Assembly (NCBI GenBank): GCA_030295235.1
Contig: AP026137.1
Span: 496,001 to 560,000, forward strand
DNA: 64,000 nucleotides
Reading direction: 5' to 3'
Source of the DNA: Fistulifera solaris
Taxonomy: Eukaryota > Bacillariophyta > Bacillariophyceae > Naviculales > Stauroneidaceae
Shown: in pieces, positions 1 through 64,000 of the stretch
Position numbering within the stretch: the stretch's first letter is position 1
Layout: each line of letters opens with the position of its first letter
Notes under the pieces: generated by a model
The model's database searches: none
Told to the model about the DNA's origin: nothing
What the model saw: only the letters and a program-made list of their open reading frames with translations
Made by a program: the position numbers and the translations under genes

Positions 1-673
1 TAGAGGAAATATCCGCTTGGATCGACTCCGTCTCAATGTTGTTTGGATGGAAGGGCATGTTGCTGTTGTCAACTTGTTGCATACAATTGTTTTCATTATC
101 CTGAATTGGCGTTGACCAGCCATACAAGTACTAACCCCAGTGCGCACCGCCCAGCTCGTTCATTGGAAAAAAAACCGTTTGTGCGAGCAGGCCGGGTCGT
201 TTTTTGAACTGGCCGGTTTTAAAAAAGAGGTTGGGAAAATGTTACACGTGGCATTATTAAGTCCCGCTTCGAAACCGGTCCGATGTTTGATATACGTCAT
301 CATGACGTATTCGGTTGTGCACGTTAACCGGATTAGTTGTTTGTCCGTTTCTGTCTTGGCACTACACTGTACTATCGTAAAGTCTGTACTGTAGCACAAC
401 ACTGCTTCTCGACCGGCACCCCAACATGCAAAAAAAGATGCGGAGAACCAGAACCAAACAGAGCGCTGTTTATGCGACCGCGCTCTTTGTTTTGCCTGCG
501 CATCTTTTATTTTTGCTTTTGCTTATATGAAATCGGTAAAGAGCTACCCCGGAGTCCGGAGTACGCTTTTAAAAGATAAAATACAGCCTAGCGGAATACC
601 CTGTTCAGAGTGTGGTCGAGGGGGCGAAGCAACTAGTAGCTAGGAGTATTAGATTATTTTTTTCCTCGCAATT
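1..673. other. Upstream region without a recognised gene
   Basis: The short reading frames here (for example around 140-580) have no recognisable protein character. They overlap one another on both strands, as expected of noncoding sequence. The last part, roughly 540-673, should hold the promoter and 5' UTR of the DUF6824 gene starting at 674. I see no clear TATA box or other named element. Confidence 0.5.
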
Positions 674-2115
674 ATGACAAAGGCCTCTTCAGAATCAGCA
701 AATTTGCACATGGATTTACAAGCCATTGCGTTAGCAATAGTAGCAGGAGAAAAGTCGGGACTGCCGTCAGTGTTAACACCGTTACCTGTTGGATATGAGC
801 CTCGTAATCGAGATGTATGCTGCGGTCGTGGGAAGCGAAACTGGAATCACGAAGGAAACGTCTGGTTCAGGAATTTGATACAAGCGAACGTAGATCGATA
901 CGTCCAGGCTCCCTCAAAGACTGATAAGACTGCGGTAGTCATTTCCGTGGTAGAACAGGTGCGACAGGAGGGCGCATTCTTTGTGAAACAAGATGACGAT
1001 TCCGGGAGGTGGTACGATATTGGGGATATTCAGGCCAGAGAAAAGGTGGGGCATTCTCTTCGTGATCAAGTAACGGCACAGAAAAAGAAAGAAAAAAGAA
1101 GGCGATTCACTTTCTCCTCCTCGTTCACGGACTCCCCCTCCAGAAACCGTGCATAGCTTCGTGTCATCTCAACATTCTAGCTCTTCCGTTGCTCAACACC
1201 TTGTCGATCAACATGCTGCTGCGAATCTAATAGCTCCTCAAATGGCTTTTTTCAATGCCTGCGCCCACCATCGGTGGCATCAGTGCAATCAATATGACCG
1301 ATGAAGTTCGCCAGAGTATCAATTTTCTGTATGGAAATTCGCAAGCGTTCACTGACATGCAAAGTCAGCAAGCACCGTCGCATCAGTTACAGCAACTAAA
1401 TGTCGAACAATTACAAGATCTGCAACCAACGCCAATACATCCACAGTTGCAGCAGCAATTCCGGAATATGTATCAGCAGCCGCCTCAACTCAACGCACAA
1501 CAAGTAAACCGAATGCCGCCCCCACTGAACCCTGATTATGGATATGGTGATGTCGACTATTATGCCGAACAGACGAGAAAAACACGCGATGACAATGATG
1601 TCGTAGATCGCCGCCGGTCGTCTCGTGAATCTGTTGAAGTTCTAGAGAAGTTCGGGCGTCGCCCCTCGTGGCGAGCCATGAGTATATCGTCGTCTTCAGC
1701 CAAAGGCCTCGTTAGCGATATACACGACTTTCAGGCCGAGTTTGGAGACGATCTGTTCGATGACTTTGTGTTTGATCGCCGCCGATCTTCGATTCAACCT
1801 TTTTCTATTCAAGCTGGTGCTGTCGATGCACGTCGAATGTCTGCAATGAGTATGGGATCTGCTATGGGGGACTCGTTCGGTGATCTAGACAGCGTTCCAG
1901 GTCTTATGCCGAATGTTCAATTCAACAACAATTTCCGTTCTTCAATTCGAAGAAGCTCGGTTAACTGGATGAGAGACGTTCAACAGCAATTTTATGAATT
2001 TGACAGGCAACAAGCTAGTGATGCGGGCGCTAGCCCTGGCGGTTATGATAGGCGAGCATCAACATTAGACATGTTAAAAGTTCTACAAGATATGGACTAC
2101 CACGAGGATGACTAA
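674..2115 (+). CDS. DUF6824-domain protein
   Basis: Residues about 45-140 match the diatom-expanded DUF6824 domain: the entry motif RDVCCGRGKRNWNHEGN, then a basic stretch, then WYDIGDIQAREKVGHSLRD. The function of this family is not established; a nuclear or DNA-related role is only a guess. Downstream the protein is Q- and S-rich and disordered, with repeated DRRRSS and RRSS motifs that look like basophilic kinase sites, and it ends in an acidic DMDYHEDD. The reading frame changes twice by one base. One change is at the A6 run at 1092-1097, after which the frame with SPPRSRTPPPETVHSF is open. The other is at the T6 run at 1247-1252. Both look like homopolymer length errors in one gene, not two genes. 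No splice-site pair explains either shift. Confidence 0.75.
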
Positions 2116-2159
2116 AATGGGTACGCATGCAATGTTAAGTCTATGTAGATCCGATTATT

Positions 2160-3826
2160 CTAAACATTCAAGAAAATGTACTTCGTCTCTAAATACTCCT
2201 CGAGACCGAGACTTCCACCTTCACGACCAAGGCCACTCTCTTTAACACCTCCAAATGGAGCGACACATGTGCTCATGATTCCGTCATTCACTCCTACCAT
2301 ACCAGTCTCGAGACTAGAAAGCCAAATGTGAGGATATGAAGTGAGACGAGTTCCACGCGCAACTTTTGCTTACCGTTCTGCAAAGCGGAAAGCCCTGGAC
2401 ATGTCACGGGTACAGAAATAAGAAGCAAGACCAACATTGGAATCATTGGCCACTTTCAATGCTTCCTCCTCGCTACTGAACGACCTAATGGGCACGACGG
2501 GTCCAAAATTTTCTTCGTGCCATACGAGGCTTTCCGTCGACACATTCGTCAAGACAATAGGATTGTAAAACTGTCCGCTAGGCTTTTCATCAACGTCGCC
2601 GTACACACACTTTGCGCCTTCCTTAACTGCCTTCTGAACTGTTTCGTATGTATTCGATGCCGCGGACTTGGTGATTAGTGGACCCATAGTCGTTCCCTCG
2701 TCCATACCATCACCTAGATGAATGCTCTCATCAATCTTTTTCAGCAAACGTTCCACGAAGTCATCGTGAATTGATTCATGCAACAAGAAGCGATCGGCGC
2801 ATACACATGTCTGGCCCGCATTACGAAATTTGCTTGCGACAGCCGCACCGACAGCTTGATCCAAATCAGCATCCTCGAAAACAATAAACGGCGCATTCCC
2901 TCCCAATTCCATCGAAACGTGCTTCACGGTGGAGCTACTCCATTCCATGAGCTGTTTTCCGACGCTAGTGGATCCCGTGAAGCTTACTTTTGCCACACCT
3001 GGATTGGTACAAAGTTCGTGACCAATATCCGTACCGTGCTCGGCAGTAACTACTTGCATGACCTCAGCAGGGATGCCCGCCTCTTGGGCCAGATTCTGAA
3101 GCGCCAATGTCGTTAACGGTGTTCGACCACTCGGCTTGATTACCACGGTGCACCCTGCAGCCAAAGCTGGTGCCCCTTTGCGTGTGATCTACAAACCGCA
3201 ATGTCAGAATCATCGCGCAGTCGACTTCGAGGCTGTACAACACGTACCATAGCAAGCGGAAAGTTCCATGGAGTAATCAAGGCAGCGACACCAACCGCTT
3301 GTTTGATTCCCAGCACCTTTCCTCGAGGAGTTCCCTTTTCCGTAGTAAATGTAGTGGGCATTTGAAATCCTCCACCGGGGCCGTGTTGACGCACTGCTTC
3401 CGCGGCAAACCATTCGACGAACGAATTTCCGTGAGTCAGTTCGCTCATACTTTCTGCCAAGGGCTTACCGGACTCCAAGGTCATGATTTTAGCTAAATCT
3501 TCTCGATTCTCATGGATGAGAGAATGCCATTTCTTGAGCTTTTGAGCACGGTCGGAGGCCGTCATGTCGTCGCGCCAAGAAGGTAGTGCTTTTGCAGCAG
3601 TGGCAATCGCTTCCTGAGTTTCACGACGCCCCTGGTTCGTTAAATACGCCACAACTTCATCGGGCCGAGCAGGGTTATGAACTTCAAAGGTGTCTGAAGA
3701 AGACGATTCGTGCAACCAATTCTGAAGCAAAGAATGGTTGTTGATGTGCGATAGAACGGAAGCAGTCGTCATGGTACGAGATGGTATGCTTCGTAGACGT
3801 CGAGAAAATAGCGTTTTATTGAACAT
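2160..3826 (-). CDS. SSADH: Succinate-semialdehyde dehydrogenase, mitochondrial
   Basis: Aldehyde dehydrogenase of the GabD/ALDH5 type, which oxidises succinate semialdehyde to succinate with NAD(P)+ in the GABA shunt. Three exons join in frame: 3826-3248, 3188-2374 and 2313-2160, giving 515 residues. The two introns are 59 and 60 bp with GT-AG ends. Family marks include TPWNFPLAM, the catalytic Glu in MELGG, the catalytic Cys in [12 protein letters not shown], and the C-terminal [13 protein letters not shown]. The ALDH5-like features favour SSADH over other ALDHs. I start at the second in-frame ATG (3826), because [17 protein letters not shown] is a good mitochondrial presequence. An ATG at 3886 would add 20 residues. 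No frame disruption is seen. Confidence 0.92.
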
Positions 3827-4469
3827 TATGAGTAAGATTGCTTCATTTGATTCGACAAGAGTGTTCTCGGTTCGCAATGTAGACAATAGCCTCCAACATT
3901 CGATCGACGTTTGGATGGATTCTTCGAATGCAATAAAGAAGCGGGGATCGGAAGTTGAGAACGTGATGGGTCCCGCTCACAACGCAGTGAGTCATGAGTC
4001 AAATGTGACGTAATAGTCACAGCAAAGCAGTTAAACTGTTATGAGTACGTCACACTGTAATCTTTCTTTCTTTGTAAATACTCCGAACATTGGGTTCCAA
4101 GTTCCAACGTACACCCCACGTATTGTATCTAATTAATAGTACCGGCGTACGTTTGCCCCTGTATCAAAGACGAGCTCGAGATGCAGAACATGGTTCCCGC
4201 CAACGCGCCAGCCGATCAGTAACGGACGAATAATTTTGACGTGGGTGGACGGGGACCGCAAAACACATTCGTTTCATTGTCGCCTATCCGTTGGTTGATG
4301 ACAATATTTCTTGTTGCAAGGCTTGATTGAGTGCTCTCCGCTAAGTCATTGCTCTTTTTAAAGACTCAGCTTGTAAGTCAGCTGATCCCTATAATCGGAA
4401 TTACGGAGGAAAGTTCACAACCTCGACGTTTGCTGCAGGCGCATCGAAAAGCCTGATTGCACGTCAATC
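3827..4469. other. Divergent intergenic region
   Basis: This 640-bp space lies between two divergently transcribed genes (SSADH on minus, the epimerase-like gene on plus) and so should hold both promoters. Palindrome-like GTGACGT/ACGTCAC motifs occur around 4003-4055. These resemble CRE/bZIP sites, which in diatoms have been linked to CO2/cAMP responses, but that is only a suggestion here. No ORF looks coding. Confidence 0.4.
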
Positions 4470-7400
4470 ATGGAGAGCAACGGCTCGAAAGAAAGGCGGA
4501 TAGATAAGCCTAATGAGGTCGAGACGTCGTCTATTCATATGAACGATCAGCCTCTAGCGAACCAGAACTCGGAGCGTCCAGTTGTGCCCATCCCAGTTCG
4601 ACCGGTTCCTCCTAATGAGCACACGAAGAAGGCGGACGATTCGTCGGGATCGACAGGAGTATCTCCCATGACGACAATCCAAAACGGCATACAAAACGAG
4701 CAAAATGCAAAGTCCGGGAAGGGGGATTCTTTAAATGAAAGTGGAAACAATTTCTACTTGTTTTCTCCGAATAATCCTGCTCCTTCGCCTAATTTATCGA
4801 ACAAGGCAGTAAGTTCGCATGATCCCCAGCCTCCCACTTTTTCGCCTTCGAGTGATCGTTCTTCTCCCTTTCGACTATTTTCATCGTTTTCTACACCGGG
4901 CTCCCAAGCTTCTCCTTCAAGATCTTCAACACCACCAGTGATTCCGGAGGGACATGAAATTGTGCAACACAAAGACGATTCCTCTTCCGCCCGCGGTGTA
5001 CATCGCACCGCCAGTGGGAAACGTCAACTGCAACGAGGTATCTCCACCGACAGCTCACTCGAGCTATCTCCTCATCGAACTGGGCAAAGACCGGTACGGA
5101 ACGAAGATCTCGAACCCGGAAATACCGATGACGAAGTACTGATGGATGTTGCCCAGCTGGGTGTCCATCGACGCCACCAACCCAGTAGTGTTGCTTCTCC
5201 GCCTCGTCCCAACCACCCTGATTTGTACCGATCTCGAAGGCAACAGCGTCATCCCCGTTTTAAACGGAAGGAAGCGAGCGGAATTTGGCGCCTTGGTCGT
5301 TGGATCCGGTCCTGTCTTTTGCAGGGATACCGGCCTATCTATTGGCGACGCTCTTCTTTTTCGACATGCCTCCAAGAATCGACTATCTTACCGCATCTTC
5401 GTCGAGTTGGCAAGCGATGCAGCAAAGCTTCGCGATCAGCGTCGTTTCAAAGACCGACGAGAGGTTGATCTCTTTGAATTAGTGCAAAAGAGTTAGATAA
5501 AAACGGGTCGGAGAGGAGAAATAGATCGAAACCTCCTGCGATAACTGTAGTGGATGAACGAGTCGATTCGTATGACGTTTGGCTATCCGATCGGTATGAG
5601 AGAGCACCGCACGTGAATACAGATACTGAAGACAGTCCGCCGGCTGACATGAATTCACTTTGCGGATACTTGGCGCGCACAGCATCGGTAACGAATCGCG
5701 ACTCGTACGTTCAGCGAGACGTTCTCAACTCAAAGGCTCGTGTTCTCATTACGGGGATACTCAATCCAACAGGCTTCCATCTTGCTTTGGCACTAAAGGA
5801 ACGCTGCGGTGTCGAGTTGATTATCGGAGTAGATAACATGTTCCCAAATACGGTCAAAAGTCGGTTGGACCTCATCAAGCCTATGGAAATTTTGTATACT
5901 ACCATACCGAAACTTTCTCGACCAATCTACGCTTCTTATGTTGGCATTGACCCGACCAAACCACCAAAGAAAAATAGCCCATCTCTTGATATGACGGGCG
6001 AGCTCGATTTACATGGCGCATTTCAACCCACTCACATCATTCACTTGGGTTCCATTTCCGAAGATGCATATTTCACGAGCACGGACGCTAGCCAAGATAA
6101 TAATGCTATGTTTTCTTTCCGATCGGCTCTTGCCGGAATGGAGCAAATTCTGTCTTCCATTGCTTCTGTCAGTGACAAATCGAAACGACCTCATTTGATG
6201 TTCGCATCCTCGAACCTTTTCCACGAGCGCATACCAAATGATTGGATGGATGCGTTACACGGAAGATCTCGAATGATGGACGAAATCATGGCAGATTTCT
6301 ATTATGCCAAGTATGGCGTCGAGTCGGTGGCACTGCGGTTACCGAACGGAATTTACGGGCCATGGGTTCGCACGGCGGACGTCGCTAACGCTGAATTTTG
6401 GAGTGTGAACAGCGTACTGCAGTCTAGTCTCGAAACCCATTGTACGGCAGAAAATTGTATCAACTCAACATTGACTTCCTCTTGGGAACGCGACGACAAA
6501 TGGGACTTCCTCCATGTGGATGATGCGGTTGACACGATTATAGCCGCAATGCAGTATCGCTCTCCCTCTCTTCTTCCTGCGACGTTTGAAGTTACCTCAG
6601 GTGGTACATTATCTCTTTCTGACGTGAGAGAGGTCGCTCAAAGAAAATTGAGCGCTCTCGAAAAAGCCGAGGCACATCGTTGACTTCGACTTTGCGAGCT
6701 GTTACTGAATACGATAACCTAATCGCTGCCCGGCAAGCGACAGAGGAGAAGTTGAGCTGGCGCAAACCGAGGGTCACGCCAGAAGAAGGCTTAACGCGAA
6801 CTTTGGCATGGTTGATGGATCAAGCACACCCTTTTCCTTCACTACACAAGCACCACGATGCTGCCAGTGAACAAAGCATTAACCCAGAATTGCGGACGGG
6901 AGATAATCTTTTAATCCAAAATTTGCTTCCTACTTGTGGAGCCGACGATATTCTATGTCATCGCGGGCAAAAGTACCTTCCCTGTGCGTCAAGCTGCACG
7001 ACTAAGCAGCACTGTTTACCTTCTTTATTCGATTCCGTGCTCGAGGTATTCAGAGAAGTTACTGAAGGCTGTGACATTGTCCTTTATACACATCAACTTG
7101 GAAAGGATGTGTCGGACCTTCAACTTCAGGCAGAATATATGGAAGAAGGCGACCCGCTAATTTGCAATGTGGCTGTTGTTTCAAGAGAAAGTCCTTTGGT
7201 TGAAAGTGTCATTAAAAAGGTACCCGACGATCAGTTGGTCAAACTAGGCGTGGAAGCCAACCCCCAAGATCGAAGTAAGAAGAGCGCTTTTCATCAGAAG
7301 AAAATTTCCCAGTTGAATGGGCGACTTCTATTTCGTGGCTGGGTTTTGATTTGGCCAGAAACCGAGACACCTGAACCTCTTCACGAGCATGAAGCTGCTT

Positions 7401-8299
7401 TGCTGAAGCTCACACCGAATGCCCTTTTCGCATCAGACGTGAAATACGCTCTTTACATTGACCAAACTTTCACCGTTTCACCAAGTCTAAAGGACATTCA
7501 GTTCTTGGTCAGCGAGATGCAGCGATCTCATTGGCCTAAGAGACTGGTGAAGAGAAAGACTACACCTAAAGCTAAGTTCGTGTTGCCTGCCGAGCCAAAC
7601 CGAAGAGCTGTCATTCTCATGTCAGAACTAAAGTATCAGGATTCAGCCACGGCAGAGCGTCTTCCTCCTGATACAAACATTGAGGTATACGAGGCGACAC
7701 GATTCATGCGTTTCGAGCTCGGCGAGGAACCTCTTGGCAAAGAACCGTTTGCTCTCAGACTCCAACGGGAATTTTATCAAAAGCTTCCATCAATTATCAA
7801 TCGTGACCAAATGCGATCTTCAGCAGAAGCTTCCTATAAGTTTAACATGAGTAAATTTTGGGCAAGGACGCGATGGATTCTTCACGACATGAAGCTTGAA
7901 GAAGCCCACCAGCTTCGTTGCGATTGGTACCAAGAGCACGTTCACTGGGGTACTAAGCTTGATCAGCTGAGTCTCTCATTCGTTATGGCCAGACGAGATG
8001 TCGAGCGCCGCATCGCACATATGGAACCCGACGATAATGTTCTTAAGCCAATGCAGGAAAACATCGAAATGAAGAGACTTCTTTCGGATACTTTTGAGTG
8101 GCACTCGATGCTTACCGAGCAAAACAAACACTTTGCGCCCTATGAAATGATCAAAGTACTACCGTACGGGATAAGTTACAATTTGGAAGAAGAGCAATAT
8201 CACGGAAGCCACGGGCAAAAACCTCCTTTATTTGCTCGTATCATTTCAGATAGGACTTTGTCTCTTGCGCGCAAAGAATGGAACCGCCGTAACAAATAG
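4470..8299 (+). CDS. Long protein with extended-SDR (NAD-dependent epimerase-like) domain
   Basis: About 1270 residues in one gene. The first roughly 200 residues are disordered (S, P, N, D rich). A segment around 5190-5490 looks folded but is unrecognised. From about 5690 an extended short-chain dehydrogenase domain follows: a Rossmann start ARVLITGILNPTGFHLALAL, then HIIHLGSISEDAYF, LRLPNGIYGPW, FLHVDDAVDTIIAA, and a C-terminal PEEGLTRTLAWLMDQAHPF typical of UDP-sugar epimerases. The usual YxxxK pair is not obvious, so activity is uncertain. Some 450 residues of unknown function follow (FWARTRWILHDMKLEEAH and neighbours). The frame shifts by one base at A4 5486-5489 and at A5 6661-6665, both bridged cleanly by one extra A. 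A further change or stop lies between about 5040 and 5190. Confidence 0.7.
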
Positions 8300-8624
8300 T
8301 TTGAGCAACACGGTACCTGGTAACGGCTTCTCCACGCCAGCGATGCGCTTCACATTCGGCATCGAAACAAAAAGTGATACTTATCAGCATGATGGCATCA
8401 AAAAGCACTCTTTCGTCAAGAAAGTACGTAATCATTCTCATAATGAATCACTAAAGTTTCTGAACTCTTTGCAGTAATTTCTCAGGCAGCCGTCTGTTCT
8501 ATCTTAGTCAACAAACGTGAAATCATGGTAACATAAGTAAGTTTAGTAACACATGTTTATCCATCTTTCATAGAAAGGGGTACGTTCTGCTTCGTCGTCA
8601 AACCTAACTCTCTTTCGGCCTTTT
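8300..8624. other. Convergent 3' intergenic region
   Basis: The space between two convergent genes should hold both 3' UTRs and polyadenylation signals. An ORF of about 80 codons over 8232-8477 is a read-on in another frame and lacks protein character. Nothing else is recognised. Confidence 0.4.
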
Positions 8625-10018
8625 CTACTTTTTTCTTTTGCTTCTACTTTTGCTTGATCTGGTTCTGCTCACATGTGATATTTTTGAATGTCGCGAATCA
8701 TCGTCTCTTGTTTCCATTGTCGTTGAGCTGGAAAAAAGCTTATCAGCGTATTCAAGAAATTTAGCCATCGCACCCTCAACTGCTTCACGCATTGTCGCCT
8801 CAATTGAAGGGTGTTGCTGGGACAAGGAATCCTGATCCGTCGCCTCATGAGCTAATTCATCGAGTTGTCGCAGCGATGCTTCTGTAGGAGGTGCGTATTT
8901 GGGCATGGTATTTTGATCCCTTGCCCGATGAACTAGTTCATCGAGTTGTCGGGCATCAACATTTTGAGTGTTTCGCTTCAACTGACCGTCGTCTTCCACG
9001 GAAATAATCGCATCTACTAACGGTGCAGTAGGTTCAAAAGGACGCTCGGACTCGTCACAAAACGGGCTTTTCGTGACAGAATCAAACAAACTGCGAAACT
9101 CTTCACTTGATTGTTGTGCTAGAAACCTCAGTGGTAATTCTGTTGGTGCGTAGCCTTCACCGTCCATCAACAATTTCCACTTTTCAGTGACCGACCAGGC
9201 CGATTCCACGGACGGTTGCTCTTCAATGTGTGTATCGTTACAATCTGGTTCCGACGCAGGCTGTTGCTGTGAGTTTTCGGTACAGTGCAATTGTTCGTCT
9301 TGACTATTGCCTTTTTCGTCACTAGCAGGGGTCCCTACGACATCGTTTTTAGGCAGTTGAGTTTCTGTTGGATTCTTTTCCGGTTGTCGTTCATTAACAC
9401 TATCTGTCTGTTCTGTCTCATTGCCGGGCTCAAGGACTACATTGGATTCACTCGCGTCGGGCTGAAGTACGATATTGGATTCATTCGCGTTCGAGTCGGG
9501 TGGCGAGGTGACCTTACTGACTACTTCGTCTTTCTCTCTTTGCAAGATCCCCGAATTTACGATGAATGCTTCTAGCTTATTGTGCTGCTGTGTCACGGGA
9601 GTCTCTTCATCACTTCCTTGCCGACTTTCTCGAGAGCCTTTCCTCCGTTGCCCACCATTGGCCTTTTCGTCATCTTTTCTTCTCCTCCTCTACTGATACA
9701 CTTTCAGATATCGATCCTTCTGGTGAGGGTTCTTCAAAGGAAATTCTTATGACTTCTTTGGGTCGTATACCAACACGAGGAGAAGGCCCATTGCATTTCC
9801 GATTGTTTGTTGTCGCGTAGTTATTTACGGTGGTGATCGTCACAGGTTTTAATAAAGACTGCCTATTCACAGGAGCTTCTTCTTCTTGACTTTCTTTTAT
9901 TAAGTTTTTGTACACCTGCAAGATTGAATTGATTGTGCATGATCACTGGCATGTAAGGACGACTCAATCCGCCTAAAGACGTCGGCATAACTCTCAGTTT
10001 TCGCATTTCACTTACCAT
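8625..10018 (-). CDS. Charged, disordered protein of unknown function
   Basis: I do not recognise this protein. The start ATG at 10018-10016 sits directly before a 100-bp intron (GTAAGT at 10015 to TTGCAG at 9916). Exon 2 then opens with VYKNLIKESQEEEAPVNRQS. A one-base frame change falls at the short T run 9675-9678 (A run on the coding strand); beyond it the frame stays open to the stop at 8625. The protein is E/D/Q/N/S-rich and has near-repeats (SESNVVLEPG after NESNIVLQPD; two copies of a RQLDELxHxA motif). It ends in a basic SRTRSSKSRSKRKK tail that could be a nuclear localisation signal. A segment with WSVTEKWKLLMDGEGY is the most domain-like part. Confidence 0.6.
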
Positions 10019-12256
10019 GATGCTGACTTCTATCTCCAACCACACTCTACAACTGCTCAATCAGCTTATCTACACAGTTCCTTTTGATGATATTATTCAA
10101 AAATCACCTTTGTTTGTCGGTTCGGAAGTTGGTGTGCCATGGCAACAAACGTTTTTCGAACAAAGCAAAAACTCCACCCAAAATTCAAAATCGGCGGGGT
10201 TAGCGAGTCGCGCTCTGCAAAGATTTGTTAAATGAAAAAACAGATTACAGTCAGTGATTTCATTGCTTAAGCGGAATGTACCCGTTGTACAAAAAAAGAA
10301 TACTAAATGTAATGACAGATTATACGAACATTAGTAGACTTATTGGCCATAGTAGAATGTAGCGACAATATCTCAACCATGAGCGGGCCGGCCTGAAACC
10401 AACCTCTCATTTTTTTCCACCATGACATTGCACAAGTGCTTTAATGAAGTCTAAAACTTCAAGAACTTCCTTTACATCGTTCAGATGTAAGTTGCAAATT
10501 TACAGATCAAATATTTTGTATTAAACGACGGACTAACCCTCACTATTGGTAGAAAAATTCGCCAGTCACGATGAATTATTACTTGCAATCCAAGTCGTTT
10601 TGGTCAGCTTATTCACTCATTTGATCCTAAACTCTGCTTTTCGTTCCCTTTTCTTGCTGTTCAGGCTTTAGATTTTTCCTTTTCTTTAGAACGGAAAACA
10701 GCGCACACTCGACATCAACATAATCGACTCCTCAACTTCCTCTCATTCGTTCGTTTGTCCTTCGACCTCGCGATTACGAGGTGCGAGGTACAGACGTGCT
10801 TCTTCTTGAATAGGCCCCCGACCCCCGACCCCTCGCCCACCGGTACTGACGTCATATGCCTACGTCACAACAAAAACTTCCACGTGTAAGCAATTGTTGA
10901 AACTTGTCTCAGTTACAACTGAGCCAGACCGTTTCTTCAACGGAAAAATCACTTAAGGCGTTTTCCCCAAAGCCGCGCTGGGTGCGATCAACAAACAAGC
11001 CAAAGACGACGCCCGACACCGAAGCCGCGCTACGATTGTGATCGATAGAGTAACAAACGAATGAAGTGTCGAGATTCCGAAGATGTGATCAATCAACAAA
11101 CGAAACAAAACGAAAAAGATAACAAACGAGACAATACGAAGAAGATAAACAAACAAGTCGAACACGACGGCCGAAACCAAAGCCGCGCTGGGTGCGATCG
11201 ACAAACAAGCCGAAAACGAGCGGAAGAAGACGCCAGACACCGAAGCCGCGCTGTGATTGTGATCGATAGAGTAACGAAAGAATGAAGTATTGGGATGCCG
11301 AAGATGTGATCGATCGACAAACGAAACGAAAAAGATAACAAACGAGACAAGACGAAGAAGATCAACAAACAACCCAACACCAAAGCCGCGCTGTGATTGT
11401 GATTGATAAAGTAACGAAAGAATGAAGCGTCGGGTTACCAAACATTTGATCAATCAACAAACGAAACAATGAAGGCGAAGAAGATCAACAAGCGAGCCGA
11501 AGTTGTAGGCCGCCATCAAAGCCGCGCTCAGATGAATGGAGAAGCAATACAATGTTGCGTCGGGAAACCGAAGATTTGATCGACAACAACAGAAACAATG
11601 AAGCAGCCCGACACCAAAGCTGCAATGCGATAGATGGAGTAAGGATCGATCACTCGCCACTCGCCATTTTATGAAAAGACCTTCGAAAGAGCAGAGACAA
11701 TAGTTAGTGTCCGTGAATGCAAAATACAATGATTTGATTTTGTCAACGATAATTCTTACATCAGGATACAATAGGTTGGCGGCTCATTTTGACGAGCAAT
11801 AATAATGATGAAAAGGAAGATGAATGAATGATGCGAAATGAAGAATGCAAGCAACGACGAGGGACCGGCCCGCGTGCGAGCAGGCCGGCAACATGTTTGA
11901 AAATAATCAGCGTGAGGAGGACAGACTCAAGGGACTCACTACCCACCAGGAATCCCGGTGGGCGAGGCGTCGACTCCCTACACACCGTCGTCGTCGTCGG
12001 TCGTCGCGCCATAAATTCTGTTTTCCTCCGTTTCCATTACTTCGTAAAATAATACGGAGTAGCTTCAAGAGCGACAACGATTTTAATAATCTGTTTGCGT
12101 TCCAAGCTTCGAAGCAATCCAGATTTGGACAAACGAAAGTCGTCGCCATTGGGAAATTGTTGATCTCATCATCGCAGTAGAAAACCGATAGCTGTTATTC
12201 ATTCTTCAAGACGACACCCTCATCATTCATTGTCGATCAGGATATTTGCCGGCAAC
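10019..12256. other. Gene-poor region
   Basis: About 2.2 kb without a convincing gene. ORFs of up to 166 codons on minus between 10953 and 11771 come from the imperfect repeats listed separately and have a biased, repetitive composition (S, F, R, V). The 600 bases before 12257 should hold the promoter and leader of the next gene. No known element was recognised. Confidence 0.5.
10965..11650. repeat. Imperfect tandem/interspersed repeat block
   Basis: The phrase AAGCCGCGCT recurs near 10971, 11021, 11182, 11241, 11382 and 11520, followed by variants of GTGATTGTGATCGATAGAGTAACGAAAG and then of CGATCAACAAACGAAACG. Spacing alternates, so the block is a degenerate higher-order repeat of roughly 150-220 bp and not a clean minisatellite. 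Long minus-strand ORFs through it are a by-product of the repeat composition. Confidence 0.7.
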
Positions 12257-13164
12257 ATGAAGAAGACTTACTTCACCATGGAACCTTCGTTCGAAGCGAA
12301 GAGTCCACCGGCTTCAAGAAGACGGGGATCGAAAGCGGATTCGACCAGCGATGACACAGAGGGGAGCTTGGATTATTCGTCAGGTAACAGCACTAGATCC
12401 ACCGATAGCAGTTTTGCGGACATTTTGAAAGTTTTGGAAGGACCCGAAATGACAGCAGATTTAGCAAATTATCTGAAACAACAACAAAAGCCAACGAATA
12501 GAGATGATAAATCTATAGCCGAATCGTCGCTCGCGTACAGTTACGCGGATGGAGAGTCTCAAATGATGCGATCTCATTTCACCGGTGGCGGGTCTCTGGC
12601 CTACAGCGCCATGACGGATGGAGAATCGCACATGGTACGATCTCATTGGACTGGGACCGATGCGTCTACATTGCAAGGGGCTGATTTTGTGACAACCATT
12701 CCAGGGTAAGTTATAACACAATTCAGATTCAGCCTTTACTAAACCTACCTCAAACTTGACTCACTTTGTGAACACAGGCCACTCAGTGATTCGTCGACAG
12801 GGGGAACTCGACAACCGCCACCCACAGTGGATGGACCTCTATCCATCAACGACCAACTATTGTTCTCTCCTGCTGAGCACGAGGACAGTATGAAATTAAG
12901 GAAGCAACGCAAGAAGCAACGAAAGCACGAACAGAAACTGCGCCAATTACATGAACAACAGCTTAAAGAGCGACAAGAGCAACAGCTGAAAGACCGACAG
13001 CTTTCACAAACTCCACCACAGCATAAACCGCCATCGCCGTTGGAACGACCTCCCAAATCCTCCCCGTGTCTCATGAGGATCCAAAGGTTGAAGAGGATGA
13101 TATCTGGTACGCGAAGTGGTGGGTCCTTTGCTTTCCAGAATTTCAGATACGTTCTAAGCCATAA
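12257..13164 (+). CDS. Ser-rich, Q/K-rich coiled-coil protein with WYAKWW motif
   Basis: Two exons: 12257-12705 and 12778 onward, with a 72-bp intron (GTAAGT...CACAG). The first half is Ser/Asp-rich and holds a duplicated motif (ADGESQMMRSHFTGGGSLAYS, then TDGESHMVRSHWTG). The second half is a strongly charged coiled coil (KQRKKQRKHEQKLRQLHEQQ). After a one-base frame change at C4 13062-13065 the protein ends DDIWYAKWWVLCFPEFQ and stops at 13164. I recall similar aromatic tails in diatom hypothetical proteins but cannot give a function. Without the frame change the ORF runs to 13201 with an unconvincing tail. The start could also be the ATG at 12278. Confidence 0.6.
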
Positions 13165-13222
13165 ACAATACACGCTAGTTTTTTGTATTGACAAACAGTA
13201 ATCGCAAAGTGTTTAGTCGATC

Positions 13223-13998
13223 TTAGCCGATAATGGTCGCATCGCGCGACATGACGCTAGCGGCAAATTTGACCAAGAAGACCGCCTTTTTCCGATCTCC
13301 TTCTTCTACCGTATGTGCTGTAACACGCGCAGGGAATCCTGCTCCCTGTAGCATGCCCGCAATGATCCCCGAAATGTACGCATCTACAGACAATCCTCCC
13401 AGATCAGCGGGGACACTGACACTTGTGCTGTAGTAAAATGCGTTAGAATGAAACCAAAGGATGTCAGACCCGATGTTTCACCCTTGCCTGTTCTCTGTTT
13501 ACACAACTGAGCTTGTTTCCTCTTACCTTGTTATGGGCGCGTAGTCAACAATCATAAACTCGTCGGCATGATCGATACTTTTCTCTAAAGAGTCAGCAGC
13601 CTTCCCAAAAAGAGCTTTCCATGCCGTCGTTGAAACAAACTGCAACATGTTCATCAATTTGGTTTGTCGCGTGTAATCTCTAGCTCGATAGGCCAACAAT
13701 TCGAGAACTTTAAGTCCGACTCCGTACCCCGCTGCTTCGAGACGATGCTCTAAGGCACTCACCGAGTCGACACGACTTTGATGATATTGCACCATTTCGG
13801 AAAACAAGTAACTAAAGGCACTTAAGCTGACATTTTGCTCGGCAGATCTTATCGCATAAAGGAAGAGAATCACAATGAGATGTGGTTGCAGGCAAGCGAC
13901 AGATCACACTCGATTGTGATAAAAGTTATCCTCCCTTACCGTTGCGATCGACCAACTGGACGGTCCAGGATAGTGCTATTGCTAAGAAATCGACTCAT
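13223..13998 (-). CDS. TRAPPC5: TRAPP complex subunit 5 (Trs31/Bet3 family)
   Basis: A core subunit of the TRAPP tethering complex, which acts as a Rab1/Ypt1 exchange factor in ER-Golgi and Golgi traffic. Three exons join in frame: 13998-13940, 13847-13527 and 13427-13223, making 194 residues, close to the usual 185-190. Introns are 92 bp (GTAAGG...ATAAG) and 99 bp (GTAAGA...CTACAG). Family marks: ILDRPVG at the N-terminus, EQNVSLSAFSYLFSEMVQYH, GYGVGLKVLELLAYR, LQFVSTTAWKALFGKAADSL, DEFMIVDYAP, and the C-terminal VDAYISGIIAGMLQGAGFPA then AVFLVKF. No frame disruption. The first exon is short and was placed from splice motifs and the match to the family N-terminus. Confidence 0.93.
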
Positions 13999-14255
13999 CA
14001 AGACAGTGATAAGCGGTTTAAAGAAGATACAAGGATGATAAGGAATAATACTCTGTTTTATTTGTCTTTGACGAATCCTCGAGACGTATAAACTCCGCCG
14101 CGCCGTCGCGTCGTCAAACGGTTGGGTGTTTGGCTACAATAGGGATCAGCATAATTAACTCCAGTGTCTACTGATTTCCGACTCCTCAACCCTCAACTGA
14201 TTTTCAGTCCCGAGACGACACTATAGGTTTTATTGACTTAAGTTGAGACGTTGAG

Positions 14256-14731
14256 CTAGAAAAAATACGGCTACGCCCTGGGATGTGGGGCTTCTGAGTC
14301 ACGACCATTTTGTAAAAAAGTTGCTCGTCTCCGTCGTTGTCTGTCATCCTGTCACCCTCGCCGCTGCTGTCAACACGTGAAATAACGATATTTATTTAAA
14401 CACGATTATAGACAAAATAACGCGGGCTTTATCTCTTGATGATATTAAAAAGTGATATCTAATTTATTTGGTCTATAATCGAATCTAAAATACATTGTAT
14501 TTCAATGGCAAAGGTTGGCCATGGTGCCGCGATGTGCCTCGATGGAGTTTTCGAAAAAAAAGAGCGGAGCTCGAGGGTACACAAAAGATTGGCAGTGCGG
14601 GCGGCTGCCTCGTCGAATGCGATATTTTTTAAAGATTTTGTCATGGTGAGCATTTTGGTATGGCGTAGAAAGTAGTCAACGGTCGTGACTCAGAAGCCCC
14701 ACATCCCAGGGCGTAGCCGTATTTTTTCTAG
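14256..14731. mobile_element. MITE-like element with long TIRs and 7-bp TSD
   Basis: Perfect inverted repeats of about 51 bp bound the element: 14255-14306 and 14681-14732 are exact reverse complements, beginning CTAGAAAAAATACGGCTACG. The 7-bp direct repeat CGTTGAG flanks it at 14249-14255 and 14732-14738 and looks like the target-site duplication. The 374-bp interior has no plausible transposase ORF, so this is a non-autonomous DNA element. The perfect TIRs suggest recent insertion. I could not assign a superfamily; hAT normally gives 8 bp and Mutator 9 bp. Confidence 0.88.
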
Positions 14732-15048
14732 CGTTGAGTCAGGATGCGATCGCATTAAATAAGGACAATTAGCTTTCTTGATACGTGGACATCTTCCGAA
14801 ACCCATGGTGGCATGTTATTTTCATTTGCGTATGAGTTGGGACAGCTTTTCCTTGCACATTTGAAGCGGTGGTACTAACGCAAACTTCGGGCGTCCTTAG
14901 AAAAGCGGTTTTGTACGTGACTACGATGGACGTCAAAATAATATAAGGACACACTATCAGCCCACTAAACCTATGACCTATGCCAGTCAAATTTTAGCAA
15001 GTACGTAAGCAGCAGTATTCTTTTCAATGAGGAAAGTGGCTCTTCAAT

Positions 15049-15471
15049 TTATGTACTGCTTTTCTTTGGCGCAATCTTCTTTGACACCCAATTGCAGCCT
15101 TTTACAAACCCTTCCGACGTCTTTTTTGTTACTTTGTGCTTTCTATCAAATTCTTTCACTCGCTCCCCCGCGTGCGATGCCATATTTCCTGTCGCCCTCG
15201 CGACATCACCTACGGCTCCCTTTCCCTTTGCAGCCACAGCAGCAGCCCCTCCTGCAGCCACAAGCCCTATGACGGGTCCAGCAAGAACCAATCCCGCAAT
15301 ACCACCCACAGCCGCGGCGCCGCCTATTTGTCGACGGCGGTCTTGCGGCGGACTCCTCGTCGCTTCGCTGGCTTTATTGACGCCATCTGTCCCGGTTCCC
15401 TGCTCTTCTTGATATTCGAAATGCACGTCCGGTTCCGTCCACGGTGAAGATGGTGTATTGGTGGTGGACAT
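15049..15471 (-). CDS. Small glycine/alanine-rich (glycine-zipper-like) protein
   Basis: A single-exon ORF of 140 residues with no frame disruption. An acidic N-terminus with aromatic residues (EPDVHFEYQEEQ) leads to a basic RRRQI, then a 40-residue Gly/Ala/Val stretch with regular small residues (GGIAGLVLAGPVIGLVAAGG). That pattern suits a membrane-inserting glycine zipper. A Lys-rich amphipathic tail ends WVSKKIAPKKSST. No signal peptide is obvious. I do not recognise a named family. A role in membrane association is inferred from composition alone. Confidence 0.7.
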   Translation of the reverse strand: MSTTNTPSSPWTEPDVHFEYQEEQGTGTDGVNKASEATRSPPQDRRRQIGGAAAVGGIAGLVLAGPVIGLVAAGGAAAVAAKGKGAVGDVARATGNMASHAGERVKEFDRKHKVTKKTSEGFVKGCNWVSKKIAPKKSST

Positions 15472-15650
15472 CTTGAATCAAAAAAGAGAATCAATATATT
15501 AAAGGCAAGAAAAAAAGGTGAAAATGGATGCGTTCGTGCTGTTACTTTTTGTGTTTCGGTTGGAAAATATCGTCGTCGCGGAACTTTTTCTCGCGTGTCG
15601 CGGTGTGCGAACACGAATGAAAAACTGACGTATGATGGACGGACATATCT

Positions 15651-16887
15651 TCAGTCACGCTGTGAATCACGAATTCGAATGTGTTCTTGAATAGCATCGC
15701 GGTGTGACGAATTCACTTCTCCTAACTTTCTGATTTGAAAAATACGCGGTCGGTGCCGATCGGGTTCATAGGAAGACGAATGCTGCAACTGAAATTGAGC
15801 ATGCAGCTCGTCTAGTCGGTCGCAACATTGTTCTTGTATCGACGCAACCGTCCCCAGCACAGTGCACTCCATCAATTGATGAAAGCGTGACCAGGACTGC
15901 CCTCGATTCGGTTGACACATCCAAATGGATCCACCTACGCGCGTATGACGCAAGATCGTCCACAAAAGTTGACCATGCCATTCTTCAAAGTGCGTACAGT
16001 CAGAGACCAAAGTTGAGTCGGCCGAGCAGAGCAAAGTTTCGTCGTCGTAGTTCCAACGAAGAAGATTGCACTCAATCCGAGACGAATCTGTGGAGTTGGT
16101 TTGTCTAAGGAGACGTAGATTGATACGATTGTTCCAGACACAGTCGGTGTGGCCATCGGTAATGAATATGTGCGAGCAGATCCCGTCTCCCGCCAGTGCC
16201 GCTACACCAGCCATGCCAGCCCCCACTTCGAGCAGTGTCATTCCCTGAGCTATGTGACAAGCACCAGGTCGCCACAGATACCACGCCAACACAATTTCAC
16301 AATCCCAAACACAAATGTTTTCCCGTATTGTCAATGGCTTCTGTTTGTGCATGGTGGTGGCTCGTTAACTCATGTAATGACTTGCGGGCAGTCCTTGATC
16401 GTTCTCGTGTATACATCTTTGCATGAGGCAACGAGTAACATTTCACCTGCACATCATTTGCATCGACATGTGGAGTCAATAAGAGCATCTGCGACGGGTA
16501 ATTCTGAAATTCGATCGTATGCGGGGACAGAAATTCTTTTAATCGACTTTGTTGAATGTTTTCACTGATAGATATCGTCCAAAAATTGCGTTTCGGGTCG
16601 ACTGCAAGTAATGCCCACACTATCAAAGCGAATTGCTCTTCGTCGCGTTCATCTTTTAAAGCATCTTCGAATGACTTTATCAAAATGTTTATTTTATGAA
16701 CCGGCTCACACGGAATCAGATGAGAACTATAGCCAGGAAATTGATGAATACTGCGAGCTTCGTCGGGTACAACTTCCCTCAGTAAAGCTGCACGAAGTAG
16801 TTTCCAACGTCCTTTTGCTCGCGACGATTTATCAGCGGCTACTGGTGAAGAAATGTGATCTGATGAGGTTGTTTCATTACTTTGCAT
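15651..16887 (-). CDS. CAMKMT: Calmodulin-lysine N-methyltransferase
   Basis: A class I SAM-dependent methyltransferase of the METTL21/CaM-KMT group, which trimethylates a lysine of calmodulin. The N-terminal RWKLLR motif matches the family. After an N-terminal region of about 190 residues comes DNTG, then CVWDCEIVLAW, then the SAM-binding motif LLEVGAGMAGVAAL, then ITDGH and WNNRINLRLL. The frame changes by one base at the four-base T run 16318-16321 (A on the coding strand). Removing one base there gives DNTGNICVWDCEIVLAW, directly comparable to DNTGNVCIWPSEEVLAYY of the human enzyme as I recall it. That makes a sequence error almost certain. The start at 16887 is the first ATG of the homologous segment. 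Confidence 0.82.
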
Positions 16888-17313
16888 GATAAAGACGTAA
16901 TGATTGTTTTTCTTGTTATCATCGTGTCGAACAAAAAAGTGGAAGGGTGCAAAACGGGCGAAGCAAAGACGACGGCGCAAAACTAGGGAGCCAAAATAAT
17001 TATGAAGAACCATGACGTAAAATCTAGGGCCATGAGACCACCAACTGCAAATGTTACTTACTGTAACAACAATCCTGAGAAATAGTTTCACCTGCGGTAA
17101 AATAGATTCATTTATAAGACGAACTTGCTTGCCTCCAGACAAGACTATGACGAAACTGAGATATACGGTGCGAAGCTCACAATGCGTACAAAAGTGACAC
17201 AAATTGTTATTACTGCTACGGTAGGTTTACAAGTCAACAGCGATCTAAGCTCTGCTTTAGGGCCAGAGGGAGGTTATCACTCGCTCTCATTGCGGTTATT
17301 TTCTAATGTGACC
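16888..17313. other. Intergenic region
   Basis: This space lies between CaM-KMT and the 3' end of the F-box gene, both on minus. A GTAAGT at about 17062 and a TTTGCAG just after it on the minus strand could belong to a 5' UTR intron of CaM-KMT. Overlapping ORFs at 17125-17529 are antisense to the F-box tail and not coding. Confidence 0.35.
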
Positions 17314-18336
17314 TCAAAAATCCTCTTCGTCGTCATTGTCGCCGTACATGCCGTAATCAAAAGCATCATCACTGTACATAGTCTCGTGATCGTCAAAGTA
17401 GTCATCATCATCATTCTCCTCGTCAAATTCGTATGCCAGAGAAAAACTATGAAGGCAATCTTTCGACTTCCAATTAAAATAGGATGTGCACTATCACCTA
17501 TCTCCGGATTGTGCCTTGTCACGAACTGAAACGGCAAACTGTCGACAGAAGGGGAGCAATCGGGGTTGCTAGACGAAATCTGTTGCACCTCTGATGCATC
17601 GGACGAGTAATGTAGTTGTAGATCTGGCGGTGGACCCCCTTTTTTTGGAACAGATCAAACTCACAAGTGTCACAAACAGATCAGAATTCACATGATCCCT
17701 CGTAAAGTTAGTGACATTGCTGGTGTCGAGATGAAACTGAACATCCGAATCATCAAATACTGACTGGAATCCCAACCACTCTAGGCCGCCACTCATACCG
17801 AATACGTCCGAGACTTTCGTCAGAGATCCGTCTTGCTTACGAAGAAGGTCGTCGATTGGTATGATCAGATCCGATTTTGGGTTGTAGTCCCGAAGAAAGC
17901 CTTCCCACAATATTTTATCCTGATGCATGAATTGAACAAAAAACAAATAGCACATGTTATCTCGTAGCCCATTTGCTAATTTGGGGACCTTTCCGTGCAG
18001 TTCGGCACAACTACAGTAACGGCTACAACTATATCCCCACTCTTCGGTTTTCTTGACGTGCAGAGACATTTCTTGGGCGAATTCGCTGCATCGCTCAAAC
18101 GACAAGACCCGTTGACGGCAATCAGATAAAGACAAGATGGGACTTTCCCGAGGATATTGCCGTGACAGTAGCAAAACGTCATCTCTCGCTTTGAATTCTT
18201 TGTACACTGCATTTTCGTCCAGATCTTTTCCATGAAACGTGCGACAGACAGCCCCTAATCGCCAGAGATCGGCGGCGCGAAGGTACTGGAGAATAGAAGA
18301 AATTTGATCGTCCGGTAAACTTAGCAATTTTGACAT
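17314..18336 (-). CDS. F-box protein with acidic C-terminal tail
   Basis: The N-terminus MSKLLSLPDDQISSILQYL followed by RLGAVCRTF is a compact F-box, which recruits substrates to SCF (Skp1-cullin) ubiquitin ligases. The next roughly 200 residues are unrecognised, with conserved-looking Cys (CSRYCSCAEL) and a WLGFQSVFDDSDVQFHLD stretch. At the T7 run 17640-17646 (A on the coding strand) a one-base change moves to a frame reading CSKKGGPPPDLQLHYSSDA. A second change before about 17470 leads to the tail SLAYEFDEENDDDDYFDD...DNDDEEDF, clearly the true C-terminus, with the stop at 17314-17316. I start at 18336 and not at the upstream ATG 18549, because the F-box then begins at residue 1. Substrate unknown. 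Confidence 0.72.
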
Positions 18337-18581
18337 TTCGAAGAGAAGGGATCGACAGAGGTTAGCAAAGATTTCCAGATTGATTTTGATGAACGCTGAA
18401 TAGAGAATATGCGATTGCCAATGCCATGTACCTTGTTTTATTGTAAACAATGAGCATTGTCTGTGCGGTCTTTGGTCGCGTGTGTCGCGTTTAACTGGTA
18501 TTCTGTAGATCTCGTCCGCGCGCGGTCTGAATGCGCGCAATGACCGCAATTCAGTTTACCTTGCAACTAAAGAGCCAAAGA

Positions 18582-19935
18582 TTTTCTGTGTGAATGAAAT
18601 ACAAATGATCCAGAATTTCTGGACTAACCCAGATTCTCTGTATGATTGAAATACAACTGATCCAGAATTTCTGGACCAACCCAGATTCTCTGTATGATTG
18701 AAATATCACTAGTCCAGAATTGCTGGTTGATTGTTGCTTTCGTTCTGGACTGGATCACGCGTTGTTGATTCGCCGGAATCTGTTAGATTAACAGTCGCAG
18801 CATCTATCCTCTGAAGCCTCTCTCTCTGCTTCAAGTCTTTTCTTTCTCACAAGTCTTCCTTTACTTGAGAAAAGAATTGGATAAGCATCCTTTTCGCTCG
18901 ATACCGGTATTCGTTTTCTGGACCAACCCAGATTCTCTGTCAGAACGGAAAAACAACTGGTCCTGAATTTCCGTAACGCCACAGATTATCTGTATGAATG
19001 AAATACAACTGGTCAACTGGTTACCTTGCAACTAAAGAGCCAAAGATTTTCTGTGTGAATGAAATACAACTGATCCAGAATTTCTTGACCAACGCAGATT
19101 CTCTGTACCAGGTATGATTGAAATATCACTGGTCCAGAAATTCTGGACCTGCCCAGATTTTCTGTATGAATGAAAATACAACTGGTCCAGAATTTCTGGA
19201 CCAACCCAGACTTTCTGTGTGAATGAAATACAACTGGTCCAGAAATTCTGGACCAACCCAGATTCTCTGTATGAACGGAAATATCACTAGTCCAGAATTT
19301 CTGGACCAACCCCAGAATTATTTCTGGACCGACCTAGATTTTCTGTATGAACGGAAATACAACTGGTCCAGAATTTCTGGACCAGCCCAGATTTTCTGTA
19401 TGAATGAAAATACAACTGGTCCAGAATTTCTGGATCAACCCAGATTTTCTGTATCAATGAAATAACAAGTGGTCCAGAAATTCTGGACCAACCCATATTT
19501 TCTGTATGAATAAAATACAACTGGTCCAGAAATTCTGGACCAACCCATATTTTCTGTATGAATAAAATACAACTGGTCCAGAAATTCTGGACCAACCCAT
19601 ATTTTCTGTGTGAATGAAAATACAACTATTTCAGAATTTCTGGACCAGCCCATATTTTCTGTATGAATGAAATTACAACTGGTCCAGAAATTCTGGATCA
19701 ACCTAGATTTTCTGTGTGAATGAAATACAACTGGTCCAGAATTTCTGGACCAACCCAGTTTCTCTGTGTGAGTGATAATACAACTATTCCAGAATTTCTG
19801 GACCATCCCAGAGTTTCTGTGTCAAGGAAATACAACTGGTCAACTAGTTCATAATTTCTGGACAGCCCCAGATTTTCTCTATGAATGAAATACACCTGGT
19901 GCAGAATTTCTGGACCGCCACGGATTTTCTTTATG
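18582..19935. repeat. Minisatellite of ~50-60 bp units with palindromic cores
   Basis: About 20 units in direct orientation. Each has a core close to GGTCCAGAATTTCTGGACC, which is nearly self-complementary, followed by variants of AACCCAGATTTTCTGTATGA and ATGAAATACAACT. Spacing is about 50-57 bp in the densest part (19180-19830) and looser at 18600-18980. Cores alternate between AATTT and AAATT. The block lies upstream (5') of the F-box gene and downstream (3') of the desaturase gene. ORFs on either strand within it (60-120 codons) are periodic artefacts. Confidence 0.92.
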
Positions 19936-20093
19936 ATTGCTCTTTGTTTAGAACGACGTCAATCTAATTTCCGACCGATCTGCTGCTTCATTGAAGCCAC
20001 AATGACCATATCATGGCCTGTTTACTTTCATCATCATTTTCAATGCATTTTTTTGTTGCTTCGGAAGGCCTCGCAGACTTCTGCCTTCTGTAT

Positions 20094-20145
20094 TGACTAT
20101 AGGCCAAAGTGTTGTCCGTTTTCGCCACGACTGCATTTCAGTCAC
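20094..20145 (+). repeat. Dispersed repeat, copy 1 (inverted copy near 26.9 kb)
   Basis: The segment from TGACTATAGGCCAAAGTG through CACGACTGCATTTCAGT is about 85% similar to the reverse complement of 26877-26929. Both copies are intergenic. It may be a remnant of a dispersed element; no ends could be defined. Confidence 0.5.
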
Positions 20146-20296
20146 GAAGCCTTGTTTTTGGCGGGCTATTGCTATTGTTCCTCTTACTTCAAACTTTTAT
20201 TCTGCCCTAGACACTGTTGAAACTGATGCCCAACAGACATTCGAGGTAATCAGAGCTAAAAAAATCCATCATGTTTATGCGACTTAGCGTGTATTC

Positions 20297-21562
20297 TTAT
20301 TTCCGCACAACTTGCTTTTCGTTGATGAAGAACCAATTCTCATTGAATTGCTTTACAATCTCTTGCGTAAAGTTGGGCGTATCAATCTGTTTGTACAAAT
20401 GTCCTTGCCCTTGGGCTTCCAAACCCTGAACTAGCGCTTTCGTGGCCTTTTCCAATCGATAATGCGGTACTTTTTCAAAGAACAAATGATGTATAACGTG
20501 CCCATCCATCATGTGATGCGACATGCGATTGACCCACTTGCCGTAATTACGATCCACCGTTTCGAAAGCTCCTTTCTCAAACGTAAAAGTCTCGTCGGTA
20601 TACAATTTACCATCCTCACTGTGATGTTGTAAATACGTGACCATGAAGAGCCAAAAGACATGACACACCAGGGAATCATACAAACGACGGTGAAATCAGC
20701 GGTTCCCATTGAATGCCATAGCGTCGCAGCCGTCGCCAAGGATACTGCTACCGATATCAGACCGTTGCGTTTTTCGGCATCCGATTCACCCTTCCACATT
20801 CGTCCGTACAACCAAACATGTCCACCATCAGGTACACCCAATACGAGATAGACGAAATACAGAATCGGCAATTGCAAATTCCGACTCCAATGACTGAGTT
20901 TGATGAGCGGATGTAACTGATCCCGATCTTCTCGAATGAACCACTGATGTGAATAGTCACGTGTCAAATGATTATGCCCAAGATGATGTTTCTTGTGTGA
21001 TTTGGCCCACGGCACAAAGGGCGTCAAGCAAAAGACGGAATGCGCAATTTCCCCGACCACGCGATTGATCGTCTTGGATTTCGAAACAACCGAATGACCG
21101 GCATCGTGACCAATGCACCACATGCACCAGAGTGCGAACCCGGACAAGATTTGTAGGGGTGCCGCCATGGCGGCTTGTAGGATCCAGGGTGATTCGTGAT
21201 AGACGTCCGAAGTCACGACGGCATACAAAAATCCCATGGAAGTGAGGGACGGCTGCCGCGTCCACGGCAAAGTAGAATAATGATGTAGGTGTATGAATAT
21301 CAAATGTCTCTTTGGGTAGCATTTTCATGATCGTCCCGACTCTAGGGACGACTGGCTCTATATACAAATCATTCTCATCGAGTTCCGGTTGTAGTGGGTT
21401 GGACGATTGTGAAGTTGTAGTAAAGGGAGTCGACGTACTCTTTAATGCCGTTCGGCTTACACCATAAGATGTCGTCGTCCGAGTTGACAACGACGAGTAT
21501 CCCCAGCACGGTGTGGCACTTATTAAGACTGCGAGGCAGAATCGATTCACCATCATCTTCAT
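20297..21562 (-). CDS. Membrane fatty acid desaturase, probably plastid-targeted
   Basis: Di-iron acyl desaturase of the omega-3/omega-6 (FAD2/FAD6-like) superfamily. It introduces a double bond into a lipid-bound acyl chain. All three histidine boxes are present: HDAGHS, HKKHH with a nearby HNH, and HVIHH. Hydrophobic segments lie between them. There is no cytochrome b5 domain, so it is not a front-end desaturase. The N-terminus (MKMMVNRFCLAVLISATPC, then a Ser/Thr-rich stretch) looks like a signal peptide plus transit peptide, suggesting the plastid. The 421-residue span needs two compensating one-base corrections, at G3 21245-21247 and G3 20671-20673 (C runs on the coding strand). Regioselectivity cannot be read from the sequence. 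Confidence 0.82.
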
Positions 21563-22035
21563 ATGGGCTCTTTATGTTCAATAAATCAAATCTATGTACA
21601 AGATAAACAGTAGCGCACCTCTCTATGACTCTACCCGAGTTCGTCTCACGTTCTTTTGCTATCCTTTGAATAAGAAAGAAGGTGCGTTTGTGGTGGAATA
21701 GAAGAAAAACAAGAAAACGTGGCCGCGTGTCGTCCGCGTGTGTCTTTTTTTTCTTCAAAATGTGGCATCGCGAAAGTGACGTGGTGATCGGTGATCGGCA
21801 TTTTCTGGTCTGTCATTGGACCGGAATAATGAGGCCGAATGAGGCGACCGTACGCCGTACGTAGCATTGCAGCGCAATGACCTCGTTTTTGATGGCGACG
21901 ATCGATGACGAAAGATCTTTATTGCAATGCAAAAAATATTCTTCATTGTTTCATTGCAAATACAAGTAAAAAAATGAAACGTTGAAATCCTTTGAACCTT
22001 AATACAATTTTAAAAGAGGGAAATACACGTCACAA
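21563..22035. other. Divergent promoter region
   Basis: A 470-bp space between the desaturase (minus) and the SohB-like protease (plus), expected to contain both promoters. Short ORFs of 60-127 codons here overlap on both strands and have no protein character. No known element was recognised. Confidence 0.4.
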
Positions 22036-24150
22036 ATGAAAAGCTTGTTGCGAAATGTCCATCTCATCCTTCTCTGGATTGCATTCTCGTCCAGAGCAAC
22101 AACAGCGACGTCCTCCTCGCGAAAACTCTTTTTCCCTCGTTGGGCGCCGTGGTCGGAGGTAACGAATAACAATGACAACAACAAGCGACCGCGGTTCTTT
22201 TCGCTATTACAACGACTAGGGGCAACCAGCGTCAGCGATAATTCATCGAACGAAACTGAAAAGACGAATGAGAAACGCCGTCGTCGCAACAAGCGAAGCG
22301 ATGATGCCACGGATAAAGCAACGCCACCAAAAAAGCCCTTTTCCTTCTTTCGACGCTCGCCGAAAAAGACAAAACCGACTCCTGAAGCCACCACGGCGGA
22401 TGTACCCGCCAGCAAGGCTACCAAACAAATGACGATGCCATGGCAACGTCGGAAGGCTCCGGAAAGCCCCTCTCCGATCGAATCATCCAGCGATTCGACA
22501 ACGAATATCACAACCGCGACGAATGTTACCGAGGACAGTCGTGAATCTGCTTTGTCGCCCTCCGCAAACACGACGACAAGTACGAACAACCCAAAGAGAA
22601 CCTGGGGTCTTTTTCGAAAACGTCCCGCGCCACAAGTCCCCGAATCAACACCATCTAGTACGAAGATTATTGTGACTACATATGTTTTGACAGACGGAGT
22701 GGAAACGGTAGAGACTAACGTAACATCTTCGACAGGTGAATCGTCAATGAACGGGACGGCTACATTCAATGCGACAAATACAAACGTAAACAATACCAGC
22801 TCTATCACGACAAACGAAACGAAGACTAGAGAAAGCCCTCCGACACAGTCGCACGCTGTGAGCCCCAGTAATATTGTCATTTCTCAATTATCGCCCTACG
22901 GCAATACTCCTCAACGGTACTACCGAAAACAACAACCGGGCGTACCTCTCAGTCATATGTCACAACAGAACAGCGTCGTACTCGCAGAAGTGCTTGTTTC
23001 CGTCTTTGCGACGGCGACGCGCTTGTGGTTATTGACGTGGCTGGCACGAAGACTGGCGTCACAAGAGGAATCCATTCAGCCGACACAACACTTTGTCTGG
23101 GAACGACTGAACGATCGTTATCAGCGCGATAGCTCGGCTTTGAGTAAAGTGCTGCAAACGCCTCCGGAAGGAATCAGTATGGGGCAATGGAGACGGGATC
23201 ATGTATGGAAAGTGCACGCCCGCAAACGGCGGGAACGAGTGGACCTGGCGTCTGTCTTTACTCGAACCGTAGTTGTCATTGAGCTGAGTGACGATGTAAA
23301 GGAAGGCATCAGTCTCGAACAAATGCCAGAGGTAGTCACATTTTTGTTACAACAGCACCGTGGCGGTGCATTCGGAACACACAAGAGCACGGGACGTCCC
23401 ATGGAAGTGGAAGTCGTATTTTTGGTACAATCTCCTGGTGGAGGTGTATCTACGTTTGGTCTGGCTGCATCGCAAATGCGTCGATTGTCGAACGTGGAAG
23501 GAATTACTACAACAGCGGTGGTGGACAAGATAGCCGCTTCGGGAGGATACATGATTGCCTCTCAGGCGCACAAACTCTTAGCGGCACCTTTTTCTTCTTT
23601 AGGTTCAATCGGTGTCATGATGGAAGGTTTGAACTTTAACGAATTAGCAGAAAAGTATGGCGTTAAGCCTCTGATACTCAAGGCCGGAACCAACAAGAAT
23701 CCATTGTCGACATTCGGACGCGTTTCGGACAGAGACATTCGCCACGAAGAAGAACGATTGGCCGCGGTTCATGAAGCATTCAAAGAACTGGTTGTGGAAG
23801 GCCGTCCCGCTTTGGGTGACGTGCTGGATCGTGTCGCGGACGGATCTGTCTTTCTGGGTAAGGAGGCCTTCGATTTGCAAATGATTGACGGTATCATGAC
23901 GTCGGATGAATACATTTTGGAGCGAATTTTTGCCAACGACCGAGTATTAAAACTGCACCGCTCTTATCAGGCCCGCTTCCCAAGACGAGTGTTGCAAATC
24001 TCACCATTGGACCTTCTGCCACATCTAAAAACGTGGTTTAAACAAATGAACGCTAAGCAACTTACCGGTTTACTGGCTGCTGTTGTGCAGGTCGGTGGTA
24101 TAGTGGGAGTTTTGCAGCAAGTCCTCGCCTCCTTCCAGTTAAAAAGCTAA
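22036..24150 (+). CDS. S49-family serine protease (SohB/SppA-like)
   Basis: An uninterrupted 704-residue ORF. Residues 1-24 are a signal peptide (MKSLLRNVHLILLWIAFSSR). A long basic then Ser/Thr/Asn-rich low-complexity linker of about 270 residues follows, with many potential N-glycosylation sites. Around residues 315-345 comes a hydrophobic stretch (VVLAEVLVSVFATATRLWLL). The last 320 residues are the SohB/SppA fold: VVFLVQSPGGGVSTFGLA, then AASGGYMIASQA with the catalytic Ser of the S49 family, then SSLGSIGVMM and KAGTNKNPLSTFGR. This family cleaves membrane-embedded peptides; plant SppA sits on thylakoids. A C-terminal hydrophobic tail ends the protein. The destination (ER, plastid or plastid membrane) is uncertain. 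Confidence 0.85.
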   Translation: MKSLLRNVHLILLWIAFSSRATTATSSSRKLFFPRWAPWSEVTNNNDNNKRPRFFSLLQRLGATSVSDNSSNETEKTNEKRRRRNKRSDDATDKATPPKKPFSFFRRSPKKTKPTPEATTADVPASKATKQMTMPWQRRKAPESPSPIESSSDSTTNITTATNVTEDSRESALSPSANTTTSTNNPKRTWGLFRKRPAPQVPESTPSSTKIIVTTYVLTDGVETVETNVTSSTGESSMNGTATFNATNTNVNNTSSITTNETKTRESPPTQSHAVSPSNIVISQLSPYGNTPQRYYRKQQPGVPLSHMSQQNSVVLAEVLVSVFATATRLWLLTWLARRLASQEESIQPTQHFVWERLNDRYQRDSSALSKVLQTPPEGISMGQWRRDHVWKVHARKRRERVDLASVFTRTVVVIELSDDVKEGISLEQMPEVVTFLLQQHRGGAFGTHKSTGRPMEVEVVFLVQSPGGGVSTFGLAASQMRRLSNVEGITTTAVVDKIAASGGYMIASQAHKLLAAPFSSLGSIGVMMEGLNFNELAEKYGVKPLILKAGTNKNPLSTFGRVSDRDIRHEEERLAAVHEAFKELVVEGRPALGDVLDRVADGSVFLGKEAFDLQMIDGIMTSDEYILERIFANDRVLKLHRSYQARFPRRVLQISPLDLLPHLKTWFKQMNAKQLTGLLAAVVQVGGIVGVLQQVLASFQLKS

Positions 24151-24184
24151 GCAAAAATAATGAAATAATTAGCAAGAACAAAAG

Positions 24185-25816
24185 CTAACTTTGAAGCTTC
24201 TTTTTCTTAGCGGATGGATTCAAGCGTGAAATTTCACGCCCGTTTGTCAGTTTTCTAATTTTTTCGGACGCAAACGTGCTCAATTGCCAAATACCTGGAC
24301 CGCGGCGTACTTGAATGACCCAAGCTAGCATGCCACCGATGTTCACAGGGAAAACGGCAGTGCAGGGAAACTCCCATATAAGATTTTGTTCTCCATGATT
24401 ATGATTGATAAATTCTAACGCTTCTAAAACAAGTTTGTAGTGCCCGCACAGGAGTACGATGTTCCCCGAATTCCTCCGCAAAACCCGTGCCATTTCATTC
24501 AGCACCAAAGGTAGCAACTGCTGAAGTTTATTGGTGCTAAGACACAATCTTCCAAAGGGAAGATCCGAAACGACCGCATCGACAGTACCCGTTCGAATGG
24601 GAAGATTCGCCGCATCCCAAGCTATCAATGTAGCCGCTATTCGTTGTTGTTCGTTCTGTATTGAAGCCGAGTAAGTGGTCGCTTGCGGTCCGAGCAAGGA
24701 TGGTGTTAAAACAATATCTCCTCCCAATCCGACATACTTCAAATATGCGCACTCGTGAGCAATGGTCCCAATACCTACACACGGATCCAAAACTACGGCT
24801 CCGGATTTCAAGCCCACCAAATGCAACAACAATTGCGCCGTTGAGGGACGCAATCGAACGATTCCCGTCAGTGTCATGTAGGGCGGAGCCACATCCGGGG
24901 GTACAATTCCCGACGAAAAGGAATGGCACCCAAGGTATTGATATGGATGCAAAGCCAAAGCAACGGCAAAATGATGGCTACAAGGATCTGTATCATCTTC
25001 TTTCAAAAACAAGACAATTTCCACGTCATAATGCTTCAGATCCACGGTCCAGGAAGAAGGAACTAAATCGTTGGCTACGGCCATGATCAAATCGCGTCGC
25101 GTATAGTTAGGATCGTCGGGCCGTACGCAACTAATCCGAAATTTCAAGCCAGGATTGTCGGTGTTCGTGCTGGCAAGCCACAAGTCATCAACAAATAGTG
25201 AATCGTCCCGAACGCGTTCTGATACGCTTTTCCAGTTGGAAAGAGCCACTTGTCTCCATATCCGCAAGGCAGATGGAAATTGTTGCTTTCGATACGAATC
25301 GGAACGCAAACAGAAATGTATAGCTTCAGCCATTTCAGAAAGTGTCGCGATTCTTCGTTGAGGAAAAGGTGATAATTTCCAGGAACCCACCAAGGCCGTG
25401 ACGGGACCGAGCGCTCGTAGATTTGGAACATCGGACGCTGGCTCAGCAGTAGCAAACTGCCACCACATATACGAATGCTGTCCCGGTTTCGTCCAAATGA
25501 CAGCTCGATGTGAATTATAGCCGATACTAATGTCGGATTTTGTCTGCGAATGCACGGTCCCAATGGGCACCGCAACCGAGTGTTTTCGCCAAGAGGTGCT
25601 TTCTTGAGTCAGATCATCATGAGAATAAGCCTCCGATTCACTAACCCAAATGGATTGGTGCAGGGGAATTCTTTGCTGTACCCATTCAGTGATAGCAAAA
25701 TGAAGACCCCGGGGAACAAGTGTCATGTATTGACAAGCGCACTCCGTCGTGCTGTCTGCTGTAGATGATGGAAGATCCATACGATTTGTGTGCCTTTTCG
25801 AAAAGGTTGCATTCAT
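24185..25816 (-). CDS. THUMP-domain RNA methyltransferase (THUMPD3/Trm14-like)
   Basis: This 543-residue single exon fits the THUMP plus UPF0020 group, which makes N2-methylguanosine in tRNA. The middle part is the probable THUMP region (YTRRDLIMAVANDLVPSSW, then YDVEIVLFL). The methyltransferase domain follows: LRPSTAQLLLHLVGLKSGAV, VLDPCVGIGTIAHE (SAM-binding), then the catalytic motif VSDLPFGRLC, close to the family (D/N)PP(F/Y). A Lys-rich tail (SAKKKKLQS) may be a nuclear signal. The ORF stays open to 26044, but that part runs through a repetitive element, so I start at the ATG at 25816. The 3' end is 34 bp from the convergent protease gene. Confidence 0.82.
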   Translation of the reverse strand: MNATFSKRHTNRMDLPSSTADSTTECACQYMTLVPRGLHFAITEWVQQRIPLHQSIWVSESEAYSHDDLTQESTSWRKHSVAVPIGTVHSQTKSDISIGYNSHRAVIWTKPGQHSYMWWQFATAEPASDVPNLRALGPVTALVGSWKLSPFPQRRIATLSEMAEAIHFCLRSDSYRKQQFPSALRIWRQVALSNWKSVSERVRDDSLFVDDLWLASTNTDNPGLKFRISCVRPDDPNYTRRDLIMAVANDLVPSSWTVDLKHYDVEIVLFLKEDDTDPCSHHFAVALALHPYQYLGCHSFSSGIVPPDVAPPYMTLTGIVRLRPSTAQLLLHLVGLKSGAVVLDPCVGIGTIAHECAYLKYVGLGGDIVLTPSLLGPQATTYSASIQNEQQRIAATLIAWDAANLPIRTGTVDAVVSDLPFGRLCLSTNKLQQLLPLVLNEMARVLRRNSGNIVLLCGHYKLVLEALEFINHNHGEQNLIWEFPCTAVFPVNIGGMLAWVIQVRRGPGIWQLSTFASEKIRKLTNGREISRLNPSAKKKKLQS

Positions 25817-25850
25817 AATAACGCAAAGAAGGGAGTAGCACCAGGGAACG

Positions 25851-25917
25851 ACGTTAAAATTCTGCCTCGCCGTAGGCTCTAAGTAGAAACTTGTACTGAG
25901 AGGCAGAATTTTAACGT
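25851..25917. mobile_element. 67-bp palindromic mini-element (copy 1)
   Basis: Inverted ends ACGTTAAAATTCTGCCTC and GAGGCAGAATTTTAACGT enclose a 31-bp spacer. A second 67-bp copy in the opposite orientation lies at 62766-62832 with about 95% identity. Homology extends some bases outside (GGAA...TTCC), so the full unit may be near 85 bp. It sits just upstream of the THUMP gene start. There is no coding capacity; it looks like a tiny MITE. Confidence 0.8.
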
Positions 25918-25976
25918 CCTTCCAGGTAATCATTGAATTGAATGAATGCGAAGAATGAGCCAGAATTTCCGTGCAT

Positions 25977-26706
25977 CCTTGAAATTTCACTATGACGCAA
26001 GGTGTTGGTTTACGCCAGCCAAGACTGGATTGTACAGTAGTCATGAACCGAACAACAAAGGGATCCGTTTTGCGTTTTGCGTCTCCCGCATCCGTCCATT
26101 GTCATTCAACTGCGAATATAATTATATTTACGGATAAATAAAGTCGCAACAATGATGATTCTGAACTACGTGTTAAGAGTTTCTTTTATTTTCACGTCGA
26201 AATAATCCGAGGTTCGACAGCTTGAATTTTCACTATGAAACGGAGTGTTGGTTTACGCCAGCCAAGACTAGATTGTACAGTAGTCATGAACCGAACAACA
26301 AAGGGATCCGTTTTGCGTTTTGCGTCTCTCGCATCCGTCCATTGTCATTCAACTGCGAATATAATTATATTGACGGGTAAATAAAGTCGCAACAATGATG
26401 ATTCTGAACTGCTTGTTAAGATTTTCTTTTATTTTCACGTCGAAATAATCCGAGGATCGACAGCTTGAATTTCCACTATGAAACGGAGTGTTGGTTTACG
26501 CCAGCCAAGACTGGATTGTACAGTAGTCATGAACCGAACAACAAAGGGATCCGTTTTGCGTTTTGCGTCTCTCGCATCCGTCCATTGTCATTCAACTGCG
26601 AATAAATTTATAATTACGGGTAAATAAAGTCGCAACAATGATGATTCTGAACTGCTTGTTAAGATTTTCTTTTATTTTCACGTCGAAATAATCCGAGGTT
26701 CGACAC
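25977..26706 (+). repeat. Three tandem copies of a ~243-bp repeat
   Basis: Units begin at about 25977, 26221 and 26464, each opening CTTGAA(A/T)TTYCACTATGA and running through TACAGTAGTCATGAACCGAA, GGGATCCGTTTTGCG and CAACAATGATGATTCTGAAC. Copies 2 and 3 are nearly identical and copy 1 is slightly more divergent. Unit lengths are 244, 243 and 242 bp. No ORF persists across units. Confidence 0.93.
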
Positions 26707-27270
26707 CTTGAAACAATTTCGCTCGTTCCCGGTCAGCCAACGGAAGTCTCTTAAGGCGACCAGTCTGAATCGGTTCTAGCGGCTTACTTAAATGCGTAAG
26801 CACCTACAACGTGGATAGGACTTAAATATAATATCAGAGTTATTTATTTTTATAAATTTTGTTTGTTCATTACTCATGACTGAAGTGCAGTCGTGACGAA
26901 ATACGGAAAACACTTTGGTCCATAGTAAAATTTGGCGGACCAGTTTTCGTAGACTTGTCGACATGTAATGAAAAGGATGCCAAAAACTACAACTGTAAAA
27001 TTTTCTGAACAAACGAATTGTAGCCTAAGCAAAGATTGAGTTGCAGTCGTGAATAATATTGCTATAGACAACTGTTTGATAAAATAAAGGTCGAAAAGTG
27101 CTGGTACGGATCTGCATCTGCTATGCTATCTACCCTCTAAATGGGATTATTAGGCATCGAAGTTACCCTGAAAGAGTCCGCAACGTTGCGACTTTCTGTA
27201 GTGTACGGAATTTATCGACAGCAACTTGATCACCACTGCTTCTGATGGTTGCCCCTACACTCAATTGTTT
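26707..27270. other. Intergenic region
   Basis: This region holds the inverted partner (26877-26929) of the dispersed repeat at 20094-20145. The rest is AT-rich, with no convincing gene. The 3' UTR of the minus-strand gene ending at 27271 should fall here. Confidence 0.4.
26877..26929 (-). repeat. Dispersed repeat, copy 2
   Basis: On the minus strand it reads through ACTATGGACCAAAGTGTT and CACGACTGCACTTCAGT, matching 20094-20145. Both copies carry the short palindrome-like CTGAARTGCAGTCGTG. Ends are undefined. Confidence 0.5.
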
Positions 27271-28577
27271 TTACTTTTGTTGCGCTAGCGACTTTAACTG
27301 TTTTATCCAAAGCAAGGATGCCGGCGTTTCTCGCCAAGCATCGTCTAGTATTTTTCTGAGCGAAGTATCATTTGAAGCATACACGCGCTGTCGCCATTCC
27401 TCTCCATCGGGAAAGTACTTCCATATCCAAGAATTTTCTGCCGGGTATTGTTGATAGAACGATTGCCATTTCCACAACAGACCGGCTAGCAAATACGCAT
27501 CTCGCATGCGACTCGACTTGTCTTGCAAAATTGTTTTTGTTCTTGTTAGGTCACTCAAAATCCATTTCGAGTCGAGCGGAAGATCGGTCGCCGTCATGAA
27601 TCGAAATGGCAACTTCGGTTTATCCAACCACACGGTCAAATCCGCGTGCGTCGATAAATGACAAGGTTGAATGGATGGATGCGAACCAATCCAGTGTTCG
27701 GTCGCAAACCGGTCTTCCCCTCGGGTATCGCGCTTTTCCGCAAAGATGGCACCCCGAATTTCCTTGGGACGCTGCGCGAGCATGGCGTCGGTCCGTGCCT
27801 CGAATTCGTTCGGTGCAATCAGTTGTTGCACATAATCACAGCGAGCCGTGAAGAAATTTCCCGGATAAAAGAGCGTCCAGACCGGTTGAAAAAGCAAGCC
27901 GCAGGTCGAACATTGCTGATCCGTGATCCGATCGAGACACAGCTGGTCGGTAATGGCCCGCGTCATGTGTCTTCGCCATTTTTCTCTCCGTTTCCCGCCA
28001 TTGTACGACCCCTTGTTGTGCAGATAAATCATTTGCCGATCGGGAAATTTCTGACAAAACTGGTACGCGTCTTGTAACGTAATTTCTTCAAAGCCGCTTT
28101 GATAGTGTGCCATGTGAACACAAGTCAAGCCGAGGGCTTGACATCGGGTCTGAACGGTTTGTGTGAATGCTGGACCGTGCAAAAGGCGTGACCGACCGTA
28201 TTGTAGTACAATACAAGAGGAATGGTAGCCGCATGGGATTCACCGATTTGCTGTATTTGTTCGAGCACGATCGTTTCAAAAAAGGATGTTTCATTTTGTC
28301 GAGGATCGCCGTAAATGTTGTAAAAGACTGCCCGCAATGCGTCTTGTTGTCGATGAAATGGATCCGCTGTTATGATCGTTTGTACATCGTTCACTTTGGG
28401 TGCTTCAGGCACGACGGCTGGATAGTGGGAGAAGTCTTGCAGCAATTCGGTCGAATACAGGACGGCATTGTTTTGCCATACAACAAAAGAGATGATTCCG
28501 AGCAATAGAAATACAAGAAAGCTCGTTATTATCATAAACAGCCGTGCGTTTCGTGTTTGTTGCTTCTTGATAATCAT
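27271..28577 (-). CDS. Type II membrane protein, possibly glycosyltransferase-like
   Basis: About 435 residues. A short cytoplasmic N-terminus (MIIKKQQTRNARLF) is followed by one strong membrane anchor (MIITSFLVFLLLGIISFVVW), and the rest would be lumenal: the topology of Golgi glycosyltransferases. Conserved-looking motifs are IPLVLYYNTVGH, MIYLHNKGSYN with a basic RRHMTRAITDQLC, CSTCGLLFQPVWTLFYPGNFFTARCDYV and FATEHWIGSHPSI. Paired Cys and the W/H-rich segments suit a secretory enzyme. I recognise the YLHNKGS type from algal hypothetical proteins but cannot assign a reaction. The frame changes by one base at 28181-28186 (AAAAGG); one added base joins the halves cleanly. Confidence 0.65.
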
Positions 28578-28988
28578 TGTAGGATCAATGACAGATTTGA
28601 ATTAATGAGATAATGAATAATAAAGGAGACCTTTTGTTCGCTCTTTTCATTATTTTGTCAATGCGACGTGTACGTTCTTTTTTTTTCACTTCTTCATCGC
28701 AAATCGCAAAACATCTCATTTCTCTTTACTCGTCCGCTTCATTAATCTCACATAATCAAAGGCTATCGTACCGGTTCTAATTTTGTCCGTTGTAGTCGAG
28801 ACCGCTAAAAATTGTACCATCGGCTTTCTTTTGACGACACGAAAGCTCATCATCGTACAGTACCAGGTATCTTTCGGTCGACGCTTCTCTTGTTTCCACA
28901 TTCATCGAGCAGCCTTCAAAGGCTATACATGTTACACCTGCGAAATCTCTTTTAAGAGCGCACGACTAATTTAGATACTGCTCCAAAA
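28578..28988. other. Divergent intergenic region, possible small ORF
   Basis: Two overlapping minus-strand frames between 28713 and 28960 look mildly protein-like (MSFRVVKRKPMVQFLAVSTT in one, ERYLVLYDDELSCRQKKADG in another), without a clear start or family. They could be a small broken gene. I do not call one. Promoters of the flanking divergent genes should also lie here. Confidence 0.35.
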
Positions 28989-31900
28989 ATGAGGTCATCG
29001 TTCGCCTTTTCCTTCGCCTCATTGCTCCTCTGCTTCACAGCTGCTGAATTACAGAAATACAACGCCATCGATTCGGATCATGTTTTGAATGTACACGTCG
29101 TTCCACATTCCCATGACGATGTGGGGTGGCTGAAAACGGTCGAACAATACTATTATCCCGATCAAAACTGCAGTATTTCCCCCAATTCCGTGCAGAAAAT
29201 TCTCAGCACGACCATTGATGCCTTGCAACAAAACGAAGCACGAACCTTTGTCGTCGTGGAAATCAAGTTCTTTGCCATGTGGTGGAAGGAACAGAATGAT
29301 GCAGTCAAAGATACGGTGCGGTTTCTGGTGGCGAATCAACAGTTGACTTTCGTGAATGGAGGTTGGTGTATGCACGATGAAGCGGCGACGCATTTTATGG
29401 GAATGATCGATCAAATGACGACAGGTCACACCTTTCTGGAACGAGAATTGGGATATATACCCAAAGTGGGATGGCAATTGGATCCATTTGGTCATTCCGC
29501 GACACAGGCGTCTCTGATGACGAGCAAAATGGGATTTGATGCCGTGTATTTCGGTCGAATCGACTATCAAGATTTGGCCTTACGGCACTTAACACAACAT
29601 TGTGAAGGCTTGTGGAATGCATCTACATCCCTTGAAGATACGACCGTATTCTGGGGGCTTACTGGAAGTTACAGTGGGAATTATGGACCACCGAAAGGAT
29701 TTTGTTTTGATGCTTACTGTGATTCCAAGGAGCGTTTGTTGGGATTGACGGACGATGCGTTACTTGAGCGGTTGAAAGACTTTGTGCAACAGTTAAGAGC
29801 CCAGAGTGATCGAACATCAGACAATCATATCATGTTGACCATGGGAGAAGATTTCAATGTAAGCAATTTTGGACGTGCTTTTTCATTCGATTTTATGTTC
29901 TTATCAAGCGTTCTGTTTTACAGTACATGGACGCGGCAACAAATTTTGCCAATCTGGATCTATTGATCGCCAAACTCATGATTTATCAGCATTCGGGTCG
30001 TCTCGATGTACCATCGTTTTTGGGCCCCCGGCACAGTCGTCTCAATATCTTTTATTCTTCACCGGATTATTACACTCAACAAAAGCACAAAGTTTGGAAG
30101 CGACGGCAGGATCGGCTTAGTAATGAGACGGAATGGAGAACGAAAACGGATGATTTCTTTCCGTATTCCAGTTGTGAGAACTGCTTTTGGACGGGTTACT
30201 ATACGTCACGGACTTCATTCAAACGGCTTGAGCGAGAGGCATCATCGCTACTATTAGCGTCGCGGCAAATCGATGTTTTTATGAACAAAGAAGAACTACC
30301 GGAGTTTAATAAATGCGATTGGTGCCATCCTTTGTATGAGCTAGAAGATGCCCTCGGCGTCGCCCAGCATCACGATGGTGTATCTGGTACTGCGAAGCAG
30401 CATGTTGCCGACGATTACGCGAAGCGATTATCTTCTGGTATGCATCGAGCTATTGCGCACGTGTCTCGTCTCCTGTCAAAAAACATTTATGCGGAAAACT
30501 CGACTGCAGTTCAGCTTCAATATTGTCCACTCCTCAACGAAACAATCTGTTCAATTGCAGAAGAAGCAACGAAATCAAACGGGACTTCTCTCCATGTTGT
30601 GGTCTACAATCCGCTGGGCCAAAATCGATCTACTGTTTTGCGAATACCAGTTGCATCATTAGCGTGCTATGAAATCACTGATCTATCCAACAATATCAGT
30701 ATTTGCGATCATTCCATCAGGGCAGCTATGCAACCTGCTGACACCTCTAGATATGTCGTATACTACGACACTGGTTCGGTGCCACCTTTGGGCTACAAAA
30801 CATTTCAGATTATCAAGCAATGCGATTGCACATCACCGGATAGTTCGTCACTTGCAATAATCCAACAGGAAAGAAGACGACTTCGCAAAGCCAGCAGCAC
30901 TACCATTGCAATCACAAATGATTTTATGACAGTTGAATTCGATTCGATCACGGGGCAAATGAAAAGAGCCGTATCGGATGGGACTGAGATAGACCTTGTC
31001 CAAGAGTGGGGCTACTATACGTCTTTCGACAGTCGCTGGGATAATTCTGAAGTTCCTGCTATTGACCCTACACAGAACTCGGGTGCATACATCTTTCGAC
31101 CAAGCACTCCTACTCAAGATATACACCATCTTTTGCCTCGAAAGGCGACAGTCGTGGACACTTCTCAAGGCGCGGAAGTTCGCATTGAATTCCATCAAAA
31201 TTGGATACGACAAACAACCCGTCTTTTCCATTCTCAGCCGATCATTGAAGTCGAGTACGAGATTGGTCCTATTCCGATTGATGATCTTCGAGGAAAAGAA
31301 ATTGTGACACGTTACAGGGCGTCTATTGGCAGCAAGTCGGTCTTCTATACTGATTCGAATGGACGTGAGTTTATTCGACGACAACGTAATTATCGACCAT
31401 CCTGGGATCTCGACGTCTTTGAACCTGTTGCTGGAAATTTTTATCCAGTCAACACAGCCATTTTCCTTCAAGACCAAAATGCATCTCTAAGCGTAGTAGT
31501 CGACCGCTCTCAAGGTGGATCGTCACTGCAAGACGGAACACTAGAGCTCATGGTGCAGAGAAGGAACTTGGCCGACGATGCGAAAGGAGTCGGAGAACCA
31601 CTGAACGAAACGTCTGGTGGGATGACACCATACCCACCTTATGGGAATGCGGAACGCGTTGGAGACGGTGTAATAATCCGAGGAACACACCGAATCATGA
31701 TAGGGAAAGGTTTAAACGGAGCTAAGCTTGCACGGTCAATGATGGACTCAGCATTCGCCGAACCGCTTGTGTTTTTCGGTAAATGCGCAAACCCTTGCCC
31801 AGCTATGTCCCAAAGTGCATCTTTCTTTTCTGGTCTATCAACCGGTTTGCCCGAAAATGTGATGCTCATAACCTTTGCGCGTTTGAGCATATCAAAGTAC

Positions 31901-32185
31901 TTGCTTCGACTTGGGCACCAGTATGGCGTGGACGATGACGATGAATTAGCAGAACCCGTCAACGTGGATATCGGCACTTTGTTTCTGGGCATTGGTGAAG
32001 TCTATACAATAGTCGAAATGACTCTAAGTGGCAACCAAAAGTGGGAATCATTGCAGAAGACTAAGCTGCATTGGTCACACGAAACTCGTAGCACTTCCAA
32101 CGAGGATATTTCAAACAAGGGTAATATGGTTGTCTTGCGCCCAATGGAAATCAGAACGTTTCATGTCACATTAAAGGCACAATAA
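28989..32185 (+). CDS. Lysosomal/vacuolar-type alpha-mannosidase (GH38)
   Basis: Class II alpha-mannosidase, which releases alpha-linked mannose from N-glycans. Exons 28989-29858 and 29924-32185 join across a 65-bp intron (GTAAGC...TTACAG) to give 1043 residues, the usual length. A signal peptide (MRSSFAFSFASLLLCFTAA) is followed by VHVVPHSHDDVGWLKT with the zinc-binding His/Asp pair. Then come FVNGGWCMHDEAATHF, VGWQLDPFGHSATQASL with the nucleophile Asp, the ALGVAQHHDGVSGTAKQHV mid-domain with zinc ligands, and the beta-sandwich C-terminus (GREFIRRQRNYRPSW; EPLNETSGGMTPYPPYGN). Several N-glycosylation sites are visible. The frame is intact. The acid-lysosomal form is favoured over Golgi mannosidase II because there is a cleavable signal and no membrane anchor. 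Confidence 0.95.
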
Positions 32186-32624
32186 TGGAAGTTCCAAAAA
32201 TTGGATGGGCATTTTTACCTACCAAGAGCACCCATTCCAAAAGAAGCTTTTCTAACGCAAACCATCAGCAACAAGAACAACATTTTCATCAAACCTTGCA
32301 TTCAATCAAATGCTCTGGTGTTTCGATTGAAAGTAGACCTACTGTTGTTGTTACGATCTATATAGTCTTTAGTTACGATTATAACAGCCGACTTCCGGGA
32401 CTGTGAGTCAGTCCCGACTTGAAACGTCACTCCAACACTTTTCATTACCAGTATGACTTGCGGGCGGAAGCAGACGCTTTTTGTTACGTCCAAGCAAGAG
32501 ATGCAGATGTGGCCCTTCTTTTGTTACAATAAAAGAAGGAACAATTATATAAACAAACTAAAACCACGGACGAAGACATTTTTACATTAAATAGCAAACT
32601 TTCTTTATACTGACTGGGTTGATA

Positions 32625-34160
32625 ATGGAGACTGTAAAGGAACACAAAAGACGGCGCTCGTCGAAGAAGCAAAAACGGATTGCCGCCGAAAAGAAGAAGA
32701 TGATCGACTTACAGCGTTGCTCTTTGGTAATGGCGAAGTACTTGAAAGATCACAAGAAATAATACAATCAAAACCTGCGGGAGACTCTCTGTTTGTGATT
32801 GATCGCCAGGGAGAAACACAGACGACGACAGAATTAAAAAATGTACGAGACCTTGAAATTGAGGACGACAACGATGCCGAAGAAACGGACGGCCCGGTTT
32901 GGCAGGATGACGACGATGACATCCAAATTCACTTGAAAAACAGATTAGCAAAGCTACGTCACAATCGACAGGAAGGTGCTGTGAGCACGCAACAACTTGA
33001 AGGACGCCTTCGAACCTATTATCAACAGTCACTGACTGCTCAAACGAATTGGGCGAAACTTCCCGAAGAAAACGATCAAACAGAGGAGGAACACGCAGTA
33101 GTTGACACAGATGAGCCCATGCTGTCAATAGGAGGTCTGAAGCCAACTATATTAGCTACCGTTCGCTGTCCGGATGCCAATATGGCAGACCCGAATCAAG
33201 CTGCTGTTCAAGCAGTTCACTTTCATCCGGGCTCCGACCCAGATCGACCGCTCCTACTCACGGCTGGCTTGGACAAAACGTTGCGATTTTTTCCAAGTAG
33301 GTGAAGAAAAGAGTGAGAAAATTCACGGAATACACTGTAAGTCTTGACTCGAGAAGTTCTTTCGATTGCGACCTGTCCTCATAGCCGTTTTCCTTAGTCC
33401 CTAAATTGCCGATTTTTAGCGCAAGCTTTCTAGGCGAGACTGGGAGTGTCGTTGTGACGGGTCGAAGACCTTTTTCTACATTTATAATGCCGTATCGGGA
33501 AACCTAGATCACGTGCCACGAATATTAGGACGCGAAGAAAAGAGTTGGGAAAAGTCGGTGGCATCGCCTGATGGAAGCACAGTAGCATTGATTGGAAATG
33601 ATGGTTATGTCGTTTTGTGGGATGTAGCGTCAAAGCAAATCAACAAAACGCTCAAGATAAATGGCAGCGTTCGGGCTATAACATTCACTCCGGACAATCG
33701 TGAGATTCTTGCTAGTGGTAGTGATGGAGATGTATATCGATGGGATCTTCGCAACACACGGCGGTGCGCAGAGCGATGGTCGAATCAAGACGGTACCATC
33801 ACTTCGGCTTTGGCGGCATCGTCACGACATGTTGCAGTGGGAGCGGAAAGCGGAGTTGTCAATTTGTACAAGTCGTCGCATCTGGTGAAATCTGTTCTTA
33901 ACTTGTCAACCTCGGCTGATCTAGTAAAATTCAACTCCGACGGTGAAATTTTAGCTTTATCAACGCGACGTGAGAAGATGGGACTGAAACTTTTGCATGT
34001 GCCTTCGGCTACCGTTTTCTCGAATTGGCCGACGTCCAAGACACCGCTCAATTATGTCTGGTCGTTGGATTTTTCACCGGCGAGTCGATTTTTGGCCATT
34101 GGTAACGACAAGGGAAAGTGTTTGCTGTATCAGTTGAAACATTACAGCAATGATAGTTAA
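32625..34160 (+). CDS. UTP18: U3 snoRNA-associated protein 18 (WD40)
   Basis: A component of the SSU processome for 18S rRNA maturation in the nucleolus. A Lys/Arg-rich N-terminus leads to DDRLTALLFGNGE, then VWQDDDDD, then LRTYYQQSLTAQTNWAKLP, all UTP18 marks. WD40 repeats follow (LLTAGLDKTLRFF; VVTGRRPFFYIYN; WEKSVASPDGSTVALIGNDG; ILASGSDGDVYRWDLRNTRR; VAVGAESGVVNLYKS). A 61-bp intron runs 33337-33397. Four one-base homopolymer breaks are needed to read the gene: A4 32689-32692, T6 33287-33292, A3 33403-33405 and T5 33471-33475. Each correction restores a family motif, which argues for sequence error and not a pseudogene. Confidence 0.85.
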
Positions 34161-34518
34161 AGCCAGGTTATCCTCGGATCCAAGTCACGTCTGCTAGTAC
34201 TAGCCATTGCTAATCAAATCATTTAGAGATCACCCTAAGCCTCATTTGTTACAAGAGACTTTACGCGTGAGCTTGATCCTTTCATTTACAAAAACTTATC
34301 ATTAACGTGAATTTCCAGCATTAGATTCGGATCACGTAAGAAGCGCCCTAGACGAAAGACGAAAACACTGACTCACTCGTCGTACTTTTCGTTCTATACC
34401 AGGTAGAGGAGTCACTGTTTCGCAACAACTTTTTGCAATAAAGGTTATAGCACGATGAACGATAAACATAACAAAGGACCATTTACTTTTCTTTCATCAC
34501 CAAATATACTAACCACAG
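34161..34518. other. Intergenic region
   Basis: Space between the UTP18 stop and the fibrillin start. It contains no ORF with protein character. The promoter and leader of the fibrillin gene should lie in the second half. Confidence 0.4.
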
Positions 34519-35328
34519 ATGATTCAATTAATATCAATATTCATTTGGATGGCATTTGCTGACGCGTGGACGCCGAGGCCTCTACAAACCCGCATCGGCA
34601 CGTCTTTGCGTCTCTCCAGCACGTCGTCGGAAAGTGTCGCATCCTTGAAAGCGGATTTAATCGCAGCTTGCATTCGGGGTGGCCAACCGGAAAACATCCG
34701 TGGCCTGGTGAAGAACTTGATGCAAGTGGCGGAAGCAAAGGGAGAAGGACAATCGAGCAGTTCGTCCGGTTTCCTCTCGGGCGAATGGGAATTACTGTAC
34801 GGCACCGAAGACGATACGCGGTCGTCGCCGTTTTTCTGGGCGTTTCGCAAGGCAACTGACAATGCGGATCAAATTTACAGCATCACCGACAGTATTCCTG
34901 CACCATTGAAAGAGGTCGGGCCTGCGCGACAAAACATCGAATGGGTTGATACGGCACAGACCGGTCGCTTCGTATCGCGAGTCAAAATCGCGACCCTGGG
35001 TGGTTTGGCGACATCTATTATGACGACACGAGGCACTATAGTTGGAACCGATGGAACAGATGGTGTTGTTTTGCAAATTGATTCTACCAAACCCGAGAAA
35101 AGCACGGCTTTGTCGACTATACTGGGCCCATTAGGTGATGTGTTGAACGAGAATGCCCCTCCCTTTCCAAGCGGACAAGCTCTCGAACAGCTCCGACCGG
35201 GATCATCCAAAGTAATTATGCGTACAGGATATTGTGACGAAGGCTTGCGAATCAGTTGGGATGATGCACGTCCGGATGATTTCTTTGTGTGGAGACGAAA
35301 CGAGTTTGCGAATTATGATTTCTTGTAA
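34519..35328 (+). CDS. Plastid lipid-associated protein / fibrillin (PAP) domain protein
   Basis: A single exon of 269 residues. The N-terminus is a short signal peptide (MIQLISIFIWMAFADA) followed directly by WTPRPLQTRIGTSLRL, a bipartite plastid-targeting sequence with an aromatic residue at the cleavage point. The PAP/fibrillin domain follows: SLKADLIAACIRGGQPENI, then SGEWELLYGTEDD, then later VLNENAPPFPSG, and a C-terminal RISWDDARPDDFFVWRR. Fibrillins associate with plastoglobules and thylakoids and bind or help move lipids and quinones. The substrate of this member is unknown. The frame is intact. Confidence 0.88.
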   Translation: MIQLISIFIWMAFADAWTPRPLQTRIGTSLRLSSTSSESVASLKADLIAACIRGGQPENIRGLVKNLMQVAEAKGEGQSSSSSGFLSGEWELLYGTEDDTRSSPFFWAFRKATDNADQIYSITDSIPAPLKEVGPARQNIEWVDTAQTGRFVSRVKIATLGGLATSIMTTRGTIVGTDGTDGVVLQIDSTKPEKSTALSTILGPLGDVLNENAPPFPSGQALEQLRPGSSKVIMRTGYCDEGLRISWDDARPDDFFVWRRNEFANYDFL

Positions 35329-35601
35329 TGAAGGGGAATTGATTAGATCGAGACTGACATTTGACTACACATTTTGCTAGTAATTATTAGTGCACATAGT
35401 TTCTCGGTCGACTGCAGCTTGGCGACTTTGATTGTTTCATGTGACAAAAACAACTGATCGGGCCACGTCTAGTTTGCGGTCTGCGGATGTTGTTGTAGCT
35501 CTATTGATGCAAGCCGAACAAGCGAAGCCAATAATCTGAAAATCCAAGTTTGAAAAACAGAAATAGTAGATTTGGATACTTGTTGTCGGGATCCTGTCTA
35601 T

Positions 35602-35935
35602 TTACGAAGTCTCGGCATCCATGTTTGGGTCAAACTCTTGAAAACATTTCAACGCCACCGTCAAATAATCATAAAACGATGACAACGAAACCCTCAGAAA
35701 CTTTGCTTGTTTTGCTTCAAATCGCCTAACACACCTTTGAGTTAGAACAGGCAAGCATCTCCGTGAAGCTGACGACGAGCACTTACACTTTCATGCATCG
35801 AGGCTCTACAAATGCAAAAGTTCTTACTACTTGATCGCTTAACTCCGAATCTACTTGCATCACGCGGACCGCTTTCTCCGCCTGCGACGACGTCGGAAAG
35901 TTAAGTTCAATTTCGCAGGCGTAGGGATAGTCCAT
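35602..35935 (-). CDS. PCC1: KEOPS/EKC complex subunit Pcc1 (LAGE3 family)
   Basis: A small two-exon gene that is easy to miss. Exons 35935-35787 and 35725-35602 join across a 61-bp intron (GTAAGT...GTTAG) to give 90 residues, the usual size of yeast Pcc1 (88). The sequence ACEIELNFPTSSQAEKAVRV, VDSELSDQVVRTFAF, then LRVSLSSFYDYLTVAL matches the Pcc1/LAGE3 pattern of hydrophobic strand, AxxAxxxLxVDxE, and LRVSxxxFxD. Pcc1 is the dimerising subunit of KEOPS, needed for the t6A37 modification of tRNA with Kae1 and Bud32. The start is the ATG at 35935; the frame is open further upstream but has no ATG. Confidence 0.82.
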
Positions 35936-36575
35936 TGCAAAAGAATAGGAATAGTGTTCGCCGTCTTGGTCTTGATTTTTTTGCAAGCAAAAATCTTGAG
36001 GCGTGCGAAGTGCGAAGGCCAGACCACAATAATTGGGTTAACTTTAACTCTATTCCCAAGCGACAAAAGACAAAACGGAGCACGGAGTGCCGGGCATAAG
36101 TGAAAGCTCATTCACGAAACACGAACGACTCACTCGACACTCCGACACAATACAATTTCCTACGTACTAATCTCTATGGCTAATCAAGACTTAAGCCCTT
36201 GTTGGATCCACAAACCTTTTATTATTCGCAATTCGCAACTTCGGCATTCTACTTCGTACATCATACCGCTTACTGCCAATTTCGGCATCGTGTATCGTGT
36301 TCCTGCGTTTCCGTTTTTGATTTTTTCCCATAATTAACCATAATATGTAGTACTTACTAATAGATAGACGCAGCTGTCACAGTAAAGTACAGTTGCGACC
36401 ATCTAAATCTGCAACCGGCAACCGGCAAAACAGCCCTCTATTTTCGCCTTTCACCATCTTCCTTTTAGCGCACCTCTTTCTTGAAACTATAGCTTGAAAC
36501 GAAAACGAAAAGATCATTATTACGGAGTATGCGTTTATCTTTGCTTCCTCCAAAATCTTTTTGAAGAGAAAGACC
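35936..36575. other. Divergent intergenic region
   Basis: Between PCC1 (minus) and the nucleotide-sugar transporter (plus). Overlapping ORFs at 35855-36111 are antisense or frame shadows of PCC1. Both promoters should lie here. No named element was seen. Confidence 0.4.
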
Positions 36576-37822
36576 ATGCGCAAATTAATATCTTGGAGCA
36601 AAGTATCGTCGGAATCATTGGATCCTGAAAGTCTCACGATCACGAGCTTCAAATCGAAAGACGACAACGATGTCGGCACTGGAAGCGATGAGGGTAGCTT
36701 TGTTTCAAATAAGTTCAAATTCGGCCTGCTTCTGTTGGTCGTTCTACAAAACTCATGTGCAATTCTAGTAGGACGATTCACACGAACGAACGTTCCTACG
36801 TCAGATCTCTATGATATCAATCACTTCATTGTCGTATCGGAATTTCTCAAATTCATTTTTTCTGCTGTCTTGGAGTTTCGCTCCTCCTCAGGCAATCTTC
36901 TATCTTCGATTGATCGGTACATTATTCAAAAGCCTTTCGACGCCAGCAAAGTCGCAATTCCTTCCTTTTGTACCTTATTCAAAACTCGCTCATCTACTCA
37001 GCTTTTGCGAATCTATCAGTCCCTGTTTTCCAAGTGACCAATCAAGGAAAGCTAGTGCTGACAGCGTTACTGAGTGTATTTTTCTTGGAGAGACGGTACT
37101 CACTTCAGCAGTGGGTCTGTTTATTGGGGCTCTCCCTAGGCGTTGCTATTGTGATTCTGGATCAGACAGAGGGAGAATCTGACATCGGCAAGAAGCGCGA
37201 TTTGTTGATTGGTCTGTCAGCCATGGCGATTGCATCTCTCTGTTCGGCGACGGCGGGTGTGTACTTTGAAAAAGTTCTCAAGGCGCCTTCAAACGAGCTA
37301 AAGCAGCCACAGGCCTCGCTTTGGATGCGAAACATGCAAATGGCGTTCTACTGCTGCAGCATCGGGATTATCCAGTCTTCGTTTCAGAAATCATCGAATC
37401 CGGAGCATTCCTATCTACATGGTTTTAACGCCTGGGTTTGGTTATCTGTGATTCTTCAAGCAAGTGGAGGTTTGCTTATCGCATCTGTCATTCAACATCT
37501 TGATAATGTTTTCAAAGGCTTGGCCACTGGTGTGTCGGTTGTGTTATCGTCGGCACTCTCTACGGTTGTTTTCGGCAACGTTCTCGGTGTGCAATTTTGT
37601 GCAGGCACGGTCATGATTTTGTGCTCGGTGTACTTTTTCAGCAATCCGTTACCCAAGTCATCACTTGCCAAGAGCTTGATTGCATCGTTGGCGGGCAAGA
37701 GGTGGGTTTTATGGTTGCTCTTCACGGCTGCGTTAGGACACCGCGCTGTCCTCCTTATTTCATCCAATCAAACTCAAAATACACTGGTTTTATTGGAAAG
37801 TTTGTATAAAGTGAACGGTTAA
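36576..37822 (+). CDS. Nucleotide-sugar transporter (SLC35A-like)
   Basis: A Golgi/ER membrane antiporter of the UDP-galactose/CMP-sialic acid transporter family (Nuc_sug_transp), importing a nucleotide sugar in exchange for the monophosphate. Roughly ten hydrophobic segments. Family marks are FGLLLLVVLQNSCAILVGRF, then YLIQNSLIYSAFANLSVPVF, QVTNQGKLVLTALLSV, AGVYFEKVLK, LWMRNMQMAFY and the C-terminal HLDNVFKGLATGVSVVLSSA. The C-terminus continues past the last helix. There is one single-base frame break at the T4 run 36966-36969; adding a T gives an uninterrupted family match. The sugar cannot be read from sequence. The first ATG after the leader is at 36576. Confidence 0.88.
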
Positions 37823-37878
37823 AATGTTACTTTCATTTTTAAAAATATGAATTAAAGACTTCGCTAGCTGCGATCCGA

Positions 37879-39498
37879 TCATTCACGAGATTCCCATGTC
37901 ATATCCAATGATCGGGCGGCAAGTTCACCGCTTTTGTTACTTCCCTTCGAAATAAGAGATTCGTCGTCGGAGCCGAGATTCAGAGGACTCCGTGTTGGAA
38001 AGCTAGCTCGATCCCACGAAGACGTCGGGCCGACGCTGTCCATACTCGTTTCATGATCGAAAACACGCACGAGTGAGTTACCGCCAATCGACATATTGCC
38101 GTCATTGCTGCTGCCCGATTCGTCCGCCCCACGAAAATACGAAGACGCGGCACTTATTTGTTCGGGAAACCATGAATGACAGCTTCCAATAGACGACATG
38201 CCCATCGAGCTAGCAGCATCGTAAAATGGTCGAGGTCGAACGTCCGGTGGGGGCATGACACGCTCATCGGGAACAACTGGTTCCATTAGTTGCACCTCTT
38301 GACCCTCCCATTCAACTTCTTCCATTTCTTCGTCCGCTTGGTTGGCTTGATTGTCCGCGGAAGAGACTGGGAACGGTATTTTTGTGTCAGTACTATCGTG
38401 TCCGCACATGACAGATACAGCATCAAACGAACCAAGCGAACCCATAACTCGGTCCGCAAAATGAGCAAGTACAGAGTTTGACGCTTCCGTGTTGTGTTCC
38501 ATATGATGAGGCTCATAGTCACTGTCTGTCGCAATAGAGTTTATACTGCCGACCATAGGAGCATATTCATCTTTGAACTTGACTAATCGGCGTTTTCGTG
38601 ACATGTCTTCGTGTATATAAGAAATAGGTTTGCTGCTAGGCGGCCGAGTTCCGTGACCGTCTCGAGATGATCCCGATGGGATGACACTATTCAAGCTACT
38701 CGTTGCCCAGTTTTTAAAAAGACTCGGCCCCTGCATTCACAAAGTCGAAAAAGGGTTCAATGGCTGATGTAGAAGGCCCGGTAGGCTGTGCGTAGTAGTG
38801 AGGGTGCGGAGCCTCGTGTGTTGTATGTGCATGGTGCGAATAATCGTATTGTGGGTGTTGCGGATGTTGATTCGGATGAGGTGGATAAGCTGAAGGAGTA
38901 TGTGCAGGATAGTTTCCGTAAAATGAATATCCGCCCCAACCAGCACCATAATACGGGGGAGGCGGGTGTGGCGGTGGTGGTTGTTGCTGTTGTGAAAGGT
39001 TGTCTTCTCTTTTCATATCAGCCCTCTGTACGTTAATCTCGGTCTCAATTTCTGCCCGTATCGAAGGCGCGTTTTCTCTTAAAGCCTGTGATGCCTTGTC
39101 TCGTGCTTTTTCATCTCCGATGTCTTTCCAGAAACCAGATTTTGAATCTCTGGTTAAAAATCTCCCCGGAGGTTTTAGTCCCCGAATTTCCGAAACAATA
39201 CTACTCGCAATCAAGCGCTTTTCGCGCTTGAAACGAGCTGTGAGATATACGCGCTTTCGTTTTTCTACAAGCAAGCGGAAACGTTCATTTCCTGGGTGAG
39301 AGTTGATGGAACCGCCTCTGAAATTGATAAAATAGTATGTGAGAGTGAAGTGAGGAAAAGAGTGTGCCCAAAGCTATCATTCTTTCAAGCGTACCTTCCA
39401 CACAAAACGTCCGAATCGGTAGTTTCTCGAATTATTTCATCAGATTCAAAGAAGGTTAAACCCTCTTCGCTATTATCATCCGACATAGTTGGAGCCAT
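37879..39498 (-). CDS. DUF6824-domain protein (second in window)
   Basis: Exon 1 (39498-39395) and exon 2 (from 39317) join across a 77-bp intron (GTACGC...TTTCAG). The join lies exactly inside the domain's first motif: SDVLCGR then GGSINSHPGNERFR. The domain continues VYLTARFKREKRLIASSIV, then FWKDIGDEKARDKASQALRE. A Pro/His/Tyr-rich low-complexity region follows, then a Ser/Asp-rich tail with MGMSSIGSCHSWFPEQ and GNMSIGGNSLVRVFDHE. This build resembles the protein starting at 674. A single-base frame change at the C4 run 38728-38731 (G on the coding strand) joins the Pro-rich part to the acidic tail. Function unknown. Confidence 0.78.
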
Positions 39499-40485
39499 TG
39501 ATTGTTTGCCGATCGTTTTTGCCTTAAGCGAAATAATGCTGGCAAGAGCTCGTTGGCTTTAATTCGATGTTTCGGTTCGTGTCTTCCTAAAACATTCCCT
39601 CCAATGTGTTCCAGATGCCAATCGAATCGTGTTCAAAAGATCAAAAATCAAGGCGGTGCGTTTGATTTGAATACTATGGCAGATCAATCATCGCCAAAGC
39701 TGCATTAGATCTACTCAAATGATAAATTTTATCGCGGTGTTATCGGCTGTTGCCCCCGGCTTCGCGTCTTTACCACGGTGGTCCCAGGTCCCAGTCAGAG
39801 ACAGTGTACAAATTTTTCGCCAAATAGAAATACTATGGACTTGTTCGGAACTCATAACAAGATAACGTCTTCTTGTCGTCGGCAGCATTGTCCGGTATCT
39901 AACATAAGAGTAAGAAAAGAAGCGGTTCTATGGCCGTTCTTTAGCCGTTGATCGGGAAGAAATTTCTGTTAGGCGTTATTCCGCGTGCTAATTCCAACTA
40001 AGAATGTACAGTATCCTTGTTACTGTATAACAAGTTGTAGGCGGACATTGCTCCGATTCAACTGGCATTCAGTCCCGGAATCGGTTCAAATCCTAAGGCA
40101 CTCAAAGATTGCGTGCACTAGATTTAATTTTATTGACTGATACATACTATTGCCAACGCAGCATGTTAGACTACAACTTAGTTTGAGAGAGAACCACTGT
40201 CACAAGAACTATTTTATTACTCCGTCGCGGTTCCGTAAAAAAGGGTGTTTGTGTCGATGCAGTTCACTCAGTTGTCGAATCGGTTGCTCGACGGCAGACA
40301 GGTCCGGTCTCTAGCTCGAAATAGAGGGAAAAGAGTGCCCAGAAGGACACTTTCGAGACCCATCGTAACGGCTAAGCGGATCAGTGTCCTAGTCAAGCAG
40401 GAACACATGATCTACGAAAATGGAGGCATCCCCGATCCCAAAATAACAGCTCGTTTCCTTTTTAGGCACGATGATATCTTTCCTA
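39499..40485. other. Intergenic region
   Basis: Almost 1 kb with no convincing gene. ORFs near 39502-39708 and 40245-40556 are short, lack family marks, and in part overlap antisense to the ends of flanking genes. No repeat was noticed. Confidence 0.45.
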
Positions 40486-42756
40486 TCATACTGAGTTCGG
40501 AAGATTTCCGATACTTATATCCAAATTTCTCCAGCTCGTTGGAAACTCCCTGTTAAAGTAAGCACCGTGAATGCATAGCATCGACATTTTCTCGGGGCAC
40601 GTAGTAATAAGAAGTTGGAAGAAGGCCATCTTTATAACCAGGCTCTCTGTGGTTTGTCGAATGGTACCCTCGCAAGCGATGGATGAAGCCTGTGAAACTA
40701 TGTCACAAATGATGAGGAGAATGCACATCAAAAGGTTCGTCTGCTTATCAATGACTTACGTGGAATGCCAGCAACCGAAAAACAGCCTTCCACGAGACGC
40801 AACCAGCTGGTCTGAGATGCTAAACGTGAGTCTCAGATGATCATTGTCATAGTGGCCAAATTCTCTATGTTTGCTTACCAATCATGCCATAAAAGTTTGT
40901 GTTCACGCCCTTCAATTCATCAGCGAAGTCATCAAGGAATTTGACATCGTAATGCTTCTTCAAGTCGTTAAAAAATGCTTTGTCTCTTTCGTCCGTAGCA
41001 ATATAAATGGTGGCATTCGGAGCAATATATTGCTTCACATTTTCATGAATTTCATTTGCTTCAATACGGGTTCTCTTGTATTGGAAGTCACCCCGTCGAA
41101 TATGAAATGTATCGAACTCGCCAGGGCCTATCATCTGGTGGCCGGGAAAATCCTTACTGCGGCTTTTGTCGTATTCTCTCATGGCATGTACGATCCGAGC
41201 GGCAGCGCACTGTATTTCATCAATGTATCGGCTAAATCAACGTTTCCTTGCGGCATGAGAACAGAACGAACAGCAAAGCATACGGCGACGGATATTACAC
41301 GTACACATGATCTCTCATAAAGCGTTTCATCCACAGGTCTTCCCGCCAGTCCTCAAAGTACAAAAAGGCGTAGAAATGCACTAACATGCGCACACGCATT
41401 TTGTGATAGCACATAAAATGGACCACCAATTCACCCTGCATTTCTTCGTCATAAACGCACAGCTCCTTGCGGTCGGCTAGGTTCTCGCGCATTCGGTCGA
41501 GTGGCGAGCTGTCCACAGCTGGAGGTGGATCGAGAATAATGTCTCGCATTGTCAAGGACTCTTTGTGAATTCGACGCTGCATATCTTGCAGCATTTGCGC
41601 GTCCTCTGCATTTCCGCTGGCGGGGAATGCGGCCATACATTGCGTGGGACTCCACAACGGCGTGTGCGTTACATTTCGAAGCCATTCTTTGTATATCTTG
41701 ACATCTTGCCCATTCCAGTCGGTTCGATTACCTGGAGGGAAGCTAACCTCGCCAGTGTTCTTGTCCCTTAATTGACCCGTCATGGCAACTTCGTTCAAAA
41801 ATTGTTCCGTCGTTATCATATGCAATCCATCGTTCTCTCGGGCCAAATCGTGCATCGGGAAAAAATCCGCAAACGAAAAATCAGTCTTTTCTTGTCCCCG
41901 ATTTTTGGCTAGTAAATACATGCGCTGCTCCGGAGGTAACACCAATGTTCGACCCATGGCGATAGCTGTCAGGATAAAACGTCAGAATCATGGAAAGATG
42001 TTAATTAGGAAGGAGATGAATGTTGGGAATACACACCTAGACCAAGAACCGTTTCCCTTTTGTATGAAATAGCAAGAAACGAAGTGAGAATAGGATTGGA
42101 ATATACATCCTGTGTCTATGCTTTGGACGAAGCATCAAATCGATCATCACGGAGAGTCGTATGTAACACTTACATTGCCCTGTAGGGGAGATGAAGGATC
42201 AAGTGAGTTACATGTCATGCACGAGATTCTCACAAAGCATATCTCGTATGCGTCAAACACTCCGTCAAAGATCTTACATTCGAATATTGTTCCAGCCCCC
42301 TCCATCGGGTTCAAATGTCATATATTTACGAGGTTGACCTTTCGGAGGAGTAAAGGGGCTCACAAATCGTTCATCGGAGCTGATATTTTGCCAATAAACC
42401 ATCTCCTGTGCAAATTCATCCGCAGGTCCGCCGTAAGCGGCACAAGATAAGTGCGCTAATCTCCGCTCGGGTGGTTCGGCATTTTGTGGTTCGTTTCGAT
42501 CCGATTTTTCGTAGGCATGCCCGTCAAACTCCGCGACGAGACTGTCAACGATTTTGTCCATTGCTTTATCCGCCACCGCAAAATTTTGCAGATCCGTTTT
42601 CAAGGCATACAAAGCCTCTTCTTCTTGATACACGTGTTGCAGATTGACAATGGCACTAATGACGAAACAAATGACAATTCCCAGCATCAACAATTTGGTG
42701 AGCGATGATGAACTGTTGGAAGTCGGCGACGACGGATCTCGACTTGAAACTGCCAT
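40486..42756 (-). CDS. O-fucosyltransferase-like protein, tandem copy A (7 exons)
   Basis: A type II membrane protein (anchor MLGIVICFVISAIV) with a GDP-fucose protein O-fucosyltransferase-like (PF10250-type) lumenal domain: FEPDGGGWNNIR, AMGRTLVLPPEQRMYLL, then FDTFHIRRGDFQYKRTR (the donor-binding RRGD motif) and IYIATDERDK. Exons: 42756-42278, 42179-42174, 42056-42037, 41965-41305, 41231-40879, 40811-40760 and 40689-40486, all with GT-AG introns of 67-117 bp. Exon 2 is 6 nt and exon 3 is 20 nt. One frame break at 40564-40565 precedes the shared C-terminal REFPTSWR. The acceptor protein is unknown. This is the most intron-rich of three paralogues in the same orientation. Confidence 0.82.
42174..42179 (-). 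other. 6-nt micro-exon of O-FucT-like gene A
   Basis: The coding-strand sequence is CTACAG|GGCAAT|GTAAGTG. Joining exon 1 (ending CGA AT), the micro-exon and exon 3 gives R-M-A-M-E-T-V-L, in frame and aligned with R-M-N-L-E-T-V-I of paralogue C, where the same codons are uninterrupted. The same-size micro-exon occurs at the same point in paralogue B. Confidence 0.82.
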
Positions 42757-42976
42757 GGTAATGCGCCTACAGTCTATGTCAATAAAGGACGTATTGGTGC
42801 CGTTCGGTCGCGACGGAATGCTGAATAGAGTGCTTGATTGAGATCAAATAATCGACTTGTGGCAAATTTTGCAACATTATAACGCGTTCTCAAAAATTAA
42901 TGCGGTCATGGTGTCGAGGTAAAAGGCGAAACAACCAGGTACGGCTCGTACCGGTACCGTCCGCATTTTTCATTTT

Positions 42977-43845
42977 TTAAGACCCGGTCCGGCGAATTTG
43001 GGGTGCCGAAAATTGCTAGGATCTGGGTTCCAACGAAAAAAAATTTCTTCGATTTTGATAAAAATTACATCAATCGATAGCTTTTAAAAAGTTATTGCGA
43101 TGTATAATTTTACTTTTGCTAGTTTCGTCGATATTAACTAAATTTTAAAGCAAAAACATAGACTTTTTGTAACGGTCGAAGCATAGACAGGTACCGCTGC
43201 GCATAAAACACATTGTCACATTGTAGAATTTCGTTTCGTTTTTATACCGCTTCGTCATCGCCAACGCGACTTCTCGCTCAAAAACATTCGGCCGTTGAGC
43301 AAGAAACTTGATTAAAATTGACTTGAAAGACCACTTTCAGATAGCTCTTTTGGTAGAATATGATCCCCATAACGTGGTTGATGGAATGCTAGAGTGCTGG
43401 GGGCAAAGATTTGTGCCACACGGTGACAAAAGAAGGGTTTATTGTTGATTTTGTCGTCTTGAAAATCTTGGGTCGCTCTTTCTGCTTCGTTTTCTCTTTC
43501 ACAGCGGCCCAAACAACAATCAACCGTCAAACATCCTCTTTAAGTGTCACTTGTGGACTATTCCCTGTTAAATGTTTATAGAAGCAGCAGTTATTAGAGG
43601 ATTTACGTAGCGTTCAACAATCACTTCACATTTTGTTGTGAATTTGGTAATGGTCGTATTTTGCTCAATTTTTGGGCGTTGGAGACGTCCGACATATCGT
43701 TCGATTTCGTTTTTTAATACGAAGAATGTTGTTTTATTTTTATCATGTTTTATACGCTAGGAGACAAAACCGTGTTTTTCACTATCACGGTTTCTAGCAA
43801 TTTTAACCCCCAAAAGGGCCCCAATTTCGCCGGACGGGGTCTTAA
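42977..43845. mobile_element. piggyBac-like MITE (TTAA target site)
   Basis: TTAA at 42977-42980 and 43842-43845 flank inverted ends that match over 23 bp with two mismatches (left GACCCGGTCCGGCGAATTTG; right, reversed, GACCCCGTCCGGCGAAATTG). A looser match continues to ATTGCTAG. The 861-bp interior is AT-rich with no transposase-like ORF. TTAA duplication and terminal inverted repeats point to a piggyBac-type non-autonomous element. It lies between O-FucT genes A and B. Confidence 0.82.
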
Positions 43846-44880
43846 TTTAAAAAATAAAAAATAACATACGTATAGTCTCTAGTATCAACGAAAAGTTACC
43901 ATCGATGCGATGATTTTTTAACTATTTATTTCTTAATTAACAGCTTGGTTATCTATTTTACAATTACTCAAATCTCCCGTAGCGTAAGCTCTCTGAGAGG
44001 AAAGTGGAAATGGTTATCCTCGTATCAATCAAAATCCGAAAAAGATCGCAATGGTTGGCATATCGACTCGAAACAATCATGAATCATTGATCTCAGGCGA
44101 TACTAATGGTACTAGATCGGGAATTGATGTGAAGTTGCAGTTGATTTCCCAGGCACGCGTCCTTTCTTGTAGCTCTTGATTGCTATCAATTGCGGTGACG
44201 CCGCTCAACATTGTGTCACTTTGAGCTACTAGCTTTGGGCCAAAGACGCTCCAACATGCTTTCCAAGTCATTAGAGAAAGAAAAATTGCTGATAAGGAAG
44301 TCTTCATTCTGAAAACGAACGGAGAAGTAAGAATATTGTTCAAAGAGAACAAAGGAAGAGAAAAGCTTGACATCATTGCCTCACCTTGCCTTTTGCTGAA
44401 CTATGCTCTAGTAAATATTATTAAGCGTATAAAGAGGTTGTAACGAATTGTAAAAAGATGTTTTGTTGGTGATGGATCGTCAACAATGACTCGAACAAGG
44501 CGTTGAAAGAATGATTTGTGACACCAAGGAACAATTCGAGAAGGACAAGATCGCAAACAAGATCCGACCACGAAATTAGTACATTCAATAAGATAGTTTG
44601 GCTTGTCAGACGCTTGGTCTTGATAGTGTTTTGTACTCAGTCCTGCATTTTGGGCCTATTTCGCCATTATCGGATTTGTGTTCTTTCCGTTCAATAACCT
44701 TTCTTCGCAGCTAAGGTTAGAAGGATAACATGAACCATTTTTAGATCGTAGACTAGTTCATTCATATCTTTCATAAAACACACTCCGTACTAAACAACGA
44801 TCTTTGATAAGAATAAGAACAGTTCGTCAGCTAACATTGAAAAACGCTGTAGTTCAGTTGACAAAGAAAAGTATCTGATG
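43846..44880. other. Intergenic region with a possible small gene
   Basis: Apart from the small ORF at 44077-44307, I see no coding sequence, repeat or element. The 3' UTR of O-FucT gene B should start near 44880. Confidence 0.4.
44077..44307 (-). CDS. Putative small secreted protein
   Basis: A possible 76-residue protein. The N-terminus MKTSLSAIFLSLMTWKACW resembles a signal peptide, followed by a short polar domain (LQERTRAWEINCNFTSIPDL). Directly upstream is a strong splice-acceptor-like TTCGTTTTCAG with a GTGAGG about 80 bp before it, which would place an intron in the 5' UTR. No homologue is recognised, and an ORF this short can occur by chance. Confidence 0.3.
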   Translation of the reverse strand: MKTSLSAIFLSLMTWKACWSVFGPKLVAQSDTMLSGVTAIDSNQELQERTRAWEINCNFTSIPDLVPLVSPEINDS

Positions 44881-46902
44881 TTAGGGCACGCCGGTGTGAA
44901 AATCGATCAAACGCCAACTTGTCGGAAACTCTCGCGCGTAGAACACTTTCTTGACGGGGTAATAGTGTTGCATGTGATCGAAACGATCCTCTAAAACATA
45001 GTACCAACTATTCGAAATGCCATGATCATAACCGGGCAATTTTCGCTTGTTCTCATGATAGCCACGTAAGCGCATGATGTAGCTCTGTTTGAAACAAACA
45101 ATTAGCCACACGCAAGAGGTCTCCAGTCAAAAAGTATATGGTTTTTACGTACCGAAAAGGTGGAAAACCAGCAACCAAAGAATACTCGTCCTCGGGACGC
45201 AACGAGTTGGTCGATCATCCCAAAGTAGTTCGAGTTGATTCCTTGCAATTCGTCCATAAAATCGTCAAGAAAAACAACATCGAAATGTTCCATGAGTGGC
45301 TTGAAATATGATTTGTCTCTTTCGTCTGTCGCAATATAGACTGTTGCCCCGTCTTTTATCTTTTTCTGCGCCTGCTGTAATATCTGCGAAGCTTCCACCC
45401 GAGTTTTCTTGTACTGAAAGTCACCTCGACGGATATGAAAACTGTCAAACTCACCACCCTCACTACTCTCTTTTGATCGAACACGGTGTCGAATCGCTTG
45501 AACAACGCGTGCTGCAGCGCATTGTATACTATCAATGTATCGTCTGAAGCGTTTGCTAACTGAATGAGACACTGAACACAAGAAAAACACGACAAAGAAT
45601 TGTTGAACGTACACATGATCCCGAATGAAGCGCTTTCCCCAAAGGTCTTGCTTCCAGTCTTCCATGAACAAAAATGCGTAAAATGAACTAGCAATCGTGC
45701 TCCCAATTTATGGTCACCCGAAAAGTGCACCAAAGGAGAATGCTGCATTTCGGTATCGTAGATACAAAGACTGTCCCGTTCGGCCCAGTTCTCCGCAAGC
45801 CGATCGACTGCGGGTGCGTCTACGGGTACCGGATTGTCGACATAATCTTCCCAGTGGGGCGGATTGTTTTTCATTTTTAGTTCCAGTTCTCTCAGATTCG
45901 TATCGTTGTCTCGTTCTGTTGGAAATGCAGCAAGACACTTTTCCGGATTCCATGGCGCCACATGAGCTACCTTCCGTAACCACCGAAACAACTCATCCAT
46001 TTCTGCCGGTGGTACTCCGTCCCATTCCGTCCGGTTCCCGGGTGGAAACGTCGCTTGACCGGTCGCACGATCCACAAATTGTCCCTTCATGACATGTTCG
46101 CTTAAAAATTCCGACATGGATATTATACTTAATCCTGCATGTTCTTCATGAATAGCTCGCATATTAAAAAAAGTGTGCAAACGAAAAGTGTTTGCGTTGC
46201 TGTTGACCCTGGTGGTGCTTGGCGGTGAGCAAATAAAATTCTTTTTCGGGAGGAAGAACGAGCGTCCGTCCCATGGCGAAAGCGAGAGCCAGAACCGTCT
46301 CCCTGTTTTAATGTGAAATAGAAAAAACATGATAAGAGAAAGACCTGCACAAAATTCGAACAAAGAAGCCCCGGAACGCAATTATCACTGATTCTGTTGA
46401 TGATGCAGACACTTACATCGCCCTACGTTCGCAAGTTAAAAAGAAAAGCAAAAGTGAGTGAACGATCGAAGGATGAACTGTCTCCTTTTCATTCTACTTG
46501 CAAAGCAGCCACTTACATTCGAATATTGTTCCAGCCTCCATTGTCCGGTTCAAACGTGAGAAACTGGTTGGGTCGATAGAATGGACTGATGTGACGGTTG
46601 TCTTCAGGAATATCCGACCAGTACACCATTTCTTGACTGGCTTCATCCGAGGGTCCTCCCCAACGCTCACAGGAGAGCCCCGCTAAGGAGAAATTACTAG
46701 CAGTATATTCGGTTGCAGTTTCAACGTCATCGTCTTGTTGCGCGTTTCCATCGGTCAAAAAGGATTGCAGATGAGCGTGTTTGACTGTCGGTAAATCTTG
46801 CAGGTGCAGTTGATTTACGTACAAGGAAACTGCCGCAAAGAAGACCAGTAAGAAGGCAAAAGAGATCGTTGGATTGCATGCGGAAGAGGGCATCTTCTTC
46901 AA
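44881..46902 (-). CDS. O-fucosyltransferase-like protein, tandem copy B (5 exons)
   Basis: Paralogue of gene A. Exons: 46902-46517, 46422-46417 (6 nt), 46302-45614, 45543-45153 and 45084-44881; introns 94, 114, 70 and 68 bp. Membrane anchor PTISFAFLLVFFAAVSLYV; then FEPDNGGWNNIR, AFAMGRTLVLPPEKEFYLL, FPPGNRTEWDG, FDSFHIRRGDFQYKKTR, TVYIATDERDKSYF, VASRGRVFFGCWFSTFS and YAREFPTSWRLIDFH. Two homopolymer frame breaks (A7 46166-46172 and A4 45680-45683; T runs on the coding strand) are bridged exactly by comparison with copies A and C. Intron positions at RDHV|R and near the third-last block are shared with gene A. Substrate unknown; Golgi or ER lumen expected. Confidence 0.83.
46417..46422 (-). 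other. 6-nt micro-exon of O-FucT-like gene B
   Basis: The coding strand reads CGTAG|GGCGAT|GTAAGTG. Joined to exon 1 (CGA AT) and exon 3 (GGAGACGGTT) it encodes R-M-A-M-E-T-V-L, identical in position, length and encoded residues to the micro-exon of gene A (GGCAAT). The flanking introns have diverged almost completely, yet the 6 nt and their splice sites are kept. Confidence 0.85.
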
Positions 46903-47298
46903 GTGGATCTATTGTATATTGTTCATTCTCATCATCGTTGACTTTTATATTGCAAACATGTCATTTTGGTCGCTTCAAAACTGCATCGCAAAGTTCATTA
47001 TAGTTGAATCGTTTTGTATACTTAAGTTCTGCGGATGCCTACAGGAACGACCATACTACGATGACAGCACCGCTTCCCGTCTGCTCAGCGAAGTTAAGCA
47101 TCGTCAGGCCCGGTTAGTACTACGGTGGGGGACCACGTTGGAATCCCGGGTGTTGTTCTTTTGCTTTTTTCGCTCATGAAGCTGAGTCTTTAACTTTGTC
47201 ATTCTTTCATGACGAGGCACGCATATTCTTCTTTCTTTGCTCTTGCAATACTTTGTCAGAGAAGAGCTGGCTTTTATATCTCGTTTTACACATTACAT
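46903..47298. other. Divergent intergenic region
   Basis: Between O-FucT gene B (minus) and ALG13 (plus). The plus-strand frame is open from 47196 into ALG13, but the segment before 47299 is F/S/L-rich without family similarity and is taken as leader. Both promoters should lie here. Confidence 0.4.
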
Positions 47299-47840
47299 AT
47301 GAGCAGCAAAAGAAAACAATTTTGGTAACGGTGGGAACAACACAATTCGATGATCTCGTGCGATGCGTGACGGCCGATCAAGCTTTGCAAAGCGTGGCGA
47401 ATCTCGGCTATCATCGACTGGTGATTCAGTATGGGAAAGGAATAAGGCCCACTACCATTAGCACAAAATACGGAATAGAAATGATGTGTTACGATTTCAA
47501 ATCGTCACTACGTGAAGATATGCTGCAAGCCGATCTCATTTTATCGCACGCGGGTGCGGGGACTGTGATGGAATGTTTGACGTTGCATCGCAAGCTGGTG
47601 GCAGTGATCAATTCCAAGCTCATGCACAATCATCAAATGGAATTAGCGGTAGCGTTGCAACAGCGAGGGCACTTGTACATGGTCGAAAAGCCTCCAGATT
47701 TGTGGGTTCCGGAAATATGGGAGGCCATTGATCAGTTTGATCCAGTTGCTCATCCGGCTGGTGATGAATTTGCCTTTCCGAGACTCCTGGATGATTTTTG
47801 TGGCTTCAGTAATAACGGTGATAACTCCAAAATAGAGTAA
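47299..47840 (+). CDS. ALG13: UDP-GlcNAc transferase catalytic subunit ALG13
   Basis: With the membrane anchor ALG14, this subunit adds the second GlcNAc to GlcNAc-PP-dolichol at the cytosolic ER face, the second step of N-glycan precursor synthesis. Family marks: TILVTVGTTQFDDLV at the N-terminus, LVIQYGKG, DLILSHAGAGTVMECL and the UDP-sugar site LVAVINSKLMHNHQMELAVA, then LYMVEKPPDL. About 180 residues, typical of fungal and plant ALG13. The natural start MSSKRK at 47299 is one base out of frame with the rest across the A4 run 47313-47316; an extra A would join them. Otherwise the frame is open from 47196. It sits between two O-FucT-like genes on the opposite strand. Confidence 0.87.
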
Positions 47841-48215
47841 GCGAGTACGGTCGAATTGATACAAAGTTTATTAGAATTAGAGCTTGTTAAGGTTCGCGGT
47901 CGTCACCAAGAGTTGCCCAACATTCTTTCGAGTGCTGACTCCGTTGTTTGTTATCGAGCAAACATCCAACCAAACGCTTGCTCCTGCGTAAGGGATTCGT
48001 CGAAATGCTTACGATCCGCCCACTTTGTGTCGACTTTTTATTCGTTGGGTTATGAGGAGGCTTTGCATGATGGTGCGACCTCTCGCTTCAATTACAGGAT
48101 ACGATGAACGATGCGTGAGAGTGTGGCTTAACTCGTCCACCTTGAGCCTGAATGCAACCGGCGCATCCGCATTCATCCCAACTCCCCGATACCTGTTTGC
48201 TTATGAATTTATATC
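47841..48215. other. Convergent intergenic region
   Basis: The 3' space between ALG13 (plus) and O-FucT gene C (minus). Short ORFs here are chance. No element was recognised. Confidence 0.4.
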
Positions 48216-49901
48216 TCATGAGTCATGATCAATATCCCTCCAACTTGTGGGAAACTCTCTGGCATAAAGGGAACCAAACAATGGCCAGTATCCACACATG
48301 CGGTGCTTATTTACAATGGGAGCATAATAATAGGACGAGATGATTCCGTGTTTGTATCCTTTTGCTTTGTTCTTGTCCGCGTGATAACCTCGGATGCGAT
48401 TGATGTATCCAGAGAAAGTGCTAAACCAACAACCAAAGAACACTCGCGATTGACTTGCCACCAGCTGATCGACCATCCCATAGTACATACTATCCATTCC
48501 GTTAAGTAAATGCGCAAAGTCATCCAAGAAAACAACGTCAAAATGCTTTTGCAGATCCGTGAAGAACGTCTTGTCACGTTCATCGGTGGCTACGTAGACG
48601 ACAGCTCCGTCGCGAATTTCTGGTTGCGACGCGTTGTATATATCGCCGGCGGATATGCGTGTTTTCTGATATTGAAATTCTCCCCGTCGAATGTGAAACG
48701 CATCAAACTCCCGAAGGCCGGTGCGCTGAAAGGCCCGATCCCGCACCGCCTGCACCACACGCGCCGCCGCACACTGGATATGATCGGCATAGCGAAGGTG
48801 ATCTCGAACCAAGCGCTTGTAAAACAAATCATTGTGCCAGTTTTCAAAAAAGAGAAATGCATAAAAGTGGGTCAGTAGACGTCCGCCCAATTTGGGTTTG
48901 CCGTGAAAATGTAGCAGTCGTTGTTGCTGCAGTGTAGCGTTGTAGACACACAGTTGTTCACGTCCAGCGCGCATTTCACTCAGACGATCTATAGAAGGAG
49001 CATCGACTGAAACGGGATGCCCGAAGTATTGTTCTGGTTTGGGAAAGGCCTGACTCTCCATTCTCATGGAAAACCAGGACTCCAATTCTGACTCGCGCGA
49101 CTCATCGTCGGAAAACACGGCGATACACTTCTCTGGATTCCACGAGGGCATCGTGGTCACACTCCGGATCCAGGGTTGATATTCGGTTGCAATCTCGTAC
49201 GACATGCCGTCCCACTGTGTACGATTGTGGGGTGGCCGTAACGAACGTCGTTCTCGATGCAAAAACTCCTCCGTGGAAATGATTTCTAAACCAGCTTGTT
49301 CACGGCTTAGGCGCGAGAGTGGCAGAAAAGTGTCCAGTGTGATAGTGCTCTCCCCTTTCTGGCTTTCCAGTAAGTAATATTCCTGTGACGGGGGCTATAG
49401 GGAGCGGAGAAGTAAGAATAACGAATGAAGAGAAGATACGACAATAAGTAATATCTTCAAACAGACCATGACCAAAGTTCGTCCCATAGCATGCGCCATA
49501 ACAATAACTGTTTCCAGATTCATTCGAACATTATTCCAGCCTCCTTTATCGGGCTCGAACGTCAGGTATTTGGTCGCCTTGCTGTTGTAAAATGGTGATG
49601 TGTAGGCGGCATCCGTCGTAATATCCCTCCAATAGATCATTTCGGACGCATCTTCGGGCCCTCCATACGACAAACAATTCAAATCAGCCAAAGGACTATG
49701 ATCGTCGTTCTCAATATGGTTTTCGAGAATCCATTGATGTTCCGGTAAGAAGAAAGGGAGCCCTAACGGAATGAAACATCCGTGAAACAGCAAGATACAG
49801 ACAAGCGCGACGACCGCCATAGAACCGAGCGGTTTCCGTCGACGCTGCTTTCCCATTTCAGATGAAGCAGCAAATGACTGCCTATTACTGCGATACGTCA
49901 C
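48216..49901 (-). CDS. O-fucosyltransferase-like protein, tandem copy C (2 exons)
   Basis: Third paralogue, with an intact frame. Exon 1 49901-49467 and exon 2 49394-48216 are joined across a 72-bp intron (GTCTGT...TATAG), making 537 residues. Anchor MAVVALVCILLFHGCFIPL; FEPDKGGWNNVR, AHAMGRTLVM, FDAFHIRRGEFQYQKTR, VVYVATDERDKTFF, VFFGCWFSTFSGYI, YAREFPTSWRDI. The RRGD motif reads RRGE here. It lacks every intron found in A and B, including the two around the 6-nt micro-exon, and has one intron of its own after MGRTLVM. This suggests either intron loss in C (for example through an mRNA intermediate) or later gain in the A/B ancestor. It is more divergent than A and B are from each other. Confidence 0.87.
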
Positions 49902-50645
49902 TGTAAATCATATCATTTCGATTCTTTTGCTGTTGTTATTGACAGACAGTTTCATTTTTCATTTTTATCGAGTATACCAGGTATCGAATGTCGCAGTCGC
50001 AGACGTTGGGAAGACCCGGAGGTTCAACCTTAGTCGAACCCCGTTTCCTGTTCGGCTTTCATGGAAGACGACTCTATTACTTCTATCGGCATCAATGGTC
50101 TATGCCAGATAACTGTTTTCGACACGAATTAGAACGCGAAAAAGAAATGACAAAGATGCAACGCTTCGAAGGTCTACCTGAGTTGCGCATAGCCTCCGTA
50201 GGAATTTTATCGATGTAGGGCGAACACCGATTTTCTTCGTTCGACCGAACCATTTTTCGGGTCGGCGTTGCGTAAATATCATTACTGCTTCTACCAACAA
50301 AGATAAGGCGTACCAAATAACATTAAAGTGTCACTAAATTGAACTCAAAACATTGAAAGTTTAAAGATGCAACGCTTCGAAAAGTCTACGTGGTTTGCAC
50401 GTAGGCGCCCCTAGGGAAATTTATCGACAGAGGGGAGACCCGGATATCTTCTATTTACAACCGTGTTTCAGATCGGCGTTTTGAATCACGAGTGACATAC
50501 TTCAAGCTTCTTCACAAAAATAATATTTGCTCGACCGCATGACGAGCACAGGATGCGATAGTTGACAACAACTAAATTCTACAAAAGGCTTTCGGCTCAT
50601 CAGTTAAAGTCGTCAAATCGGTTGGTGGCGACTTATCCGGAAAAG
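49902..50645. other. Divergent intergenic region with degenerate duplication
   Basis: Between O-FucT gene C (minus) and the acyltransferase-lipocalin gene (plus). It contains the duplicated segment listed at 50152-50484. The rest has no protein character. Confidence 0.4.
50152..50484 (+). repeat. Degenerate direct duplication (~120 bp units)
   Basis: The phrase AAGATGCAACGCTTCGAA followed by GTCTACSTG occurs at 50153 and again at 50365. Each is followed after about 50 bp by ATTTATCGA and after about 100 bp by TCGGCGTT. The copies are about 210 bp apart and clearly diverged. Origin unknown. Confidence 0.6.
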
Positions 50646-53600
50646 ATGAATTTTCGCACAATACTCCTGCTGTTATTTTCCTGTCACTGTCACTATACCG
50701 ATGCCTTTACACCTCGTGCGACACGAGCCATCCACACTGCACTGAGGGAAACGAGTACGAAACCATGGTTCTTTGCTGATAAGCAAGTCGTGAAGAAAGA
50801 AGAAGAGAAAGTCGATGCAGCCATAGAAACAAGATTACTGGGTTCTCAGGAACTGCTCATGGCACCACGTCAATACAGTTTAAGTGATGAAACATTCCCC
50901 GCTATGAATCATGTCGCGTGTGCCATTCTATCGGCTACTCCGGATTTCAACGTCATTCGACAAGCAGTAGACTATGTGATGCAAACACACCCTTTGCTTA
51001 GAGCGAAAATTATTGGAGACGGAGAACCAGAGAAACGCATCGATCTCTTCCAAATGGTGCGAAAGGTACGTCTCTCCAATTGTGTCGGTCGTCGCTAAAA
51101 GACACTCGAGTCGTCTCTCTTTCTCATCATTGGTTTCTGGTAGGGTGATCCGAATCCGATGCAATTTCAAGTGGATTCATCGCTTACCGCGGATGCAGTT
51201 TTGCATATCATCGATACGGATCAGTTGGAAACCAGCTGGCAAACTGCTTTTGCTCGGAATTTAGATGACGGGACGTGGTGTGATGTCACGGTTGGGCCTC
51301 TGTGGAAGCTAGAATTGCACCGAGACACAAAAACGGGAAAATGCGCCCTTTGTTTGCGTTCAATCATGCCATTTCGGATCAAGGTAGTGTCAACCGGCTG
51401 GTCGACCAGATTTTGCGTAAAGTTGTCGTGCTGGAGAAAGGCGAATCCCTGCCCCTGCAGCCGCAACGTATACCCGTCGCATTGGAAGATTCCGTCTTGG
51501 GTATGCAACAGAGATGGTCGGATGTTACAACAAATGGGGTGTCGGTCGACACCATTCAGTACGTTGCCAGTAAGGCGGCGGAGGGATTGCGCAATCCGGT
51601 TATTCTCCCCGAATCGTCATCATCGAACAGCGGGAACCCACTGGGTGCACTCACGATCATTTCCGGACAAACCGCTGGAGGAATGGATACCGAACAACGA
51701 AAATCGACGGTACAATTTCGGTCGCTGTCTCCGAGTTCCACATCAGCGTTGTTGTCTCAGTGCCGCGTCAATAATGTATCGGTCACCAATCTTTTGACAG
51801 CGGCCGTTACCTTGACCGCAACGGATTTCATCGGAGACGGGATTGATACAAGCAGCGAGCGTAACTACAAAATATTACAGTCCATGGATATGCGTCGTTT
51901 TGGACAACAACTTGATAAGGGCGAATCGGTGGCGTGTATGGCTGGTTCCATGGATTTGATGCACGGACCTTTACCGGATCGTTCCGGAGAACGAGTAAGA
52001 ACGGGTCAAGATACTGAACTAGTATGGAAATTGGCCAAGGAAGGAAAAGAGCAGACAACACAGTTCATTGACAAAGGAGGACCCGAGCAAGCGGTTCGAG
52101 TGTTCGACTTCGCCATGTCTATCGCAGATTTGAACAATTTAGTCTACTTAACAGCGCAATCCAAAGACACAAAAGGCAGAGCATATAGTGCTGGAATAGC
52201 TAACATCGGTGTATTCGAAAGCCAATCTGCATTTGGTACCAAAGGGGAAACTTTGAAGAGTAAACACGGAAGATATCAAGTGGAAAATATGTTCTTTGCC
52301 ACCTCGCATGTGCAATCGGGATGCCTGTACCAAGTATCATGTCTGACGGTCGATGGTAAATTGGAGCTGACATTCCACCCAGTTTCTCCCATTGTAAGCG
52401 AAGAGACAAACCAGAAATTCGCCGATACGTTTGTGGAACTACTCGAAGTAGTTGCTGGCACGAAAAGTCCGGTGTCCATCGACTCCGCCAGCAGCAAGAT
52501 GCCGACTCTTCCTAAGAATCTCCTCACTACAGTTGCTGCAGTGGTCGGAATTGGTTCTGTGTTGAGTCACTCAGGTGCTTGGGTTGATTTCTTCCGCTCC
52601 GTGTTAGAAATGAAAGCCAACATTGCCGATCCTGCTGACTTTTGGGCCGCTATCAACTTCTGGATCTTCTTCGCGGTCGGCCACCCTCTTTTACAACCAA
52701 TTTTGTATCTGAGTGATGTTCTCCATGGTAGTCCGGGTCCCCTGGTTGGAAATCTAGTTCCGTTTTCTTTCTTGGCGGGGAATGCGGTGGTTATTTTCAC
52801 CATCATGAAATTCAAAGATGTAAGTTGGATTTGTACACCCAAAGCATTCGTTAGCTCCATTAACTTAATTTGACCCCTGCGGTTTTGCAGCTACGAAACG
52901 CGTTGAACATTGCCGCACTGGCCGCATTCTTCTCCTACGTGGGTGCTGGTTTGGACGGAACTGCGGGACTTGGAGACTTTAACCTTGCTCTAGATGATAA
53001 TTACAACGGCCAGATCGTGAAAGGATGTCCCGCATACGAGGACGTTCGACAGCCCAGTATGGACAACTTTGATCTGAACAAGTACCAAGGACTGTGGTAC
53101 GAGCAGAAGTTCCACGATTGGACACAATTCAAAGAGGTCTACGATACTTCTCTCGATATCAGGGTGAGTAGATTCCAAGCTCTCATTGTTCTTCACTTAT
53201 GGTTCAATGGCTCAAACACTTTAAATTCGCAGTTAACGGAAGGAGGCAAGGGATGGGTGGATGACTTTGGCGTGAAAGGACCCGCTCCGGACGCTGCACC
53301 CCTTTCTTGGGACAAAAGTCCCGTAGCCAATGGCGCGCATTACTTTTTGTTTGGACGCGTCGACGAGCGTGACCCTCCCGGAATATTACGAGAAAAAGGA
53401 TTTGGTGTCGAGTTTCCCAATTACATTGTGGATGTAAAGAAAGATCCTAAAACCGGAGAATACACGGAATCGATACAATTCCAGTGCCTGGAACGGGGCG
53501 GAGTTCGGGTGTTTGAAGGTATCAATTTCATGTCACGCAACAAGGTCATGACCGACGAAGAACTGATGGCTATGCATGCTCGAGCTGAAAAAGCGGGTAT

Positions 53601-53763
53601 GTATCCCTACGGAGCCAGTCCGGAGCAGATGCACCGGGTAGCACAGAGACCGGAGAATGCTCCCGCTATTGATAATAGCTGGCAAGCCATGTGGAGAGCG
53701 ATTGGTTTGGACAAATTGCTAGAGTTGCTCACCGAGTCAATTGAGGACGGCGGACGCGACTAA
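50646..53763 (+). CDS. Plastid-directed condensation-fold acyltransferase fused to a VDE-type lipocalin
   Basis: Four exons: 50646-51065, 51144-52819, 52891-53163 and 53233-53763 (introns 78, 71 and 69 bp; the last is in frame), about 966 residues. The N-terminus MNFRTILLLLFSCHCHYTDA|FTPR is a diatom plastid bipartite signal. Residues about 75-570 resemble the condensation/alcohol acyltransferase fold, with FNHAISDQGSVNRLVDQIL carrying the HxxxD motif. About four hydrophobic segments follow (FWAAINFWIFFAVGHPLLQP; FSFLAGNAVVIFTIMKF). From about 745 comes a lipocalin like that of violaxanthin de-epoxidase (CPAYEDV, YQGLWYEQKFHDW, then FPNYIVDVKKD). One frame break lies at T3 51349-51351. Acylation of a plastid lipid or carotenoid is inferred. 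Confidence 0.78.
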
Positions 53764-54481
53764 GTAATTCGATGCGCCTAACAGATGAGACTGCATTATT
53801 GCATTATTAAAACTACATAGATTATTACTGTTGTTGTCTCTTTTCCCTAGCTGCGTTTGCGACCCCAAGACAACGGCCATACAGTAGCATGCGTTGAACA
53901 TTTTACAGTGCTTATGTATCCTGATGTGTAGGCTTCCTCTTCGCTAACCACTACCTGTGCACTACATAGTTTAACAGCTAAATTTTCTTACTTAACGTCT
54001 TAGCACTTTGCTGCCTTTTCTATTTATTTTACAGAGTATTTTTTGCTCTTGCGATCGTGACTGACTTCCAGTCGTGGCGTCCTTAAACTAACACTCTGGC
54101 TTATAGTGATACGACGTGCCTGCATATTTGGAAGATTTTACAAAGCATATCATCATGATGGTGTAGGTTTCAGGATGCTCTTCGCTCACCACTACCTGTG
54201 GATTGCATTGATTAACAATTAATCTTTTTTTTTTAGTTTTAATATTTTTCTGCCGTGTTTATTCTTGTCAGCAACTTGGATCGTGACTGACTTTCAGTCT
54301 TGATATGCACACTTCCAGATTTTCTTTGGAAATGAAAAGACAAAGCATCCCCAGATTTTCTGTGGACGTAAAGACACTCATCGACCCGCACTTTTTCATC
54401 GACTATTCATTCGTTCTCTACTGCTGCAAAAGCAACAAAGTAAAAGAAAAAGCGAGCGAATGGTTCTGCCGAGAGGAAATT
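53764..54481. other. Intergenic region with degenerate duplication
   Basis: The 3' space of the acyltransferase gene and upstream region of TBCD. It contains the duplicated segment described separately. An upstream in-frame ATG at 54305 would extend TBCD by 59 residues of basic, unconvincing sequence. Confidence 0.4.
53926..54300 (+). repeat. Degenerate direct duplication (~140-150 bp)
   Basis: TGTAGG(C/T)TTC followed by CTCTTCGCTMACCACTACCTG occurs at about 53926 and about 54163. Each copy runs through a T-rich stretch with CTGCCKT and TATTT to GATCGTGACTGACTTYCAGTC. The copies are about 237 bp apart. The end motif GACTGACTTYCAGTC is an imperfect palindrome of a kind also seen elsewhere in this window's spacers. 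Confidence 0.65.
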
Positions 54482-57400
54482 ATGGCGGCGGACAACGATG
54501 CGGATAACAATCGACACAGCCAGCCTCTTTTGTTTTCCGAACAAAAGCAAGTCTTTGCCAAAATTGAGCTGTTGCAACGCAGCCAAGACGATTTGTCAGC
54601 AGCGGCACAAGAAATCCGTCATATTCTCGACAAGTATCTCGAGTGCCCTACACTGCTGGACCCGTCCTTGCCGAAATTAGTAGAATGCTTAAGTCGAGGG
54701 TATCTTCAACGCCCGCCCAATGAAGCAAACTCTGCCTCTATGCTGTCGATCTTGTACTTACTTTCAAAAGTACGGGGATGGAAACACATCGTACGCTTTT
54801 TTACCGGCGCATAATGAGCACATTCTGATTGTATGGGAAGCCTTGCAAACGAATCGGTCGTCTTGGGAATCGATTTATATTCTGTGGCATTGGATGGCGG
54901 TATTGAGTCTTGTACCCTTCGATGTACAAGTCATGGTGGCGGAAGAACATACCTGGTTGTCTCAAATGCTCGCCTTGGCACGTCAACAGTGTCACGACGC
55001 GGGACCGACGCGCGAGGCTGCTGTGATTTGTGTGGCTTCGTGGTTGTCTCGTGCGGATGTCTGGTCGATGCAGTGGCCCGTGTACGAGGTGTATGCGCAA
55101 CAAATCATTACACAGTATACAAGTAAAAGCCACACGAATTCGTTATTTCCACTCTTGGGAGTTCTCAAAGTTCTCAACACGATGCTCAAAACCAGTCGCA
55201 CCGATCGGGAACAGCTGGTGCAACACTTTTGCCCTTTTGGGAGCCATTATGGAACATTGGGGAACAGCAAAAAGATCTATTAGTGACGCATCAATTGATC
55301 AAGTGGTGGGCACGCATGGCGGCGGCGCATTTGCCTCCGCGGATTGCGCCGTGGCGGTATCAACGGGGAAGCGTCTTTTATTCGTGTCGTCCGACACGAC
55401 CAGCGAGGCACGTAACGACGAAAGTATCGAAAACGAAAGGGAAACAATATGGAAGGTTCCAGATTTAGTAGAAGATGCCATGGGTCGCATTCTGTTTGCG
55501 TTGCGAAATTCCTCTACCGTTGTTCGGTGGTCGGCGGCCAAAGGAGTGGGTCGTCTCACGGAAAGACTGCCAGCTCTTTGCGCAGATGATGTGGTGGACG
55601 CATTGTTGGAGACAATAGAAGAAGAGTCAGACGATGATAAAGTGTGGCACGGAACTTGCTTGGCTTTAGCAGAATTGGCGCGTCGTGGGTTACTCTTGCC
55701 CCACCGACTCGAAGAAGTTGTTCCATTTGTCATACGGGCGATCCATTTTGATGCAAGTCCGCCGTCATCATCATCCACAGCAACTTCAAGTGTGGGAGCT
55801 CATGTCCGCGATGCTGCTTGTTATACGTATTGGGCATTTGGAAGGGCTTTTGACCCAAGTGTATTACGGCCTTTCTTACGGGAGCTGAATCACGCGGCTG
55901 TTGTCACGAGCTTGCTCGATCGTGAGGTCAATTGTCGGCGAGCCGCTAGTGCTGCATTTCAAGAAGTTGCAGGTCGTCAGAAAGGCAATGTGCCCCACGG
56001 GATCGACATTTTGACAACGGCCGATTTTTTCTCTTTAGGAAACCGGACAAACTCGTATACAAAGATCGCCTGCTCTGTTGCAGCTTACGTTGAATACAGA
56101 AAACCCATCATCAACCATCTTCACCGAGAAAAGCTTTTCCACTGGGATATTTCCATCCGGACACTGGCTGCTAATACTCTTGGTCGAATTGTGCCACTTG
56201 ATGCAAGCTATTTCTGCTCGATCGTTTTGCCAGATCTGCTGGAAAATTCCCTTGATATGAAGAATTTGCACGTGCGTCATGGTGCTGTGATTGGAGTCGC
56301 GGAAATAACATTTGCTCTCTCGACAAACGGCAGCCTCTCCCAAATCTCTAGTAAACACATGGCTGCACTAAAAGGCTTAGTCGCGAGCATTGAAAAGAAA
56401 AGGCTCTATCGAGGACGCGGGGGAGAAATCATGCGGTCAGCTGTTTGCCAGTTGGTGAAATGCATTTCACAGTCTCGAATAGATCTATCGGTGAAAGAGC
56501 AAGTTCAGTTGCTGGATTCTGTGGATGCGTGCATCCCTCACCCATCCGAAAGTATTCAAAACGATGCCTGCCAAGCTCTCCATCAACTACTGATCGCTTA
56601 TTTCCCAGTAAGCGAACATGGACCCTCCGACAGGCTACAGAATCGTGTGGTCGGGAAATTTACTCATACATGTTCATCGAGCGAAAATCCAGCGGCTACC
56701 AGAGGCTATGCTCTTGCACTGGGTTATGTACCCGCAAAACTCGTCGCTACCTCTGATGCAGTCTTAAACTGTGTCATTTCTTGTCTTATTGAGTCTTCCA
56801 AGCACACGAGCCTTGTTGGAAGTGAAGGCGACGCCGAATCTCGAAGAAATGCGCTTTTCTCTCTTCGTCGGATAGCGACGTGGGCATTGACTCCTCGCGA
56901 CACATCAGAAACTTCATATCCCGTGGTCTCTATGGGTGTAGAATTGGTATTTCAAATTTTGGAAGCCTTTTCTTGTGCTTTGAATGATTACAAAACTGAT
57001 CGCAGAGGCGATGTAGGTTCCTGGTGCCGCATGGCTGCGATCGATGGGATAGTAGACGTACTATTGTGCTCCAGCGACAACGCTGAGCTCGCCGGTCGTT
57101 TGTCACATGACCATGCTACAAGATTAGTGGCAGCCATTTTGAAGCAGCTTGGGGAAAGACTGGATGTGGTTCGCAAGTGTGCTGGTGACGGACTAGCGAG
57201 AATCCTCATGCATGAACCATATATTTCCGGAATTGATTTTAGAAGCGAGCTGCAACATGCTTTAGGGGTGGGAATAGCGCCTCCAAATTGGGCCGATTCC
57301 TCGCTGACATTCGATCGTTTGAAGGATGTGATTTCAATACAAAATGTTCCTGACGTTTACATCGATAGCGTTCTTTCCGGACTTATTGTGAGTGTTGGCG

Positions 57401-57983
57401 GTCTTACGGAAGCCGTCAGCAAACACGCATTCGCTTCTCTTTACAATGGACAAGAGAAGGCGACGAGGGTCGACGATTTAAACTGTGGGGGCTCATAAAC
57501 AACCTACTCGCACAGAATCGAGGCACGCGCCGAGTCACTCTCCCAGCTCTGAAAACGATGTCAAAACTTATTTCACGGCAATGTTTCGATGACATTATAC
57601 AAAGTCACAATACAGTATCAGATCTACACGTTTTCATTCATATTGAAGGACAATCTAGTAAGGATATGCAAACACTTTTTGCGCTGGTGGATGTATCTGT
57701 GTCACTCCTTCATTCTTCAAATACTGCAGCGTCTACTTTACAGCAGCAATTGCAATTCTTGCTCCAGATGTTGATTCATCAATATCCGCGAATAAGATCA
57801 TATACTGCAGATCAGTTGTACGTCTTCCTCCTGGAAGGACAAATTCCAAATGGCAAAATCGCAGCACGTTGTCAGGATATAGTGTTGAACACATGTTGGG
57901 CAACGCAGGATGTTGCTGATTTGAAAGTTGTTTTGACCGAACTGCATCAGTTGCTTGACATTCAAGAAAATACCGAGAACTAG
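54482..57983 (+). CDS. TBCD: Tubulin-specific chaperone D (tubulin-folding cofactor D)
   Basis: A HEAT/ARM-repeat protein that binds beta-tubulin after CCT release and works with cofactors C and E to form the alpha/beta dimer. About 1165 residues, the family size. Marks: LYLLSKVRGWKHIVRF, IYILWHWMAVLSLVPFD, LLVTHQLIKWWARM, PPRIAPWRYQRG, NSSTVVRWSAAKGVGRL, AFDPSVLRPFL, NCRRAASAAFQEVAGRQ, then LDVVRKCAGDGLARIL and the C-terminal RRVTLPALKTMSKLI. The gene crosses four one-base frame changes: the T6 run 54797-54802, and runs near 55230, 55365 and 57470. The family match continues in the new frame each time. I start at the ATG 54482. No introns were needed. Confidence 0.87.
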
Positions 57984-57988
57984 TTCAA

Positions 57989-59209
57989 CTACAAATCATC
58001 TGAGTATCCTCGAAGTGACCTCCAGTGGCGAGCACAGTTCACAGCTTTGAAACCGTGGTCTATTGTATACGGCCAACCGATACAACGTCGGCCCAAGACA
58101 TTCTCTAGGCGGTCCATAATATTTCCGATGCCAGATCCTATGGATGATAGAGTCACATCCTGACGCCTCGGATTGTAGTCACAATCCGTCATCCACACTG
58201 TCTCGTCAGCACGACTTCGTAAAAAACAACAATGCGGGTGCTCCACTATTCCCAGAGAATTGCCAAGCGCTTTACGCATTGCTGGAAAAATAGTTACATT
58301 CATGAATGTTTCCGCATGCAACGCTCGACCTTCGTCGTTTTTAAGAATCCAGCGAGCATGTTCATCAATTCGCTCAAAGCGCTCCGACGCCCAGACGCGA
58401 ACCGCTTCGTAAGGACCATATACCATTCGATCACTCACAGGGTATCGACCAAAACCGGGCACAACAGCAGTGTTATCAGCAGCATATTCGTCCAAGTAGA
58501 TGGGGGTCAGATAGACAACGTCATTACGCAGCATAGCCACTCTCTTGTACTGTATGTTTCGTCTACTCGCTTCGCGTTCCATCAAACTCCAAGCAGACTC
58601 GATAGAGTGCCACATCCGGATTACATTCTCGACAGTTCTGTTGTTGTAAGTCCGCTCCTTCCACGGAAAATACAATAATCGATCCTGAGAATCTTTGACT
58701 GTCGAAATCTTTTGCAGAAGATCACCCCGCTTTTCTAGAAATTCGTGTTCCGACTCTCCTTGATAAGTAACGCTAGAAGCGTACTCGTCAAGGAGGTAAA
58801 CGTCGCCCGGATGGATCCGGCCGCCTTTTCCCGACCTTCCTGGTCTGTCTAACGTTTGGTTGTAGTAATGAACGTATACATCACATGCCGGATTGGTTTG
58901 TAGGACGTTTTTGCGGACGGATGGGAGCACCAGCGACTCGAAGGCACGTGGTAAACCAAAGAAAAGAATGGCACACGGTGTCGTTTCCTCAACCTCCACT
59001 AGCAACGACTGACCATCTACTGAGTCCATTGCCAGATCAGGTGATGCACCAGGTAATTGCACGACTAGAAATATTCCAACCAAGGCGTATGCTAGTGTCA
59101 TCAGAATTAGGTTCGTCCGCGCCGACGGCGAACGAGGCGGAAGCCTCATTCTTCGTTGTTTGCTCATCTCTCCCCGTCTTAGCTGTAGCTGTACCGACAT
59201 GGTCATCAT
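57989..59209 (-). CDS. Type II membrane glycosyltransferase-like protein
   Basis: A single intact exon of 406 residues. A basic N-terminus (SKQRRMRLPPRSPSARTNL) precedes one membrane anchor (ILMTLAYALVGIFLVVQLPG). The lumenal part opens CAILFFGLPRAFESLVLPSV, then ACDVYVHYYNQT, typical of a group of algal putative glycosyltransferases. Later marks are YKRVAMLRNDVVYLTPIYLD, GRYPVSDRMVYGPYEAVRVW and HPHCCFLRSRADETVW. The RNDVVYL stretch may serve as the DxD-like metal site, but that is a guess. The stop lies only 6 bp from the convergent TBCD stop. The start could also be the second Met (MSVQ...). Confidence 0.7.
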   Translation of the reverse strand: MMTMSVQLQLRRGEMSKQRRMRLPPRSPSARTNLILMTLAYALVGIFLVVQLPGASPDLAMDSVDGQSLLVEVEETTPCAILFFGLPRAFESLVLPSVRKNVLQTNPACDVYVHYYNQTLDRPGRSGKGGRIHPGDVYLLDEYASSVTYQGESEHEFLEKRGDLLQKISTVKDSQDRLLYFPWKERTYNNRTVENVIRMWHSIESAWSLMEREASRRNIQYKRVAMLRNDVVYLTPIYLDEYAADNTAVVPGFGRYPVSDRMVYGPYEAVRVWASERFERIDEHARWILKNDEGRALHAETFMNVTIFPAMRKALGNSLGIVEHPHCCFLRSRADETVWMTDCDYNPRRQDVTLSSIGSGIGNIMDRLENVLGRRCIGWPYTIDHGFKAVNCARHWRSLRGYSDDL

Positions 59210-61556
<2,347 letters not shown>

Positions 61557-61858
61557 ACTCTTGTCGCCCCCTGTTTGAAAGTCTGTCTTTGTGTGGATCG
61601 GGGAACTCGTAGTGTTTTAAAGTAACATATTATAATCCTGGACGGCATCGCTTTTTCTCCTTGTTTTGAATATTAGCAAACGCTGGTCATCAGATGCTGC
61701 TAGCGAGGTATTCTCATACTGAGTTGATTGATTTCAGTAACGATTGGCGTTGCTACCTCGTGAACAAGATTCTCACAACAAACTAGAGCTACTCCTAATT
61801 GAAAAATACGATGAAAATGAAGAAGTAACCGCACCATTTTAAAGTATTATAAAAAAGC
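61557..61858. other. Convergent 3' region
   Basis: The 3' UTRs of beta-tubulin (plus) and the lumen protein (minus) meet here. T-rich stretches at about 61640-61665 could serve as a tubulin poly(A) region. Nothing else is recognised. Confidence 0.4.
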
Positions 61859-62425
61859 TTACTGAGCCGCCGTGCGCTGTTCCAATTGACGCAAACGCAT
61901 TTCTAGTTCCGCCTCCTTCAACTTGGCCTGCTGAAGTTCCGATCGCGCATCGCGAATTTCGGATTCTTGACGGTATTCGCGCATTCCCTCGCTGATGCTG
62001 CCGATCGCGTTAATACCTATCGCCAATCCGAGGCCGGCGTTGGGATTGTATCCGTACCCGTAGCCGTATCCGGGAGACACAATGACCGGAGACGGTTGCA
62101 CGATGGTGGTTTGTCGTTCGACAACGCGGGTGGGGGCGCGGGACGGCGCTTTCGCGCGTCCTCCCGAACGACCTCCACTGCGACCGGCAATCACTTGCGA
62201 AGATCCCGCAAAATCGGCATCCCAAGCCAACGCGGGAGCTGCCGCGACAATGTTGCTCATGAGATAAGCAGCCGCTACCACGGAAGTCATGGCTTTGCGC
62301 GCGGCTTCGTCACTGCGGGCCGAGTGGAGGGCGGTCGTTGGGCGCGCAGTTTGAAGAGGCGCAAAAGCGCTTGCGGGGCTCAATGCGAACAAGGTAAAAA
62401 CAGCGAAGGATCGAAGGAATGTCAT
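61859..62425 (-). CDS. Thylakoid-lumen-targeted protein of unknown function
   Basis: 188 residues. The N-terminus MTFLRSFAVFTLFALSPASA|FAP is a textbook diatom signal plus transit peptide with the ASA-FAP motif. A second targeting signal follows (two basic residues, then AAYLMSNIVAAAPALA|WDAD), which fits thylakoid-lumen export. The mature part starts with an Arg/Gly/Ser-rich stretch (GRSGGRSGGRAK), then a YGYGYGY repeat, a small hydrophobic glycine-rich helix (NAGLGLAIGINAIGSI), and a C-terminal charged coiled coil (ELQQAKLKEAELEMRLRQLE). I do not recognise a family. The start was chosen at 62425 and not at the in-frame 62545, because the signal peptide then begins at residue 1. The frame is intact. 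Confidence 0.78.
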   Translation of the reverse strand: MTFLRSFAVFTLFALSPASAFAPLQTARPTTALHSARSDEAARKAMTSVVAAAYLMSNIVAAAPALAWDADFAGSSQVIAGRSGGRSGGRAKAPSRAPTRVVERQTTIVQPSPVIVSPGYGYGYGYNPNAGLGLAIGINAIGSISEGMREYRQESEIRDARSELQQAKLKEAELEMRLRQLEQRTAAQ

Positions 62426-63180
62426 GTTATCGAGAAAGCAACGCAGATATTTGTCGTTTGTTTGTCTCCTTGTTGCAGGAAGAGCAGCTGTCAACAAGAG
62501 GTGCAACAGGAAATGCGGCTGCAAATTGGTGACGTAAGGCGCCAAGGGCTACTTGGTATAGATCACATAGTACTCTTTACTGTCGTAGTGGCAAAACCAC
62601 GTCAGCGTTGCAGAGTATCGACTATGAAGCTTCAAGTAGTTACCTGGTAAGGGCTGGATTCTTTTGCGTGAATGACATTTTTATTCACGCTCACGATTCA
62701 GAAATTCAGAACGTCATTCCCGCTTGTACTGGAAAGCAGGTTAAAATTCTGCCTCTCAGGAAAGGACGTTAAAATTCTGCCTCTCAGTACAAGTTTCTAC
62801 GTAGCGCCTACGGCGAGGCAGATTTTTAACGTCGTTTCCAGTAATTTGAAGGGCTTGTCCGCAAAAAAGTCCGCGAGACGGACGCGATGCTATGATTTTT
62901 CGAAGGACGTTTTCTTCATAGAAGAACAGTTTTTGGTTTTTATTGATCCAACAAAGAACTTATTTCACAACTATGGGCAATGTATTCGTTACGACACGCC
63001 TGTCACAGACACCGAAGTCACTGGATCGCCAAGACGCGCAAGTGGAAAAAAGCAAGGAAAAAACGAAACTCAACCGTCGCAACTCTCCCTTCGCAAACGA
63101 AAGTATCACAAAAAAAACACGAATATGTACCCAACCCACTGGCTGTTTTACTATTACCGATTCATTCAATTCACCAAGCT
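62426..63180. other. Divergent intergenic region with palindromic mini-element
   Basis: Contains the 67-bp element at 62766-62832 and a partial extra end at 62740-62759. A plus-strand ORF spanning 62672-63292 runs through the element and is not considered coding. Promoters of the lumen protein (minus) and the final gene (plus) should lie here. Confidence 0.45.
62766..62832. mobile_element. 67-bp palindromic mini-element (copy 2)
   Basis: The reverse-complement partner of 25851-25917: same length, same inverted ends (one base differs in the right arm, GCAGATTTTTAACGT), and about 95% identity through the spacer. A further left arm (GGTTAAAATTCTGCCTCTCA) lies just before it at 62740-62759, which suggests a truncated neighbour copy or nested insertion. 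Confidence 0.8.
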
Positions 63181-64000
63181 ATGTCGGACAAGAAAGATAA
63201 AAAGGAAAAACGGGGCTTTTTTGGGGCGAAGAAAAGCGGTGATGCTTCCGTTCGAAAATCCAAGTCCTTTAAACGGATTCGCGGTCTGTTGAAAGGAAGC
63301 AAAAGCAAAAAGACTTTAGAGAAGAAAGAAAAAACAACGAGACGAAGGAGATACGGTGTATGACGTTGACGTCGAAGATCGTTCGATTATGACTCGTCAA
63401 ACGGTAGAAGCGCCGAAACCGTTCTTGTTGAAAATCGTATTGCTGTTGATGGACCCAGTGACGCGCCGGTTCGAATTACTGCAGCTGGAATTTGATTCCC
63501 TCAATGCCACCGTAAATGACATTTTGGTGCAGATTCCTGTCTCGGTCACCGAAGAAGCTTTGCGTGAACAAAAGTATGTCGCAATCTGTGGACCCGACGC
63601 GAAAGAGAAATCGCCCACCGAAATGCTATCCAGCTTTTGTGCAGGAAATGGGGTCTTGGTGGCCATTCCGGAGGGATTGCAAGCGCGAGAATGTGTGCGT
63701 CTAGCGACGCCCATTCTGTCGGATTCGAAAGTGACACAAATGGTAAGTCAACACTTTGAATTCTTTCATGACTGGATAACACAATCTCAAATTTTATTTA
63801 GCTCAAAGCCAGTGGAATCAATGCCTCAGAGTGGAAAGACGATGTTAAAAGCAAGAGTGTCCCCGAAGCTCGACAAAACAAAAGTGCTCCTACGAAAAAG
63901 ACGAGGGGCGGCGGTACCGCTCTCACAATCCTCGTGATCGCTCTTTTGGCGGCAGGATTGCAGGTATTCCATCTCTACATTTCAGCACCTATTCAGAGAG
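63181..64000 (+). CDS. Lys-rich protein with C-terminal membrane anchor (partial)
   Basis: Runs off the right edge. It starts MSDKKDKKEKRGFFGAKKSG, a strongly basic N-terminus (KSKSFKRIRGLLKGSKSKK). After a one-base change at the A6 run 63329-63334 the frame continues DEGDTVYDVDVEDRS and a folded-looking domain (PFLLKIVLLLMDPVTRRFEL; SVTEEALREQKYVAICGP; GNGVLVAIPEGLQARECV) that could be ubiquitin-like or a small beta-grasp domain. A 59-bp intron (63743-63801) follows VTQM; exon 2 ends in a hydrophobic helix (TALTILVIALLAAGLQ). The C-terminal anchor and missing signal peptide suggest a tail-anchored protein. I recognise no named family. Confidence 0.6.

Follow-up and report, generated by a model that had tools for sequence, protein, structure and literature searches.

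The gene described here is located on the forward strand of the window (the whole 64,000-nucleotide stretch of Fistulifera solaris DNA that was analysed), from 50646 (ATG) to 53763 (end of the stop codon), and encodes a protein in which an acyltransferase domain of the condensation type is followed by a membrane block and a C-terminal lipocalin. Sequence comparison and structure models showed the fusion, both predicted domain folds and a conserved HxxxD motif, and the protein is conserved among diatoms and in one haptophyte and one pelagophyte. As to its role, we favour, with somewhat less than even confidence, an enzyme of the plastid membrane that O-acylates a xanthophyll and would most likely be the acetylase in fucoxanthin synthesis of the diatom/haptophyte type. 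The brown pigment fucoxanthin is one of those on which diatoms and haptophytes mainly rely for light harvesting, and this conserved acyltransferase, apparently targeted to the plastid and equipped with its own lipocalin, offers a concrete candidate gene; it would also be a clear example of a transferase with an integral lipocalin. A description of an acyltransferase-lipocalin fusion was not found among the open-access papers listed. In addition, no named algal fucoxanthin or xanthophyll acetyltransferase was found among these papers, and a recent report could exist.

Gene model and genome setting

The gene limits given by the first-pass annotation were exact, and the coding sequence is distributed over four exons joined by GT-AG introns, all on the forward strand. 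Exon 1 (50646..51065, with the GT donor at 51066) contains the start codon, the presequence and the onset of the acyltransferase domain; after intron 1 (51066-51143), exon 2 (51144..52819) encodes the bulk of this domain and the first membrane helices. Intron 2 (52820-52890) is followed by exon 3 (52891..53163), with the end of the membrane block and the onset of the lipocalin (CPAYEDV, YQGLWYE), and intron 3 (53164-53232) by exon 4 (53233..53763), with the remaining lipocalin, conserved C-terminal helices ending in SIEDGG, and the stop codon. The motifs quoted in the same annotation, NHAISDQ, CPAYEDV and YQGLWYEQKFHDW, are all present in the window sequence. Its single spliced reading frame held as far as the four joined exons are concerned, but exon 2 of the window copy is broken by one base near 51,350 (within 51340-51370), just upstream of HxxxD.

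The protein P0058, which is 99% identical, is open through the site of this break, and so is a second locus of the same genome, on contig C18, with 89% DNA identity; the C18 copy has a separate frame break in its last exon. The dN/dS between both copies was 0.09 over 954 aligned codons, with a dN inflated by exon 4, where the disturbed C18 stretch was included. Because of this ratio both copies look like working genes, and the frame breaks are probably assembly errors. These breaks are what could suggest two separate genes that were misjoined, or a decayed copy, a reading to which we give hardly any probability. The ratio between the homoeologs led to the rejection of a decayed gene as improbable, and misjoined genes are contradicted by eight full-length fused proteins (P0015, P0018, P0020, P0028, P0033, P0040, P0061 and P0068) that are transcript-derived, judged by their names; the initially proposed fusion is real. 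Furthermore, the domain order is identical in the haptophyte and pelagophyte proteins.

The gene copies lie on paired contigs (C17/C18) of the 51.7 Mb genome, and the stretches of the violaxanthin de-epoxidase (VDE) family lie on the paired contigs C3/C4, C7/C8 and C13/C14. Such pairing fits an allodiploid genome such as that of F. solaris, for which a passage of PMC5935921 gives 42 homoeologous chromosome pairs. Upstream of the gene, on the reverse strand, there is an O-fucosyltransferase-like gene of the O-FucT family (PF10250; 48216-49394), and downstream, on the forward strand, the gene of the tubulin chaperone tubulin folding cofactor D (55027-57498). A frame near-identical to the latter is also found downstream of the C18 homoeolog. 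Neither of these two tested neighbours is a carotenoid gene, and this counts against an acetylase.

Presequence and domains

The protein begins with a signal-peptide-like segment (50646..50705, forward strand) that ends in TDA and is followed by Phe (FTPR), and which we take to be a plastid presequence of the ASAFAP type. Using a crude rule (a hydrophobic stretch, small-x-small, and F) on the relatives with at least 45 residues before the first conserved box, a plastid-type presequence was recognized in 78 of 111, in agreement with the plastid signal read initially; among the other 33, several visibly carry AF and fall below the hydropathy cut, and some present no clear signal segment. The F following the predicted cleavage site suggests plastid import, and the protein would be located in the plastid. 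A presequence query of 55 residues gave zero matches.

The acyltransferase domain (approximately 50835..52490, forward strand, spanning intron 1) contains the HxxxD catalytic motif as NHAISDQ (51362..51382, forward strand). The intact motif reported at first is a conserved one, with H and D in 166/167 aligned relatives covering both columns; the sole exception, P0179, has an unrelated N-terminus. In the structure model of P0009 it sits between a strand (215-222) and a helix (228-246), and comparison with solved structures points to a two-lobed condensation fold, as the first-pass annotation had proposed. The profiles PF00668, PF07247 and PF16911 stayed under their cut-offs in the window read-through, P0009, P0124 and P0125, and the AATase profile exceeded its cut-off of 22 in P0128 (22.5) and P0058 (24). 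That the Pfam acyltransferase scores are mostly under cut-off counts against an acetylase. The Pfam Condensation profile gave zero matches on the own genome, though the gene is present there; sequence searches of the PDB returned short matches only, and the NCBIfam profile search returned no useful name for the protein. The closest solved structure to this domain is PDB 8s6l, with the molecule name acyltransferase and a title naming a dehydratase, which also counts against an acetylase; no literature on AzeD was found among the papers listed. The domain would carry out acyl transfer.

Between both domains lies the membrane block (approximately 52508..52970, forward strand, spanning intron 2), with four strongly hydrophobic helices, matching the approximately four segments first noticed, and one amphipathic helix. 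The lipocalin (approximately 53002..53550, forward strand, spanning intron 3) is a calycin barrel with a G-x-W motif (YQGLWYE), and the model indicates a true lipocalin fold at the C-terminus, where one had been proposed. Two of its Cys are invariant in 70/70 and 35/35 rows; across all 213 rows they are Cys in 168/173 and 138/148 covering rows, many of the latter being truncated models. These residues might indicate an oxidising compartment, which would be hard to reconcile with a stromal location, provided that the two domains lie on the same side. Of the 213 relatives, 132 cover the lipocalin start and also have residues in the motif region, and the membrane block is carried by 166/166 of those that cover the lipocalin start. 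The order acyltransferase, membrane block, lipocalin is far beyond chance.

The lipocalin had also been described as close to the lipocalin core of VDE, a claim that was not supported, since a sequence link to VDE was not found and VDE ranks beneath several other lipocalins. The model PF07137 gave no match in the window read-through (E up to 1) or in P0009, P0125, P0128, P0203 and P0124 (E up to 0.05), and it matches 13 stretches elsewhere in the own genome; membership in the VDE family was rejected on this result. The comparison by hhalign gave a probability of 0.8%, aligned outside the lipocalin core, with a VDE alignment of five rows, four of them partial. In the structure ranking, for which Foldseek matches were re-examined by VIA-align and in which neighbouring rows tie, VDE and the best lipocalins were about 2 Z units apart. 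Coesel et al. 2008 (PMC2483416) covers the VDE, VDL and VDR lipocalins of diatoms, and the word "acyltransferase" is absent from its text.

Distribution and conservation of the relatives

The 213 relatives were fetched from three protein searches (the best 120 of 236, 96/96, and the best 120 of 284), in each of which the roughly 8,000 candidates with the most words in common with the query were scored; many of the relatives are gene-caller fragments cut at introns. At least twelve named diatom entries, those in quotation marks with truncated names, have 930-1040 aa: Amphora coffeaeformis, Nitzschia inconspicua, taxid 265537 (Entomoneis), taxid 186022 (Thalassionema frauenfeldii), Stephanocyclus meneghinianus, Fragilariopsis cylindrus, "Atthey" (Attheya), "Helic" (Helicotheca), "Odontel" (Odontella), Ditylum brightwellii, whose C-terminus stops short, and the models CCRYP and Psemu1, which from their tags are presumably Cyclotella and Pseudo-nitzschia. 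Shorter diatom entries are a Bacillariaceae MAG (808 aa) and "Chaeto" (415 aa). A doubled query gave 96 matches, all of about 890 aa or more, of which 83 had already been found and 13 were new, the distant relatives P0124-P0133 among the latter. Two distant relatives are named, Diacronema lutheri (a haptophyte) and Pelagophyceae sp. CCMP2097, and the anticipated presence in fucoxanthin-making lineages was observed for diatoms and these two algae.

A midpoint-rooted tree of 23 proteins placed all diatom rows in one group, with P0189, a long branch, at its base and P0124 next, and put the Diacronema and pelagophyte-like rows on the opposite side. P0189 (664 aa) is a gene model without the N-terminal half of the acyltransferase, and perhaps comes from a sister lineage of the diatoms. 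Two short patterns found 16 stretches in bacterial and archaeal genomes and 42 in viral contigs, with no confirmed relative in either set.

Fucoxanthin is also found in brown algae, chrysophytes and raphidophytes, none of which is among the named matches listed, and this counts against an acetylase. Dinoflagellates and eustigmatophytes are likewise missing from these matches, which name no lineage beyond the diatoms, the haptophyte and the pelagophyte, the searchability of the proteomes of brown algae, dinoflagellates, eustigmatophytes and euglenids being without control. It should be noted that neither Phaeodactylum tricornutum nor Fistulifera, the source of the window, is among the named matches listed, so that the lists cannot show absence.

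When P0009 was compared by region with eight of the ten distant relatives, identity reached 63-70% for the lipocalin; it was 41-50% for the C-terminal helices, 33-36% for the acyltransferase and 27-43% for the membrane block. Since the lipocalin is better conserved than the catalytic domain, catalysis could be other than the main task of the protein. The same observation is what speaks for a carrier or assembly factor, whose lipocalin would bring fucoxanthin or another pigment to the light-harvesting proteins, with the acyltransferase fold as a scaffold. We consider this very improbable, given that a mere scaffold should have lost HxxxD somewhere, and the motif is kept in all but one of the 167 relatives. 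That the lipocalin has stayed so similar from diatoms to their distant relatives also points to one specific ligand, which argues against a plastid lipid acyltransferase that would form a fatty acyl ester on a galactolipid, sulfolipid, sterol or alcohol such as phytol presented by the lipocalin. Furthermore, plants and green algae have the same common plastid lipids, and no relative from them is among the named matches listed. Such an enzyme seems to us rather unlikely, though a good deal less so than a carrier.

Candidate function and comparison with known systems

The fucoxanthin pathway has been worked out in Phaeodactylum tricornutum. The acetylase that we favour would catalyse the reaction of allenoxanthin with acetyl-CoA to haptoxanthin. 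The presequence would direct the protein into the plastid and the membrane block would anchor it; the lipocalin would draw the hydrophobic xanthophyll out of the membrane and present its hydroxyl to the catalytic HxxxD motif, whose His would act as base. We infer that acetyl-CoA is the donor, that a xanthophyll is the acceptor and that there is a hand-over between domains; with the lipocalin presenting a xanthophyll an acetylase is the simplest assignment. Passages of two reviews (PMC11857680, PMC11880063) leave two steps of the pathway without an enzyme, namely this acetylation, as the first-pass annotation had said, and the neoxanthin dehydratase. A passage of PMC12843257 similarly states that not all the pathway stages have been identified. 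A shared role in acylation at position 19' of fucoxanthin was rejected, because diatoms have the gene and do not appear among the organisms with fatty-acylated fucoxanthin in the table consulted. As for other xanthophyll genes of F. solaris, a passage of PMC13276009 describes an RNP method by which both homoeologs of one of them were edited.

Diadinoxanthin is synthesised alongside acetylated fucoxanthin in diatoms and haptophytes, and for this reason presence in these groups cannot tell which pigment step is involved. The organisms found to carry the gene fit equally well a diadinoxanthin synthase, an enzyme called yet unknown in a passage of PMC12449192. It would acylate the tertiary hydroxyl of the allenic ring of neoxanthin; the ester would leave, and elimination would give the acetylenic ring and an ester-free product. 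Acyl activation followed by elimination is chemically possible and, as a mechanism, comes from chemical reasoning; we regard this proposal as improbable. Slightly more doubtful still is the form in which the acyltransferase fold would work as a dehydratase that expels the allenic-ring ester to leave a C-C triple bond while the lipocalin holds the carotenoid. Against a diadinoxanthin synthase, the word "dehydratase" comes only from the PDB title of 8s6l, whose molecule name is acyltransferase. In addition, euglenophytes and xanthophytes make diadinoxanthin, without fucoxanthin, and none of them is among the named matches listed, without a control proteome.

If the acetylase reading holds, the protein would belong to the same pathway as CRTISO5, ZEP1 and VDL2, to which passages of PMC11880063 and PMC11857680 give other steps, the acetylation being given to none of them. 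The members of the VDE family (VDE, VDL1, VDL2) have a Cys-rich domain and PF07137, and the algal protein has neither; the region before its lipocalin consists of the acyltransferase and the membrane helices, in place of the Cys-rich N-terminal domain of VDE. With PapA5, the trichothecene 15-O-acetyltransferase TRI3, the MEL acyltransferase, the alcohol acetyltransferases (PF07247) and the condensation domains of NRPS, it has in common a fold of about 370-440 residues and HxxxD, at 10-19% identity among the matches listed. We know of no case among these condensation-type acyltransferases in which membrane helices and a lipocalin are part of the same chain. The lipocalins ApoD, Blc, sandercyanin and beta-crustacyanin share about 12-17% identity with the algal lipocalin, which, unlike them, is fused to a membrane acyltransferase.
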